Of a DNA stretch of 64,000 nt, positions 1-64,000 are shown piece after piece. The translations under genes were made by a program, and so were the position numbers. The notes below the pieces were generated by a model. It saw only the letters and a program-made list of their open reading frames with translations. It had not been told where the DNA came from and ran no database searches. This DNA is from Paracoccus versutus (GTDB lineage: Bacteria; Pseudomonadota; Alphaproteobacteria; Rhodobacterales; Rhodobacteraceae). The stretch covers positions 36,633 through 100,632 of the forward strand of contig NZ_JRKO01000016.1 in NCBI RefSeq assembly GCF_000763885.1, written 5' to 3'. Each line of letters opens with the position of its first letter. The first letter of the stretch is position 1.

Positions 1-620
1 TCGCCATAGACCAGGTTCACCACCCCCGCCGGCACCCCGGCATCGGCAAAGCAGCGGATCAGCTCGGCGGGCGAGGCCGGGGTTTCCTCGGGCGCCTTGA
101 CGATGATGGTGCAGCCCGCCGCCAGCGCAGCCGAGACCTTGCGAACCGCCTGGTTGATCGGGAAATTCCACGGCGTGAAGGCGGCGACCGGGCCCAGCGG
201 CTCCCGGATCGTCAGCTGGGTGACGCCGGGCACGCGGGGCGGGATGACCTGGCCATAGGTGCGCCGGGCCTCTTCGGCGAACCATTCGATGATCTCGGCG
301 CCGGCCATGGTCTCGACCCGCGCCTGGGCCAAGGGCTTGCCCTGCTCGGCCACCATCAGCGCGGCGATGGCCTCGGCCCGCTCGCGCAAAAGCGCCGCCG
401 CCTTGCGCATCAGGTCCGAGCGCTGCAGCGGCGAGCTGCGCTTCCATTCGGCAAAGGCGCGGTCGGCGGCGGCCAGCGCCTCGTCCAGGTCGGCGAGGCC
501 GGCATGGGCGACGCGGCCGATCTCGGCGCCGGTGGCCGGGTTCAGCACCGGCAGGCTGCGCCCGTCCCGCGCGGGGCGCCAGGTTCCGTCGATGAAAAGC
601 TGCGTGTTCGGATAGCTCAT
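1..620 (-). CDS. Aldehyde dehydrogenase, succinate-semialdehyde dehydrogenase-like (partial, runs off left edge)
   Basis: This is the N-terminal 206 residues of an NAD(P)-dependent aldehyde dehydrogenase; the remainder lies left of the window. The protein opens [14 protein letters not shown] and carries the family signature PWNFP (about residues 169-173) followed by a KAPEETP nucleotide-binding segment. This combination resembles succinate-semialdehyde or glutarate-semialdehyde dehydrogenases, which oxidise semialdehydes in the cytoplasm. The catalytic Cys and Glu lie in the missing part, so the substrate cannot be fixed. The gene starts at the ATG complementary to 618-620. Confidence 0.85.
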
Positions 621-735
621 CCTGTCCCCCTGCTGGAATCGGCCGTCGGCCGCTTCGGTCATAGGGCAAGGCCGGGCGGTTTTCAATCCGCTTGCTCAAT
701 ATCCTGAACGGTAGCTTGCAGCATGATTGCGCATC

Positions 736-751
736 GGCAGGGACCCCTGCC
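736..751 (-). terminator. Short GC stem-loop after the small membrane protein gene
   Basis: The inverted repeat GGCAGG-GACC-CCTGCC lies immediately downstream of the stop codon of the leftward membrane protein gene. The stem is 6 bp with a 4-nt loop and no clear T-run, so it is only a possible terminator. Confidence 0.35.
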
Positions 752-1180
752 CTAGCCTCCGCCGCCGCCGCCGAACAGCAGGTTGAAGAATCGCGAGCCG
801 ATGACGAACGAGCCGACGGTGACGATCCCCGCCGCCAGCGTCATCTTGGTTCCCAGCGGCACCTCTGCCCCGGTCTTGGTCCGGCCGAACAGCTGAAAGA
901 AGAATGCCAGGATCACGACAAAGGACGGCAGCAGGTTTTCCAGCAAGGTATCCTTGCTCAGATAGGTCAGATAGGCGACCAGCAGCCCGATAAAGGAAAA
1001 GAATGTCAGCTCGAATGGGGCGAGAACCTTTTCCCCTTCATCGAAGCGGATGAAAAGCAGCAGGACCAGCGGAAAGGCGATCGCGAAGAATATGGCGGGC
1101 AGCAGGTCCGAAAGCGCCAAAAGGAAATTGAAAAGCGAAAGTTCGGCCCGTTCGGCGATGTTGCCCCAGTTCAACGCCAT
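752..1180 (-). CDS. Small integral membrane protein, function unknown
   Basis: The product is a 142-residue protein with about four hydrophobic segments, near residues 20-45, 60-75, 85-100 and 115-130, and a poly-glycine C-terminus. I do not recognise a family. It starts directly after the stop codon of the preceding secreted-protein gene, so the two are probably co-transcribed and may act together in the envelope. Nothing in the sequence indicates a reaction or ligand. Confidence 0.65.
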   Translation of the reverse strand: MALNWGNIAERAELSLFNFLLALSDLLPAIFFAIAFPLVLLLFIRFDEGEKVLAPFELTFFSFIGLLVAYLTYLSKDTLLENLLPSFVVILAFFFQLFGRTKTGAEVPLGTKMTLAAGIVTVGSFVIGSRFFNLLFGGGGGG

Positions 1181-1684
1181 CTATTCCTGCCCCAGCCGGC
1201 AAGGATCGCTGGCATAGCAACTGTTCAGGCGATCCCTGGAACTGGCGGCCTCGTCCCGATAGATGCCCATGAACTGGTCATAAAGCCTGTAATACCGGCT
1301 GGAGGACTTGTTCGACACCGAGCATTGCCCGCGTTCCTCGGCGATCCGGTAGTCGTAATTGCTTTTCTCGTTCGGGGAAAGATCGCCCCTGCCTGCGGCG
1401 GCGTTCACCCTGGCCTCGACAATAAGCAGATCCCGGCAGATCTGGTCTATCGACTCGTTGAACGCCTCGAGATAGGTGACCCGGTAAAGCTCCAGATCCC
1501 GGCGATACTTGATCAGGCTGTCCAGCTTTTTCAGGCTGTTATCGACTTGCGGAAAGGCTTCGCTCAGCAGCTGCCGCTGGGTCTGCACATTGATCGGGAC
1601 CGGGAAGCCGAAATCGTCGCCCTCCTGGGCGAAAGCTCCCGTGCCCAGGGAAAAACCCGCCAGTAAAACGAATGCAACACGCAT
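1181..1684 (-). CDS. Secreted protein of unknown function
   Basis: The product is 167 residues and begins with a typical Sec signal peptide (MRVAFVLLAGFSLGTGAFAQ, cleavage probably after AFA). The mature part is charged and helical with several Cys residues, suggesting disulfides in the periplasm. The start at 1684 is chosen because an upstream in-frame start would add a charged 12-residue leader in front of the signal peptide. The stop codon directly abuts the start of the following membrane-protein gene. No family was recognised. Confidence 0.65.
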   Translation of the reverse strand: MRVAFVLLAGFSLGTGAFAQEGDDFGFPVPINVQTQRQLLSEAFPQVDNSLKKLDSLIKYRRDLELYRVTYLEAFNESIDQICRDLLIVEARVNAAAGRGDLSPNEKSNYDYRIAEERGQCSVSNKSSSRYYRLYDQFMGIYRDEAASSRDRLNSCYASDPCRLGQE

Positions 1685-1735
1685 ACCATTCCCCGATGTG
1701 GCGCGAATCCATGCTGCCACAATCCGGGGAATGTG

Positions 1736-3535
1736 TCATCCATCCATCTTCAACGCCTGGATGAATGCCGTCTGCGGGATCTCGACCTTGCCGAACTGGC
1801 GCATCTTCTTCTTGCCGGCCTTTTGCTTTTCCAGCAGCTTCTTCTTGCGCGTCGCGTCGCCGCCATAGCATTTCGCCGTCACGTCCTTGCGCATCGCCGA
1901 CAGCGTCTCGCGCGCGATCACCCGGCTGCCGATGGCGGCCTGGATCGGGATCTTGAACATGTGGCGCGGGATAAGCTCTTTCAGCTTTTCCACCATCGCC
2001 CGGCCGCGGCTTTCGGCGCGGTCGCGGTGAACCATGATCGACAGCGCATCCACCGGCTCGTCATTCACCAGGATCGACATCTTGACCAGATAATCCTCGC
2101 GATATTCCGAGAGCTGGTAATCGAAGCTGGCATAGCCCTTGGTCACGGATTTCAGCCGGTCGTAGAAATCGAACACCACCTCGGCCAGCGGCAGGTCATA
2201 GACCACCATCGCCCGGTTGCCGGCATAGGTCAGGTCCATCTGGATGCCGCGGCGGTCCTGGCAGAGCTTGAGCACGTCGCCCAGGTATTCGTCCGGCACC
2301 ATGATCGTGGCCTTGATGCGCGGCTCTTCGATATGGTCGACATGGGTCAGGTCGGGCATGTCGGCGGGGTTGTGCAACTCGCGCACTTCGCCGTCGCGCA
2401 TGTGCAGGCGGAACACCACCGAGGGCGCGGTAGTGATCAGGTCGAGGTCGTATTCGCGCTCCAGCCGGTCGCGGATCACCTCGAGGTGCAGAAGGCCCAG
2501 GAAGCCGCAGCGGAAGCCGAACCCCAGCGCGGCCGAGGTCTCCATCTCGTAGGAAAAGCTCGCGTCGTTCAGCGCCAGCTTCTCGATGGCATCGCGCAGC
2601 GCCTCGAAGTCGTTGGCATCGACCGGGAAGAGGCCGCAGAAGACCACCGGCTGCGCCGGCTTGAAGCCCGGCAGCGGCTTGTCGGTGCCCTTGCGCTCAT
2701 GCGTGATGGTGTCGCCGACGCGGGTGTCGCGCACCTGCTTGATCGAGGCGGTCAAGACGCCGATCTCGCCCGGCCCCAGCTCGGCGATGTCCTGCATCTG
2801 CGGGCGCAGCACCGCCAGCTTGTCGATGCCGTAGACGGCGTTGGTCTGCATCATGCGGATGCGGTCGCCCTTGCGGATCACCCCGTCCATGACCCGGATC
2901 ATCACCACGACGCCCAGATAGGGGTCATACCACGAATCGACCAGCATCGCCTTCAGCGGCGCGTCGCGGTCGCCCTTGGGCGCCGGCAGGCGGGTGACGA
3001 TGGCCTCCAGCACGTCGGGGATGCCAAGTCCGGTCTTGGCCGAGATCTCGATGGCGTCCTGGGCGTCGATGCCGATCACGTCCTCGATCTGCTCCTTGAC
3101 GCGATCGGGCTCGGCCGCGGGCAGGTCGATCTTGTTCAGCACCGGCACGATCTCGTGCCCGGCGTCGATGGCCTGGTAGACATTGGCCAGCGTCTGCGCC
3201 TCGACCCCCTGGGTCGCGTCCACGACCAGAAGCGAGCCCTCGACCGCGCGCATCGACCGGCTGACCTCATAGGCGAAGTCCACGTGGCCGGGCGTGTCGA
3301 TCAGGTTCAGCACATAGGTGCGCCCGTCCTTCGCCGGGTATTCGATGCGCACGGTGTTGGCCTTGATGGTGATGCCCCGCTCGCGCTCGATATCCATGCT
3401 GTCGAGCAGCTGGGCCTTCATGTCGCGTTCGGCGACCGTGCCCGTCAACTGGATCAGGCGGTCGGCCAGGGTGGATTTGCCGTGGTCGATATGGGCCACG
3501 ATCGAGAAATTGCGGATTAGGTCAAGGTCGGTCAT
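1736..3535 (-). CDS. lepA: Elongation factor 4 (LepA), ribosome-associated GTPase
   Basis: LepA (EF-4) is a translational GTPase that acts on stalled or assembling ribosomes. The 599-residue product has the expected length. The N-terminus carries the P-loop AHIDHGKST, then [10 protein letters not shown] (switch I), DTPGH (G3) and NKIDLP (G4). The C-terminal half contains the EF-4-specific segment ending in [15 protein letters not shown]. The start at 3535 ([11 protein letters not shown]) is chosen over longer in-frame extensions because LepA proteins normally begin just before the G domain. Confidence 0.97.
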
Positions 3536-3576
3536 GGCCGGGCTATACAAGGGCTTTGGCGTTGCGGAAAGGGGGT

Positions 3577-4482
3577 TCAGCACGGGCTGGCGAAACCGGC
3601 CTCGCGCAGCCGGCGCCGGCGCAGCGCGGCCTCGCGCCACATGGTATAGCAGCCCGAGGCGACGATCAGCCCGGCGCCCAGAAGCGTGGGCAGGTCGGGA
3701 CGTTCGTCGAAGACCAGGAAGGCCAGGATCAGCGCAAAGACCAGCCGGGAATAGCGATAGGGCGCGATGGCCGAAGCCTCGCCGATGCGGGTGGCGGCGA
3801 CCAGCAGGGCATAGCCGCCGACGCCGACGACCATGCAGCCCGCCAGCTGGCCCAGCTGCACCGCGCCGGGCCGCGCAAGCGGCTGGCCCAGGGCAGCCCA
3901 CATGGCCAGCCCGCCCAGCATGATCGCCAGAAAGGCCGAGCCGGCGATCTGGTCCGAGGGGATGCTGTCGGGGATGCGGCGCGTCGCCAGGTCGCGCACC
4001 ACCAGCGCCACCACGGCAAGCAGGGCCATCAGCGAGACCGGCTGGAAGCCCGCAAATCCCGGCCGCACGATCAGCAGCACGCCCGCGAAGCCCACGGCGA
4101 TCGCGCTGCAGCGGCGCCAGCCCACCGGCTCGCCCAGAAACAGCGCCGCGCCCAGGACGATGAAAAGCGGCAACGCCTGCAGGATCGCCGAGGTCGAGGA
4201 AAGCTCGCTCAGCGCCAGCGCCACGGTAAAGCCGATGGCGCCCACCACCTCGCCCAGGTTGCGCAAGAGCAGCAGCGGATGCAGCAGCTGGCGCGTCCAG
4301 AAGCGCCGACGCCGACGCAGGAGCGAGGCCCAGAAGGCCAGGAAACCCATGCCGCCCACCATGGCCAGAACCTGCGCATAGGGCAGGCCCATGGTCATCA
4401 GCTTGACGAACATGTCCTCGAAGGCGAACAGCGCCATGGACAGGACCATCAGGATCGCGCCACGGAAGTTTTCAGTGACCAT
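3577..4482 (-). CDS. DMT-superfamily (EamA) permease
   Basis: The product is an inner-membrane protein of about 301 residues with ten predicted hydrophobic helices in two EamA repeats, the layout of drug/metabolite transporters that export amino acids or metabolites. The motif [13 protein letters not shown] marks the first helix. The start at 4482 is favoured because a GAGG ribosome site lies about 9 nt upstream; an in-frame ATG at 4497 is the alternative. The substrate cannot be inferred. The gene is followed by lepA on the same strand, about 40 bp downstream. Confidence 0.85.
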
Positions 4483-4586
4483 CGGTCGCAGCCTCATGTG
4501 GGGGAGTTGCGCCCGCGGCGCCTTGGCGCGATCATAGCCGCGTTGCCGGGCAGGCGAAAGGTCCGGGCAGGCGAAAGGATGCACCG

Positions 4587-4772
4587 ATGAAATTCCGCGT
4601 CGAGGACATGAGCTGCGGCCATTGCACCGCCGCCATCGAAAAGGCGGTGGCCGAGGCGGGCGGCAGGGCCGCGACCGACCTCGCCGGCCGCAGCGTCACG
4701 GTCGAGGGGCTGGATGCCGCCCGCGCGGCCGAGGTGATTCGCGAAGCCGGCTATACGCCGGAACCGGCCTGA
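4587..4772 (+). CDS. Copper chaperone-like heavy-metal-associated (HMA) protein
   Basis: The product is a 61-residue single HMA domain (ferredoxin-like fold) with the metal-binding motif MSCGHC at residues 8-13, as in CopZ-type chaperones that carry Cu(I) to P-type ATPases. The length is typical for a stand-alone chaperone. An AAAGG site precedes the ATG. No copper ATPase lies next to it in this window; the other copper genes are about 30 kb away. Copper specificity is inferred from the CxxC spacing. Confidence 0.88.
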   Translation: MKFRVEDMSCGHCTAAIEKAVAEAGGRAATDLAGRSVTVEGLDAARAAEVIREAGYTPEPA

Positions 4773-4939
4773 GCGCATATCTTGGGGCGCGCGCGCCCGC
4801 AGCCGCCATCCTTGGATCCCCTGCGCCGCCCCGCCGCAATTGAGGCGAGGGGCGGCTTCTGCTAAGCTGCGCCGGACAAGAACGCGGCCGAAAGAGGGTG
4901 CCCAGCCCCGCTGCCGTGGCAGGAGCCGAGGAGACAGAG

Positions 4940-5245
4940 ATGTTCAACCGATTGATGATCGCCGCCGCCGCGGTGGTGCTGACCACGCCGCTCGCCGTGG
5001 CGGGCCCGATCGATTCCGCCTGCGTCCGTTCGGAACGCGGCGCGCGCAACGGCCAGGCCTGCCGCTGCATCCAGCAGGTCGCCGACCAGACGCTGTCGCG
5101 CTCGGACCAGCGGCGCGCGGCGCGCTTCTTCCGCGACGCCGATGCGGCGCAAGAAGTGCGCATGTCGAAAAGCGACACCGACAACGCCTTCTGGGCGCGC
5201 TACAAAAGTTTCGCCGCCGCGGCCGAGGCCTATTGCACGCGCTGA
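4940..5245 (+). CDS. Small exported cysteine-containing protein
   Basis: The product is a 101-residue protein with a clear signal peptide (MFNRLMIAAAAVVLTTPLAVA). The mature part has CVRSERG, the close pair CRC and a C-terminal Cys, suggesting periplasmic disulfides. The start is supported by GAGGAG about 9 nt upstream. I recognise the layout from hypothetical alphaproteobacterial exported proteins but no function. It is followed after 7 bp by the sirtuin gene and may be co-transcribed with it. Confidence 0.7.
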   Translation: MFNRLMIAAAAVVLTTPLAVAGPIDSACVRSERGARNGQACRCIQQVADQTLSRSDQRRAARFFRDADAAQEVRMSKSDTDNAFWARYKSFAAAAEAYCTR

Positions 5246-5252
5246 GGCGGGG

Positions 5253-5933
5253 ATGCGCATCACCGTGCTGACGGGGGCCGGCATCTCGGCCGAAAGCGGG
5301 ATCAGGACGTTCCGCGCCACCGACGGGCTGTGGGAAGAGCATCGCATCGAGGATGTCGCGACGCCCGAGGGCTTCCGCCGCGACCCGGCGCTGGTGCATC
5401 GCTTCTACAACCAGCGCCGCGCCGATGCCGCCCGCGCCCGGCCCAATGCGGCGCATCGGGCGCTGGCGCGGCTGGCGCAGCGCCACGAGCTGACCCTGGT
5501 CACGCAGAACGTGGACGACCTGCACGAACGCGGCGGCTCGCCCGAGGTGATCCACATGCACGGCAGCCTGCTCGGCGCGCTCTGCGCCGGCTGCGGGCAC
5601 CGCTGGCCGGCGGCGCTGGTGATGCGCCCGCCCGATCCCTGCCCGGCCTGCGGCCAGGCCCTGGCCCGGCCCGACATCGTCTGGTTCGGCGAGATCCCCT
5701 ATCACATGGAGCGGATCTGGCAGGCTGTCGAAAGCGCCGAACTCTTCGCCGCCATCGGCACCTCGGGCCTGGTCTATCCGGCCGCGGGCCTTGCCCAGCA
5801 CGCCCGCCGCAACGGCGCCGAGACGATCGAGCTGAACCTGGCAAGCTCGGCCGTCAGCCGCGACTTCTCCGACCGCCGCACCGGCCCCGCCACCCTGATG
5901 GTGCCGCAATGGGTCGATGCGCTCTGCGGCTGA
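5253..5933 (+). CDS. cobB: NAD-dependent protein deacylase, class III sirtuin (CobB type)
   Basis: The enzyme removes acyl groups from lysines using NAD, releasing nicotinamide and O-acyl-ADP-ribose. The 226-residue protein shows GAGISAESGI, TQNVDDLH and HMHGS (catalytic His), a zinc site made of CAGC and CPAC, and IVWFGE. The YNQRR segment near residue 50 supplies the Tyr and Arg that mark class III sirtuins, which prefer succinyl and malonyl lysine. The start at 5253 gives the canonical short N-terminus MRITVLTGAG. Confidence 0.95.
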   Translation: MRITVLTGAGISAESGIRTFRATDGLWEEHRIEDVATPEGFRRDPALVHRFYNQRRADAARARPNAAHRALARLAQRHELTLVTQNVDDLHERGGSPEVIHMHGSLLGALCAGCGHRWPAALVMRPPDPCPACGQALARPDIVWFGEIPYHMERIWQAVESAELFAAIGTSGLVYPAAGLAQHARRNGAETIELNLASSAVSRDFSDRRTGPATLMVPQWVDALCG

Positions 5934-5942
5934 CCCCTCCCG

Positions 5943-6028
5943 CGTTTTTCTCCGTTGCGAAAATACCCCGGGGGAACGCCGGGCCGGCCCCATCGAGGGG
6001 CCGGCCCGGCGTGGGGGCAGAGCCCCCA
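5943..6028. repeat. Composite palindromic intergenic repeat
   Basis: The stretch between the sirtuin gene and phnM contains a perfect 15-bp stem with a 5-nt loop (5977-5991 pairing with 5997-6011), then a second stem GGGGGC-AGA-GCCCCC at 6013-6027. It is preceded by a block reading, on the minus strand, GGGGTATTTTCGCAACGGAG. A related block is embedded in the MOSC gene near 50840. The double hairpin may also act as a terminator for the sirtuin gene. Confidence 0.6.
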
Positions 6029-6114
6029 GGCGCCCCCTGCAACCCGCACCGCGCTTGACCAGGGCGGCGCAATCGGCCACCCCTGGCCTGCGCCCCGCAA
6101 CCCCAAGGCCCGCC

Positions 6115-7260
6115 ATGACCCGCACCATCCTTGCCAATGCCCGCCTGATCCTGCCCGAGACCGTAACCCCCGGCGCGCTGGTGCTGGAAGACGGCGCCAT
6201 CGTCGCGATCCAGCCGGGCAACGTCGTGCCGGCCGGCGCGCTGGACATGCAGGGCGACTTCATCGCCCCCGGCATGGTCGAGCTGCATACCGACAACCTG
6301 GAGCGCCACATCCGCCCCCGCCCCGGCGTGGACTGGCCCCATGCCGGCGCCATCCTCGCCCATGACGCCGAACTGGCGGGCTGCGGCATCACCACGGTCT
6401 TCGACGCCATGCGCGTCGGCTCGATCCCGAACGAGGGGCCGGACCAGGATTACGACAAATATGCCCGCGAGCTGGCGCATGAACTCGCCGCGCTGCGGGC
6501 GCGGGGCGCCTTGCGCATCAGCCATTTCCTGCACCTGCGCGCCGAGATCTGCTCGCAGACCCTGCTGGCCGAGCTGGACGAATTCGGCCCCGAGGACCGG
6601 GTCGGCATCATCAGCCTGATGGACCACACCCCCGGCCAGCGCCAGTTCCGCGACATCTCGAAGCTCGCGCAATACGTGCAGGGCAAGTACAAGCTCTCGG
6701 ACGCGGCCTTCGCCGAGCATGTCGCCCGGCTGCAAGACCTGCGCGCCCGCTTCGGCGACCGCCACGAGGCGGCAGCGGTCGAGATCGCGCATCGGCTGGG
6801 CGCGGTGCTGGCCAGCCATGACGACACCACGGCCGCCCATGTCGCGCTTTCGGCCGGCCATGGCGTGCGGCTGGCCGAGTTCCCGACCACGCCCGAGGCG
6901 GCGGCCGCCTGCCACGACCACGGCATCATGGTGATGATGGGCGCGCCCAACCTGATCCGCGGCGGCAGCCATTCCGGCAATGTCTCGGCGGCGGAACTGG
7001 CGCGGGCCGGGCACCTGGACATCCTGTCCTCGGATTACGTGCCCTCGGGGCTCCTGGCCGGGGCGCTGATCCTGGCGCGGATCTGGGACGACCTGCCGCG
7101 CGCCATGGCGACGGTGACGGCCAATCCGGCGCAGGCGGCCGGGCTGAACGATCGCGGCCGCCTGGCGCCGGGGCTGCGCGCCGACCTGATCCGCTTTGCC
7201 ATGCTGGACGAGGTGACGCCGGTCATGCGCGAGACCTGGGTGCGCGGGCGCCGGGTCTGA
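6115..7260 (+). CDS. phnM: Alpha-D-ribose 1-methylphosphonate 5-triphosphate diphosphatase (PhnM family)
   Basis: PhnM is an amidohydrolase that removes pyrophosphate from ribose-1-methylphosphonate 5-triphosphate in the C-P lyase pathway. The 381-residue product has the family metal-site motif VELHTDNLERH and later SHDDTT and SDYVPSGLL segments. The length is normal. No phnGHIJKL, phnN or phosphonate transporter lies nearby, so this is a lone copy: either an accessory member of a phn regulon elsewhere or a paralogue with a different substrate. The start at 6115 follows a weak ribosome site. Confidence 0.88.
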   Translation: MTRTILANARLILPETVTPGALVLEDGAIVAIQPGNVVPAGALDMQGDFIAPGMVELHTDNLERHIRPRPGVDWPHAGAILAHDAELAGCGITTVFDAMRVGSIPNEGPDQDYDKYARELAHELAALRARGALRISHFLHLRAEICSQTLLAELDEFGPEDRVGIISLMDHTPGQRQFRDISKLAQYVQGKYKLSDAAFAEHVARLQDLRARFGDRHEAAAVEIAHRLGAVLASHDDTTAAHVALSAGHGVRLAEFPTTPEAAAACHDHGIMVMMGAPNLIRGGSHSGNVSAAELARAGHLDILSSDYVPSGLLAGALILARIWDDLPRAMATVTANPAQAAGLNDRGRLAPGLRADLIRFAMLDEVTPVMRETWVRGRRV

Positions 7261-7291
7261 TGCCGCGAACCTGCGAAAATTCGCAATTTCC

Positions 7292-7305
7292 TTGACCTGG
7301 ATCAA
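7292..7305 (+). promoter_or_regulatory. FNR-type binding site
   Basis: TTGAC-CTGG-ATCAA matches the FNR/FnrL consensus TTGAY-N4-RTCAA. It is located 55 bp upstream of the ATG of the AhpD-like gene. This suggests induction or repression of that gene by low oxygen through an FNR-family regulator, which Paracoccus is known to have. Confidence 0.7.
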
Positions 7306-7359
7306 GCCGTTCCGGCCGGCACCGGGCTAGCCATGCCCGGCCCAGAAGGAGTGCGAACC

Positions 7360-7698
7360 ATGAGCTACAAGGCAAAGATCGACGAGATGCGCGGCGAATT
7401 GCGGGTGATGAACAAGGCCATCCCCGACACCACAAAGGGCTTCGGCGCGCTGACCAGGACGGTGCATGACGGCGGCGTGCTGGACGCCAAGACCAAGGAG
7501 TTCATCGCCGTCGGCATGGCCATCGTCCAGCGCTGCGAGCCCTGCATCCTGTTCCATGTCGAGGCGCTGATGAAGGCCGGTGCCACCCGCGAGGAACTGG
7601 GCGACGTGCTGTCCATGGCGATCCAGATGAGCGGCGGGCCTGGCCTGATGTATGCCGGCCGGGCGCTGGCCTGCTGGGACGAGCTGGCGGCGGGCTGA
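7360..7698 (+). CDS. Carboxymuconolactone decarboxylase / AhpD-like protein
   Basis: The product is a 112-residue small alpha-helical protein of the CMD/AhpD family with the redox motif CEPC followed by a His (residues about 63-70, CEPCILFH), as in peroxidase-type members that use a CxxC-H active site. This points to a peroxiredoxin-like or stress role rather than ring decarboxylation. A strong AGAAGGAG site sits upstream, and an FNR-type box lies 55 bp before the start, suggesting oxygen-responsive expression. Confidence 0.85.
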   Translation: MSYKAKIDEMRGELRVMNKAIPDTTKGFGALTRTVHDGGVLDAKTKEFIAVGMAIVQRCEPCILFHVEALMKAGATREELGDVLSMAIQMSGGPGLMYAGRALACWDELAAG

Positions 7699-7719
7699 TC
7701 CCGCCGCCGCAAGGCGCGC

Positions 7720-11189
<3,470 letters not shown>

Positions 11190-11197
<8 letters not shown>

Positions 11198-13283
11198 CCT
11201 CGCGCTCCAGATCGAAGGCCAGGACGGATTGGCCATCCACCGCCAGCCGCTCGGCCTCGACCACATGCGGGGCCAGGTCGGGGCGGCTGGTGTCCAGGTG
11301 CAGCCGCCAGCGCCAGCCCGCGGGGCGTTCGGGCAGCACCACCTCCAGCGGGTCGCCGTTGTTGAAGACCAGGAACAGCGCCTCTTCGCGCTGCGCATAT
11401 TCGGGGGTGCCGGCGGCCATGCGCAGCTCGGCGCAAAGCACGCGCAGCTCGGGGTTGCCCCAGTCGGCCGGCGTCATCTCGGCCCCGTCCGGGCGCAGCC
11501 AGAACAGGTCGGGCAGCCCGTCGGTCAGGCGCGGGCGCGAATGCAGGAAGCGTTTCTGCCGCAGGATCGGATGGGCGCGGCGAAAGGCGATGAGCTTGCG
11601 GGTGAAGTCCAGGAAGGCCGGGTCGGCGCCGTCCCATTGCACCCAGCCGATCTCGTTGTCCTGGCAATAGGCGTTGTTGTTGCCGGCCTGCGAATTGCCC
11701 AGCTCGTCCCCGGCCAGCAGCATGGGCGTGCCCTGCGACAAAAGCAGCGTCGCCAGCAGGTTGCGGCGTCGCCGCGCGCGGGCATCGAGGATCGCGGGAT
11801 CGTCGCTCGGCCCCTCGGCGCCCATGTTGTCCGAGAAATTCTCGGAATGGCCGTCGCGGTTCTCCTCGCCATTGGCGGCGTTGTGCTTTTCGCAATAGCT
11901 GACCACGTCCATCAGCGTGAAGCCGTCATGCGCGGTCAGGAAGTTCACCGAGGCCGTGGCGGGCCGGCCGGAATGGTCGAACTGCCGGGCGGAACCCGCC
12001 ATGCGGTCGGCAAGCTCGGGCACCTGCCGGGCGTCGCCGCGCCAGAAGCGGCGGATGCCGTCGCGATACTTGTCGTTCCATTCCAGGAAGGGCGGCGGGA
12101 AGCCGCCCAGCTGATAGCCGCCGGGGCCGATGTCCCAGGGTTCGGCGATCAGCTTGACCCGCGTCAGCACAGGATCCTGCCGGATCGCGTCGAAGAACGA
12201 GGCGCTGCGGTCGAAGCCGCCGCGCGCCCGCCGCCCCAGCGTCGCGCAGAGGTCGAAGCGGAATCCGTCCACATGCATGACCTCGACCCAATAGCGCAGG
12301 CTGTCCATGACCATGCGCAGCACCATCGGATGGTTCACGTTCAGCGTGTTGCCGGTGCCGGTGTCGTTGATGTAATAGCGCGGATCCTCCTGCAGCCGGT
12401 AATAGCTGCGGTTGTCGAGGCCGCGGAAGCTCAGCGTCGGGCCAAGCTCGTTGCCCTCGCCGGTGTGGTTGTAGACCACGTCCATGATGACCTCGATGCC
12501 GGCGGCATGCATGCGGGCGACCATGTGCTGGAACTCGGCGATCTGATCCTTGGCCAGGTAGCGCGGATCGGGGGCGAAGAAGCCGAGCGTCTGGTAGCCC
12601 CAATAGTTCACCAGCCCCTTTTCCAGCAGGAAGCGGTCGTTGAGGAAGGCCTGCGCCGGCAGCAGCTCCAGCGCGGTGATGCCCAAGGATTGCAGATGCT
12701 CCAGCACCGGGTCCGAGGCGAGGCCCAGGAAGCTGCCGCGATACGGGACATCGGGGTGCGCTTCGGTGAGGCCCTTGACATGGGCCTCGTAGATCACCGT
12801 CTCGGCGATGTCGCGGCGCGGCGGCTGGTCGGCACCCCAGGCGAAGGAAGGATCCTCGACCACGCAGCGCGGCATGAAGCGGGCGCTGTCGCGGCGGTCG
12901 AAGCTCAGGTCGGATTCGGGCGCGCCGACGGTATAGCCCATCAGCGCGTCGTGCCAGACCGGGTGCCGGGTCAGCCGCTTGGCATAGGGATCGAGAAGCA
13001 GCTTGTGATAGTTGAAGCGGTGCCCCTCGGCCGGCGCATAGGGGCCGTCGGCGCGCAGCCCGTAAAGCTGGCCGGGGCGCAGGCCGGGGACATAGCCGTG
13101 CCAGACGTCTCCGTCGCGTTCGGGCAGGTCCAGCCGGTGCGTCTCGGTCCGGCCGTCGGGGGAAAACAGGCACAGCGTCACCCGCCGCGCATGTTCGGAA
13201 AACACGGCGAAGTTCACCCCCTCGCCGTCGAAGGTCGCGCCCAGCGGTTCCGCCCGGCCCTCGAGGATGCGCAGCAGGGTCAT
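11190..13283 (-). CDS. glgX: Glycogen debranching enzyme GlgX (isoamylase type)
   Basis: GlgX hydrolyses alpha-1,6 branch points of limit dextrin (GH13). The 697-residue protein has an N-terminal CBM48-like domain followed by the catalytic barrel with DVVYNHTGEG, DGFRFDLCATLGR (nucleophile Asp), IAEPWD (acid/base Glu) and TAHDGF. The length is typical. The glgA stop and glgX start overlap as TGATG, indicating a coupled operon. Confidence 0.96.
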
Positions 13284-14686
13284 CAGGCGGCCATCGCCCC
13301 GAACAGCTGGGCATAGGCGCGGGCCGAGGCGTCCCAGCCCACCGGATGCGCCATGGCGTTTTCCATCATGCGGCTCCAGACCGCCGGCTGGCGCCAGAGC
13401 GCGCAAAGCCGGGACAGCGCGCGGGACAGCGCCTGGGCATCGACCGGGTGGAACTGCACCCCGGTCGCCACCCCCGCGGCCAGCCCGGCGGCCGAGGCGT
13501 TGATGACGGTATCGGCCAGCCCGCCGGTCAGCGCCACCAGCGGCAGGGTGCCGAAGCGCAGCCCGTAAAGCTGCGTCAGCCCGCAGGGTTCGAAGCGCGA
13601 GGGCACCAGGATGGCGTCGCCGCCGGCGATCATGCGGCGCGACAGCGGCTCGTCATAGCCCAGCCGCAAGGCCACGCCGGGATGGCGGGCGGCGGCCTGG
13701 GAAAAGGCGGCCTCGAGCCCAGGGTCGCCCGAGCCCAGCACCGCCAGCTGGCCGCCGTTGTCGAGCAGCGTGGGCAGCGCCTCGATCAGCAGGTCCAGCC
13801 CCTTCTGCCCGGTCAGGCGCGAGACGACGACGCAAAGCGGCCCATCCGCATCCGGCAGGCCGAACTCGTCGCGCAGCGCGGCGCGGTGGGGCGCCTTGCC
13901 CTCGGGCGTGGCATAGGGCGGCTTCCAGGCGTCCAGGTCGATGCCGTTCAGGATGCCGGTGAAGTCGGCGGCGCGGTCGGCCAGCACCCCCTCCATCCCC
14001 ATGCCGTATTCGGGGGTCATCAGCTCCTCGGCATAGGTGGGGCTGACGGTCGAGACCTTGTCGGCAAAGACGATCCCCGCCTTCAGCGCCGAGATCCGGC
14101 CCCAATATTCGAAGCCGCGCGGGTTGAAGAGATGCGCCGGCAGTTGCAGCGCCGACAGCATATGCGCCGGCGCAAGGCCCTGGAAGGCGATGTTGTGGAT
14201 GGTCAGCAGCGTCCGCACGTCCCGCACGCCCGCCTGGCGCAGATAGACCGGGGTCAGCCCCGCCTGCCAGTCGTGCAGGTGCAGCACCTGCGGCCGCCAG
14301 CCCTCGACCCCATCGGCGGCGATCAGGGCGGCGGCCTTGCACAGCGCGGCGAAACGCTGCGGATTGTCGGGCCAGTCGCGGCCGTCCGGGCCCAGGTAGA
14401 TGCCGCCCTGCCGGTCGAAAAGATGCGGCGCGTCCAGGATGTAAAGCACCGCCTTTCCCAGCGCGCCGCGCCGGATGCGGGCCGGGCCGCCGAACAGCTC
14501 CGGGATCTCGCGCACCACCGGGGCCTTGGCCGCGGCCCCCAGCACCGCCGGATAGCCGGGCAGCAGCACCCGCATCCCGACCCCCTGCCCGGCCAGCGCC
14601 GCCGGCAGCGCGCCCGCCACGTCGGCAAGGCCGCCGGTCTTGACCAGCGGCACGCATTCCGAGGCGACGGACAGAACCCTTGTCAT
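13283..14686 (-). CDS. glgA: Glycogen synthase (ADP-glucose type)
   Basis: GlgA transfers glucose from ADP-glucose to the non-reducing ends of glycogen (GT5). The 467-residue protein opens with [20 protein letters not shown], which includes the ADP-glucose-binding KTGGL motif, and has [18 protein letters not shown] with the GT-B catalytic Glu near the C-terminal third. The start at 14686 overlaps the glgC stop by 4 bp (ATGA). Confidence 0.97.
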
Positions 14687-15945
14687 AAAGACGCTTCCCT
14701 TCGATCCAGCATGTCCTGCGTGATCAGCGTGACACCCCCTTCCGAGACGCGGAACCATTTCGCGTCCTCTTCCGGGTCTTCGCCGACGACCAGCCCTTCG
14801 GGGATTCGAACGGCGCGGTCAATGACCACATTGGTCAAACGCGCGTGTCGGGCGACATTGGCGTAAGGCAGCACCACCGCGCGCTCCAGGCTGGAATAGG
14901 AATTGGTGTGGACCTGGGTGAACAGCAGCGACTCGCGGATCTCGCTGCCCGAGATGATGCAGCCGCCCGAGATCAGCGAACTGACGGCGCTGCCGCGGCG
15001 GTCGGGCTCGTCATGGATGAACTTGGCCGGCGGCACCAGTTCGGAATAGGTCCAGATCGGCCAGTCGCGGTCCCACAGGTTCAGGTCCGGGTTGAAGTCG
15101 GTCAGGTCGATATTCGCCCGCCAGAAGGCATCGACCGTGCCCACGTCGCGCCAATAGACCGGCTCGCCGTCCGAGCGCACGCAGCTGTCGGCAAAGCGAT
15201 GCGCCTGCGCCTTGCCGTCCCTGACGATCTGGGGGATCAGGTCGTTGCCGAAATCATGGCTGGAATTGTCGTCCTGCATGTCGCGGATCAGCAGGTCGCG
15301 CAGGAAGTCCCAGCGAAAGACATAGATGCCCATCGAGGCCAGCGTCACCTCGGGGTCGTCCGGCGTTCCCGGCGGATCGGCGGGCTTTTCCAGGAAGCTG
15401 GTGATGACGTCGTTGCCGTCCACCGCCATGACGCCAAAGGCCGATGCCTCGGCCCGCGGCACGGTCAGGCAGCCGATGGTCACGTCCGCGCCCGCCTCGA
15501 CATGATGGCGGATCATCAGCTCGTAATCCATCTTGTAGATATGGTCGCCGGCCAGGATCAGCACGTAGTCGACGCCGTAGCTGTCGATGATGTCGATGTT
15601 CTGCGCCACCGCATCGGCGGTGCCGCGATACCACATCGATTCGTCGTAACGCTGCGAGGCGGGCAGGATGTCCAGGAACTCGTTGCGCTCGGCGCGAAAG
15701 AAGTTCCAGCCGCGCTGGACGTGGCGGATCAGGCTGTGGGCCTTGTATTGCGTGGCCAGCGCCATCTTGCGGATGCCCGAGTTCAGCGCATTCGACAGCG
15801 CGAAGTCGATGATCCGCGACTTGCCGCCGAAATAGACCGCCGGCTTCACGCGCTTGTCGGTCAGCTCGCGCAGGCGCGAGCCGCGGCCGCCGGCCAGAAT
15901 GAAGGCCATGGATCTTCTGGAAAGCCTTTCCTCACGCGGTGCCAT
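14683..15945 (-). CDS. glgC: Glucose-1-phosphate adenylyltransferase
   Basis: GlgC makes ADP-glucose from glucose 1-phosphate and ATP, the committed and allosterically controlled step of bacterial glycogen synthesis. The 420-residue product contains LAGGRGSRL, the substrate motif [17 protein letters not shown] and a C-terminal left-handed beta-helix region. A GGAGG site precedes the ATG by about 8 nt. It lies between glgB and glgA in the operon. Confidence 0.97.
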
Positions 15946-15988
15946 CTCTCTGCCCTCCCCCTTTTTGCCCGGCGCGCGGGTGTGGTTG

Positions 15989-18190
15989 CTATGATGTCGT
16001 CCTGTCGTCCTTGATGAAGATCAGCGTCGAAAGCGGCGGCAGCACCAGGTCCGCATGGGCGGGCTGGCCGTGGCTTTCGCCCGGCAGGGCGGTGACGCGG
16101 CCCAGGTTGCCGCGCCCGGCGCCGCCATAGACCTCGGCATCGCTGTTCAGCACCTCGCGCCACAGGCCCGGCTGCGGAAAGCCCATGCGCCAGCCGCTGC
16201 GCTCGACCGGGGTGAAGTTGCAGACCACCACCACCTCGGCATCGCCCGGACCCCCGCGCCGCACCCAGGCATAGATGGAATGGGCGGCATCATCGGCCTC
16301 GATCCACTGGAAGCCCGCGCCGTCGCAATCATGCGCGTAAAGCGCGGGCGTCGCGCGATAGATCGCGTTCAGGTCGCGCACCAGCAATTGCATGCCGTAA
16401 TGCAGCGGGTTGCCGATGCAGGCCCAGTCGATCTCGGCATCGTGGTTCCATTCCGACCCTTGGGCGAATTCCTGGCCCATGAACAGCAGCTTCTTGCCCG
16501 GATGGCCCCACATGAAGCCGTAATAGGCGCGAAGGTTGGCGAATTTCTCCCATTCGCTGCCGGGCATCTTGGCCAGCATCGAGCCCTTGCCGTGGACCAC
16601 CTCGTCATGGCTGATCGGCAGGATGAAATTCTCGCTGAAGGCGTAATGCAGGCCGAAGGTCATCTGGTGGTGATGGTGCTTGCGATGGATCGGCTCGCGC
16701 TTGATGTAATCCAGCGTGTCGTTCATCCAGCCCATGTTCCACTTGAAGCCGAAGCCCAGCCCGCCTTCATGCACCGGGCGCGAGACCCTGGGATAGCTGG
16801 TCGATTCCTCGGCCACGGTCATGATCCCCGGCTCTTCGCCATAGGTCAGGCGGTTCATCGCCTGCAGCATGGCGATGGCTTCGTAATTCTCGCGCCCGCC
16901 GTCCTTGTTGGGGATCCATTGGCCCTCGGCGCGGGAATAGTCGCGGTAGAGCATCGAGGCCACCGCATCCACCCGCAGCCCGTCCAGGTGATATTCCCTG
17001 AGCCAATACAAGGCATTGGCGGTCAGGTAATTCATCACCTCGGCCCGGCCGTAATTGTAGATCAGCGTGTTCCAGTCCTGGTGGAAGCCCTCGCGCGGGT
17101 CGGCATGTTCGTAAAGCGCGGTGCCGTCGAACTGCACCAGCCCGTGCGGATCGGTCGGGAAATGCCCCGGCACCCAGTCGAGGATCACCCCCAGCCCGGC
17201 CTTGTGCGCGGCGTTCACCAGGTCGCGGAACTCGTGCGGCGGGCCGAAGCGGATCGTCGGCGCGAACAGCCCGACCGGCTGATAGCCCCAGGAGCCGTCA
17301 AAGGGATATTCGCTGATCGGCAGCAGCTCGATATGGGTGAAGCCCATGTCCTTGGCGTAATCGACCAGCTCGACCGCCGCCTCGCGGTATGAGATCGGGC
17401 GGCCGCCGTCCTTCCTGCGCCAGCTGCCCAGATGCACCTCGTAGATCGAGATCGGGCGGTCGATGCGCTGCGCCTCGGCCCGCGTGCCCATCCAGCCATG
17501 GTCCGACCAGCCATAGCCCGCAATGTCGCGCACGACCGAGGCCGTGGCCGGCGGGTGCTGGGCGCCGAAGCCGACCGGATCGGCCTTTTGCGCCAACCCG
17601 CCATAGGCGCCGAGGATCTCGTATTTATAGGCGGTGCCATCGCCCAGGCCGGGCATGAAGATCTCCCAAACGCCGGTCGCGCCGCGGCGGCGCATGACAT
17701 GGCGCCGCCCGTCCCAGGCGTTGAAATCCCCGATCAGCGAGACGCGGCGGGCATTGGGCGCCCAGACCGCGAAATGCGTGCCGGCCGTGCCCTGGTGTTC
17801 GATCACATGCGCCCCGAGCGCCTGCCACAGCCCATGGTGCCGCCCCTCGCCCAGCAGGTATTCGTCAAGCTCGCCCAAGACCGGGCCGAAGCGATAGGCG
17901 TCCTCGACCAGCCATTCCTCGCCGTCGCGCCGCCCGCGCAAGAGATAGGGTTCCGCGCCCGGCACCATGCCATGGAACAGGCCGGGATAGCCCTCGACCG
18001 GGTCCAGCGGATGCGCCTTGCCGCCCGCCATGGCCGCCATCTCCTGCGCGCCGGGATCGAAGGCGGTGACATGGCGCGTGCCGCCCCGCGGATGCGGGCC
18101 AAGGACCGCGAAGGGATCGTCGAAGCGTCCCTCGGCGATGCGGCTCAGCACCGCGGGGTCGGCGATATCATCCGGGTCGATCTGCGCCAT
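15989..18190 (-). CDS. glgB: 1,4-alpha-glucan branching enzyme
   Basis: GlgB introduces alpha-1,6 branches into glycogen (GH13 subfamily 9). The 733-residue product has an N-terminal domain, a CBM48 segment ([18 protein letters not shown]) and the barrel motifs [15 protein letters not shown] (nucleophile Asp), AEESTSYP (acid/base Glu) and [12 protein letters not shown]. The length is normal for the family. It is second in the operon, 21 bp after glgP. Confidence 0.97.
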
Positions 18191-18211
18191 GGTTCCCCCT
18201 CCGCGACGGCG

Positions 18212-20608
<2,397 letters not shown>

Positions 20609-20703
20609 GGATCACCCTTCTTTCGGCACACCCGTATCCTTTCGGGTCATCCCCTTGGCTTAAGCCATCCGTTATCGAAAGCAAGCGGTTGGGAGAAAAT
20701 TCT

Positions 20704-20715
20704 GTTAGCGTTAAC
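20704..20715. promoter_or_regulatory. Candidate LacI-family operator upstream of glgP
   Basis: GTTAGCGTTAAC is an imperfect palindrome with a central CG, the architecture of LacI/GalR-family operators. It lies about 95 bp upstream of glgP in the only sizeable non-coding stretch before the glycogen operon (20609-20841). Nothing else in that stretch was recognised. No LacI-type regulator gene is in the window, so this is tentative. Confidence 0.3.
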
Positions 20716-20841
20716 CGACGCGGGCAATATCGTGCCGAAACCCGGCTCGGATCGTCGGAATCGCCCGCATTCCCGGCCCCGCACGCCAAAGGATTGCGCC
20801 AAACCGGGCGAGGGCCGCATGTTCTGCGGCTCTTTGGCCGG

Positions 20842-21693
20842 TCAGAAATCCAGGCCCAGGTCCAGCGTGCGCGCCGAATGCGTCAGCGCGCCCACCGAGA
20901 TGTAGTCGACCCCCGTCGCCGCCACCTCGGCCACGCGCGCCAGGCGCATGTTGCCCGAAGCCTCCAGCACCACCCGGCCCTGGGCCATGGCGACGGCCTC
21001 GCGCAGCTCTGCCGTCTCCATGTTGTCCAAGAGCACGACATCGGCGCCGCCCTCCTCCAGCACCTCGGAGAGCTGGTCGAGCCGGTCCACCTCGATCTCG
21101 ACCCGCATCATATGCGAGGCGCGGGCCTTGACGGCTTGCAGGACCGGCCGGATGCCGCCCGCCGCGGCGATGTGGTTGTCCTTGATCAGGATGGCGTCGG
21201 ACAGGCTGAAACGATGGTTGAAGCCGCCGCCGTGCAGCACCGCCTGTTTCTCGACCAGCCGCAGGCCGGGCGTGGTCTTGCGGGTGCAGGTGATGCGCGC
21301 GCGCGTTCCCGCCGTCTCGGCCACGAAGGCCGCCGTCTGCGTGGCGATGCCCGCCAGCCGGCCGGCGAAGTTCAGCGCCACCCGCTCGGCCGAGAGGATC
21401 GAGGCCGCCTCGCCCGCGATCTCGGCCAGCGTGTCGCCGGGCTGGAAGCGGCTGCCGTCGGCATGGTGCAGCCGCCAGTCCAAGCCTGGGTCGATCAGGC
21501 GAAAGGCGATGGCCGCCAGCTGCATCCCCGAGGCCACGCCCGCCTCGCGCGCCACGATCCGCGCCCGGTAGCGGGTGCCGGCCGGGATCACCGTGCGGGT
21601 GGTGATGTCGCCATAGGTGCCCAGATCCTCGGTCAGCGCGGCCCGGACCAGCGGTTCCAGGATCATCTCGGGCAGCGGGGGCATCTCGGTCAT
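20842..21693 (-). CDS. nadC: Nicotinate-nucleotide pyrophosphorylase (quinolinate phosphoribosyltransferase)
   Basis: NadC converts quinolinate and PRPP into nicotinate mononucleotide with CO2 release. The 283-residue product contains the family motifs TRKTTPGLR and LIKDNH and a C-terminal VDYISVGALTHS. The start overlaps the nadB stop by 4 bp (ATGA). It is the last gene of the nadABC operon. Confidence 0.97.
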   Translation of the reverse strand: MTEMPPLPEMILEPLVRAALTEDLGTYGDITTRTVIPAGTRYRARIVAREAGVASGMQLAAIAFRLIDPGLDWRLHHADGSRFQPGDTLAEIAGEAASILSAERVALNFAGRLAGIATQTAAFVAETAGTRARITCTRKTTPGLRLVEKQAVLHGGGFNHRFSLSDAILIKDNHIAAAGGIRPVLQAVKARASHMMRVEIEVDRLDQLSEVLEEGGADVVLLDNMETAELREAVAMAQGRVVLEASGNMRLARVAEVAATGVDYISVGALTHSARTLDLGLDF

Positions 21694-23258
21694 GTCGTCT
21701 CCGGTTCAAGCGAGGCGCGCAGGGCCAGCGCCTGCGCCAGCCGCAGGCGCGAGCGGCGCCCTTCGGGCAGGGTCTGCGGGAAATCGGTGCGGCAATGCGC
21801 GCCGCGGCTTTCCTGCCGCATCAGCGCCGCGGCGGCGATCAGCGTGGCGGTGGCGGTCATGTTCGAGAGCGCCGGGCAATCGGGCTGCGCGGCCTCGATG
21901 GCGGCGATCTCGCGCAGGCAGCGGGTCAGGCCCCCGGCGTCGCGCAGGACGCCCGCGCCCTCGGTCATGGCGCGGCGCAGGCGGGCGACCAGCGCCGGGT
22001 CGGGCACCGGGCCGGGCGGCAGGTCGGGCAGCACGACTTCCGGCGCGTCCTGCGCCGCCGGGCCCAGCCGCGCCTCGATCGACAGCGCGCAGCGGCGGGC
22101 AAAGACCAGCGCCTCCAAAAGCCCGTTCGAGGCCAGCCGGTTCGCGCCATGCAGCCCGGTCGAACTCGCCTCGCCGCAGACCCACAGCCGGTCGAGGCTG
22201 GCCCGCCCCTCGTCATCCACCGCCACCCCGCCCATGTGGTAATGCGCCGCGGCCGCCACCGGGATCTGCTCGCGGGTGGGGTCGATCCCCGCCCGCGAGC
22301 AGGCCCCCGCGACGGCCGGGAATTCGCTCAGGATGCGGTCGCCCAGGCAGGCGCGGGTGTCCAGCACCGGCCGCAGCCCGGCCTGGCTTTGCGCATAGAT
22401 CGCGCGCGCCACCACGTCGCGCGGCGCCAGCTCGGCATCGGGATGCACCGCCAGCATGAAGCGCTCGCCCAGCCGGTTCAGCAGCTGCGCCCCCTCGCCG
22501 CGCAGCGCCTCGGTGGCCAGCGGCGCCGGGTCTTCGCCGCAGTCGATGGCGGTGGGATGGAACTGCACGAATTCCGCATCCGCGATCTCGGCCCCCGCCC
22601 GCGCCGCCATGCCGATCACCTGGCCGCGGATGCGCGGCGGGTTCGTCGTCAGCGCGTAAAGCCCGCCCGAGCCGCCGCCCGCCAGCAGCACGCCCGGCGC
22701 CCGGATCAGGACCGGCGCCGAGCCCTGCGGGCCGGACAGCGTGACCTCGACCCCCGCGACCGCGCCGCCCTCGACCCGCAAGCCGGTGGCCATGACGCCC
22801 TCCAGCACCTGCACCGAGGGCGCCTCGCGCAGGCAGGCGACCAGCGCGCGCATGATCTCGGCCCCGGCCTGGTCGCCGCGCACCCGCACGACGCGGGCAA
22901 AGCTGTGCGCCGCCTCGCGCGACAGCACATAGCCGCCGTCCGGCTTGCGGTCGAAGGGGGTGCCGAGCCGGGTCAGGTCCAGGATATGCGCCCGCGCCTC
23001 GTCCGTGACCAGCTGGGCGATGGCGGGATCGACGGTGCCGGCGCCGGCGCGCAGCGTGTCGCGGGCATGGGCCTCGGCGCTGTCGGCCGGGTCCATGGCC
23101 GCCGCCACCCCGCCCTGCGCCCAGGCCGAGCTTGCGCCCTGCCCCAGAACCTCGGGCGAGATCATCAGCACCGGGCGCGGCGCCAGTTTCAGCGCCGCGT
23201 AAAGCGCGCCCAGACCGGCGCCGACGATGATGACGCGGCCGGTCGAGACCTCGCGCAC
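21690..23258 (-). CDS. nadB: L-aspartate oxidase
   Basis: NadB is an FAD enzyme that oxidises aspartate to iminoaspartate for quinolinate synthesis. The 522-residue protein has an N-terminal dinucleotide-binding loop GAGLGAL, the SSAWAQGG segment and GLHGANRLASNGLLE near residues 345-360, characteristic of the fumarate reductase-like family. The gene begins 1 bp from the nadA stop and overlaps nadC by 4 bp. Confidence 0.96.
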   Translation of the reverse strand: MREVSTGRVIIVGAGLGALYAALKLAPRPVLMISPEVLGQGASSAWAQGGVAAAMDPADSAEAHARDTLRAGAGTVDPAIAQLVTDEARAHILDLTRLGTPFDRKPDGGYVLSREAAHSFARVVRVRGDQAGAEIMRALVACLREAPSVQVLEGVMATGLRVEGGAVAGVEVTLSGPQGSAPVLIRAPGVLLAGGGSGGLYALTTNPPRIRGQVIGMAARAGAEIADAEFVQFHPTAIDCGEDPAPLATEALRGEGAQLLNRLGERFMLAVHPDAELAPRDVVARAIYAQSQAGLRPVLDTRACLGDRILSEFPAVAGACSRAGIDPTREQIPVAAAAHYHMGGVAVDDEGRASLDRLWVCGEASSTGLHGANRLASNGLLEALVFARRCALSIEARLGPAAQDAPEVVLPDLPPGPVPDPALVARLRRAMTEGAGVLRDAGGLTRCLREIAAIEAAQPDCPALSNMTATATLIAAAALMRQESRGAHCRTDFPQTLPEGRRSRLRLAQALALRASLEPETT

Positions 23259-23259
23259 C

Positions 23260-24312
23260 TCAGGCCGCCAGGCGCTGCGACAGGTCGATCATGCGCTGCA
23301 CCGCCAGGCGGGCGCGGTCCGCGACCTTGGGATCGACCTCGACCACGCCGGTCATGGTGTGCAGCGACCACAGCACCTTTTCCAGCGTGATCTTCTGCAT
23401 GTAGGGGCACATGTTGCAGGGGCCCAGGAACTCGACCTCGGGATTGGCGTCCGAGATGTTCGAGGCCATCGAGCATTCCGTGACCAGCATCACCTGCTTC
23501 GGCCGCTCGGTCTCGACCCAGCCCTGGATATTGGCGGTCGAGCCGGCATAGTCGGCTTCGGCCACCACATCGGGCGGGCATTCGGGATGGGCGATGATCT
23601 TCAGCCCCGGATTCCAGTCGCGAAAGTCGCGCAGGTCCTGTGCGGTGAACTGCTCATGCACGATGCAGGCGCCATCCCACCAGACGATGCGCTTTTGCGG
23701 CACCTTGTTGGCCACGTTCTGCGCCAACCACTTGTCGGGCGTCATGATGACGGTGTCGCTGTCCATGGCCGCGACGATCTGCGCCGCATTGGCCGAGGTG
23801 CAGCAGATGTCGGACGCCGCCTTCACCTCGGCGGTGGTGTTGACGTAGCTGACCACCGGCGCGCCGGGATAGCGGGCGCGCATCTCGGCGATGCCCTCGG
23901 CGGTGATGCTTTCGGCAAGCGAGCAGCCGGCCGCCATGTCGGGCATCAGCACGGTCTTTTGCGGGTTCAGGATCTTCGAGGTCTCGGCCATGAAATGCAC
24001 GCCGCATTGCACGATCACCTCGGCCTCGACCTTGGTCGCGGCGATGGCCAGCGCCAGGCTGTCGCCCACCACGTCCGAGATGCCGTGATAGATCTGCGGC
24101 GTCATGTAGTTATGCGCCAGCACCACGGCGCCGCGTTCCTTCTTGAGCTTGTTGATCGCGGCGACATAGGGGGCATGGATCGCCCAGTCGGGCCAGGGCA
24201 TGACGCGACCCATCCGGGCATGGATATCGGCCATGCGCTCGGCCAGCTCGAGCGAGGGCTCGAGATCGTAATGCGAGCCCAGCTCGCTGCGGATGGTCGT
24301 CAGATCGAGCAT
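23260..24312 (-). CDS. nadA: Quinolinate synthase A
   Basis: NadA condenses iminoaspartate with dihydroxyacetone phosphate to quinolinate using a [4Fe-4S] cluster. The 350-residue product shows three conserved Cys regions: VIVQCGVHFMAET, one near HPECPPDV and GPCNMCPYMQKITLE. The start at 24312 (MLDLTTIRSELG) is chosen because a G-rich ribosome site lies just upstream and earlier starts add unconserved sequence. It leads the nadABC operon; no known NAD-responsive RNA motif was recognised upstream. Confidence 0.95.
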   Translation of the reverse strand: MLDLTTIRSELGSHYDLEPSLELAERMADIHARMGRVMPWPDWAIHAPYVAAINKLKKERGAVVLAHNYMTPQIYHGISDVVGDSLALAIAATKVEAEVIVQCGVHFMAETSKILNPQKTVLMPDMAAGCSLAESITAEGIAEMRARYPGAPVVSYVNTTAEVKAASDICCTSANAAQIVAAMDSDTVIMTPDKWLAQNVANKVPQKRIVWWDGACIVHEQFTAQDLRDFRDWNPGLKIIAHPECPPDVVAEADYAGSTANIQGWVETERPKQVMLVTECSMASNISDANPEVEFLGPCNMCPYMQKITLEKVLWSLHTMTGVVEVDPKVADRARLAVQRMIDLSQRLAA

Positions 24313-24522
24313 TCGGTCCCCCCACTCTGCCCGCGTCGCAGTCACCCCGGATATAATGCGCCCGGCCCCCGATACCAGAGCGCCGGGCCCGTGAGTCGCG
24401 GTTCCTAACCCATGGATGACGCTCGGGCAACGCAAATGCTACGCCGCGGCAAGGGGACAAGCGGCCTTGCCCGGCCTTGGCGTCTGGACCTCGGGCCGTC
24501 CTGCGGTAAAAAGGACGGTGAA

Positions 24523-25305
24523 GTGATCGGGTTCCAGGCCATGCAAGAGTTCCAAGACAATTCCCCTGTGCCGCCCAGCCTGCGAAACCTCCAGATCCTG
24601 GAAGTGCTGGCGCGCGAGGCCCGCCCGATGACCGCGACCGAGATCAATGCCGCCCTGGGCCTGCCCAAGCCCACCATCCACCGCCTGGTCGCCCATCTGG
24701 AGCAAGAGGGCTACCTGTCGCGCCAGCTCGACGGGCGCAGCTACCTGCCCGGCCTCAAGCTGCGGCAGATGATGCTGGGCGTCATGCATGCCGGCCAATA
24801 CGACCTGCCGCGCCACGACGTGCTGGTGCGACTGTTCGCCGCCGTGGGCGAGACCTGCTCGATCTCGATCCCCGAAGGGGACACGCTGGTCTATGTGGAC
24901 CGGGTCGAAACCACCTGGCCCTTGCGGCTGGTGATCCGGCTGGGCACCCGCATCCCGCTGCATGCCACCGCGGCCGGCAAGGTCTGCCTGGCCTTCATGA
25001 ACCCGCAGAGCGTCGAGCATTTCCTGCGCCATGCCCGGCTGCAACCGCATACGCCGAACACCTTCGCCTCGGCCGAAAGCCTGCGCGAGGAACTGGCGCG
25101 GGTGCGCGAACAGGGCCATGCCGTCGACGACCAGGAGTTCATTCCCGGCATGGTCGGCATCTCGGTCCCGGCGCTGGATGCGCGCGGCCGGGTTCTGGCC
25201 GCCGTGACCTTCCACGCGCCGGTGCAGCGCATGTCGCTGGAAACGGCAATGACGCATCTGCCGGCGCTGCAACGCGCCGCACGCGAGCTGGCGGCGCTGG
25301 CCTGA
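24523..25305 (+). CDS. IclR-family transcriptional regulator
   Basis: The product is about 260 residues, with an N-terminal winged helix (LQILEVLAREARPMTATEIN, then GLPKPTIHRLVAHLEQEGYL as recognition region) and a C-terminal IclR effector domain (HATAAGKVCLA; EFIPGMVGISVPALD). A GTG start at 24523 is preferred because AAGGACGG lies 4-7 nt upstream; ATG at 24541 is the alternative. It is transcribed divergently from nadABC, but IclR proteins usually control catabolic genes, so a role in NAD synthesis is only possible. Confidence 0.88.
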   Translation: MIGFQAMQEFQDNSPVPPSLRNLQILEVLAREARPMTATEINAALGLPKPTIHRLVAHLEQEGYLSRQLDGRSYLPGLKLRQMMLGVMHAGQYDLPRHDVLVRLFAAVGETCSISIPEGDTLVYVDRVETTWPLRLVIRLGTRIPLHATAAGKVCLAFMNPQSVEHFLRHARLQPHTPNTFASAESLREELARVREQGHAVDDQEFIPGMVGISVPALDARGRVLAAVTFHAPVQRMSLETAMTHLPALQRAARELAALA

Positions 25306-25310
25306 CCGGC

Positions 25311-25946
25311 TCAGCCCGCCCAGGTGGCGGGGATCAGACCGCGCAGCGCATTGCCGACCCACAGCCGGACGCGCGGCAGATCCTCGGCCGGCAGCAGCTC
25401 TTCGCGGCAGGTGCCCTCGGCCAGCATCCCGGCGCGCAGCACGCCCGGCAAAAGCCCGCAGGACAGGGGCGGCGTGCGCATCCCCTGCCCGCGGTCGAAG
25501 AAGACCGTGGTGATGGTGCCGTCGCAGACCTCGCCGCACTCGTTGAGGAAGATCGCCTCCTCGATCCCCTCGGGCAGGGCGGCGCGGGCGGCGTCGTAAT
25601 GCGCCCGCCGCGTGGTCTTGAGCCGCAGCCAGGGATCGTCCGAGCGCAGCCGCGTCCCGGCCAGCGCCAGCCGCCACTCCGGCCGCGACTGCGGCAATGG
25701 GCCGCGCGTCACCTCGATCCGCCCAGCCCGGTCCAGCGTCAGCCGCAGCCGCGCGGGCTGGCCCGCAGGCGCGACCAGCGCCGCGCGGGCGGCCTGCAGG
25801 TCGCAGGGCCAGCCAAGCGCCCGCGCCCCCGCCGCCAGCCGCGCCAGGTGCCCCTGGATCCGCGGGCAGTCGGCGCCGTCCCACAGCACCGTCTCGATCA
25901 GCCTCAGATCGGGGTCGTCAGATCCTGCGCGTAGCGGGCTTTCCAT
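25311..25946 (-). CDS. pabC: Aminodeoxychorismate lyase-like aminotransferase class IV
   Basis: The protein is a 211-residue PLP enzyme of fold type IV that should convert 4-amino-4-deoxychorismate to p-aminobenzoate and pyruvate. The PLP lysine is in RLKTTRRAHYD, and NECGEVCDGTITTVFF matches the class IV signature. The N-terminus is shorter than in E. coli PabC. The start overlaps the end of pabB by about 40 bp, supporting joint function in folate precursor synthesis. Confidence 0.88.
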   Translation of the reverse strand: MESPLRAGSDDPDLRLIETVLWDGADCPRIQGHLARLAAGARALGWPCDLQAARAALVAPAGQPARLRLTLDRAGRIEVTRGPLPQSRPEWRLALAGTRLRSDDPWLRLKTTRRAHYDAARAALPEGIEEAIFLNECGEVCDGTITTVFFDRGQGMRTPPLSCGLLPGVLRAGMLAEGTCREELLPAEDLPRVRLWVGNALRGLIPATWAG

Positions 25947-27043
25947 AGCGCCTCCTCCCATTCGCCTTCGGCGGTCGAATCCTGCACCACGCCGCCGCCG
26001 ACGTTCAGCGTGACCTCGCCATCCGGCCAGACCGACAGCGTGCGGATCGCGACCGAGAAACAGGCCGCCCCGTCCGGCGCCATCCAGCCGATGGCGCCGC
26101 AATAGACGCCGCGCGGGAACGGCTCGACCTCGCGGATGATCTGCATGGCGCGGATCTTGGGCGCGCCGGTGATCGAGCCGCAGGGAAACAGCGCCCGCAA
26201 CAGCGCGCCCAGGTCCGCCGGGCGCTCCAGCTGGCCCACCACGCGCGAACTCATCTGGTGGACGGTGGCAAAGCTGTCCACGGCGAAAAGCTCGGGCACC
26301 CGCACCGAACCCACGCGCGAGATGCGGGCGATGTCGTTGCGCAGCAGGTCGACGATCATCAGGTTCTCGGCCCGGTTCTTTTCCGATGCCGCCAGCCCCG
26401 CCGCCAAGGCCGCGTCGCGCGCCGGGTCGGGGTCGCGCGGCGCGGTGCCCTTCATCGGCCGCGCCTCGATCCGGCCCTGCGCATCCAGGCGAAAGAACAG
26501 CTCGGGCGAGCGCGAGACGACGACCGGCCCCTGCCCCAGATCGGCATAGGCGCCGAAGCCGACCGGCTGGCGCGCGGCCAGCGCAGCGTAAAGCTCCAAC
26601 GCCGAGCCGGAGATCAGGCGCGAGCGGAGGGGAAAGGTCAGGTTGATCTGGTAGCAATCCCCCGCCGCGATATAGTCGCGGGTGCGGGCAAAGGCCGCGG
26701 CATAATCCTGCGGCGAGATCATCGGCTCCAGCGGCGCCAACCGGGCCGCGTCGCCCGCGGGCAGCGCCGGCGCGGGCTCGGGCGCGTCATGGACGGCGAA
26801 GGCCATGAGCGGCGTGCGCCGGTCGGCCGGCATGTCGCGCGCCAGCACCGGCTCCAGCGCATAGCCCAGCTCATAGGACAGGTAGCCCGCGATCCAGGCC
26901 CCCTGCCGGCGCCGCGCCTCGAGATGGTCGAGCGCGGCAAGGGCGTCCTCGGGGCGCGTGACCACCAGCACTTCCCGCGGATCCCGGAACAGGACCGGCT
27001 TGCCGTCAGGACCGAATTCGCAAAGGATCACGCGCGCCTCCAT
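25904..27043 (-). CDS. pabB: Aminodeoxychorismate synthase component I
   Basis: PabB aminates chorismate to 4-amino-4-deoxychorismate using ammonia from a glutaminase partner (PabA). The 379-residue protein has the chorismate-binding fold with RPMKGTAPRD (catalytic Lys), DLLRNDI and GSITGAPKIRAMQIIREVEP. It is shorter than E. coli PabB, as is common for alphaproteobacterial forms. No pabA lies next to it. The start is uncertain (27043 or 27064); neither has a strong ribosome site. Confidence 0.9.
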   Translation of the reverse strand: MEARVILCEFGPDGKPVLFRDPREVLVVTRPEDALAALDHLEARRRQGAWIAGYLSYELGYALEPVLARDMPADRRTPLMAFAVHDAPEPAPALPAGDAARLAPLEPMISPQDYAAAFARTRDYIAAGDCYQINLTFPLRSRLISGSALELYAALAARQPVGFGAYADLGQGPVVVSRSPELFFRLDAQGRIEARPMKGTAPRDPDPARDAALAAGLAASEKNRAENLMIVDLLRNDIARISRVGSVRVPELFAVDSFATVHQMSSRVVGQLERPADLGALLRALFPCGSITGAPKIRAMQIIREVEPFPRGVYCGAIGWMAPDGAACFSVAIRTLSVWPDGEVTLNVGGGVVQDSTAEGEWEEALWKARYAQDLTTPI

Positions 27044-27139
27044 TCTCGCGGCGCGAGGTAGCATGGCCGGGGCGGCATGAACAATGGCCGGCGCTGGACC
27101 GGCGCGACAATCGCGCGGAATGCCGGGCTCTGCCGGGGC

Positions 27140-28300
27140 CTAGAGCGCCAACGCGACCCAGGCGCCGTTGCGCTTGCTGGAACGCAGGCAGGCATCGACG
27201 AAGGCCACGCCCTCCAGCCCCTCGCGGATGCCGGGAAAGACCACCGCCGGGTCGGGCGCGGCCCCGTCGCGGCGGGCCAGGATGGCGCGCGCCGCCTCGG
27301 CATAGATGTTCGCGAAGCCCTCCAGATAGCCCTCGGGGTGGCCGGCGGGGATGCGGGTCAGGCGCGCGGCCTCGGCCCCGGTGCCGGCACCGCCGCGCGA
27401 CAGCCGGTAGCGCGGCCGGCCCAGCGGCGTGACCCACAGGGCATTGGGTTCCTCCTGCGCCCATTCGAGCCCGGCGCGGCTGCCATAGACCCGCAGCCGC
27501 AGCGCGTTCTCGCAACCCGAGGCGACCTGCGAACACCACAGCATCCCGCGCGCCCCGCCGCGATAGCGCAGCAGCACATGGCCGTTGTCGTCGACCGGAC
27601 GGCCGGGCACGAAGCTTTGCAGGTCGGCGGCCAGCGCCTCCAGCTCCAGCCCGGTGACGAAGCCGGCCAGGTTGAAGGCATGGGTGCCGATGTCGCCGAT
27701 GGCCCCGCCCGCGCCGGATTGCGCCGGATCGGTGCGCCAGCCGGCCTGCTTGTTGCCCGCCTGCTCGATGGGCTCGGCCAGCCAGTCCTGGGCATATTCG
27801 ACCTGCACCAGCCGGATCTCGCCCAACTCGCCCGATGCGATCATGGCGCGGGCCTGCCGCACCATCGGATAGCCGGTGTAGTTGTGGGTCAGCACGAACA
27901 GCGCATCCGAATCCGCGGCGGCATTGGCCAGCTTGCGCGCCTCGGGCAGGGTCGCGGTCAGGGGCTTGTCGCAGATGACATGGATGCCGCGTTTCAGGAA
28001 CGCGCGGGCGACGGGGGCGTGCAGGTGGTTCGGGGTGACGATGGCCACCGCCTCGATCCCGTCCTTGCGCCGCGCCTCGCGCATGGCCATCTGCGCGAAA
28101 TCGCCATAGGCGCGGCCCACGCCCAGTTCCGCCGCCGAGGCCGCGCTTTTTTCGGGCGTCGAGGAAAAGCAGCCCGCGACCAGCTCATACTGGTCGTCGA
28201 TCCGGGCGGCGATGCGATGCACGCCGCCAATGAAGGCGCCCTGCCCGCCGCCGACCATGCCAAGGCGGATGCGGGGCGCGCGATGAACGGTCCGGGTCAT
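27140..28300 (-). CDS. Gfo/Idh/MocA-family oxidoreductase (second copy of the sugar operon)
   Basis: The 386-residue protein has an N-terminal Rossmann fold ([18 protein letters not shown]) and the family motif CDKPLT, followed by [13 protein letters not shown] metal and sugar-site sequence ([14 protein letters not shown]). Members oxidise or epimerise sugars and inositols with NAD(P). It is the last gene of the thu-like operon, separated from thuB by a strong stem-loop, with AAGGAG before its ATG. The precise substrate is unknown. Confidence 0.88.
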
Positions 28301-28320
28301 GCCATGCTCCTTGCGGGATG

Positions 28321-28356
28321 TCCGGCGGCGGCAGGGAGGAGAAGGCCGCCGCCGGA
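28321..28356 (-). other. Intercistronic stem-loop between the two oxidoreductase genes
   Basis: A perfect 12-bp GC-rich stem (28321-28332 pairing with 28345-28356) with a 12-nt loop fills most of the 66-bp gap. It lacks a T-run and sits just before the next gene's ribosome site, so it more likely stabilises upstream mRNA or reduces downstream expression than fully terminates. Confidence 0.55.
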
Positions 28357-28366
28357 TCGGTTGCGC

Positions 28367-29416
28367 CTAGACGGCGAGGCTAAGGCCGGACTCGACCGAG
28401 GATTCCTCGGCCCGGTCCAGCAGGCGTTGCAGCGCCGCGCCGCGGACGAAATCGGGATCGGCCGCGCCCTCGCCCCGGATCGCGGCGATGAAGCGCTGGT
28501 AGATCGTCGGCACCGGCGGGCATTCGATCTCGTGCCAGGCGGCGGTCTCCAGGTCCGGCGACAGGCAGGCGCGCAGCCGGCTCACGCGGTTCTCGAAGCC
28601 GACCTCCAGCCCGCCGCGGTCGCCGTAGATCCGCAGCCGCAGGTCGTTCAGGTGCCCGCTGGCAAAGCGCGTCGCCGCCACCGTCCCCAGCGCGCCATTC
28701 TCCAGCACGATCTGCATGGTGGCGCTGTCGTTGGCGTCCAGCACATAGTCCCCGATCCGCCCGCCCGGCGCCTTGTCGAAGGTCTTGAGCAGGCAGGAAA
28801 CCTGCGCCGCGTCCTGCCCGGCGATACAGGTGGCGAAGTCGAGGATATGGATGCCCACGTCGCCCAGAACGCCCTTGGAGCCATGCGCGGTCGACACCCG
28901 CCACAGCCATTTCGGGTCAGTGCGCCAGTCGCCCCAGCCGGGCTGGGTCAGCCAGCTTTGCAGGTAGCTCGCCTCGAAATGCCGCACCTCGCCGATCTCG
29001 CCCGCGCGCACCATGGCCGCGGCCTTTTGCAGCGCCGGCACGTCGCGATAGCTGAGATTGACCATGTTCACCACGCCCGCCCGCGCCGCCGCCTCGGCCA
29101 TCGCCTCCGCATCCGCGGCATTGGTGGCCAGCGGCTTTTCGCAAAGCACATGCTTGCCCGCCGCCAGCAGCGGCATGGTGGTCGGGTAATGCGCGGCATC
29201 CGGCGTCACGTTGGTCGCGGCGTCGAACGCGCCCCAATCCAGGGCCTCGTCCAGGCTGGCAAAGCCGCGGGCGATGCCGTGCTCGGCGTTGAAGGCGGCC
29301 AGCGGCTCGGGCCGCGGATCGACGCCGCCGACCAGCTCGACGCCGGGCATGGCGGCGAAGGCGCGGGCATGGTTCGCCGCCATGCCGCCGGTGCCGATGA
29401 CGAGAAGCCGGACCAT
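28367..29416 (-). CDS. thuB: Gfo/Idh/MocA-family oxidoreductase, ThuB-like
   Basis: The 349-residue product has the N-terminal NAD(P)-binding fold (LLVIGTGGMAANHARAF), then CEKPLATNAADAE and VLGDVGIHILDFA with the conserved His of the active site. In rhizobia ThuB acts with ThuA on 3-keto derivatives of trehalose, maltitol and related disaccharides. The thuA stop and thuB start overlap as TGATG. Gene order supports the ThuB assignment; exact substrate specificity is inferred. Confidence 0.85.
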   Translation of the reverse strand: MVRLLVIGTGGMAANHARAFAAMPGVELVGGVDPRPEPLAAFNAEHGIARGFASLDEALDWGAFDAATNVTPDAAHYPTTMPLLAAGKHVLCEKPLATNAADAEAMAEAAARAGVVNMVNLSYRDVPALQKAAAMVRAGEIGEVRHFEASYLQSWLTQPGWGDWRTDPKWLWRVSTAHGSKGVLGDVGIHILDFATCIAGQDAAQVSCLLKTFDKAPGGRIGDYVLDANDSATMQIVLENGALGTVAATRFASGHLNDLRLRIYGDRGGLEVGFENRVSRLRACLSPDLETAAWHEIECPPVPTIYQRFIAAIRGEGAADPDFVRGAALQRLLDRAEESSVESGLSLAV

Positions 29417-30201
29417 CAGCGATAGCCCTCTTCGCCGGCGGCGTGCAGCTTGGGACCGCGCTCCTCGATCGGCTCCAGCGCCTGCTCGACCGGGACATTG
29501 GGCGCGACGGTCGGCTCGGCCAGGCGCGCGGCCGGGTTATGCGCCCATTTCACCGCGTTCAGGATCACCCGCTGCACATTGGCGTCGTGATAGGTCGGAT
29601 AGGTCTCGTGGCCGGGGCGGAAATAGAACACGTTGCCGGCCCCGCGCTTGTAGGTCAGGCCCGAGCGGAACACCTCGCCGCCCGCGAACCAGCTGACGAA
29701 GACGGTCTCCAGCGGCTCGGGCACGCCGAAGGGCTCGCCATACATCTCTTCGTGCTCCAGCTCGAAATGATCGGGCAGGCCGGCGGCGATGGGATGGTTG
29801 CGCGAGGTCAGCCACAACCGCTCGCGCTCGCCCGCCTCGCGCCAGGTCAGGTTGCAGGGCGTGCCCATCAGCCGCTTGAAGGGCTTCGAGAAATGCGCCG
29901 AATGCAGGAAGATCATGCCCATGCCGGACCAGACCGCCTCGGCCACGCGCTCGACCACCGCGTCCTGCACCTCGCCATGGGCGCAATGGCCCCACCAGAT
30001 CAGCACGTCGGTCTGGGCCAGCTTTTCGGCGGTCAGCCCATGCTCGGGGTCTTGCAGGGTCACGCTGCCGGCCGCGATGCCGCTATCGCGGTTCAGCGCC
30101 GCGGCGATTGTGTTGTGCATCCCGTCCGGGTAGATCCCGGCGACGGTCTTGTTCTTCTGCTCGTGGACGTTCTCGCCCCAGACAGTGACTCGGATGGTCA
30201 T
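29416..30201 (-). CDS. thuA: ThuA-domain protein (trehalose utilisation)
   Basis: The 261-residue protein is a full ThuA domain (class I glutamine amidotransferase-like fold), opening [14 protein letters not shown] and containing [12 protein letters not shown] and [19 protein letters not shown]. ThuA acts with ThuB in catabolism of trehalose, maltitol and related disaccharides in Sinorhizobium. An AAGGAG site precedes the ATG by about 7 nt. It lies between the ABC transporter genes and thuB exactly as in thuEFGKAB. Confidence 0.92.
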
Positions 30202-30242
30202 TCATCGCTCCTTGTTGTTCCCTGCGGGAACGGGTGGTGGGT

Positions 30243-31244
<1,002 letters not shown>

Positions 31245-31247
31245 GGT

Positions 31248-33040
<1,793 letters not shown>

Positions 33041-33074
33041 GGGGGAAACTCCTCATCGGCCGCAAGGGCCGCTC

Positions 33075-33102
33075 GGGGCCGGCGGGCTTGCGCGCCGGCC
33101 CC
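33075..33102 (-). other. Intercistronic stem-loop between binding protein and permease genes
   Basis: A 10-bp perfect stem GGGGCCGGCG / CGCCGGCCCC with an 8-nt loop lies just after the binding-protein stop. Such hairpins (compare malE-malF) commonly protect the abundant binding-protein message and lower permease expression. Confidence 0.6.
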
Positions 33103-33113
33103 CGCCAAGCGCC

Positions 33114-34391
33114 TTACCAGCCCGAGCCCTGCATGTCGCTCAGGTCCAGCTCCAGCAGTTCCAGGTTCTCGGCCGCGGTGCCGTTGCCCGACAGCGTGTC
33201 ATGCACGGCCGACCAGAATTTCGACGAGACCTCGTTATACTTGCTCTTGGTCGGCCCCGAGGGACGCGGCACCGCATCGGCGAAGACCTCTTTCCAGCGC
33301 GGGATCAGCGGCACCGCCTCGGCGATCTCGGGGTCGTCGTAAAGCGCGACCACGGTCGGCAGGTTGCCGTCCAGCAGCGCGCGGCGCTTCTGCGCCTCGG
33401 CCGAGGCGAGATAAAGCGCCAGGTCGACCGCCGCCTCCTGCTTGGTCGAGAATTTCGACACCGCGACGTTCCAGCCGCCCAGGGTCGCGGCCGAGCCGGC
33501 CTCTTCGGTGCCGGCGGGCAGCGGCGCCACGTCGAACTTGCCCTTGACCGCGCTGTCCGCGCCCGCGCTCAGCGCGAAGGCATAGGGCCAGTTGCGCATG
33601 AAGACGGCATTGCCGGTCTGCCAGACGCCGCGCGCCTCTTCTTCCTTGTGCGCCAGCACGCCGCGCGGGCTGATGGTGCCGATCCAGCCGGCCGCCAGTT
33701 CCAGCGCCGCCACCGCCTGCGGATTGTTGATCGAGATGGTGCCGTCCGCCTCGACGATCTGGCCGCCGCCAAAGGACTTCACCCATTCCAGCGCGTTGCA
33801 GGTCAGCCCCTCATAGGCATTGCCCTGCCAGACGAAGCCCCACAGATCGCCCTGGCCTTCGGCACGCTCGCCGTCCTGGACCAGCTTGGCGGTCTCGGTC
33901 AGCTCGGCCCAGGTCTTGGGCACCGGCTTGCCGTATTTCTCCAGCAGGTCGGTGCGGTAGTAAAGCGCCGGGGCATCGGTATAAAGCGGCAGCGCCACCA
34001 GCTTGCCGTCCGAGGTCTGGCTTTCGATGACCGAGGGGAAATGCTCGCCCAGGATGTCCTTGGCCGCCTCGGACAGGTCGACGAAATATTCGGACAGCTG
34101 CGGCGCCCAGATCACGTCGGTCTGATAGAGGTCCACATCCGCCGTCCCCGCCGCCAGCCACAGCCGGTATTGCGCGAACTGGTCCGAGCTGGACTGCGGC
34201 ATCGGCACCAGCGTCACCGTGTGGCCGGTGCGCTCTTCCCAGGGCTTGACCAGATCCTTGAAATGCTCGGCCTGCTTGCCCACGCCGCCGGCGACATAGA
34301 ACAGCTCGTCCGCCACGGCAGGCAGCGCGATGCTGCCCAGCAGCGCGGCCAATGCGACCGGGCGCAGCGCGCCCCGGCTGATTTTTCCCAT
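33114..34391 (-). CDS. thuE: Sugar ABC transporter substrate-binding protein (ThuE-like)
   Basis: The 425-residue periplasmic solute-binding protein of family 1 has a signal peptide (cleavage near PAVADE) and aromatic residues in the mature domain typical of disaccharide binding. The ATG at 34391 is chosen because GGGGAGG lies about 6 nt upstream; an in-frame ATG two codons earlier has no spacing from that site. It is the first gene of the thu-like operon. Trehalose, maltitol, sucrose or maltose are possible ligands by operon analogy. Confidence 0.9.
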   Translation of the reverse strand: MGKISRGALRPVALAALLGSIALPAVADELFYVAGGVGKQAEHFKDLVKPWEERTGHTVTLVPMPQSSSDQFAQYRLWLAAGTADVDLYQTDVIWAPQLSEYFVDLSEAAKDILGEHFPSVIESQTSDGKLVALPLYTDAPALYYRTDLLEKYGKPVPKTWAELTETAKLVQDGERAEGQGDLWGFVWQGNAYEGLTCNALEWVKSFGGGQIVEADGTISINNPQAVAALELAAGWIGTISPRGVLAHKEEEARGVWQTGNAVFMRNWPYAFALSAGADSAVKGKFDVAPLPAGTEEAGSAATLGGWNVAVSKFSTKQEAAVDLALYLASAEAQKRRALLDGNLPTVVALYDDPEIAEAVPLIPRWKEVFADAVPRPSGPTKSKYNEVSSKFWSAVHDTLSGNGTAAENLELLELDLSDMQGSGW

Positions 34392-34463
34392 CCTCATCCT
34401 CCCCTTGGTAAAGGTGCCTCCCAGCACCGTTCGCAGCATCGGGTGCCCCTGCCTGCGCCCGTT

Positions 34464-34575
34464 CCGAAACCTTTCGGGAATTTCCTACCGCATCCGGCCG
34501 ATCCGGTCAATAATTCCGGCAGACCCCGCCGGAAACCTCCGGCAGGCGGCAAAAAACCATGCATTTCCTGGGAAA
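34464..34575. promoter_or_regulatory. Control region upstream of thuE with two short palindromes
   Basis: The 411-bp gap 34392-34802 has no gene. It contains CCGAAA-CC-TTTCGG (34464-34477), located 73 bp upstream of thuE, and TTTCC-TG-GGAAA (34564-34575). Either could be the operator of a LacI- or AraC-type regulator, but no regulator gene is adjacent. Beyond these and the terminator at 34772 I see nothing. Confidence 0.3.
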
Positions 34576-34771
34576 AACCGTATCGGCGCTGCGGGTGTCG
34601 CGGCGACCGGGCGGGGCGGCGGATGTCATACGCTAACATCACAGGGCGCATTTCGCCGCCAAGGGCGCTTTCGCGGCCGAATCACCGGCGCGAGGCCGGG
34701 AATCGGCCGCCGTGCAGGTTTCCAAAACATTTCGGAGACGAAAACCGGCCAGACCTGCCGGATCGGGGAAA

Positions 34772-34795
34772 GCGGCGCCGGAAACCCGGCGCCGC
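34772..34795 (-). terminator. Strong stem-loop terminator after the SCO gene
   Basis: A perfect 10-bp stem GCGGCGCCGG / CCGGCGCCGC with loop AAAC begins 8 bp beyond the SCO stop codon. On the minus strand it is followed by TTTCCCC, a weak T-run. It probably ends the copper-delivery operon. Confidence 0.65.
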
Positions 34796-34802
34796 AGGGG
34801 CT

Positions 34803-35435
34803 CTAGCCGTTCAGCAGGCGGCGCAGGCTCGCCAGGGCGCGCTCGCGGTCCTCCTGATAGCCGATCAGCCCGGCATAATCGCCATTGCCGTCAAAGAGCA
34901 GCATGGTCGAGGAATGGTCCATGGTGTAGTCGCCCCCTTCCAGCGGCGACTTGCGGGCATAGATGCGGAAGGCCTTGACCGCCTTGGCGACCTCCTCGGG
35001 CGCGCCCGAGACGCCGACCACCCCCGGCACCCAGGACACGTATTCGCGCAGCGCCTCGACCGTGTCGCGCTCGGGGTCGACGGTGACGAAGAACACCCGC
35101 AGCTTCCTGCCGTCCTCGCCCAGTTCCTCCTGCCAGCTGGCGACGTCGCCCAGCGTGGTCGGGCAGACGTCCGGGCAATGGGTGAAGCCGAAGAACACCG
35201 CCGAGGGCTGGCCCTTCAGCGCGGCCTGGCTGAACTCGGTGCCGTCGGTCGCCGCCAGCCGGTAGTCGCCCCGCCCCAGCGCCGCCGTCCCGGCATCGGC
35301 GATCGAGCCCGTGCCCGAACCCGAGCGGGGCGAGACGAACTGGAACCAGCCCAAGCCGGCCAGCGCCAGCACGACCAGCGCCCAAAGCGCATAGCGCAGC
35401 GGTTTCAACCCGGACTTGCCCTTAGTGCCCGCCAT
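34803..35435 (-). CDS. SCO1/SenC family copper chaperone
   Basis: SCO proteins deliver copper to the CuA centre of cytochrome oxidases and are anchored in the inner membrane facing the periplasm. The 210-residue product has an N-terminal transmembrane anchor (residues about 12-30), the copper motif CPDVCPTT and the conserved His in DYTMDHSS. It overlaps the preceding PCu(A)C-fusion gene by 14 bp, so the two are co-expressed. The start at 35435 (MAGTKGKSG) places a basic N-terminus before the anchor. Confidence 0.93.
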   Translation of the reverse strand: MAGTKGKSGLKPLRYALWALVVLALAGLGWFQFVSPRSGSGTGSIADAGTAALGRGDYRLAATDGTEFSQAALKGQPSAVFFGFTHCPDVCPTTLGDVASWQEELGEDGRKLRVFFVTVDPERDTVEALREYVSWVPGVVGVSGAPEEVAKAVKAFRIYARKSPLEGGDYTMDHSSTMLLFDGNGDYAGLIGYQEDRERALASLRRLLNG

Positions 35436-36417
35436 GGCCACCCCCTTGATGCGCCGCCCCGGCATTGCGCGGCCCGACCGCCAGCGGCAGGCTGACCTCG
35501 CCCGCCTTCTCGAAGCTCAGCGTGACGTTCACCGTCTCGCCCTCGACCAGCGGCTGTTTCAATTCCATGAACATCAGGTGATAGCCGCCGGGCTTCAATT
35601 CAACCGTGGCGCCGGCCGGGATCGCCAGCCCCTCGGGCAATTGGCGCATCCGCATCACCTCGCCCTCCATCGCCATCTCGTGGATCTCGGTGCGGCCGGC
35701 GAAATCGGCATGGGCCGCGACCAGCCGGTCCTCGGCCCCGCCGTTGGCGATGGTCAGGAAGCCGCCCGCCACCGGCGCGCCGGGGGGCGTCGCGCGGCTG
35801 AAGGCGCCGCTGAGCGACAGGTCGCCCAGGACCACCGGCCCGGCATCCGCCGCCTGATCGGCCTGGCCATGCCCGTGTCCATGACCGTGACCGGCCTTGC
35901 CCGCCATGACCGTCAGCCCCGGCGCGGGGTTCGGCACGTCCTTGCTGCCCGAGACGTCGGTCCAGTCGGCCTTGCCATCCGCGCATTCCTGGACGGTCGG
36001 GAAATACAGCACCGTGCCCGGCGCCACATCCGCGCCGACGGTGCCGCGGATGACGAATTCGTCATACCAGTCGTCCTGCAACGCGCCGCCGGACCAGATC
36101 ACTTCGCGCGTGCCCTCGGTCATCTGCGTGCCGTGGTTGTCGAAGGGCTGGGCATAGGCGCCCTTGACCGTCTCCAGCGCCCAGCCCGGTTTGGGCATGG
36201 GCTTGGCGTTGTAGAAGCCATCGGGCAGTTGCACCCGCAGGGTTTGGGTGGCCTGGCCGTCGCAGCCATGGCCGATGCGGATCACCGCGCGATAGGCGGC
36301 GCCGGCCGGGGCCTCGGATTTCTCCAGCGTGGCATGGGACAGGGCCGGACCGGCCGCAAGGCCAAGAAGCGTGGCGCAAAGCGCGGCGAAAACAGGTTTT
36401 TGCATGATCGTTCTCAT
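35422..36417 (-). CDS. YcnI (DUF1775)-PCu(A)C fusion copper chaperone
   Basis: The 331-residue exported protein has a signal peptide (cleavage before HATLEKSEA) that leaves an N-terminal His, a hallmark of copper-binding YcnI domains. The YcnI domain spans about residues 28-175, a His-Gly linker (GHGHGHGHG) follows, and the C-terminal PCu(A)C domain has HEMAMEGEVMRMR and HLMFMEL, matching H-x-M and H-x-M ligand pairs. The tail GGGHGGH adds His ligands. It should carry copper to SCO and cytochrome oxidase. The start at 36405 is an alternative. Confidence 0.9.
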   Translation of the reverse strand: MRTIMQKPVFAALCATLLGLAAGPALSHATLEKSEAPAGAAYRAVIRIGHGCDGQATQTLRVQLPDGFYNAKPMPKPGWALETVKGAYAQPFDNHGTQMTEGTREVIWSGGALQDDWYDEFVIRGTVGADVAPGTVLYFPTVQECADGKADWTDVSGSKDVPNPAPGLTVMAGKAGHGHGHGHGQADQAADAGPVVLGDLSLSGAFSRATPPGAPVAGGFLTIANGGAEDRLVAAHADFAGRTEIHEMAMEGEVMRMRQLPEGLAIPAGATVELKPGGYHLMFMELKQPLVEGETVNVTLSFEKAGEVSLPLAVGPRNAGAAHQGGGHGGH

Positions 36418-36473
36418 CTGATGGGAAAGGCACCGCCGGGCCCTGGCCCGCCGGCTGCCGAAGCAGGATTCCG

Positions 36474-36893
36474 TCAGATGAGGCGCGGCGGCCCCCGCGC
36501 CGAGGGCTCGGGCAGGGCCGAGGCATGCGGCGGGGCCGGCGGTGCGGGCCAAAGCGCCAACCGCGCCGCGGCCGCCATGGGCTGGGGCGCATCGGCGACG
36601 ACCCCTTGCAGCGCCGGCTGGCCATGCGGCGCCCAGTCGCAGGCATGGGGATCGCCATGCGGCATCTCGTCGGCCGGGACCAGGCTGCCATCGGCCGCCA
36701 CGGCCATCTGGACCGGCCCCTCGCCCGAACACAGCACGACGGCGACGCTGCCCTGCGCGTCGCGGACGAACATGGTGCCGGGCTGGATCAGCGAGAACAG
36801 CAGGAAAGGCAGCACCGCCAGCCAGCAGCACAGGCGCCGCAGCGCCGTGCCGCGTCCAAGCCTCGTCGTCCGATGTCCGCTTCGACCCTGCAT
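36474..36893 (-). CDS. DUF2946-like membrane-anchored protein
   Basis: The 139-residue protein has one N-terminal hydrophobic segment (about residues 21-38), a CSGEGP motif, a conserved CDWAPHGQ segment and a C-terminal RGPP sequence, all typical of DUF2946 proteins that are often encoded beside copper genes. It precedes the YcnI-PCu(A)C fusion by 56 bp on the same strand, so a role in periplasmic copper handling is inferred from context. Confidence 0.75.
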   Translation of the reverse strand: MQGRSGHRTTRLGRGTALRRLCCWLAVLPFLLFSLIQPGTMFVRDAQGSVAVVLCSGEGPVQMAVAADGSLVPADEMPHGDPHACDWAPHGQPALQGVVADAPQPMAAAARLALWPAPPAPPHASALPEPSARGPPRLI

Positions 36894-36946
36894 GGGCGCA
36901 GCCCTGTCAGAAATCGGTGCCGGAGAAAAGGGACAATCTGCCGCAA

Positions 36947-38590
36947 TCACCGGCGAATCGTCCGCGCCAGCACCATCACCGGCAGGATGCCGATGACGAC
37001 GATGATCAGCGCGGCGATGGCGGCGTCCTCATAGGTGCCGCGCGCCGCCTCGCCGTAAAGATGGGTCGAGAGCGTCTCGAAGTTCAGCGGCCGCAGCAGC
37101 AGCGTGGCGGGCAGTTCCTTGACGCAATCGACGAAGATCAACAGCCCCGAGGCCGCCAGCGCCGGGCGCGAGATCGGCACATGCACCTGCCGGAACACCT
37201 GGCCGGGGCTGCGGCCCAGCGTCCGCGCCGCATGGTCGAGCGAGGCGGGCACCCGGCTCAGCCCGGCCTCGATCCCGCCGGTGGCGATGGCGAGGAAGCG
37301 CGCGACATAGGCATAGACCAGCGCCGCGCCCGACCCCAGCAGCAAAAGCCCCGGCCCCGCGCCCAGCAGCGCCTGCGAGACGGCGGCGATCTGCCGGTCG
37401 GCCAGCGCGATCACCGGCAAAAGCCCGATGGCCAGGATGGTGCCCGGCACCGCATAGCCCAGCGTCGAAAGCCGCGCCATGCTGCGGGTCAGGCGCCCCG
37501 GCCGCATCCGCGCCGCCCCGGTCACGACCAGGCCCAGCACCAGCGCGACCAGCGTCGCCAGCGCGGCGAAAAGGGCGGTGTTCCCGGCCTCTTCGATGAT
37601 GCGCGGCGAAAGCCCGGCAAAGCGATAGCGCGCCCAGGCCGCGCCGACCAGATACCAGGCCGGCGCCGCGAAACCCAGGGCCACCGGCAGCGCGCAGACC
37701 AGCGTGGCCCCCCAGGCGCGCCAGCCGCCCAGGCGGGTGCGCCGCAGGGGCTGCGCGCCCGCGGCATAGCGCTGGCGCCGGCGGCCGCGGCGCTCCAGCA
37801 TCACCAGCGCCATGGTGATGGCCAGCATCGCCAGCGCGATCTGCGCCGCCCCCGGCAGGTCCGAGCGGTTGATCCAGGTCGAATAGACCGAGACGGTCAG
37901 CGTGCGCACGCCCAGGAACTCGGCCGCGCCGATGTCGTTCATCGCCTCCATCAGCGCCAGCGCCGTGCCGATGGCGACGGCGGGCCGGGCCAGCGGCAGG
38001 GCCACGCGCAGGAAGCCGGCGACCGGCCCCGCCCCCAGGCTCCGCCCCGCATCCAGCAGGTTGCCGGCCTGCATGGCGAACAGCGCCCGCACCGGCAGGT
38101 AGACATAGGGGTAAAGCACCAGCCCCAAGAGCAGGATGCAGCCCGGCATCGAGCGGATGTCGGGCAGGCGGAACTCGCGCGGGCTGGAATAGCCCAGCCA
38201 GCCGCGGATCGCGCCCTGCACCGGCCCGACCGGGTGCAAGAGGTCCAGATAGGCATAGGCGACGATATAGGTCGGCACCGCCAGCGGCAGCAGCAGCGCC
38301 CAGCCGAAGAAGCGCCGGCCCGGAAAGTCGCAGGCCGCGACCAGCCAGGCCGTGACCGTGCCCAGCGTGGCGACGATGGCGCCGACGCCCAGAAGCAGGA
38401 TCACCGTCTGCCGCGCCGCCACCGGCAGCACGTTGCTGACCAGATGCGCCCAGAGCCCCGGACTGCCCCGCAGCGCGAAAAGCCCCAGCGCCAGAACCGG
38501 CAGCAGGACAAGCGCGGCGACGGCCAGTGCCGCCGCCTGCCAGCCCATCCCCGCGCGGACACGGGGGATTCGTGTCAGTTCCGGGGTCAT
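36947..38590 (-). CDS. fbpB: Fe(III) ABC transporter permease (FbpB type)
   Basis: The 547-residue inner-membrane protein is a duplicated permease with about twelve helices and two EAA-like loops (DAGRSLGAGPVAGFLRVALPLARP and DHAARTLGRSPGQVFRQVHVPISRP). This double-length form is typical of FbpB/AfuB iron importers. It lies 22 bp downstream of fbpA on the same strand; the ATPase gene is divergent. Confidence 0.9.
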   Translation of the reverse strand: MTPELTRIPRVRAGMGWQAAALAVAALVLLPVLALGLFALRGSPGLWAHLVSNVLPVAARQTVILLLGVGAIVATLGTVTAWLVAACDFPGRRFFGWALLLPLAVPTYIVAYAYLDLLHPVGPVQGAIRGWLGYSSPREFRLPDIRSMPGCILLLGLVLYPYVYLPVRALFAMQAGNLLDAGRSLGAGPVAGFLRVALPLARPAVAIGTALALMEAMNDIGAAEFLGVRTLTVSVYSTWINRSDLPGAAQIALAMLAITMALVMLERRGRRRQRYAAGAQPLRRTRLGGWRAWGATLVCALPVALGFAAPAWYLVGAAWARYRFAGLSPRIIEEAGNTALFAALATLVALVLGLVVTGAARMRPGRLTRSMARLSTLGYAVPGTILAIGLLPVIALADRQIAAVSQALLGAGPGLLLLGSGAALVYAYVARFLAIATGGIEAGLSRVPASLDHAARTLGRSPGQVFRQVHVPISRPALAASGLLIFVDCVKELPATLLLRPLNFETLSTHLYGEAARGTYEDAAIAALIIVVIGILPVMVLARTIRR

Positions 38591-38612
38591 GCGGCCTGCG
38601 CCCGCGGCGGGC

Positions 38613-39626
38613 TCAGTTGTCGAAGCCGACCGCCTCGGCCAGTTCGCTCGCCGCCTTGCGCTGGCGGGCGATCTCGGTCAGGTCGGTGCCGTCGACCTGA
38701 AGCCCCGCCATGTCCTCGATCACCGGGCTGACCGCGACGCCGGGCTTGACCGGATATTCGAAATTCGCCTCGGCATAGATCCTTTGCGCCTCGTCCGAGA
38801 CCAGGTATTCCAGCAACTGCACCGCCTGGTCGCGGTTCGGCGCGTGCTTGGCCACCGCCGCGCCCGAGACGTTGACCTGCGTGCCGCCGCCCTCGAAGGT
38901 GGGCAGGATGACCTTGATCGCCTTGACCCATTCCTCCTGCTCGGGGCCGCCGGCACCGCTGCGCATCAGCCCGACGTAATAGGAATTGGCGATGCCGATC
39001 TCGCAGATGCCGCCCATGATGTCGCGCGCCACGTCGCGGTCGCCGCCGCCGGCGGTGCGGGCCAGGTTCGCCTTGACGCCTTCCAGCCATGCCTTGGCGG
39101 CCTCTTCGCCGTGATGCACGATGTAGGAGGCGGTCAGCGCCACGTTATAGGGATGCTGCCCCGAACGAATGCAGACCTTGCCCTTCCATTCCGGCTTGGC
39201 CAGATCCTCGTAGGTAAAGCTCGCCAGGTCCAGATCCTTGTCGGCGTAAAGCACCCGCGCCCGCTGCGACAGCGCGAACCAGTTGCCATCCTTGTCGCGC
39301 AGGTTCTCGGGGATGGCGGCGGCCAGCACCTCGGATTCGACCGGCTGGGTCAGGCCGCGGTCGACCAGGTCGACCAGGTTGCCGATGTCCACGGTCATCA
39401 GCACGTCGGCGGGCGAGGCGTCGCCTTCCTGCTCGACCCGCTCGGGCAGGCCGTCCTTGAGGAAGATCGTATTGACCTTCACCCCGGTGGTTTCGCTGAA
39501 CGATGCCAGCAGCGGCTCGATCAGATTCGGCTCGCGCGTGGTGTAAAGGTTCAATTCCTGGGCGCTTGCGGCAACGGCCTGTGCCGCCAACAGGACACCG
39601 ATCACTCCAGATAGTCCGACACGCAT
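38613..39626 (-). CDS. fbpA: Fe(III)-binding periplasmic protein (FbpA/AfuA type)
   Basis: The 337-residue protein has a signal peptide (cleavage near ASAQE) and the segment LNLYTTREPNLIEPLL found at the start of ferric-binding proteins. Its C-terminal half contains GIANSYYVGLM, which supplies the paired Tyr residues that ligate Fe(III) in this family. A strong AAGGAGG site precedes the ATG. The promoter region contains a nested palindrome shared with the divergent ATPase gene. Confidence 0.92.
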   Translation of the reverse strand: MRVGLSGVIGVLLAAQAVAASAQELNLYTTREPNLIEPLLASFSETTGVKVNTIFLKDGLPERVEQEGDASPADVLMTVDIGNLVDLVDRGLTQPVESEVLAAAIPENLRDKDGNWFALSQRARVLYADKDLDLASFTYEDLAKPEWKGKVCIRSGQHPYNVALTASYIVHHGEEAAKAWLEGVKANLARTAGGGDRDVARDIMGGICEIGIANSYYVGLMRSGAGGPEQEEWVKAIKVILPTFEGGGTQVNVSGAAVAKHAPNRDQAVQLLEYLVSDEAQRIYAEANFEYPVKPGVAVSPVIEDMAGLQVDGTDLTEIARQRKAASELAEAVGFDN

Positions 39627-39655
39627 TCCCTGTCCTCCTTGCGATTTCTCGACAT

Positions 39656-39683
39656 GTTTACTAAACTAATTAGTAATGTAAAC
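39656..39683. promoter_or_regulatory. AT-rich nested palindrome in the fbpA-fbpC divergent promoter
   Basis: In a 92-bp gap between divergent iron-transport genes, outer arms GTTTAC and GTAAAC enclose the perfect palindrome ACTAATTAGT, and TTACTAA-N5-TTAGTAA overlaps both. This is far more AT-rich than its surroundings. It is the obvious operator for an iron-responsive regulator (Fur, Irr, RirA or IscR type). I cannot say which one, as it does not match a consensus I know exactly. Confidence 0.6.
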
Positions 39684-39718
39684 TATTCTCATGCGGTTGC
39701 GGTCACGAAGGGATGCCG

Positions 39719-40822
39719 ATGAACCAATTCGCCAGCCCTCCCGACTGGGCCAGCCAGGTGGATGCGCCAGATGCCACCCCGTCCCTGCCCATGCTGGAGG
39801 TCGAGGCGCTGTGCCGCCGCTTCGCCGGCGTGGCGGCGGTCGAGGATGTCGGCTTTCGCGTGGCGCCGGGCCAGGTGACATGCCTGCTGGGCCCTTCGGG
39901 CTGCGGCAAGTCCACCACGCTGCGCATGATCGCGGGCATCGAGCGGCCCGATTCCGGCGCCGTCCGCATCGCCGGCCGGCCGATGTCGGGCGCCGGCGCC
40001 TTCCTTCCGCCCGAACGCCGGCCGGTCGGCATGGTGTTCCAGGATTTCGCGCTGTTCCCGCATCTGGACGTGGCGGCGAATGTCGGCTTCGGCCTGCGCG
40101 GCCCGGCGCGGCAGGACCGCGACCGGATAGCCGCGCTGCTGGAGCGCGTGGGCCTGTCCGGCCATGCCGCGAAATACCCGCACGAGCTTTCGGGCGGCGA
40201 GCAGCAGCGCGTGGCGCTGATCCGGGCCCTGGCGCCGCGCCCTTGCCTGATGCTGATGGACGAGCCCTTCTCCAGCCTCGACCACCGGCTGCGCGACGGG
40301 GTGCGCGACGCGGCGCTGGACCTGCTGCGCGAAACCGAAACCGCGGTGGTGATGGTCACGCACGACCCCGAAGAGGCGATGCTGATGGGCCATCGCATCG
40401 CCGTCATGCGCCGGGGCCGGCTGATCCAGGAAGGCCGCCCGGACGAGCTTTACAACCGCCCGGCCGACCGCGGCGTGGCGGCCTTCTTCTCGGACCTGAA
40501 CATCGTCGCGGGACGGGTGGCGGGCGGGCGGGTGCAGACCGTGCTGGGCGCCTTTCCCGCGCCCGGCCTTGCCGAAGGCAGCCGGGCCGAGGTCGCCGTC
40601 CGCCCGCAGCACCTGGTCCCGGCCGAGGCCGGCGGCACCCCGGCGCGGGTCGAGCGCGCGCGCTATCTGGGCCGCGAAAGCCTGATCGAGATCCGGCTGG
40701 AACCCGGCGGCGCGGCGATGAAATCCCGCATCCCCGGCCTGGTCCTGCCCGCGCCGGGCAGCCTGATCCGCGTCGCAGTCCAGCCCGGCAGCGCCATGGT
40801 CTTTGCCGGCGACGGCGAGTAG
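39719..40822 (+). CDS. fbpC: Fe(III) ABC transporter ATP-binding protein (FbpC type)
   Basis: The 367-residue ATPase has Walker [10 protein letters not shown], signature LSGGEQQRVALIRA, Walker B LMLMDEPFSSLD and His-switch THDPEEA, with a C-terminal TOBE-like domain. It should power FbpB. The ATG at 39719 is favoured because AAGGG lies 6 nt upstream; 39713 is an in-frame alternative. Its stop is 14 bp from the convergent nasC stop. Confidence 0.9.
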   Translation: MNQFASPPDWASQVDAPDATPSLPMLEVEALCRRFAGVAAVEDVGFRVAPGQVTCLLGPSGCGKSTTLRMIAGIERPDSGAVRIAGRPMSGAGAFLPPERRPVGMVFQDFALFPHLDVAANVGFGLRGPARQDRDRIAALLERVGLSGHAAKYPHELSGGEQQRVALIRALAPRPCLMLMDEPFSSLDHRLRDGVRDAALDLLRETETAVVMVTHDPEEAMLMGHRIAVMRRGRLIQEGRPDELYNRPADRGVAAFFSDLNIVAGRVAGGRVQTVLGAFPAPGLAEGSRAEVAVRPQHLVPAEAGGTPARVERARYLGRESLIEIRLEPGGAAMKSRIPGLVLPAPGSLIRVAVQPGSAMVFAGDGE

Positions 40823-40836
40823 GCGCGGCCCATTCC

Positions 40837-43440
40837 CTATTCGGCGGCGGCGCGGCAGGCGGTGCCGGCCTCCAGCAGCGCGCGGATCTCGGGCCGGCAC
40901 GAGCCGCAATTGGTGCCCGCCCGCAGCGCCTGCCCCACCGCCTCGACCGAGGTCAGGGCCTGGCTGGCGATGGCCCGCACGATGCTGTTCACCCCGATGC
41001 CGAAACAGGCGCAGACCAGCGCGCCTTCGTCCGGGCGGTCGGCGCCGGGGCGGCCGGCCAGCGCCTCGGCCCCGTTTTCGCCCAGCAGCGCCGCGACATG
41101 GCTGCGCGACAGGCCCACCGGCTCGGGCGCGACGAACAGCGCCGCCTGCAAGCGGCCCTCGCGCAGGAAGGCCAGCCGCACCTGCCCGCGGGCGCGGTCA
41201 TGCAGCACCAGCGGCTCGTCCGGCAGGCCGAACAGCGCGCGGGCATGGGCGGTCCAGTCCTGCACCGGCTCCAACCCGGCCAGTTCGGCCTGCTCGCCCC
41301 GCGGCAGCGTGGCCCGCGCCCAATAGGCGCAATCCGGGCGGATCGGACCCGCCGACACGGCAAAGCCGAACCAGCGCGCGGCAAAGGGCCGGATCGCCAC
41401 CGCCGCCGATTTCAGCGCCGGCTGGCCCGAGACCGGATCGACCGTCCCCGGCACCAGCGCATCGACCCGGCCCGAGGGCGCGGTCTCGCCCGTCCAATGC
41501 ATCGGCGCAAAGGGATGGCCCGGCGCCACGCGGTCGCTGACCAGCACCCGCAGCACGGCGCGGCCATGCGGGCTTACGACTTCGGCCAGGCTGGCGGGCG
41601 CCAGGCCCAGCCGGGCGGCATCGCCGGGATGCAGCTCCAGGAAGGGCTCGGCCAGGTGGCGCGACAGGCGCGGCGACAGGCCGGTGCGGGTCATCGTGTG
41701 CCAATGATCGCGCACCCGGCCGGTGTTCAGCCGGAACGGACGATCCGCGCCAGCCGGCCGGGGCGCACGCGGCGTGACCGCGACCAGCCGCCCGCGACCC
41801 GAGGGCGTATGGAACCGCCCGTCGCCAAAGAAGCGCCCGCCCTGCCGGCGCGCCGATTGCGGCCACAGGAAGGGCTCCAGCGCGTCATACTCCGCCTGGG
41901 CGATGCCGGCATGGGCCGAGATGTCGAAATCGCTGCCCAACCCGCCCGCGATGCCCGACAGCGCGGCATGTTCGGCAAAGACCTGCGCCGGGCTGGTCCA
42001 GCCGAAGGCCTCCGGCCAGCCCATGCGGCGCCCGACCTCGGCCAGGATGCGCCAGTCGTCGCGCGCCTGGCCCGCGGGGGCGAGCGTCCGGCGCTGGCGG
42101 CTGATGCGGCGTTCCGAATTCGTCACCGTGCCGTCCTTTTCGCCCCAGCCGGTCGCCGGCAGCAGGACATGCGCCAGCCGCGTGGTATCGGTCCGCGCCA
42201 TGATGTCCGAGACCACGACGAAATCGCAGCCGGCGATGGCGCGGGCGACGCGATCGGCCTCGGGCATGGTCACGGCAGGGTTGGTGCAGATGATCCACAG
42301 CGCCTTGATCCGGCCGTCCTCGACGGCGCGGAACATGTCCACGGCCTTCAGCCCCGGCCGCTCGGCCATGCGGGGCGCGTTCCAGAAACCGCGCACCGCC
42401 TCGCGATGCGCGGGGTTCTCGATCTCCAGGTGGCAGGCCAGCATGTTGGCCAGCCCGCCGACCTCGCGCCCGCCCATGGCGTTGGGCTGGCCGGTGACGC
42501 TGAGCGGGCCCATGCCCGGCCGGCCGATGCGGCCGCTGGCCAGGTGGCAGTTCAGGATCGCGTTCACCTTGTCGGTGCCGCTGTCGGACTGGTTCACGCC
42601 CTGCGACCAGACCGTCACCACCTTGTCGCTGTGCAGCCACAGGTCGAGGAACTGCCTGATCTGGCTGTGCGCCAGCCCGATGGCCGAGGGCAGCGTCTCG
42701 CGCGCCGCAGTCATGGCATCCTCGATTCCTTCCAGGTTGTCGGCGCAGATCTCTGATCTTCTGCCGATTTCCGCCAGCAGCAGGTTGAACAGCGCCGCAT
42801 CGGAACCCGGCGCCAGCGGCAGATGCAGGTCGGCGATGTCGCAACTCGCGGTGCGGCGCGGATCGACCACCACGACCCGCGTGCCCCGCGCCTCGCGCGC
42901 CGCGGCCAGCCGCTGGTAAAGCACCGGATGGCACCAGGCCAGGTTCGAGCCGACCAGCACCACCGTATCGGCCAGCTCCAGATCCTCGTAGAGCCCCGGC
43001 ACCGTGTCCGAGCCGAAGGCCCGCCGGTGCCCCGCCACCGCCGAGGCCATGCAAAGCCGCGAATTGGTGTCGATGTTGCCCGAGCCGATGAAGCCCTTCA
43101 TCAGCTTGTTGGCGACATAGTAATCCTCGGTCAGGAGCTGCCCCGAGACGTAGAAGCCGACCGAATCCGGCCCGTGTTCGGCGATGGTTTCGGTGAATCG
43201 GCGCGCGACCAGGTCCAGCGCCTCGTCCCAGCCGGCCTCGCGCCCGTGGATGCGCGGGGCGAGCAGCCGGCCGGCATGGCCGACCGTCTCGCCGAGCGCC
43301 GAGCCCTTGACGCAGAGCCGGCCCTTGTTCGCCGGATGCGCGGGGTCGCCGGCGATGCCCAGCCCGCCGCGGCCGTCGGGCGCGGCCAGCACGCCGCAGC
43401 CCACGCCGCAATAGGGACAGGTGGTGCGGATGGTCTGCAT
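40837..43440 (-). CDS. nasC: Assimilatory nitrate reductase catalytic subunit
   Basis: NasC reduces nitrate to nitrite in the cytoplasm with a Mo-bis-MGD cofactor and an N-terminal [4Fe-4S] cluster (CPYCGVGCGV, then CVKGSALGE). The 867-residue protein has molybdopterin motifs throughout (GQPNAMGGREVGG; GWGEKDGTVTNSERRISRQR). A C-terminal BFD-like [2Fe-2S] domain (CACFGIG and CGSCRPE) probably accepts electrons. It is the last gene of nasABGHC and shares electron supply with NasB through NasG. Confidence 0.97.
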   Translation of the reverse strand: MQTIRTTCPYCGVGCGVLAAPDGRGGLGIAGDPAHPANKGRLCVKGSALGETVGHAGRLLAPRIHGREAGWDEALDLVARRFTETIAEHGPDSVGFYVSGQLLTEDYYVANKLMKGFIGSGNIDTNSRLCMASAVAGHRRAFGSDTVPGLYEDLELADTVVLVGSNLAWCHPVLYQRLAAAREARGTRVVVVDPRRTASCDIADLHLPLAPGSDAALFNLLLAEIGRRSEICADNLEGIEDAMTAARETLPSAIGLAHSQIRQFLDLWLHSDKVVTVWSQGVNQSDSGTDKVNAILNCHLASGRIGRPGMGPLSVTGQPNAMGGREVGGLANMLACHLEIENPAHREAVRGFWNAPRMAERPGLKAVDMFRAVEDGRIKALWIICTNPAVTMPEADRVARAIAGCDFVVVSDIMARTDTTRLAHVLLPATGWGEKDGTVTNSERRISRQRRTLAPAGQARDDWRILAEVGRRMGWPEAFGWTSPAQVFAEHAALSGIAGGLGSDFDISAHAGIAQAEYDALEPFLWPQSARRQGGRFFGDGRFHTPSGRGRLVAVTPRAPRPAGADRPFRLNTGRVRDHWHTMTRTGLSPRLSRHLAEPFLELHPGDAARLGLAPASLAEVVSPHGRAVLRVLVSDRVAPGHPFAPMHWTGETAPSGRVDALVPGTVDPVSGQPALKSAAVAIRPFAARWFGFAVSAGPIRPDCAYWARATLPRGEQAELAGLEPVQDWTAHARALFGLPDEPLVLHDRARGQVRLAFLREGRLQAALFVAPEPVGLSRSHVAALLGENGAEALAGRPGADRPDEGALVCACFGIGVNSIVRAIASQALTSVEAVGQALRAGTNCGSCRPEIRALLEAGTACRAAAE

Positions 43441-43448
43441 CGGGGCCC

Positions 43449-44306
43449 TCACTCGGCGGGAACGGCGGGGGCTTCGGGGCGGGCACCGGCATCCGCATCC
43501 GCCGCGCGGCGGGGCGAGGTCTTGTGATGCGTGGCATAGATCATCGCGCCGACAAAGGTCAGCCCGCCGACCAGGTTGCCCAGCACGGTCGGGATCTCGT
43601 TCCAGATCATGTAGTCCATGATGGTGAACTGCCCGCCCAGAAGCAGCCCGGCCGGGAACAGGAACATGTTCACGATGGAATGCTCGAACCCCATGTAGAA
43701 GAAGATCAGGATCGGCATCCACATGGCGATGACCTTGCCCGAGACGGTGGTGGACATCATCGCCGCGACCACGCCGGTCGAGACCATCCAGTTGCACATG
43801 ACCGCGCGGATGAACAGCGTCAGCATCCCCGCCGCGCCATGGGCGGCATAGCCGAGCGTCCGCCCCTCGCCGATATGGCCGATCTTTTCGCCGACCGCGT
43901 TCGGCGCCTCGGAAAAGCCGAAGGTGACGATGATCGCCATGAAGACCGCGACGGTGAAGGCGCCGGCGAAATTGCCGGCGAACACCAGCCCCCAGTTGCG
44001 CAGCATGCCGCGCAGCGTCACCCCCGGCCGGCGGTCGATCAGCGCCAGCGGCACCAGCGTGAACACCCCGGTGAGCAGGTCGAAGCCCAGCAGGTAGAGC
44101 ATGCAGAAGCCGACCGGGAACAACAGCGCGCCGATCAGCGGCTCGCCCGTGTTCACGGTGACGGTCACGGCAAAGGCCGCCGCCAGCGCCAGGATCGCCC
44201 CGGCCATATAGGCGCGGATCAGGGTGTCCTTGGTGGACATGAAGACCTTGGCCTCGCCGGCATCGATCATTTTCTTCGCGAAATCAGCAGGATTGACGTA
44301 GGACAT
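43449..44306 (-). CDS. nasH: Formate/nitrite transporter family protein, nitrite transporter
   Basis: The 285-residue membrane protein of the FNT family has six helices and the conserved segments FPVGFCMLYLLGFDLLTG and NWMVSTGVVAAMM. In Paracoccus NasH takes up nitrite for assimilation. An AGGAG site precedes the ATG. The C-terminus is a short charged tail rich in Ala and Pro. It lies between nasG and nasC. Confidence 0.95.
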   Translation of the reverse strand: MSYVNPADFAKKMIDAGEAKVFMSTKDTLIRAYMAGAILALAAAFAVTVTVNTGEPLIGALLFPVGFCMLYLLGFDLLTGVFTLVPLALIDRRPGVTLRGMLRNWGLVFAGNFAGAFTVAVFMAIIVTFGFSEAPNAVGEKIGHIGEGRTLGYAAHGAAGMLTLFIRAVMCNWMVSTGVVAAMMSTTVSGKVIAMWMPILIFFYMGFEHSIVNMFLFPAGLLLGGQFTIMDYMIWNEIPTVLGNLVGGLTFVGAMIYATHHKTSPRRAADADAGARPEAPAVPAE

Positions 44307-44317
44307 GATGCAACTCC

Positions 44318-44653
44318 TCAGGCGGCGTTCGAGCGGGAGACGAGTTCGGCGCTGATCAGGACGCGGCCCCGCTCGACGCGGACGGGCCAGGTGCGGACCG
44401 CGCCCTCGTCGGCACCCTGGGCGGCGCCCGAGTTCATGTCGAACACCCAGTTGTGCAGCGGGCAGGTCACGCGATCGCCATGAACCATGCCCTCGGACAG
44501 CGGGCCGCCCTTGTGCGGGCAGCGGTCGTCCAGGGCAAAGACCCGGTCGTCCAGCGTGCGGAATACCGCGACGCAGCCCTGCGCGGTGCGGATCACCCGC
44601 GCGCCCTGGCGGGGGATGTCGTCCAGGGCTCCGATGTCGACAAAGATGGTCAT
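44318..44653 (-). CDS. nasG: Rieske-type ferredoxin of nitrate/nitrite assimilation
   Basis: The 111-residue Rieske protein (NirD-like) has the cluster motifs CPHKGGP and CPLHNW (Cys-x-His and Cys-x-x-His). In P. denitrificans NasG links NADH oxidation on NasB with both nitrite and nitrate reduction. The start overlaps the nasB stop by 4 bp (ATGA). Confidence 0.95.
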   Translation of the reverse strand: MTIFVDIGALDDIPRQGARVIRTAQGCVAVFRTLDDRVFALDDRCPHKGGPLSEGMVHGDRVTCPLHNWVFDMNSGAAQGADEGAVRTWPVRVERGRVLISAELVSRSNAA

Positions 44654-47082
44654 TCCGCGGCCTCCAGGGTCAGATCGGCAAGGGGCGCCCATTTGGGCGT
44701 CTCGGTGGTGGTGGAATGCTCGGCCCAGGGGTCGCGGCGATAGACCGACTGGCTGACCTCGAAGCGCTCGACCAGCGCGCGGCGGGTCGGCAGGTCCGCG
44801 ACCTGCGCCTTCACCCAGTCGAGCCCGACCTTGGCCACCCATTTATAGGGCCGGTCCAGATAGCGCGCGTGCTCGCGGTAAAGCTGGATGAAGGCGGTGA
44901 TGATCTCGACCGCCTCGTCCTCGGAGGGGGTCGAGGCCAGGGGCTCGGTCTCCTTCACCTCCATCCCGGCGGCGCCGGCGACGCTGATCTGGTAGCCGCT
45001 GTCGACGCAGATCACGCCCACGTCCTTGCAGGTCGCCTCGGCGCAGTTGCGCGGGCAGCCCGAGACGCCCAGCTTGACCTTGTGCGGCGTCCAGGATCCC
45101 CAGAGCAGCTTTTCCAGCCTGATCCCCAGCCCGGTCGAATCCTGGGTGCCGAAGCGGCAGAACTCGCTGCCGACGCAGGTCTTCACCGTGCGCAGCCCCT
45201 TGGAATAGGCGTGGCCCGAGACCAGCCCGGCCGCGTTCAGGTCGGCCCAGATATGCGGCAGATCCTCTTTGCGCACACCCAGCAGGTCGATGCGCTGGCC
45301 GCCCGTGACCTTGACCATGGGCACGGCATATTTCTCGGCCGCGTCGGCGATGGCGCGCAGCTCGCCCGGCGTGGTGACGCCGCCCCACATGCGCGGCACC
45401 ACCGAATAGGTGCCGTCCTTCTGGATATTGGCGTGGTTCCGCTCGTTGACAAAGCGCGACTGGCGGTCGTCGCGATAGTCCAGCGGGTATTCGGCCAGCA
45501 GGTAATAGTTCAGCGCCGGGCGGCAGGAATGGCAGCCGCCCACGGTCTTCCAGCCCAGCTCCTGCATGACGGCCGGGATCGACTTCAGCCCCATCGAGCG
45601 GATCAGCCGCCGCACGTCCTCGTGGCTGTGGTCGGTGCATTTGCATATGCCGGCGGGGACGGGCGCGACGAAGCCGTCGCCCAGGGTCAGCTTCATCACC
45701 TGCTCGACCAGCCCGGTGCAGGTGCCGCACGATCCCGACGCCTTGGTGCAGGCGCGGACGGCGTCCAGCGTGTGGGCGCCGCCCAGAACGGCATCGACGA
45801 TGGTGCCCTTGCAGACGCCGTTGCAGCCGCAGATCTCCGCCTCAGGCGGCAAGGCTGCAACGGCCGCCATAGGGTCCAACGTGGTCCCCCCCTGGAAGGC
45901 CGGGCCGAAGATCAGCGTGTCGCGCATCTCGCCGATGTCGGTTTCGTCCTTCATCAGCCCATAGAACCAGTTGCCGTCGGCGGTGTCGCCATACATGACC
46001 ACGCCGACGATGCGGTCGTTCTCCAGCACCAGCCGCTTGTAGATGCCGCGGCCGGGGTCGCGAAAGACGATGTCCTCGCGCCCCTCGCCTTCGGCGAAAT
46101 CGCCGGCGCTGTAGAGGTCGCAGCCCGTCACCTTCAGCTTGGTCGCGGTCTGCACCGGGCGGAACGCGGCTTCCTCGCCCAGCAGGGTCCGGGCCAGCAC
46201 CTTGGCCTGGTCGTAAAGCGGCGCGACAAGGCCAAAGACCTGGCTGCGATGCTCGACGCATTCGCCGAGCGCGAAGATATGCGGGTCGCTGGTGCGCAGG
46301 GCGTCGTCGACGACGATGCCGCGCTCGACCTCCAGATGCGCGTCATTGGCCAGCCGCACCTCGGGGCGGATGCCGACGGCCATGCAGACCAGGTCGGCGG
46401 CATGGACGGTGCCGTCCTCCAGCAGCACGGCCTCGGCCCGGTCGTGGCCCAGGATGGCCTTGGTCGCGCCCTTGCAATGCACCTTGATGCCGCGCCGCTC
46501 CAGGTCGCGCTGCAGCAGGTAGCCGGCGGCGGGGTCCAGCTGCCGCTCCATCAGGTGGCCCATCAGGTGGACGACGGTGACGCTGGCCCCCCGCGCCGCC
46601 ATGCCGGCCGCCGCCTCAAGGCCCAGCAGCCCGCCGCCGACCACCACCGCGTCCTTGCCGGCGACGCCGGCCTCGATCATCGCATTGGTATCCTCGAGGT
46701 CGCGATAGGTCACGACGCCCGGCAGGTCGCTGCCCGGCACCGGGATGATGAAGGGCGCCGAGCCGGTGGCGATGACCAGCGCGTCATAAGGCGCGCCGCC
46801 CGTGTTGGAATAGACGGCGCGATTGGCGCGGTCGATCCTGACCACCGGCTCGCCAAAGCGGCAGTCGACGCCATGCGCGGCATACCAGTCCGCGTCATGG
46901 GTGACGATCTGCTCATAGGTCTTTTCGCCCGACAGGACCGGCGACAGCATCAGCCGGTTGTAATTGCCGCGCGGCTCGGCATTGAACAGGGTGACATGCC
47001 ATTCGCCGGGCGCGGCCTCGAACAGCTGCTCCAGCAGGCGGCCCGAGGCCATGCCGGCGCCGATGACGACGAGTTTCTTCAT
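44650..47082 (-). CDS. nasB: NADH-dependent assimilatory nitrite reductase, large subunit
   Basis: NasB reduces nitrite to ammonium with six electrons from NADH. The 810-residue protein has an N-terminal FAD/NAD module (VVIGAGMASGRLLEQL), BFD-like Cys clusters (CGCNGVCKG and CKCTDHSHED) and a C-terminal sirohaem-[4Fe-4S] domain with TCVGSEFCRFGTQDSTGLG and GCPRNCAEATCKDVG. The length is normal. GAAAGGAG precedes the ATG. It follows nasA after 15 bp. Confidence 0.97.
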   Translation of the reverse strand: MKKLVVIGAGMASGRLLEQLFEAAPGEWHVTLFNAEPRGNYNRLMLSPVLSGEKTYEQIVTHDADWYAAHGVDCRFGEPVVRIDRANRAVYSNTGGAPYDALVIATGSAPFIIPVPGSDLPGVVTYRDLEDTNAMIEAGVAGKDAVVVGGGLLGLEAAAGMAARGASVTVVHLMGHLMERQLDPAAGYLLQRDLERRGIKVHCKGATKAILGHDRAEAVLLEDGTVHAADLVCMAVGIRPEVRLANDAHLEVERGIVVDDALRTSDPHIFALGECVEHRSQVFGLVAPLYDQAKVLARTLLGEEAAFRPVQTATKLKVTGCDLYSAGDFAEGEGREDIVFRDPGRGIYKRLVLENDRIVGVVMYGDTADGNWFYGLMKDETDIGEMRDTLIFGPAFQGGTTLDPMAAVAALPPEAEICGCNGVCKGTIVDAVLGGAHTLDAVRACTKASGSCGTCTGLVEQVMKLTLGDGFVAPVPAGICKCTDHSHEDVRRLIRSMGLKSIPAVMQELGWKTVGGCHSCRPALNYYLLAEYPLDYRDDRQSRFVNERNHANIQKDGTYSVVPRMWGGVTTPGELRAIADAAEKYAVPMVKVTGGQRIDLLGVRKEDLPHIWADLNAAGLVSGHAYSKGLRTVKTCVGSEFCRFGTQDSTGLGIRLEKLLWGSWTPHKVKLGVSGCPRNCAEATCKDVGVICVDSGYQISVAGAAGMEVKETEPLASTPSEDEAVEIITAFIQLYREHARYLDRPYKWVAKVGLDWVKAQVADLPTRRALVERFEVSQSVYRRDPWAEHSTTTETPKWAPLADLTLEAAE

Positions 47083-47097
47083 CGCGTGACTCCTTTC

Positions 47098-48306
47098 TCA
47101 GGCGGCTTGCAGGGGCGCGCGGCCCATCTGGCGGATCGAGGCATGCATCCAGAGCGCGCAGGCCCCGACCAGCAGGAACAGCGCCATGAAGCAGCTGGAC
47201 CACAGCCCGGTCTGGTCGCGCAGCCAGCCGAAGAGCAGCGGCAGCAGGAACCCGCCAAGGCCGCCGATCATGCCGACGAGCCCGCCCACCGCGCCGACAT
47301 GGCCGGGGTAATAGCTGGGGATGTGCTTGTAGACGGCGGCCTTGCCCAGGCTCATGAAGAAGCCAAGGACGAAGATCACCGCCAGGAAGACCGGCACCGG
47401 CACGCCCGAGGGGATCGAAAGGATCCCGGTCGCGACCAGCGAGACGGCGAAGGTCGCATACATCACCGTCCGCGCGCCGATCCGGTCCGACAGCACCCCG
47501 CCATAAGCGCGAAAGATCGAGCCGGGGATGGAATAAGCCGCGCCGATCATGCCGGCGGTGGCGATGTCGAAGCCGTAGACCTGCGTCAGGTAATGCGGCA
47601 GCCACAGCGCCAGCGCCACGAAGCCGCCGAAGCTGAAGAAGTAATAGGCCGAGAAGCGCCAGACCCGGACCTGGCCCAGCGGCGCGAACTCGGCGCGCAG
47701 CGGCGCCTTGCGGCCGGCCCCTGCGGCGGTGACGGGATCGTCCTTGCTGAAAAGCCAGAACAGCATCGCGGTCAGCGCCAGCGCGCCGGCCCAGATCTGC
47801 GCGGTCGCCTGCCAGCCCAGCGCCAGCATGACGAAGGGCGCGGCGAACTTGGTCACGGCGGCGCCGACATTGCCGACCCCGAAGATGCCCAGCGCCGTGC
47901 CCTGCCGCCCCTCGGCATAGAAGCGCGAGACATAGGCGACGCCCACGGCGAAGGAGCCGCCGGCCAGCCCCACGCCCAGCGCCGCCAGCAGCATCTGCGG
48001 CCAGGTCGAGGCATGGGACAGAAGGAAGGTCGCGCCGGCGGCGGCCAGCATGGTCAGCGTATAGACGCGCCGCCCGCCCAGCCGGTCGGTCAGCACGCCC
48101 AAGCCGATGCGCACCAGCGAGCCGGTCAGGATCGGCAGGCCGATCAGCAGGCCGAACTGGGTCTCGGTCAGGGAAAGCTGCTCGCGGATCTGCAGGCCGA
48201 TGATCGAGAAGATCGTCCAGACCGCGAAGCAGATGGTGAAGGCGAAGGTCGAGAGGCCCAGCGCGCGGCTGGCCTCGGAGGGCGGAACGGGGGAAACGGC
48301 GGGCAT
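47098..48306 (-). CDS. nasA: MFS nitrate/nitrite transporter
   Basis: The 402-residue, 12-helix major facilitator of the NarK family has the nitrate signature regions GGSFAVGVAYVSRF and GFFMSLGKAAVYKHIP, both Gly-rich helices with conserved residues for nitrate. It imports nitrate for assimilation. It is the first structural gene after a 288-bp leader that contains the predicted NasT target hairpins. Confidence 0.95.
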   Translation of the reverse strand: MPAVSPVPPSEASRALGLSTFAFTICFAVWTIFSIIGLQIREQLSLTETQFGLLIGLPILTGSLVRIGLGVLTDRLGGRRVYTLTMLAAAGATFLLSHASTWPQMLLAALGVGLAGGSFAVGVAYVSRFYAEGRQGTALGIFGVGNVGAAVTKFAAPFVMLALGWQATAQIWAGALALTAMLFWLFSKDDPVTAAGAGRKAPLRAEFAPLGQVRVWRFSAYYFFSFGGFVALALWLPHYLTQVYGFDIATAGMIGAAYSIPGSIFRAYGGVLSDRIGARTVMYATFAVSLVATGILSIPSGVPVPVFLAVIFVLGFFMSLGKAAVYKHIPSYYPGHVGAVGGLVGMIGGLGGFLLPLLFGWLRDQTGLWSSCFMALFLLVGACALWMHASIRQMGRAPLQAA

Positions 48307-48343
48307 GGTGGCTCCGATGCGTTGCTGATGGCGAAAGCTGTCG

Positions 48344-48470
48344 GAAAGCGCGCGGCCAGGGCGGCGGGACGCCGCAGCGGGACTGCGCTTTCGGAGGGGA
48401 GGGATTTCCGCGCCCTTGCGGGAATCCGTGCCGCATCATTGCGAGCGGGCCGGTGGCACGCCATTGCGCC
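48344..48470 (-). ncRNA. nasA leader RNA with NasT (ANTAR)-type hexaloop hairpins
   Basis: On the minus strand the leader forms hairpin GGCGC-AATGGC-GTGCC (48455-48470), hairpin GCUCGC-AAUGAU-GCGGC (48430-48446) and hairpin GGATTCCCGC-AAGGGC-GCGGAAATCC (48402-48427). All three loops are hexanucleotides with A at position 1 and G at position 4, the known recognition pattern of ANTAR antiterminators. A long GC-rich stem follows (48344-48392, GAAAGCGC pairing with GCGCTTTC) before nasA and is the likely terminator. NasT would allow read-through when nitrate frees it from NasS. Confidence 0.7.
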
Positions 48471-48594
48471 GGGCCATGGGACCAGATTGGGTCAGGATGC
48501 CGGCCGGATCAAGCCTTGATGCGGCATCGCAGCATCCGCCGCCCGTTCCGCCCGAAAGCCGGGCAGCATCGCGCCCGGCCTGCCCGCGAAACGC

Positions 48595-49767
48595 TCAGCC
48601 GGCGAAAGGGGGCTCGAAGATGGTGCCGTCGAAGAAGGCATCGGCGCGCAGAATCATCTGGCCCTTTTCGGCCGCGACCTCGCGGTCCTCGGCCAGCGCG
48701 CCTTCCAGCCGCGCCGAGGCGCCGGGCAGCGCCGCCCCCGCCTCGCGCAGGTGCTGGCGATAAAGATCGGTGCGGAAATGCGCCATCGCCTTTTCCATCG
48801 CCGGCGCCGGGTCCAGCCCATGCCGCGCGGCGATGCGCTGCGCAAAGAAGGCGGCCAGGCTTTTCCAGGGGAAATTCGCCGCCCCGGCATGGAAGGCGAT
48901 GAAGCCCGGCACATGGCGGATTTCGCCCGAGGGCGTGACCTGCAGCCGCCCGGTCAGCCCGCGCTCGGCCAGTTCGGTCGGCAGGTCCAGGTATTCGCGC
49001 CGTGACAGGATCTCGGCGGCGGTATCGCGGTTCTCGGGCTCGTCGAGCCAGCGCCCGGCGCGCCAGACCGCCCGCATCAGCGCGCCGGTCAGCTGCGGCT
49101 GGCCTTCGGTGAAGTCGCGGCGCAGCACCAGCCCCTTTTCCGGCGGCGAGGCCCAGATCGCGGTGCCCGGCAAGAGCAGCGAGGCAAGGCCGCGGTCCAC
49201 CGCGCTCGACGCCCAGGGCTCGCCGACGCAGAAGGCATCGACCTCGCCCGCGGCCATGGATTCGGCCATCAGCGGCGGCGGCACAGTCACGACCTCCAGG
49301 GCCGGGCTGAAGCCGCTGGCGCCCAGCCAGTGCCGGATCAGTTCCAGCTGGGTCGAGAAATGGAAGGGCACGCCCACCCGCAGCCGGCCGGGCGCGGCCT
49401 CATGCAGCGCATGGGCGGCCTTGCGGGCATCGCGGAAGTCGAAGTCGTGGCCCTGCTCGCGCATCCGGGCGGCCAGGGCGGCGCTGACCGCGACCGCCTG
49501 CCCGCCCTGCGACAGGAACATCGCCAGGTCCAGCTCCGGCAGCGCCGGGCCCAGACCCAGCGCCTGCGCGACCGGCATCGGCACCAGCATATGCGCCGCC
49601 TCGATCAGCCCGGCGCCCAGCATGTCGCGGGCCTGCGCCCAGGCGCCCAGGCGCAGCAGCTGGAATTCCAGCCCCTCTTCTGCGGCAAAGCCCAGCTCGC
49701 GCGCCACGATCAGGGGGGCGGCGTCGATCAGCGGCACATAGCCAAGGCGCAGGGGCGTCAGCGGCAT
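48595..49767 (-). CDS. nasS: Nitrate/nitrite sensor NasS (CmpA/NrtA family)
   Basis: The 390-residue protein resembles nitrate ABC-binding proteins (LRLGYVPLIDAAPLIVARELGFA; VGVPFHFSTQLELIRHWLG; VDAFCVGEPW) but lacks a signal peptide, as expected of cytoplasmic NasS. Known role: binds nitrate or nitrite and holds NasT inactive in their absence. Its start overlaps nasT by 10 bp. Confidence 0.95.
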   Translation of the reverse strand: MPLTPLRLGYVPLIDAAPLIVARELGFAAEEGLEFQLLRLGAWAQARDMLGAGLIEAAHMLVPMPVAQALGLGPALPELDLAMFLSQGGQAVAVSAALAARMREQGHDFDFRDARKAAHALHEAAPGRLRVGVPFHFSTQLELIRHWLGASGFSPALEVVTVPPPLMAESMAAGEVDAFCVGEPWASSAVDRGLASLLLPGTAIWASPPEKGLVLRRDFTEGQPQLTGALMRAVWRAGRWLDEPENRDTAAEILSRREYLDLPTELAERGLTGRLQVTPSGEIRHVPGFIAFHAGAANFPWKSLAAFFAQRIAARHGLDPAPAMEKAMAHFRTDLYRQHLREAGAALPGASARLEGALAEDREVAAEKGQMILRADAFFDGTIFEPPFAG

Positions 49768-50348
49768 GAGAGCAACCCCGCGGCAAGGACCAGCTGCTGC
49801 GCGATCTCGGCCACGCGCTTGCCCTGGTCCATCGCCGTCTTGCGCAACAGCGCATAGGCGGCCTCTTCGTCGATGCCGCGCGCCTTCATCAGCACCGCCT
49901 TGGCGCGGTCGATCACCTTGCGCTCCTCCAGCGCGGCGCGGGTCGCGGCCAGTTCGGCGCGCATGCGCTGGAACATGTGAAAGCGCGCGATGGCCGCGTC
50001 CAGCACCGGCTTGATCCGGTCCGGCCGCAGCCCGTCCACGACATAGGCCGAGATGCCGGCCTCGACCGCCGCCCGCGTCAGATGCTCGTCCGAGCGGTCC
50101 ACGAACATCGCCACCGGCCGCTCGGTCGGGCCCGAGGCCAGCGCCAGCTCCTCGAGCACGTCGCGCGAGGGGTTGGCCAGGTCGATCAGCACGATGTCGG
50201 GCCGGCATTCGGCGATATGGCGTGCGAGGCCGGTTTCCTCGGAAATGATGCGGATGTCGTGGTCGCCGATCTCGCGCAGCCCGTCCACGATCGGGGCGGC
50301 GCGCTCGGGGTCGGGCTCGATGACGACGATGGAAAGGCGCTTGTCCAT
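49758..50348 (-). CDS. nasT: ANTAR-domain antiterminator NasT
   Basis: The 196-residue protein has an N-terminal pseudo-receiver domain (SIVVIEPDPERAAPIVDGL; DIVLIDLANPSRD) and a C-terminal ANTAR RNA-binding domain (about residues 130-190; ERKVIDRAKAVLMKARGIDEEAAYALLRK). It binds the nas leader RNA and prevents termination. The start at 50348 is the only one giving a standard receiver N-terminus. It is first in the leftward nas cluster. Confidence 0.95.
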   Translation of the reverse strand: MDKRLSIVVIEPDPERAAPIVDGLREIGDHDIRIISEETGLARHIAECRPDIVLIDLANPSRDVLEELALASGPTERPVAMFVDRSDEHLTRAAVEAGISAYVVDGLRPDRIKPVLDAAIARFHMFQRMRAELAATRAALEERKVIDRAKAVLMKARGIDEEAAYALLRKTAMDQGKRVAEIAQQLVLAAGLLSCR

Positions 50349-50439
50349 CTGCTTCCTGATCTGTGCCGCCCTTGCAGGTGCCATCGCAGCCGCGCGCCCG
50401 CAACGCATCACACCGTCGCCGTGCCGCCCCGCGCGGGAT

Positions 50440-50490
50440 CTGCCCGCCCGGCGGGCAGTTTTCGGACGGCTCTGCCCAAGGGGCGGGCAG
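50440..50490 (+). other. Tandem similar hairpins upstream of the MOSC gene
   Basis: Between divergent nasT and the MOSC gene, CTGCCCGC-CCG-GCGGGCAG-TTTT (50440-50462) looks like a small rho-independent terminator in the rightward direction. It is followed by CTGCCC-AAGGGGC-GGGCAG (50472-50490), with the same stem sequence. Both lie about 80-130 bp before the MOSC start, so they could form an attenuator or leader element. Confidence 0.4.
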
Positions 50491-50568
50491 GAAGGTTGCC
50501 GCGCCCGCTCCCTTGAGCCTGGCGGGGGTTTGGCTAATCTGGCGGCGACGCGCGAGCAGAGGGACACC

Positions 50569-51321
50569 ATGCCAGAGATCATCCTGCTGACGGGCAAGGC
50601 CGCCCCCCTGCCCGGAAACAACCAGAAAAGCGGCATCGACAAGCGCCCGGTGGACCGGCCGCTGGCGCTTGGCCCGGAGGGGCTCGAAGGCGACGAACAG
50701 GCCGACCGCCGCGTGCATGGCGGGCCGGAAAAGGCCGTGCATCACTATCCTTTCGATCATTATGCGGCCTGGCGCGAGGAACTTGGGCAGCTGCGCCCGG
50801 CCGAAGCACCGGGGGTTTCACACCCCCGGACCCCCGTGGGGTATTTGGAAAACGGAGAAATCATGGGGTTGCTGGGGGCACCCGGCGCCTTTGGCGAGAA
50901 TATCTCGACCGAGGGGTCGACCGAGGCGGAGGTCGCGGTGGGCGACATCTTCCGGCTGGGCACGGCGCTGGTGCAGGTCTCGCAGGGGCGGCAGCCCTGC
51001 TGGAAGCTGAACCGCCGCTTCGGGGTCGCGGACATGGCGCGGCGCGTGCAGGAAAGCGGCCGCACCGGCTGGTATTACCGCGTCCTGCAGCCCGGCATGA
51101 TCGCCCCCGGCGACCGGCTGGAGCTGGTCGACCGGGTGGCGCCGGAATGGACGCTCGGCCGGCTGTGGCATGCGCTTTACGTGGACCGGCTGAACCTGGG
51201 CGAGTTGCAGGGCATCGCCGGGCTCGACGTGCTGGCCGAGGGCTGGCGGCGCTACGCCATCCGCCGGCTGGAGAGCGGGCGGGTCGAGGACTGGTCCAGG
51301 CGGCTGGAGGGCAGCGCATGA
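50569..51321 (+). CDS. MOSC-domain protein (YiiM type) with an internal repeat-derived insertion
   Basis: The 250-residue protein has the MOSC fold: LGLEGDEQADRRVHGG-like motif (GLEGDEQADRRVHGGP), GAFGENIST, QVSQGRQPCWKLNRRFG with the conserved Cys, and a YiiM C-terminal 3-alpha domain. YiiM-type proteins use molybdenum cofactor to reduce N-hydroxylated compounds. Residues about 80-99 (PGVSHPRTPVGYLENGEIMG) are extra relative to the family as I know it and are encoded by a copy of an intergenic repeat, in frame. AGAGGG precedes the ATG. pdxY overlaps its stop. Confidence 0.88.
   Translation: MPEIILLTGKAAPLPGNNQKSGIDKRPVDRPLALGPEGLEGDEQADRRVHGGPEKAVHHYPFDHYAAWREELGQLRPAEAPGVSHPRTPVGYLENGEIMGLLGAPGAFGENISTEGSTEAEVAVGDIFRLGTALVQVSQGRQPCWKLNRRFGVADMARRVQESGRTGWYYRVLQPGMIAPGDRLELVDRVAPEWTLGRLWHALYVDRLNLGELQGIAGLDVLAEGWRRYAIRRLESGRVEDWSRRLEGSA
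50809..50863 (+). repeat. Intergenic-type repeat inserted in the MOSC coding sequence
   Basis: This block contains CCGGGGG-TTTCACA-CCCCCGG (inverted repeat), then CCCCCGTGGGGTATTTGG and AACGGAGAAA. The last part matches the block next to the double hairpin at 5943-5975 read on the opposite strand (CCCCGGGGTATTTTCG, AACGGAGAAA). It has a length compatible with the reading frame, so the gene remains open. Confidence 0.65.
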
Positions 51322-52154
51322 GCCGGTCGCTGGTGATCTCGATCCAGAGCCAGGTGGTCATGGGCCATGTCGGCAATTCCGCCGCGGTCTTTCCGATGCT
51401 GGCCGCCGGGCTGGAGGTGGCGCCGATCCCGACGGTGATCTTTTCCAACACGCCGGATTACCCGACCCTGCGCGGCCGGGCGCTGCCGGGCGATTTCTTC
51501 GCCGACCTCTTGCAGGGCGCCTGGGACCGCGGCCTGCCCGAGCGCGCGGATTTCCTGCTGACCGGCTATATCGGTTCGGTCGAGGTGGCGCGGCTGACCG
51601 CCGATTTCGTCGCCCGCGCCAAGGCGGCGAACCCGCGGCTGCGCTATTACTGCGATCCGGTGCTGGGCGACGAGCAGCCGGGGCTTTATGTGCCCAGGGA
51701 GATCGCCGACACCTTCCGCGACCGGCTGCTGCCCATGGCCGACATCGCCTCGCCCAACCCGTTCGAGGTCGCCTGGCTGACCGGCCAGCCCATCGCGGAA
51801 CTGGCCGACATCCCCCGCGCCGCCCGCGCCCTGCGCATGGCCCCCGAGGCGCGGCTGATCGTCACCGGCTGCAAGCTGCGCGAGACGGCGCCGGACATGC
51901 TGGAAAGCGTGATCCACGGTCCCGAGGGCCTGTCGCGCCACCCCACGCCGCACCTGCCGCTGGCCATGGCGGGAACCGGAGACCTGTTCGCCGGCCTTGT
52001 CGCCGCGGCGCTGGGAAGCGGGCGCAGCCTGGCGCAGGCGGTCGAATATGCGCAGGTCCAGACCTCGCGGGCGCTGATGCGCGCGGCGGCGCTGGGAACG
52101 AAGGAGGTCGTCCTGTGCGACCGCGATTTCCGCATGGCCCTGCTGGGGGCCTGA
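51318..52154 (+). CDS. pdxY: Pyridoxal kinase
   Basis: PdxY phosphorylates pyridoxal to pyridoxal 5'-phosphate in the salvage pathway. The 278-residue ribokinase-fold protein begins VISIQSQVVMGHVGNSAAVFP, has CDPVLGDE and ASPNPFEVAWLTG, and MAGTGDLFAGL with the catalytic Asp. The ATG overlaps the MOSC stop (ATGA), so the genes are coupled, which is curious because their chemistry is unrelated apart from cofactors. Confidence 0.95.
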   Translation: MSRSLVISIQSQVVMGHVGNSAAVFPMLAAGLEVAPIPTVIFSNTPDYPTLRGRALPGDFFADLLQGAWDRGLPERADFLLTGYIGSVEVARLTADFVARAKAANPRLRYYCDPVLGDEQPGLYVPREIADTFRDRLLPMADIASPNPFEVAWLTGQPIAELADIPRAARALRMAPEARLIVTGCKLRETAPDMLESVIHGPEGLSRHPTPHLPLAMAGTGDLFAGLVAAALGSGRSLAQAVEYAQVQTSRALMRAAALGTKEVVLCDRDFRMALLGA

Positions 52155-52210
52155 AGCCGCGCCCTGGCGGCGGGGATTGCCGGCGGGGGCGCCCTTGCCG
52201 GATTGTGCCT

Positions 52211-52429
52211 TCATCGGCCGTCCTCGTATTCCCGCAACCGGCACGTGACCTCGAGGAGCACCCGCGCCAGGTGCTTTTGCACCGAACCTTCCGACAGCGC
52301 CATATGCCGCGCCACCTTGCGATAGCTAAGGCCCCGGATGCGGTGCAGAACGAAGATCCGCCGCGTCTTGTCCGGCTCGCCTCGAAATATCGAACAGCAA
52401 GGCGGAGGCCTGGCGCCGAGCGTCGTCAT
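52211..52429 (-). pseudogene. Remnant of an ECF-type sigma factor (region 4 only)
   Basis: About 50 C-terminal residues match sigma region 4 of FecI-like ECF factors: RRIFVLHRIRGLSYRKVARHM followed by LSEGSVQKHLARVLL. Region 2 (core binding and -10 recognition) is absent, and the preceding residues are not sigma-like, so the gene is truncated. No anti-sigma or receptor gene is adjacent. Confidence 0.65.
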
Positions 52430-52452
52430 CGGATCACCGCCACGTCACCAGG

Positions 52453-52533
52453 ATGACGGAGGCAGAGTTCGACGCATTCACGCGCGGTCTAGTCGATTGG
52501 GCGCGTGAGGCATATCGTGACCCCAATATCTAA
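52453..52533 (+). CDS. Tiny ORF (26 residues) overlapping the next small gene
   Basis: This short reading frame MTEAEFDAFTRGLVDWAREA... ends in TAA at 52531-52533 and overlaps the next gene's GTG start by 17 bp. It is acidic and amphipathic, as if a small coupled leader or protein interaction peptide. I do not recognise it; the layout resembles pairs of tiny prophage genes. Confidence 0.35.
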   Translation: MTEAEFDAFTRGLVDWAREAYRDPNI

Positions 52534-52717
52534 CCCCCGCCCCTTCGCCGAGGTGCTGCGCGACTGGATCGGTCGGCACGGCGGCAGCGCCTATGCTGCC
52601 GCGCCGCGGCTGCACACCACAGAGCAGACGCTGGGCCGCTGGCTGCGCGGCTCGACCTGCGCCACCGAGACGGCACAGCGGGCGCTGATGACCCTGGTGG
52701 ATGAGGGGCGGGCCTAG
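52517..52717 (+). CDS. Small helix-turn-helix protein, possibly phage-derived
   Basis: The product is about 66 residues, starting at GTG 52517 with GAGG 6 nt upstream (GTG at 52505 is an alternative). The central part GGSAYAAAPRLHTTEQTLGRWLRG has the spacing of a helix-turn-helix, and the C-terminus ERAQRALMTLVDEG-like helix resembles small Cro-type or excisionase-like proteins. It lies next to the sigma remnant and the selC tRNA, a typical site of decayed mobile DNA. Confidence 0.45.
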   Translation: MTPISNPRPFAEVLRDWIGRHGGSAYAAAPRLHTTEQTLGRWLRGSTCATETAQRALMTLVDEGRA

Positions 52718-52851
52718 GCTGTCAGCGGACGGACCAAGCTGGAGACCGTGCTGCAACGCCCCCCGCCGGAGGGCTCCCTGCGAGCGGTACGGGGGCCGAT
52801 CTTGGTGACGCGTCATGCGTCTGGCGCATAGCTGGCCGAGGATCGAGGCTT

Positions 52852-52920
52852 GAAGGCGCCTTCAACCTCCCTTCATCCGCGCCGGTTTTTTTTTGACGCA
52901 AAGCGCCGGTTTTTTGACGC
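52852..52920 (+). repeat. Palindrome and duplicated T-tract unit
   Basis: GAAGGCGCCTTC (52852-52863) is a perfect palindrome, and GCGCCGG followed by nine T and GACGC (52879-52899) is repeated as GCGCCGG with six T and GACGC (52903-52920). GGCGC at 52855 could pair with GCGCC at 52879 to give a rightward terminator with a T-tract. Otherwise 52718-53000 contains no gene that I can see. Confidence 0.45.
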
Positions 52921-52963
52921 GCTACACCTGCAAAGCCGGATCCGCAGGCAGGGGCCCGGCCCG

Positions 52964-52992
52964 GCAGGCCGGCCTGCGCCGGACCCTCCGGC
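52964..52992 (-). terminator. GC-rich hairpins just downstream of selC
   Basis: On the minus strand GCCGGA-GGG-TCCGGC (52978-52992) starts 8 bp after the tRNA 3' end and is followed by the palindrome GCAGGCC-GGCCTGC (52964-52977). They may end the selB-trx-selC transcript, although there is no T-run. Confidence 0.45.
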
Positions 52993-53000
52993 AAGGCGAT

Positions 53001-53094
53001 TGGCGGAAGGGAGTGGGAGTCGAACCCACCAAAGACTGACGCAGCCTCAACCGGATTTGAAATCCGGCCGCCCCACCAGGAACGCTTCCCTTCC
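53001..53094 (-). tRNA. selC: Selenocysteine tRNA (anticodon UCA)
   Basis: The 94-nt gene folds as tRNA-Sec. It has an 8-bp acceptor stem (GGAAGGGA with TCCCTTCC), discriminator G and encoded CCA, the anticodon stem-loop CCGGATTTCAAATCCGG with anticodon TCA, a long variable arm and T-loop GTTCGACTC. The 8-bp acceptor and UCA anticodon exclude Ser or Leu tRNAs. It lies 11 bp after the thioredoxin-reductase-like gene on the same strand, so selB, that gene and selC are likely co-transcribed. Confidence 0.95.
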
Positions 53095-53105
53095 ATCGCC
53101 GCCCC

Positions 53106-54023
53106 TCAGGCGGCCTGCAGCCGGGCGCAGATCGCCGCCACGGCCCGGTTCGCATCTTCCAGCGCATGGCCGACCTCGCCGCCAAACCCCGCGCGCACCG
53201 CACCTATGGCATACATTCCCGGCAACGATGTCTCGAGATGGTCGTCTACGGCCAGCGGTTCCTGGCCCTGCACCGCGCCCGGCGGCAGGAAGCCGGTATT
53301 CGGCACCAACCCGACCATGGCGAAGAAGCCCTGCACCTCGACGCGGTCCTGCGCGCCGCTGCGCAGGTCGCGCAGCCGGGCATGGGAAAGCCCGCCCGCG
53401 CCCTCCAGCGCCTCGACCACGGTGCCGAAGCGGACCGAGATCGGCGCAGCGGCCCCGACCGCCTCGACGAAATCCGGGCGCGCGGTAAAGCGGTCGCCGC
53501 GATGGACCAGATGCACGACCGGGCAGTATTCGGCCAGGATCAGCGCCTCCTGCAGGGCGGAATCGCCGCCGCCCACCACCATGCCGGGCTTGCCGCGCAC
53601 CATCGGGCCGTCGCAATCGGCGCAATGCGAGACGCCGCGATGCTGGAACTCGGCCTCGCCGGGGATGCCGAGCGGGCGGTGGCCGGCGCCGCTGGCGACG
53701 ATCACGCTGCGCGCGGCGTGGCGTGCGGCGCCGGTGACGACGGTCCAGCCGCCGCCTTCGCCCGGCTCGATGGCGGTCACATGTTCGGGGATGTTTTCCA
53801 CCCCCAGCTCGGTGGCGCGCATCATCAGCTCGGCCGCCAGGTCGACGCCGGATTCCGGCATGCCCTCGGGGCCGGGCCAGAGCCTGTTGATGTTCAGCAC
53901 CAGACCGCCGAACATGCCGCCTTCGGCCAGGGCGACCCTGAGCCCCCGTTGCGCGGCCTGCCCGGCCGCCGCCATGCCGGCGACGCCGGAGCCGATGATG
54001 AAGATGTCGTAGGGATTGCTCAT
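53106..54023 (-). CDS. Thioredoxin reductase-like FAD/NAD(P) oxidoreductase
   Basis: The 305-residue protein has two dinucleotide-binding loops (GSGVAGMAAAGQAA and VVGGGDSALQEAL), the redox dithiol CADC in the position of the TrxB CxxC, and a C-terminal FAD loop YAIGAVRAGFGGEVGHALEDA. It should pass electrons from NAD(P)H to a thioredoxin or a small thiol or selenol protein. The start overlaps selB by 4 bp and selC follows 11 bp after its stop, so it probably serves the selenoprotein system. Confidence 0.88.
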   Translation of the reverse strand: MSNPYDIFIIGSGVAGMAAAGQAAQRGLRVALAEGGMFGGLVLNINRLWPGPEGMPESGVDLAAELMMRATELGVENIPEHVTAIEPGEGGGWTVVTGAARHAARSVIVASGAGHRPLGIPGEAEFQHRGVSHCADCDGPMVRGKPGMVVGGGDSALQEALILAEYCPVVHLVHRGDRFTARPDFVEAVGAAAPISVRFGTVVEALEGAGGLSHARLRDLRSGAQDRVEVQGFFAMVGLVPNTGFLPPGAVQGQEPLAVDDHLETSLPGMYAIGAVRAGFGGEVGHALEDANRAVAAICARLQAA

Positions 54024-55975
54024 CTCGTTCTCCTGTTCTGGATGCGGGGTGGATGCGCCGGCCCGGCCGCGGTCGCGGCCGTCGCGTCATGCCCGGCCCG
54101 CAGCAAGCGGACATTGCCCTGGCGAAGCGTGACCCCCTGCCGGTCCAGGCATTCCAGGATCTCGATGGCAAGGGCGCGCCCGGTCCCGATCACGTCGCGG
54201 TAGTCCGCGGCGCTGAACAGCCCCTCCGCGGACCGCCGCGCCGTCTCGGCCGCCTTGCGGGCCAGCGTCTCGACGGTTTCGGGCAGGGCAAAGCGCTCGG
54301 GCGTGATCTTGACCGCCTCGCCCAGGGCGGCCTTGCGGTGAAGCAGGTCGCGGACCTTCTGCAAGGGGATGCTGGTCTGGACCGACAGTTCGCGGGCGCT
54401 GGGGATCTGGAAGCCGGCATCTTCCAGGATCGGCCAGATCAGCGACCAGCTTTGCTTGTCCTGCGGGTTTGCCGTGGAATCGAAGCCGGCCAGCCGCAAT
54501 TGCGAGCCGACCAGTTCCAGCCCCCAGCCCGCGGCGCATTGCCGGACCAGGTCGGCAAAGACCTTGGCCTCCTGTCCGGGCGCGATTTCCTTGTGCAGCC
54601 GGCTCAGCTCGATCCCGCTGGCATCCTGCCGGGCGGCGTGAAAGCGCGCCACCGCCTCGGCGGCGCGCAGGCCCAGCCGCTCGGCGCGCATGAAGGAAAA
54701 GGCGGTGGGGATGCGCGTCCTGGTCAGCGGCGCCCCCTGGGGCAGCAGCTCCAGCGCCTGCGGCAGCGGCATGGTGTGGATGCGGGCGAACCAGTCCATC
54801 GGCACCCCGTCTGGCAGGCCGTCCAGAAGCGCCAGCAACCCCGCCTGCCTGTCGCGGCCGTCCAGCGCCTGCAAAACCGCGCTCCGCCGGCTGCGGCGAG
54901 AGGGCGGAAAGGGATTGACCACGAAACCGCCGCCGATGGTCCGGCTGGCCGATTGGTCGCGGATGATCAGCCGGTCGCCATGCGCGGCATGGACCGGGCG
55001 ATCCAGCCGCAGCTGTGCCAGCGCCTCCTGCCCGGCCTCGATGGCGCCGCCGCGGCGCAGCGCCAGCCGGGCCGGGATGTCGGCGGCGCCGATATGCAGA
55101 TGCAGCGGCGTCCAATGCGCCAGGGCCCGCGCCTCGCCCCGCAGAACCCGGATGCGCACGTCGATGCGGTCGGTCACGTGATCGGCCTCGGGGTGAACCA
55201 GCCAATCGCCACGCGCCACCGAGGCATGGTCGAGATTGGCCAGGTTGATCGCGCAGCGCTCGCCCGCGCGGACCAGCTCGACCGCCTGGCCGTGGCGCTG
55301 CAGCTTGCGCACCCGGCCGCGGATGCCGGCGGGGCTGACCAGCAGGCTGTCGCCGATCCGCACCTCTCCGGCCAGCAGGGTGCCGCGCAGGACCGTGCCG
55401 CTGCCGGCGGCGACGAAGACGCGGTCCACGACAAAGCGCGGCCAGGCGCCATCCGGCCTTTCCGGCGGGCTTTCCAGGGCTGCGACCTCGGCCAGCCGAT
55501 GCCGCAGCGCCCCGATCCCCGCGCCGGTCGTTGCCGAGACGGCGATCTGCGGAAAGGGCGGGAAGCCCGCGCTTTCCAGCAGCTCGTCGACCTCGGCGCG
55601 GACCTGCGCGATCCTGTCGGGGCCGGCCCGGTCGCATTTGGTGATGACCACCGTGCCGTCGCGCAGCCCGAGCAGGCCGAGGATATGCAGATGCTCGCGG
55701 GTCTGCGGCATCACCCCGTCGTCGGCCGCCACCACCAGCAGGGCATGGCCCACCGCATAGACCCCGCCCAGCATGTTGCGGATGAAGCGCTCGTGCCCCG
55801 GCACGTCGATGAAGCTCAGCATGCGGCCGTCGTCCAGCGGCAGATGGGCAAAGCCGACCTCGATCGAGATGCCGCGGGCCTTTTCCTCTTTCAGCCGGTC
55901 GGTCTCCATCCCGGTCAAGGCACGGACCAGCGTGGTCTTGCCGTGGTCGATATGGCCGGCCGTGGCGACGATCAT
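54020..55975 (-). CDS. selB: Selenocysteine-specific elongation factor SelB
   Basis: SelB is the GTPase that delivers Sec-tRNA to in-frame UGA codons by binding the SECIS hairpin. The 651-residue protein has the EF-Tu-like G domain (ATAGHIDHGKTTLVRALTG, RGISIEVGFAHL, DVPGHERF, TKCD) and C-terminal winged-helix repeats, including a final helix set near residues 570-635. The start at 55975 gives the canonical MIVATAGHIDHGK. The trx-like gene overlaps its stop. No selA or selD is in the window. Confidence 0.96.
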   Translation of the reverse strand: MIVATAGHIDHGKTTLVRALTGMETDRLKEEKARGISIEVGFAHLPLDDGRMLSFIDVPGHERFIRNMLGGVYAVGHALLVVAADDGVMPQTREHLHILGLLGLRDGTVVITKCDRAGPDRIAQVRAEVDELLESAGFPPFPQIAVSATTGAGIGALRHRLAEVAALESPPERPDGAWPRFVVDRVFVAAGSGTVLRGTLLAGEVRIGDSLLVSPAGIRGRVRKLQRHGQAVELVRAGERCAINLANLDHASVARGDWLVHPEADHVTDRIDVRIRVLRGEARALAHWTPLHLHIGAADIPARLALRRGGAIEAGQEALAQLRLDRPVHAAHGDRLIIRDQSASRTIGGGFVVNPFPPSRRSRRSAVLQALDGRDRQAGLLALLDGLPDGVPMDWFARIHTMPLPQALELLPQGAPLTRTRIPTAFSFMRAERLGLRAAEAVARFHAARQDASGIELSRLHKEIAPGQEAKVFADLVRQCAAGWGLELVGSQLRLAGFDSTANPQDKQSWSLIWPILEDAGFQIPSARELSVQTSIPLQKVRDLLHRKAALGEAVKITPERFALPETVETLARKAAETARRSAEGLFSAADYRDVIGTGRALAIEILECLDRQGVTLRQGNVRLLRAGHDATAATAAGPAHPPRIQNRRTR

Positions 55976-56046
55976 GGCCGCCCCGCCACGGGCCGGGCCC
56001 GATGCGGCAGGCCGTTGCGCAGAAAGATGGCGCTGCGGGAAACCAT
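55972..56046 (-). CDS. Possible 24-residue leader ORF coupled to selB
   Basis: An ATG at 56046 with GGAG about 6 nt upstream opens a 24-residue frame, MVSRSAIFLRNGLPHRARP..., whose TGA overlaps the selB ATG. The peptide matches nothing that I know. It could be a regulatory leader peptide or just a chance ORF; the rest of 55976-56163 shows no gene. Confidence 0.3.
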   Translation of the reverse strand: MVSRSAIFLRNGLPHRARPVAGRP

Positions 56047-56163
56047 GGCACGCTCCATTGTTGTCGATGATCCGGCTTGCGTCCGGCCCCGGCGGGCCGC
56101 GCGGGCCACGGGGGCATCGCGGCCACCCCTGGCCCATCCGGCACGGGGACCGCGCCCCCAGGG

Positions 56164-57192
56164 CTATTGCTTCAGCGCATCCAGCACGGATTGCGCGTCC
56201 AGCCCGGCCTTGGTCATGTCCTGCGCCCAGGCGGCGACCACGCCCTCGAATTTCTCCTCGAACTGGGCGATCTGCTCGGGGGTCAGTTCGACGACGCTAT
56301 GGCCGTTCTCGGCCACGATCCGGTCGCGGATCACCAGGGTTTCGCGATCCTCGTAGCTGCAAAGCTGGTCCTGCGCCTTCAGCCCGGCCTCGGCCACGAT
56401 CTGCCGCACGTCCTCGGGCAGCTTGTTCCAGCTGGCCTCGCTGATGGCGAAGCCGACCAGGTTGCCGCCGAAGCGCGGGCCGTGGACCGAGTATTTCAGC
56501 AGGTTCTCCAGGTCGAAGTCGGGCAGGCTGACATAGGGATAGAACGTCCCGTCGATGGTCCCGCGGCTGAGCGAATCGTAAAGCTCGCCCACCGGGGCCT
56601 GGATCGGCACGGCGCCCAGCTGGCTGGCGGTCTTGCCGACGGCATTGCCGTTCGCGCGGATCTTCAGCCCCTTGATCGCCTCGATCCCCTCGGGCCGGAC
56701 CCTGGTGGTCATCAGCACGTTGGGCGGGATCACGTTGGCGAAAAGCACGCGCATGCCCTGCGCCTTGTATTCGCTGTCGCCCAGAAGGCCGCCGGGCTTC
56801 ACGATGTCCCAGACCATATGCGTGCCTTCGCAGGACGAATCGTAAAGCCCCGGCAGCTCGCCCGCGGTCGAGAGCGGCAGCTTGTCGGGGGAATATTGCG
56901 GGACGAAGAAGGCGATGTCGGCGATCCCCGAGGACAGCACCGACAGCATGTCCTTGCCCAGCTGGCCCGCCGGATAGACCTCGAAGCGGACGCGGCCGTC
57001 GGTCCTGGCGGTGATCTCGTCCGTCATGACCTGGCCGCCCTGCTTCCAGATATAGACATCCGCCGGCAGCAGATGCGCGATCTTCAGCGTGATCGTGTCC
57101 TCCGCCATCGCGGGCCCGGCCAGCAGCGCCAGCGCCGCGGCGGGACCGACGAGGCGGCTGCCCTGTCGGAACACGGCTTTCCATGAAATCAT
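56164..57192 (-). CDS. TRAP transporter solute-binding protein (DctP family), lone gene
   Basis: The 342-residue periplasmic protein has a signal peptide (cleavage after PAMA) and the DctP fold (TITLKIAHLLPADVYIWKQGG; VYPAGQLGKDMLSVLSSGIADIAF; GLKIRANGNAVGKTA), which usually supplies the conserved Arg for a carboxylate. No dctQ or dctM membrane genes are adjacent, so it must use partners elsewhere or act as a sensor protein. GGAGG lies 6 nt before the ATG. A LysR-type box is upstream, shared with the divergent dehydrogenase gene. Confidence 0.9.
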   Translation of the reverse strand: MISWKAVFRQGSRLVGPAAALALLAGPAMAEDTITLKIAHLLPADVYIWKQGGQVMTDEITARTDGRVRFEVYPAGQLGKDMLSVLSSGIADIAFFVPQYSPDKLPLSTAGELPGLYDSSCEGTHMVWDIVKPGGLLGDSEYKAQGMRVLFANVIPPNVLMTTRVRPEGIEAIKGLKIRANGNAVGKTASQLGAVPIQAPVGELYDSLSRGTIDGTFYPYVSLPDFDLENLLKYSVHGPRFGGNLVGFAISEASWNKLPEDVRQIVAEAGLKAQDQLCSYEDRETLVIRDRIVAENGHSVVELTPEQIAQFEEKFEGVVAAWAQDMTKAGLDAQSVLDALKQ

Positions 57193-57307
57193 GATGTCCT
57201 CCCTGATCTGTCTTCGCCGGCCGGGGCCTGGCGATCGGGCGTCTCCTCCACCCGGACGCAGGGATGATGCGGCAATTTCCAGCGCGCACCTACGACGAAA
57301 GCACCTG

Positions 57308-57324
57308 CATAGGCACCGCCTATG
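57308..57324. promoter_or_regulatory. LysR-type operator, site A
   Basis: CATAGG-CACCG-CCTATG is a perfect palindrome with T-N11-A spacing in the gap between the divergent TRAP-binding-protein and dehydrogenase genes. On the minus side a -35-like TAGGTG lies 15 nt away and CATCAT follows at 17-nt spacing, the same geometry as at site B. Confidence 0.7.
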
Positions 57325-57412
57325 ATCGACATCGGGCCGCGCCGGTATTCCCCGCCACCGCCAGGCCGCTAGGCTTGCGGGGAACCGGGCCATGACGAGG
57401 GGAGGGGCGGCA

Positions 57413-58186
57413 ATGGATCTGGACATCAAGGGGTTGCGCGTCGTCGTCACCGGGGGCGCCCTGGGGCTGGGCGCGGAAATCGTGCGCCGTTTCCTGGCAG
57501 AAGGCGCGCGCGTCCATGCCTGCGACATCGACGAGGCGGCGCTTGGCCGGCTTGGCCGGCAGGACGGGCTGTCGCTGGGCGCCTGCGACGTGGCCGACCC
57601 GCAATCGGTCGAGCGGATGCTGGCCGCGGCGGTGCAGGTCCTGGGCGGGCTCGACTGTCTCGTCAACAATGCCGCCGTCTCGGGGCCGCTGGCCCCGGTC
57701 GAGGAAACCGAGATCGCGGCCTGGGAACATTGCCTGCGGGTCTGCCTGTTCGGGCAGTATTACTGCTGCCGCTTTGCCGTGCCGCATCTTCGGCGCTCGG
57801 CGAACGGCTCGATCGTCAACCTGTCCTCGGCGGCGGGGAAGTTCGGCTTTACCAACCGCTCGGCCTATGCCGCGGCGAAATCGGGCATCCTGGGCCTGAC
57901 CCGCACGCTCTCGCGCGAGCTGGGGCCGGCGGGGGTCCGCTGCAACGCGGTGCTGCCCGGCATCGTCGACGGCGACCGGCTGCAGCGCGTGCTGGCGGCG
58001 AATGCCCAGGCGCAGGGCCGCAGCCCCGAGGCGGTGGCGCAGGATTGGCTGGCCCATGCCTCGATCAAAAGGATGTTGAAGGCCGGGGAGGTGGCTGACA
58101 TGATCGCTTATCTGGCCTCGCCGCGGGGGCGCTCGATCTCGGGGCAGGCGATCAGCATCGACGGCGACCTGCAAATGCTCGCCTGA
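57413..58186 (+). CDS. Short-chain dehydrogenase/reductase
   Basis: The 257-residue classical SDR has the NAD(P) loop TGGALGLGAEIV, NNAAVSG and the catalytic Ser-Tyr-Lys (SSAAGKFG, YAAAKSG). Asp in ACDIDEAAL after beta-2 suggests NAD preference. It oxidises or reduces an alcohol/ketone of unknown identity. The start at 57413 has GAGGGGAGGGG upstream. It is divergent from the TRAP gene and followed by the LysR gene on the same strand. Confidence 0.92.
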   Translation: MDLDIKGLRVVVTGGALGLGAEIVRRFLAEGARVHACDIDEAALGRLGRQDGLSLGACDVADPQSVERMLAAAVQVLGGLDCLVNNAAVSGPLAPVEETEIAAWEHCLRVCLFGQYYCCRFAVPHLRRSANGSIVNLSSAAGKFGFTNRSAYAAAKSGILGLTRTLSRELGPAGVRCNAVLPGIVDGDRLQRVLAANAQAQGRSPEAVAQDWLAHASIKRMLKAGEVADMIAYLASPRGRSISGQAISIDGDLQMLA

Positions 58187-58255
58187 CCGTTGCGGGCGGA
58201 GGAGGCGCGGCATGTCCCGACCAGCCATACCGGCGCTTGCCGGACATGCCCGGCC

Positions 58256-59245
58256 ATGACGGCCGTGGACAACAAGCCGCCGCGGCTGGAGCTGCGGCAG
58301 CTGCGCTACGTGGCCATGGTGGCGGAATGCGGCAGCATCACCCGCGCCGCCGCCCGGCTGGGCATCGCCCAGCCCTCGCTGTCCGAGGCGCTGTCCCGGC
58401 TTGAACAGGATCTCGACACCGCGCTGCTGGTGCGCGGCAAGCATGGCGTGATCCTGACCGAGGCCGGCGCCACCCTGGCCGAGACCGGCCGGCAGGTGCT
58501 GGACACCATCGACACCGCGCTGGAGCAGGTCCAGAAGCTGGGCCACCAGAGCCGGCGCGAGATCGCGGTCGGCCTGCCGATGACGCTGACCGGGCTGATG
58601 GCGGTGCCGCTGGCCGACAGCATCGCCCACGAGCATCCCGACATCCGCGTGCAGATCACCGAGGCGACCACCACGGTCCTGCTGGAGCAGCTGGCCAGCG
58701 GCGCGCTGGACCTTGCGGTCTGCTATGGCGGGGCGGATTTCGACGCCTTCGCCGCGCAGCCGATCTTCGAGGAAGAGCTGTTCCTGGTCGCCGCCTCGGA
58801 CAACTGGAGCGAAAGCCCGGTCATCGACGGCCTGGCTCAGAAGGCCATCGCCTTCGATCGCCTGGCGGATCTGCCGCTGGTCCTGCCGGCAAAGCAGAAC
58901 CCGATGCGGCTGATGCTGGATCGCCTGGCCAAGGCGCATAAATGCGAACTGAAACCGCTGCTGGAGCTGGATTCGCTGCTGAGCCTGGTGACATTCGCCA
59001 GCCGGGCCAGCGCGCATATCGTCCTGTCCCATGCCGCGGTGGTCAAGGAGGTGGCGAACGGAACGCTGGTGCTGGTCCCCTTCCGCGAGCCGGCACCGAC
59101 CCATACCGCCTATCTGCTGCGCCGGCGCGACCGGCCGGTGTCCTCGGCCAGCCTGCTGGTCGAGCGGATGATCCTGTCGGTGCTGGCCGAGATGATCGCC
59201 CGCTATCGCCTGAAGGCGCGGCTGCTGAAACCGGCCGGCGACTGA
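58256..59245 (+). CDS. LysR-family transcriptional regulator
   Basis: The 329-residue protein has an N-terminal winged helix-turn-helix (LRYVAMVAECGSITRAAARL, then AQPSLSEALSRLEQDL) and the substrate-binding effector domain of LysR proteins (VGLPMTLTGLMAVPL; LDLAVCYGG). It lies centrally in the selenoprotein block and is the best candidate to bind the four T-N11-A palindromes. The start is uncertain: no good ribosome site is at 58256, while GGAGGAG further upstream leads an out-of-frame ATG. Confidence 0.9.
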   Translation: MTAVDNKPPRLELRQLRYVAMVAECGSITRAAARLGIAQPSLSEALSRLEQDLDTALLVRGKHGVILTEAGATLAETGRQVLDTIDTALEQVQKLGHQSRREIAVGLPMTLTGLMAVPLADSIAHEHPDIRVQITEATTTVLLEQLASGALDLAVCYGGADFDAFAAQPIFEEELFLVAASDNWSESPVIDGLAQKAIAFDRLADLPLVLPAKQNPMRLMLDRLAKAHKCELKPLLELDSLLSLVTFASRASAHIVLSHAAVVKEVANGTLVLVPFREPAPTHTAYLLRRRDRPVSSASLLVERMILSVLAEMIARYRLKARLLKPAGD

Positions 59246-59280
59246 GGCGCGTCAGGGTGCGCCGGGGCGCACCCCGCGCC
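59246..59280. terminator. Bidirectional terminator between convergent genes
   Basis: An 8-bp stem GGGTGCGC-CGGG-GCGCACCC is enclosed by a second stem GGCGCG/CGCGCC, filling the 39-bp gap between the LysR stop and the stop of the opposing 344-residue protein gene. It could terminate both transcripts. Confidence 0.6.
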
Positions 59281-59284
59281 TGGT

Positions 59285-60319
59285 TCAGGGCAGCCGGATC
59301 TTCTTCGTCACCGCCATGTTGCCGAAGGTCGCGCAATACGAGTTGTGATAGGCCTCGGGCCCCCCCGCCACCGCGATCAGGATGTCCTCGGCCCTGGCCG
59401 TGACCATGTTCCTGCCGTCGATGATGTTGCGCGAGTTCTGCTCGACCGCGCTGACCTCCTGGGGCAGTTCGCTGGCCGGAAAGGTGGCGCGGCGGAACAG
59501 CTCCTCGCGGATGCGCGGCTTGTCGTAGCCCTGCTTGGCCAGCAGGTCGGCATGGCCGGGATTGAGGAACAGGATCGGGTTGCCTTCGCCCAGCAGCATG
59601 TTGTTGGCGGCAAAGGACACCATGCCGCTGGCCAGCGTGCGCAGGATGCTCTCGGCCTGCTGGAAGCACACGAACATGTTGCCGATGTCCTGCACGCCGA
59701 CCACGGTGACGGTGCTGTCCTCCGGCTCGAAGCCGCGCTCGACATGCAAGGGCACCCAGGGGCTTTCCTCCTCGGCCTCGCCCAGGCACATGGTGTATTT
59801 GCCCGGCTGGCCCAGGGTGGCCTTGTCCACCTCTTCGGGGATGGCGCCGCCGATGTTGAGCATGATCAGCCGGATCGCCCGGCCGATGGTGGCATTCGCC
59901 CGCCGCCCCGGACCCAGCGCATTGCGCCCGCAGTTCAGGTCCAGCTGCTGCCGGACCGGGCCGTTGACCAGGATCAGCGGCCCGACCGGGTTGGTGGTGG
60001 TGGCGACGCCGAACAGGTTGAACTGCGGCTCGACCAGCGCCTCGACCACCGCGATCAGCACCGGCATGTATTCCGGCAGGCAGCCGGCCATGACGGCGTT
60101 GACCGCGATCCCCGTCACGGTGGCCAGATGGTTGGCCGGCGGGATCACGGCGATCTCGTCCGAGCCGGGCCGGCCCGATGCGGCGATGAACCGCTGCACT
60201 AGGTCGTCGGTAGGCGGGATGACCGGCATGCCGTCGGTCAGTCCCATGCGATAGAGCGTGTCGAACAGCTCGGCCGGATCGGCCGGCGCCTCGATCATGG
60301 CGGCGTTCTGCTGGTTCAT
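59285..60319 (-). CDS. Uncharacterised 344-residue protein coupled to the UGSC selenoprotein
   Basis: I do not recognise a named family. The protein is cytoplasmic, with no signal peptide, and has several conserved-looking Cys (AGCLPEYMP, DLNCGRNA, YTMCLGEAEEE, CNPV-free) and a Gly-rich central region (NPVGPLILVNGPVR). Its ATG overlaps the selenoprotein TGA stop (ATGA), so expression is tightly coupled and a complex with the selenoprotein is likely. The Cys residues could be redox partners of the selenocysteine or metal ligands. Either role is inference. Confidence 0.8.
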   Translation of the reverse strand: MNQQNAAMIEAPADPAELFDTLYRMGLTDGMPVIPPTDDLVQRFIAASGRPGSDEIAVIPPANHLATVTGIAVNAVMAGCLPEYMPVLIAVVEALVEPQFNLFGVATTTNPVGPLILVNGPVRQQLDLNCGRNALGPGRRANATIGRAIRLIMLNIGGAIPEEVDKATLGQPGKYTMCLGEAEEESPWVPLHVERGFEPEDSTVTVVGVQDIGNMFVCFQQAESILRTLASGMVSFAANNMLLGEGNPILFLNPGHADLLAKQGYDKPRIREELFRRATFPASELPQEVSAVEQNSRNIIDGRNMVTARAEDILIAVAGGPEAYHNSYCATFGNMAVTKKIRLP

Positions 60320-60885
60320 TCCGTATCTCCCCCGCCTTGCCGCCCCGCCCCGACAGCGCCCGGTGCGATCAGGCCGACATAGGTCTCGACGATGGTTTCG
60401 GTGACGCGCGCCACCTCTCCCTCCGCGTAGAATTGCGGGTTGAGCGGAAAGACGATGGTGGGCAGATCCGGCATTCCCCGTCCCGTGCGCGCCATCCTGG
60501 CAAGCGCGGTGAAGCGTTCGGTGACAAAGACGACCGAGGGGATTCCGCGTTTGGTCAATTCGATGCAGTCATGGACACTCCACGACGTGCATGAGCCTCA
60601 GTTGGCCAGGCCGACGACGGCAAAATCGCCCAGCCGGGCGGCCTCGGCGATCACGGCCTCGTCGACGGCGGTGCTGACCGGGACGTCGAACTGGATCACG
60701 TCCTTGACGCCATAGCGCGACTTCAGCGCGGTGCCCAGATGGTCGATCATCTCGTCCATGCAGGTCCAGTGGTTGTTCAGCACCACCATGGTCTTGCCCT
60801 GCAAGCCGTCGATCTTGGGATAAAGCTGCGCCGCGGCATCGCGGGCCTTGGCACGCGGATCATGGATAAACAGTCGTTCCGTCAT
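60316..60885 (-). CDS. UGSC-family selenoprotein (in-frame TGA = selenocysteine)
   Basis: The frame opens at ATG 60885 (AGGAGG upstream), reads 95 residues to TGA at 60598-60600 and continues for 93 residues with family-like sequence: VVGLAN-U-GSCTSWSVHDC, then ELTKRGIPSVVFVTERF. The UGSC tetrad is the known signature of a selenoprotein family described only from sequence surveys. The U-x-x-C pair probably forms a selenenylsulfide redox centre. The motif recalls the U-G-x-C region of glycine/betaine reductase protein B, suggesting reductive chemistry. selC and selB are in the same window. Ordinary callers would make two ORFs. Confidence 0.9.
60569..60594 (-). other. SECIS-like hairpin directly after the Sec codon
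   Basis: Three nucleotides after the UGA, TCATG-CAC pairs with GTG-(TC)-CATGA around an 8-nt loop (GTCGTGGA). The apical loop starts 11 nt after the UGA, about where bacterial SelB expects its signal. The stem is modest (8 bp with a 2-nt bulge). Confidence 0.6.
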
Positions 60886-60932
60886 GGTTCCCTCCTGAAA
60901 ACGCGGGGGGCGCGATGGCCCTGGTGCCCTGG

Positions 60933-60993
60933 ATGATCCGGCAGAACGGCCCGTGAGGCAATCGCCGAGCGGGCCGCATAGGCGCCCCCTATG
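60933..60993 (-). promoter_or_regulatory. LysR-type operator site B and promoter of the selenoprotein operon
   Basis: CATAGG-CGCCC-CCTATG (60977-60993) has T-N11-A geometry. Fifteen nt downstream on the minus strand is TTGCCT (60956-60961) as -35, then a 17-nt spacer and GATCAT (60933-60938) as -10. The site lies about 92 bp upstream of the selenoprotein start, the classical LysR activator position near -60. Confidence 0.7.
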
Positions 60994-61109
60994 CCAAAGC
61001 CGCGGCGCGCCTAGGCATGGCGGGGGGACAGGCCCGGCCCTGGGTCGGCGCGGCGCGGGCGCTCGCATGGGGCAAGGCCGGCGACGTGCCGGAACGGCCT
61101 CCCCTGGCT

Positions 61110-61171
61110 CCTATGGCATTCATAGGCCCGCTTCAGATTCGTTGACGGTGCCGGCCGCCGCCGACTAGGCT
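61110..61171 (+). promoter_or_regulatory. LysR-type operator site C and promoter of the transglutaminase-like gene
   Basis: CCTATG-GCATT-CATAGG (61110-61126) has T-N11-A geometry with arms in the opposite order to sites A and B. TTGACG follows at 15 nt (61142-61147) and TAGGCT at 18-nt spacing (61166-61171). The rest of the 403-bp gap 60886-61288 holds site B and nothing else that I recognise. Confidence 0.65.
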
Positions 61172-61288
61172 GCATGTGTCGTGGCTGTCCAGCCGAACGC
61201 GACCCCGTGCAACGTCGGAGGTTCCGATGGCAGTTGCGGCAGCACCCCGCATCATCCCGGCACCCTCCCGCAACCAGAGGACCAGACC

Positions 61289-62395
61289 ATGCCCAGCACC
61301 AGCCGACGCAACCTGTTGAAACTCGCCCTGGCCGCCGCCGCGATCCCCGCGGTGCCGGGCCTGCTGCGGGCGGCGCCCGAACCCCGCGGCTTCGCCCCCG
61401 CGCCCGGCGACTGGCGCAGCTTCGAGCTGCGCACGCGGGTCAGGCTTGCGCCGCAGGGCCCAGCGCAGATCTGGCTGCCGGTGCCCTCGGCCCAGTCGGA
61501 CTACCAGCGCTCGCTGGACGACAGCGTGACCGGCAATGCCAGCGAAGCCGCCTTCGTCACCGATCCGGCCAGCGGGGCACGGATGCTGCACGCGCGCTTC
61601 GACGCCTCGGTCGCCGAGCCCACGGTCGAGCTGGTCAGCCGCATCCAGACCCGCAACCGCACCGTGGACTGGAGCCGCACCTCGGAGGTGCAGGAAGACC
61701 CGGCGGTGCTGGAAGCCGCGCTGAAGGGCTCCAGCTTCAAGCCGCTGGACGGCGTGGTGCTGGACCGCGCGCGCGAGATCACCCAGGGCGCCACCACCGA
61801 CCGCGAGAAGATCGCCGCGATCTATGCCTGGATCGTCACAAATTGCCATCGCAACCTCGACACCCCCGGCTGCGGCCCCGGCGACATCCAGGCCACGCTG
61901 ACCAGCGCGGGCCTTGGCGGCAAATGCGCCGACCTGAACGGGCTTTTCGTGGGTCTTGCCCGCGCCGCGGGCGTGCCGGCGCGCGACATCTACGGCGTAC
62001 GGGTGGCGCCCTCGGCCTTCGGCTACAAGCAGCTGGGCGCGAACAGCCCCGACGTGACCGGCGCGCAACATTGCCGGGCCGAAGTCTGGCTGGCGGGCCA
62101 CGGCTGGGTGGCGATGGACCCGGCGGACGTGCTGAAGGTGATGCGGGCCGAGACGGACCGCTGGATCAAGGATCCGGCCGACCCGCTGGTCGCACCCGTC
62201 AATGCGGCGCTTTTCGGCAATTGGGAAGGCAACTGGGTCGCCTACAACACCGCCAGCGACGTGTCCCTGCCCGGCGCGAACGGCGCCCCGGCCCTGCCCT
62301 TCCTGATGTATCCGCAGGGCCTGAACGCCCAGGGACGGCTGGACGAGCTGGACGCCAAGGCATTCTCCTACGAGATGACCGCGCAAGAGGTCTGA
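61289..62395 (+). CDS. Tat-exported transglutaminase-like protein
   Basis: The 368-residue protein begins with a twin-arginine signal (SRRNLLKLALAAAA, cleavage near LRAAP), so it is folded before export. The transglutaminase-like core has the Cys-His-Asp triad in GGKCADLNGLF, AQHCRAEVWL and VAMDPAD. Bacterial members are mostly proteases or amidases or have unknown substrates. AGAGGA precedes the ATG at 61289. Site C lies upstream, placing it under the proposed LysR regulator. Its substrate is unknown. Confidence 0.88.
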   Translation: MPSTSRRNLLKLALAAAAIPAVPGLLRAAPEPRGFAPAPGDWRSFELRTRVRLAPQGPAQIWLPVPSAQSDYQRSLDDSVTGNASEAAFVTDPASGARMLHARFDASVAEPTVELVSRIQTRNRTVDWSRTSEVQEDPAVLEAALKGSSFKPLDGVVLDRAREITQGATTDREKIAAIYAWIVTNCHRNLDTPGCGPGDIQATLTSAGLGGKCADLNGLFVGLARAAGVPARDIYGVRVAPSAFGYKQLGANSPDVTGAQHCRAEVWLAGHGWVAMDPADVLKVMRAETDRWIKDPADPLVAPVNAALFGNWEGNWVAYNTASDVSLPGANGAPALPFLMYPQGLNAQGRLDELDAKAFSYEMTAQEV

Positions 62396-62407
62396 GCAAC
62401 CCCCTCG

Positions 62408-62478
62408 GGCAGGCGTTCCGGTCCCGGATGCCTGCCTGTCCAAGGGCCGCAGCGGGGCGTCTTTCGGCCTCGCCCCGC
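62408..62478. terminator. Two hairpins between convergent genes
   Basis: GGCAGGC...GCCTGCC (62408-62436, with an inner TCCGG/CCGGA stem) follows the transglutaminase-like gene, and GCGGGGC...GCCCCGC (62452-62478) is placed to serve the opposing desulfurase gene. Both are plausible terminators without long T-runs. Confidence 0.5.
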
Positions 62479-62523
62479 CGCCGGCCTGTCGCACCGGCGG
62501 GGCATGTCAGGCGGCTTCGAGGG

Positions 62524-63726
62524 TCACAGGGCGCAGAGCGCGGCGCAAAGCCGGTCGATGTCCTCGCGCGTGGTATAAAGGCCCAGGCTGGCGCGGCACA
62601 GCGCCGTGACCCCCAGCGAGGCCATCAGCGGCTGCGAGCAGAAGGAGCCGGCGCGCACGGCGATGCCCTCCTGGTCCAGCAGCGCCGCCAGGCGCTGCGG
62701 CGATCCCACCCGCTCCAGCCGGAACGAGAACAGCGGCCCCTTGCCCGGCGCCATGCCGAACAGCTCGATCCCCGGCACCTTGGCCAGTTCCGCCTGCGCA
62801 TGGGCGACCACGGCCTGCTCATGCGCGCGGATGCGCGCCATGCCGATGCCGCCGAGATAGCGCAGCGCGGCGCCCAGGCCGATCTGGGCGACGATCGCCG
62901 GGGTTCCGGCCTCGAACCGCAGGGGCGGCGCGGCATAGGTCACGGCCTCGCGCGTGACCTCGCGGATCATGTCGCCTCCGCCGCGATAGGGCTGCATCTC
63001 GGCCGCCCGCTCGCGCCGGACCCACAGCGCGCCCGAGCCCGAGGGACCATAGAGCTTGTGCCCCGCCAGCGCATAGAAATCGCAGCCGATGGCCTTTACG
63101 TCCACCGGCGCATGCACCGCGCCCTGCGCGCCATCGACCAGCACCGGCACGCCCCGCGCCCGCGCGCCGGCGCAGATGGCGGCCAGGTCGACCTCGACCC
63201 CCAGCACGTTCGACATCTGCGTGACCGCGACCAGCCGCGTCCGCGGTCCGATGGCGTCGATCACCGCCTGCGGGTCGAGCCAGCCGCCGGCATCGAAATC
63301 GACCCATTTCAGCACGACGCCCTGGCGTTCGCGCAGGAAATGCCAGGGCACGACATTGGCGTGATGCTCGGCCGCGGTCAGCACGATCTCGTCGCCCGGC
63401 CCCAGCCGCGGCGCGGCCCAGGCGGCAGAGACCAGGTTGATCCCCTCGGTCGCGCCCGAGGTGAAGACCACCTCGTCCTCGTCGGCGTTCAGGAAATCGG
63501 CGACGATGCCGCGCACGGATTCATAGCGCTCGGTCATCACGGCGGACAGGTGGTGCAGCCCGCGATGCACGTTGGAATAATCCTCGGCATAGGCGGACAT
63601 CACCGCATCCAGCACCGCCCGCGGCTTCTGCGCCGAAGAGGCGCTGTCCAGATAGCACAGCGGCTTGCCGTTCACCCTGCGCGCAAGGATCGGGAAGTCA
63701 CCGCGCAGCTCCAGCGTCTCGATCAT
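62524..63726 (-). CDS. Group II cysteine desulfurase / selenocysteine lyase (SufS-like)
   Basis: The 400-residue PLP enzyme has SAEHHANVVPW-like sequence (TAAEHHANVVPW), the PLP-Lys motif ALAGHKLYGP and the active-site Cys in RAGSFCSQPLM, where SufS usually has RxGxHC. It shares an upstream T-N11-A box with the selenoprotein block and has no suf genes nearby. This suggests selenium mobilisation from selenocysteine rather than Fe-S assembly, but sulfur transfer is equally possible on sequence alone. GGAGAG precedes the ATG. Confidence 0.85.
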   Translation of the reverse strand: MIETLELRGDFPILARRVNGKPLCYLDSASSAQKPRAVLDAVMSAYAEDYSNVHRGLHHLSAVMTERYESVRGIVADFLNADEDEVVFTSGATEGINLVSAAWAAPRLGPGDEIVLTAAEHHANVVPWHFLRERQGVVLKWVDFDAGGWLDPQAVIDAIGPRTRLVAVTQMSNVLGVEVDLAAICAGARARGVPVLVDGAQGAVHAPVDVKAIGCDFYALAGHKLYGPSGSGALWVRRERAAEMQPYRGGGDMIREVTREAVTYAAPPLRFEAGTPAIVAQIGLGAALRYLGGIGMARIRAHEQAVVAHAQAELAKVPGIELFGMAPGKGPLFSFRLERVGSPQRLAALLDQEGIAVRAGSFCSQPLMASLGVTALCRASLGLYTTREDIDRLCAALCAL

Positions 63727-63818
63727 GGGTCTCTCCGTTCCTGGTCGCGCCCGCCGATGCGGGCGGGCATGCATGAACCCAACCACGGCGCAAGGCCGGG
63801 GCGCAACAAGCAGCCGCC

Positions 63819-63881
63819 CCTATGCCATTCATAGGCGGGGCTGTGCCCTTGGTTGACAGCCTTGCCCGGCCCGACCAAGCT
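63819..63881 (+). promoter_or_regulatory. LysR-type operator site D and a rightward promoter leaving the window
   Basis: CCTATG-CCATT-CATAGG (63819-63835) has T-N11-A geometry and lies 93 bp upstream of the desulfurase gene. On the plus side TTGACA (63853-63858) follows at 17 nt, then CAAGCT at 17-nt spacing (63876-63881), matching the site C promoter (shared GCTGCA after the -10). AGGGAGGAG at about 63898 is followed by a TAG-blocked frame; no gene is visible up to 64000, so the target lies beyond the edge. Confidence 0.6.
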
Positions 63882-64000
63882 GCAGGCGACAATGCGAGGG
63901 AGGAGCCTTGCAGATGGATTAGCTGGACACGCCCTGACCGCGCGCGGCGCCGCAAAGGCCGGCCTGCGCCGTTCCATCATCCCCATCCCGCCCCGAACCC

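Follow-up and report, generated by a model that had tools for sequence, protein, structure and literature searches.

A predicted UGSC selenoprotein gene of Paracoccus versutus, its adjacent partner gene and a second selB-selC set: a candidate two-subunit reductase

Does an open reading frame interrupted by an in-frame TGA in Paracoccus versutus encode a single selenoprotein, and if so, with which proteins and in what kind of reaction might this selenoprotein act? The frame lies in a 64,000-nucleotide stretch of contig NZ_JRKO01000016.1 (assembly GCF_000763885.1), hereafter the window, whose features are collected in Table 1. The initial annotation, made from the letters alone, had described an ATG followed by 95 codons, a TGA and 93 further codons, with Gly-Ser-Cys encoded directly after the TGA; this description holds, on the minus strand, which it had not specified. 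The ATG occupies positions 60885-60883, the TGA is codon 96 (60600-60598), and the frame closes at a second TGA, codon 190 (60318-60316), giving a read-through product that runs from M1 through N95-U96-G97-S98-C99 to E189. The length of the frame alone is within chance in this window of 69% G+C, while its conservation is beyond chance. The Pfam family PF24696 matched at 125.8 bits (gathering cut-off 25) over residues 7-171, unbroken across the TGA (profile positions 2-168 of 172), and the narrower equivalog model NF041046 (UGSC_fam) scored 87.1 bits, under its curated cut-off of 125. Taken alone, the downstream half has a TTG at 60558 as its sole start (80 aa), ahead of which no ribosome-binding site was seen by eye; together with the continuous PF24696 match, this agrees with the earlier claim that it is not an independent gene.

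Table 1. Features of the window around the UGSC gene (positions counted from the first letter of the window).
Feature	Position	Strand	Remarks
Second tRNA-Sec gene (selC)	53001..53094	minus	ARAGORN; RF01852 73.6 bits
Thioredoxin-reductase-like flavoprotein	53106..54023	minus	CADC motif; TIGR01292 193.6 bits, below cut-off 343
Second SelB	54020..55975	minus	651 aa; TIGR00475 386.8 bits; stop overlaps start of thioredoxin-reductase-like gene
TRAP-type solute-binding protein (DctP)	56164..57192	minus	PF03480; start at MISWK
Short-chain dehydrogenase/reductase (SDR)	57392..58186	plus	PF13561
LysR-type regulator, divergent	58190..59245	plus	PF03466, PF00126; possible regulator
Partner protein	59285..60319	minus	344 aa; no Pfam/NCBIfam family; ATG overlaps UGSC stop (ATGA)
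UGSC family selenoprotein gene	60316..60885	minus	189 aa; Sec96-Gly-Ser-Cys99; PF24696 match
Core of bacterial-SECIS-like hairpin	60568..60586	minus	GUG loop from 19 nt after TGA
Predicted selenocysteine codon 96 (in-frame TGA)	60598..60600	minus	TGA at aligned codon; Cys in relatives
Ribosome-binding site AGGAGGG	60890..60896	minus	4 nt 5' of UGSC ATG; strong, from sequence
SufS-like cysteine desulfurase	62524..63786	minus	TIGR01979 474.6 bits, just below cut-off 475.1

The UGSC family (PF24696; NF041046) is listed among selenoprotein families in passages of PMC2398784, PMC13188914 and PMC9312934, and UGSC-motif selenoproteins of Geodermatophilaceae, with a tRNA-Sec of anticodon CUA, are described in a passage of PMC5330540. 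The window gene shares with this family the Sec or Cys of the UGSC motif, the length and the domain, and the motif columns U/C-G-S-C are invariant in 61 aligned UGSC sequences (TGA read as Cys). Since UGSC proteins are already known from surveys, the window gene, as judged by its sequence, adds a member to an established selenoprotein family. The statement in the initial annotation that the family is known only from surveys and has no assigned reaction agrees with the cited passages, in which none is assigned, and with a search of an open-licence library, in which no title on a UGSC reaction was listed.

To assess the conservation of the TGA, genomes were scanned with the pattern GSC[TS][ST][WC][SC]xHD, from which the TGA codon was left out. 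The scan yielded at least 589 stretches and at least 582 confirmed relatives, the best 80 of which were kept as loci; with nine loci from whole genomes, they form a set of 89 loci, most spanning at most 8 kb per side. TGA occupied the aligned codon in all 80 of the best loci among the at least 582 confirmed relatives, and in 87 of the 89 loci (the best 80 plus the nine), the other two having TGC. One of these two, L020 (8796-9119, genome G336), reads CGSC, has a broken frame with a TGA at another place, and looks decayed or misassembled. Cys forms are present in the protein database, in which genes of this kind are cut short by their TGA. Two haloarchaea, Arthrobacter, Variovorax and Roseovarius hold Cys forms. 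When Sec and Cys were traced on a tree of 108 rows, every row carried one or the other at the TGA position (92 Sec, 16 Cys), which is the outcome that the homologue comparison proposed in the initial annotation looked for, and the label changed at least nine times, with seven changes forced by well supported branches.

These counts bear on the reading of the TGA as a true stop, under which the locus would hold two separate small genes or a degenerate one, or would contain an error of sequencing. In line with it, at least one GenBank record, CP038202.1 of P. ferrooxidans, still divides the gene at the TGA into a pair of hypothetical proteins. However, three Paracoccus replicons (P. versutus UW1 pTAV4, P. 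versutus DSM 17099 pBEN and P. ferrooxidans pFER4) preserve both the frame and its TGA, at tblastn identities of 97.9-99.5% (the TGA itself scored as a mismatch), with pTAV4 identical to the window over 11,001 bases. Taken with the TGA in 80 of the 80 best loci, the continuous PF24696 match and the conserved hairpin described below, this conservation already amounts to a refutation of the true-stop reading, short of evidence from the protein itself, and we give that reading next to no weight. The selA and selD genes are present elsewhere in the P. versutus genome, and TGA codon 96 of UGSC is predicted, with near certainty, to be read as Sec. Remote UGSC-like genes with an in-frame TGA were also seen, bearing the altered motifs UGNC (L025, 3270-3785) and UGCA (L043, 14686-15171) and followed by partner genes; they represent additional subfamilies. 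The Cys-form UGSC of Arthrobacter sp. ERGS1:01 (L149, 6054-6869) has a C-terminal extension bearing a CSDC motif.

A bacterial-SECIS-like hairpin was sought in the 48 nt after each TGA, with its loop 16-37 nt from the TGA and a G in the first two loop bases. It was found in the minimum-energy fold of 92 of 93 TGA copies, against 35.5 expected from synonymous-codon shuffles; the loop begins with GU in 80 of the 93 copies and starts 19 nt after the TGA in 80 of the 93. The stem pair 21-27, both members of which are third codon positions, was formed in all 90 distinct sequences (G-C in 77, C-G in 13), compared with a permutation mean of 67.8 and with none of 2000 permutations as high, the sequences not being independent events. 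Other stem pairs vary less or partly fail (15-33 formed in 71 of 90, 22-26 in 80 of 90). The hairpin of the window copy itself is unremarkable, with 19 of 200 shuffles as stable and a z of -0.6 against synonymous shuffles; the predicted SECIS-like element is strongly supported at the level of the family and weakly by the window sequence taken alone.

The initial annotation had overlooked the partner gene next to UGSC, the status of the nearby selB and tRNA-Sec genes as a second set, and the link to thioredoxin reductase. As the UGSC stop overlaps the ATG of the partner (ATGA), tandem translation of both genes is probable. The window partner matched none of the Pfam and NCBIfam models, none of 71 aligned partner sequences matched any convincingly, and a fold search with the partner returned no match that would explain it. 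The partner family is nevertheless large (7,776 of 8,000 scored candidates matched) and closely tied to UGSC, lying within 1 kb on the same strand in 82 of the 89 loci (the best 80 of at least 582, plus nine from whole genomes), 60 times downstream and 22 times upstream, with a median gap of 72 nt. Among the exceptions, L020 has an adjacent partner and a UGSC below the score limit, the stretches of L051 and L083 stop shortly beyond UGSC, a weak and incomplete partner match adjoins UGSC at L087 and another lies near the contig start of L092, L099 has its partner on the opposite strand 2.5 kb away, and no partner was found at L046. Across 398 Pseudomonadota genomes, PF24696 was present in five and the partner in exactly those five. 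In all 11 plasmid records where tblastn matched UGSC, the partner adjoins it; 13 of 24 partner-bearing plasmid records lack a UGSC match at E 1e-5, and one of them, from Roseovarius, has an annotated UGSC adjoining. Four positions of the partner are nearly invariant in 216 sequences: Asp29 (216), Glu181 (216), Arg147 (215) and Cys80 (214). Two haloarchaeal plasmids (L150, L151) carry a Cys-form UGSC next to the partner, and in L151 a TRAP transporter lies close to the pair.

In one congeneric genome (G467), a TGA-bearing UGSC copy continues into the partner domain as a single protein, and the same fusion, but interrupted, is found in a second one (G477). The fused copy of G467, which is outside the set of 216, has the motif RPGFQANTSIGR and, by eye, seemingly a Gln at the Arg147 position. 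These copies of G467 (L140/L141) and G477 (L122/L123) represent a separate UGSC subfamily, UGSCTAAVTRA, next to which a second SelB of its own is encoded; a further UGSC copy, free of TGA, is found about 12 kb from the UGSCTAAVTRA copy. A passage of a 2008 survey (PMC2398784) reports UGSC fused to a domain named Unknown_1, which is likely the partner described here. The family descriptions, in the passages cited, include this Unknown_1 fusion but not the adjacent partner gene, the reductase link or the second decoding set. New here is a partner family, unnamed in Pfam and NCBIfam, that mostly lies beside UGSC, co-occurs with it and is, by its predicted product, fused to it in one congener.

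A thioredoxin-reductase-like gene, as encoded in the window, was present in eight further loci of the 89 (the best 80 of at least 582 and nine from whole genomes) and was not found in 81 of them, most of which span at most 8 kb per side. Six of these eight proteins have C-x-x-C-D-[GA]-P, as in the window; that of L026 reads CAWCDGTFF, and that of L021 has the usual CATCDGFF and a gene that is not adjacent to UGSC. On plasmids with Cys forms, the order is trxB-trxA-partner-UGSC in Arthrobacter and partner-UGSC-trxB in Roseovarius, and in Variovorax trxB is located three genes upstream of the partner; all three trxB products have the usual CATCDGFF. The partner of L010 has an N-terminal segment bearing CETC fused on, which, read by eye, appears thioredoxin-like. 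No thioredoxin gene was identified among the window neighbours that were scanned. The presence of a thioredoxin reductase gene, once together with a thioredoxin gene, in some predicted UGSC-partner operons is also new here.

The AlphaFold model of UGSC (pLDDT 92.3) consists of five alternating beta-alpha units, with Sec96 directly ahead of the helix that follows strand 88-94. Its best matches among solved structures are generic, being receiver-, TIR-, GTPase- and flavodoxin-like, and thioredoxin is absent among the matches listed in two structure comparisons of 50 rows each. GrdB and PrdB use Sec for the reductive cleavage of glycine and D-proline, respectively. UGSC shares the UxxC motif with these proteins of the glycine, betaine, sarcosine and D-proline reductases. 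In a profile comparison of the Sec region, NUGSC aligned with NCPVC of a PrdB-like profile, a weak match that may reflect a remote similarity (E 4.7e-4, hhalign probability 32%, 61 columns); the GrdB/PrdB profile score was reached by none of 200 column shuffles and by one of 200 block shuffles. UGSC differs from them in that none of 61 UGSC sequences matched PF07355 at E 1, no similarity was found between the partner and the PrdB-like profile, and no pyruvoyl subunit was identified.

Taken together, we consider that UGSC and its partner probably form a two-subunit thiol/selenol reductase. In the wider reading that we prefer, with a probability of roughly 0.6, the Sec-containing UGSC and the partner would be a two-subunit reductase that receives electrons from the thioredoxin-reductase-like protein and acts on an imported organic acid. 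In the proposed mechanism, SelB and Sec-tRNA would decode the TGA of UGSC, Sec96 and Cys99 would constitute the redox pair, and the partner would hold the substrate through Asp29, Cys80, Arg147 and Glu181. NAD(P)H would reduce the flavoprotein, and the flavoprotein, or a thioredoxin, would in turn reduce the Sec-Cys pair, whose selenolate might then attack an electrophilic carbon of the organic acid and cleave or reduce it as in GrdB and PrdB. This last step, with reductive cleavage of the GrdB/PrdB kind as our first guess, is suggested by analogy and is put forward only tentatively, with the odds against it. With a near-obligate partner and a likely electron donor named, UGSC becomes part of a set of two or three proteins amenable to expression and assay.

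The UxxC motif and the thioredoxin reductase links could also be accounted for if UGSC were a general antioxidant or thiol-disulfide oxidoreductase acting on peroxides or protein disulfides, with the partner as its target or scaffold; a thioredoxin-like fold and a redox role were expected by earlier authors, as stated in a passage of PMC2398784. We regard this as unlikely, given that the UGSC model is an alternating beta-alpha sandwich with receiver-, TIR-, GTPase- and flavodoxin-like matches, that the partner is nearly obligate, and that organic-acid genes recur nearby. Among 88 operon neighbours scanned, TctC (tripartite-tricarboxylate) receptors account for 18, and acyl-CoA dehydrogenases, luciferase-like monooxygenases, CoA-transferases and MmgE/PrpD proteins for two to four each. 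The neighbouring enzymes vary widely, and therefore no single substrate is indicated; the seven UGSC matches found in each of three of 16 genomes suit substrate diversity better than the antioxidant role, and we infer an organic-acid reductase whose substrates vary among UGSC paralogues. In the window, the DctP protein is, from its position, possibly part of the importer of such a substrate.

The same neighbourhoods bear on the idea that, instead of reducing a carbon substrate, UGSC and the partner serve to bind selenium, mercury or arsenic or to render these elements harmless. The proximity of selB, selC and a cysteine desulfurase would fit such a role, and a passage of a 2026 review (PMC13188914) proposes metal-binding roles for other Sec families. 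The Cys forms of two haloarchaea, Arthrobacter, Variovorax and Roseovarius speak against it, as do the carboxylate receptors, CoA-transferases and acyl-CoA dehydrogenases among the neighbours, and we consider it quite improbable compared with the proposed organic-acid reductase.

The initial annotation had also placed selB and selC near UGSC, and they are indeed 4.3 kb (selB) and 7.2 kb (tRNA-Sec) from the UGSC stop. They are a second set in this genome, in which two SelB genes exceed the TIGR00475 cut-off (C17:67801-69675 and the window copy) and two tRNA-Sec genes are present (78.3 bits on contig C17, 73.6 bits in the window). A third tRNA-Sec match over the cut-off was rejected, as ARAGORN identified it as tRNA-Ser. 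The set on C17 (L121, 4084-11828) is the formate dehydrogenase locus; it begins with fdhA, whose frame is interrupted by a TGA, and continues with fdh beta, one additional gene, fdhE, selB and selC. Both loci thus have a selB-selC pair near a Sec enzyme gene, but the C17 SelB, which falls in the genus clade, is only 42.1% identical to the window SelB, and the two tRNA-Sec genes (94 and 96 nt) share 83 identical positions. Two predicted selB-selC sets in one genome, one at formate dehydrogenase and one near UGSC, are new here. A passage of PMC5330540 describes Photobacterium profundum 3TCK as carrying two complete sel operons whose tRNA-Sec are not identical, but does not link these operons to UGSC; our literature search brought up no report of a UGSC-linked second selB, and none was seen in the passages of PMC8124441.

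Across 101 congeneric genomes, SelB exceeded the cut-off in 81 (84 matches), with two SelB genes in three (G000, which is the genome of the window, G467 and G477), and the UGSC profile matched these same three genomes. The window SelB groups with the SelB proteins of UGSC loci L022, L040, L086 and L099 (local support 0.99, for the whole group only), while the second SelB of G467 and G477 represents a different lineage in the tree. At L022, which is a betaproteobacterial contig, all five genes fit within 4.9 kb in the order selB, trxR, partner, UGSC, selC, and at L099 selC, trxR and selB are ordered as in the window. A tRNA-Sec was found in five of the 89 loci (the best 80 of at least 582 plus nine, most at most 8 kb per side) and SelB query matches in nine. 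Five of these nine score 223-572 bits, one is a fragment next to the selC of L100, and the remaining three, at 92-97 bits, are presumably other GTPases. By these counts, the complete five-gene cassette, as predicted, is the exception among UGSC loci.

In its most extended form, our proposal would make UGSC and the partner a new class of selenium-dependent organic-acid reductase carried on a mobile five-gene cassette (UGSC, partner, thioredoxin-reductase-like protein, SelB and tRNA-Sec), whose SelB and tRNA-Sec would preferentially decode their own UGSC message beside the formate dehydrogenase system; taken as a whole, this is rather doubtful. Its decoding part, though not the reductase, competes with the view that the second selB-selC is a passenger of a transferred island and that the formate dehydrogenase set decodes UGSC, to which we assign slightly less than even odds. 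In P. ferrooxidans NCCB 100066 (CP038202.1), the island selB is split beside an IS5-like element, ISPme2 (L147, 2211-4775), with the UGSC frame intact, and about 21 kb separate the rest of selB from a piece that holds the end of this gene together with trxR and selC; this speaks against a strict need for the island SelB, or reflects a recent event. Against a passenger role, two SelB genes and UGSC coincide in three of 101 genomes of the genus, and do so with two different SelB lineages. For dedicated decoding, two selB-selC sets in one genome offer a natural test of separate selenocysteine-insertion channels and, with the partner and the reductase link, give grounds for bench work on UGSC. The SufS-like cysteine desulfurase of the window might, as a guess, participate in selenium supply. 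In P. ferrooxidans, TusA- and DsrE-family genes follow the cysteine desulfurase (L147, 11387-13533), and together these genes may possibly form a sulfur or selenium relay.
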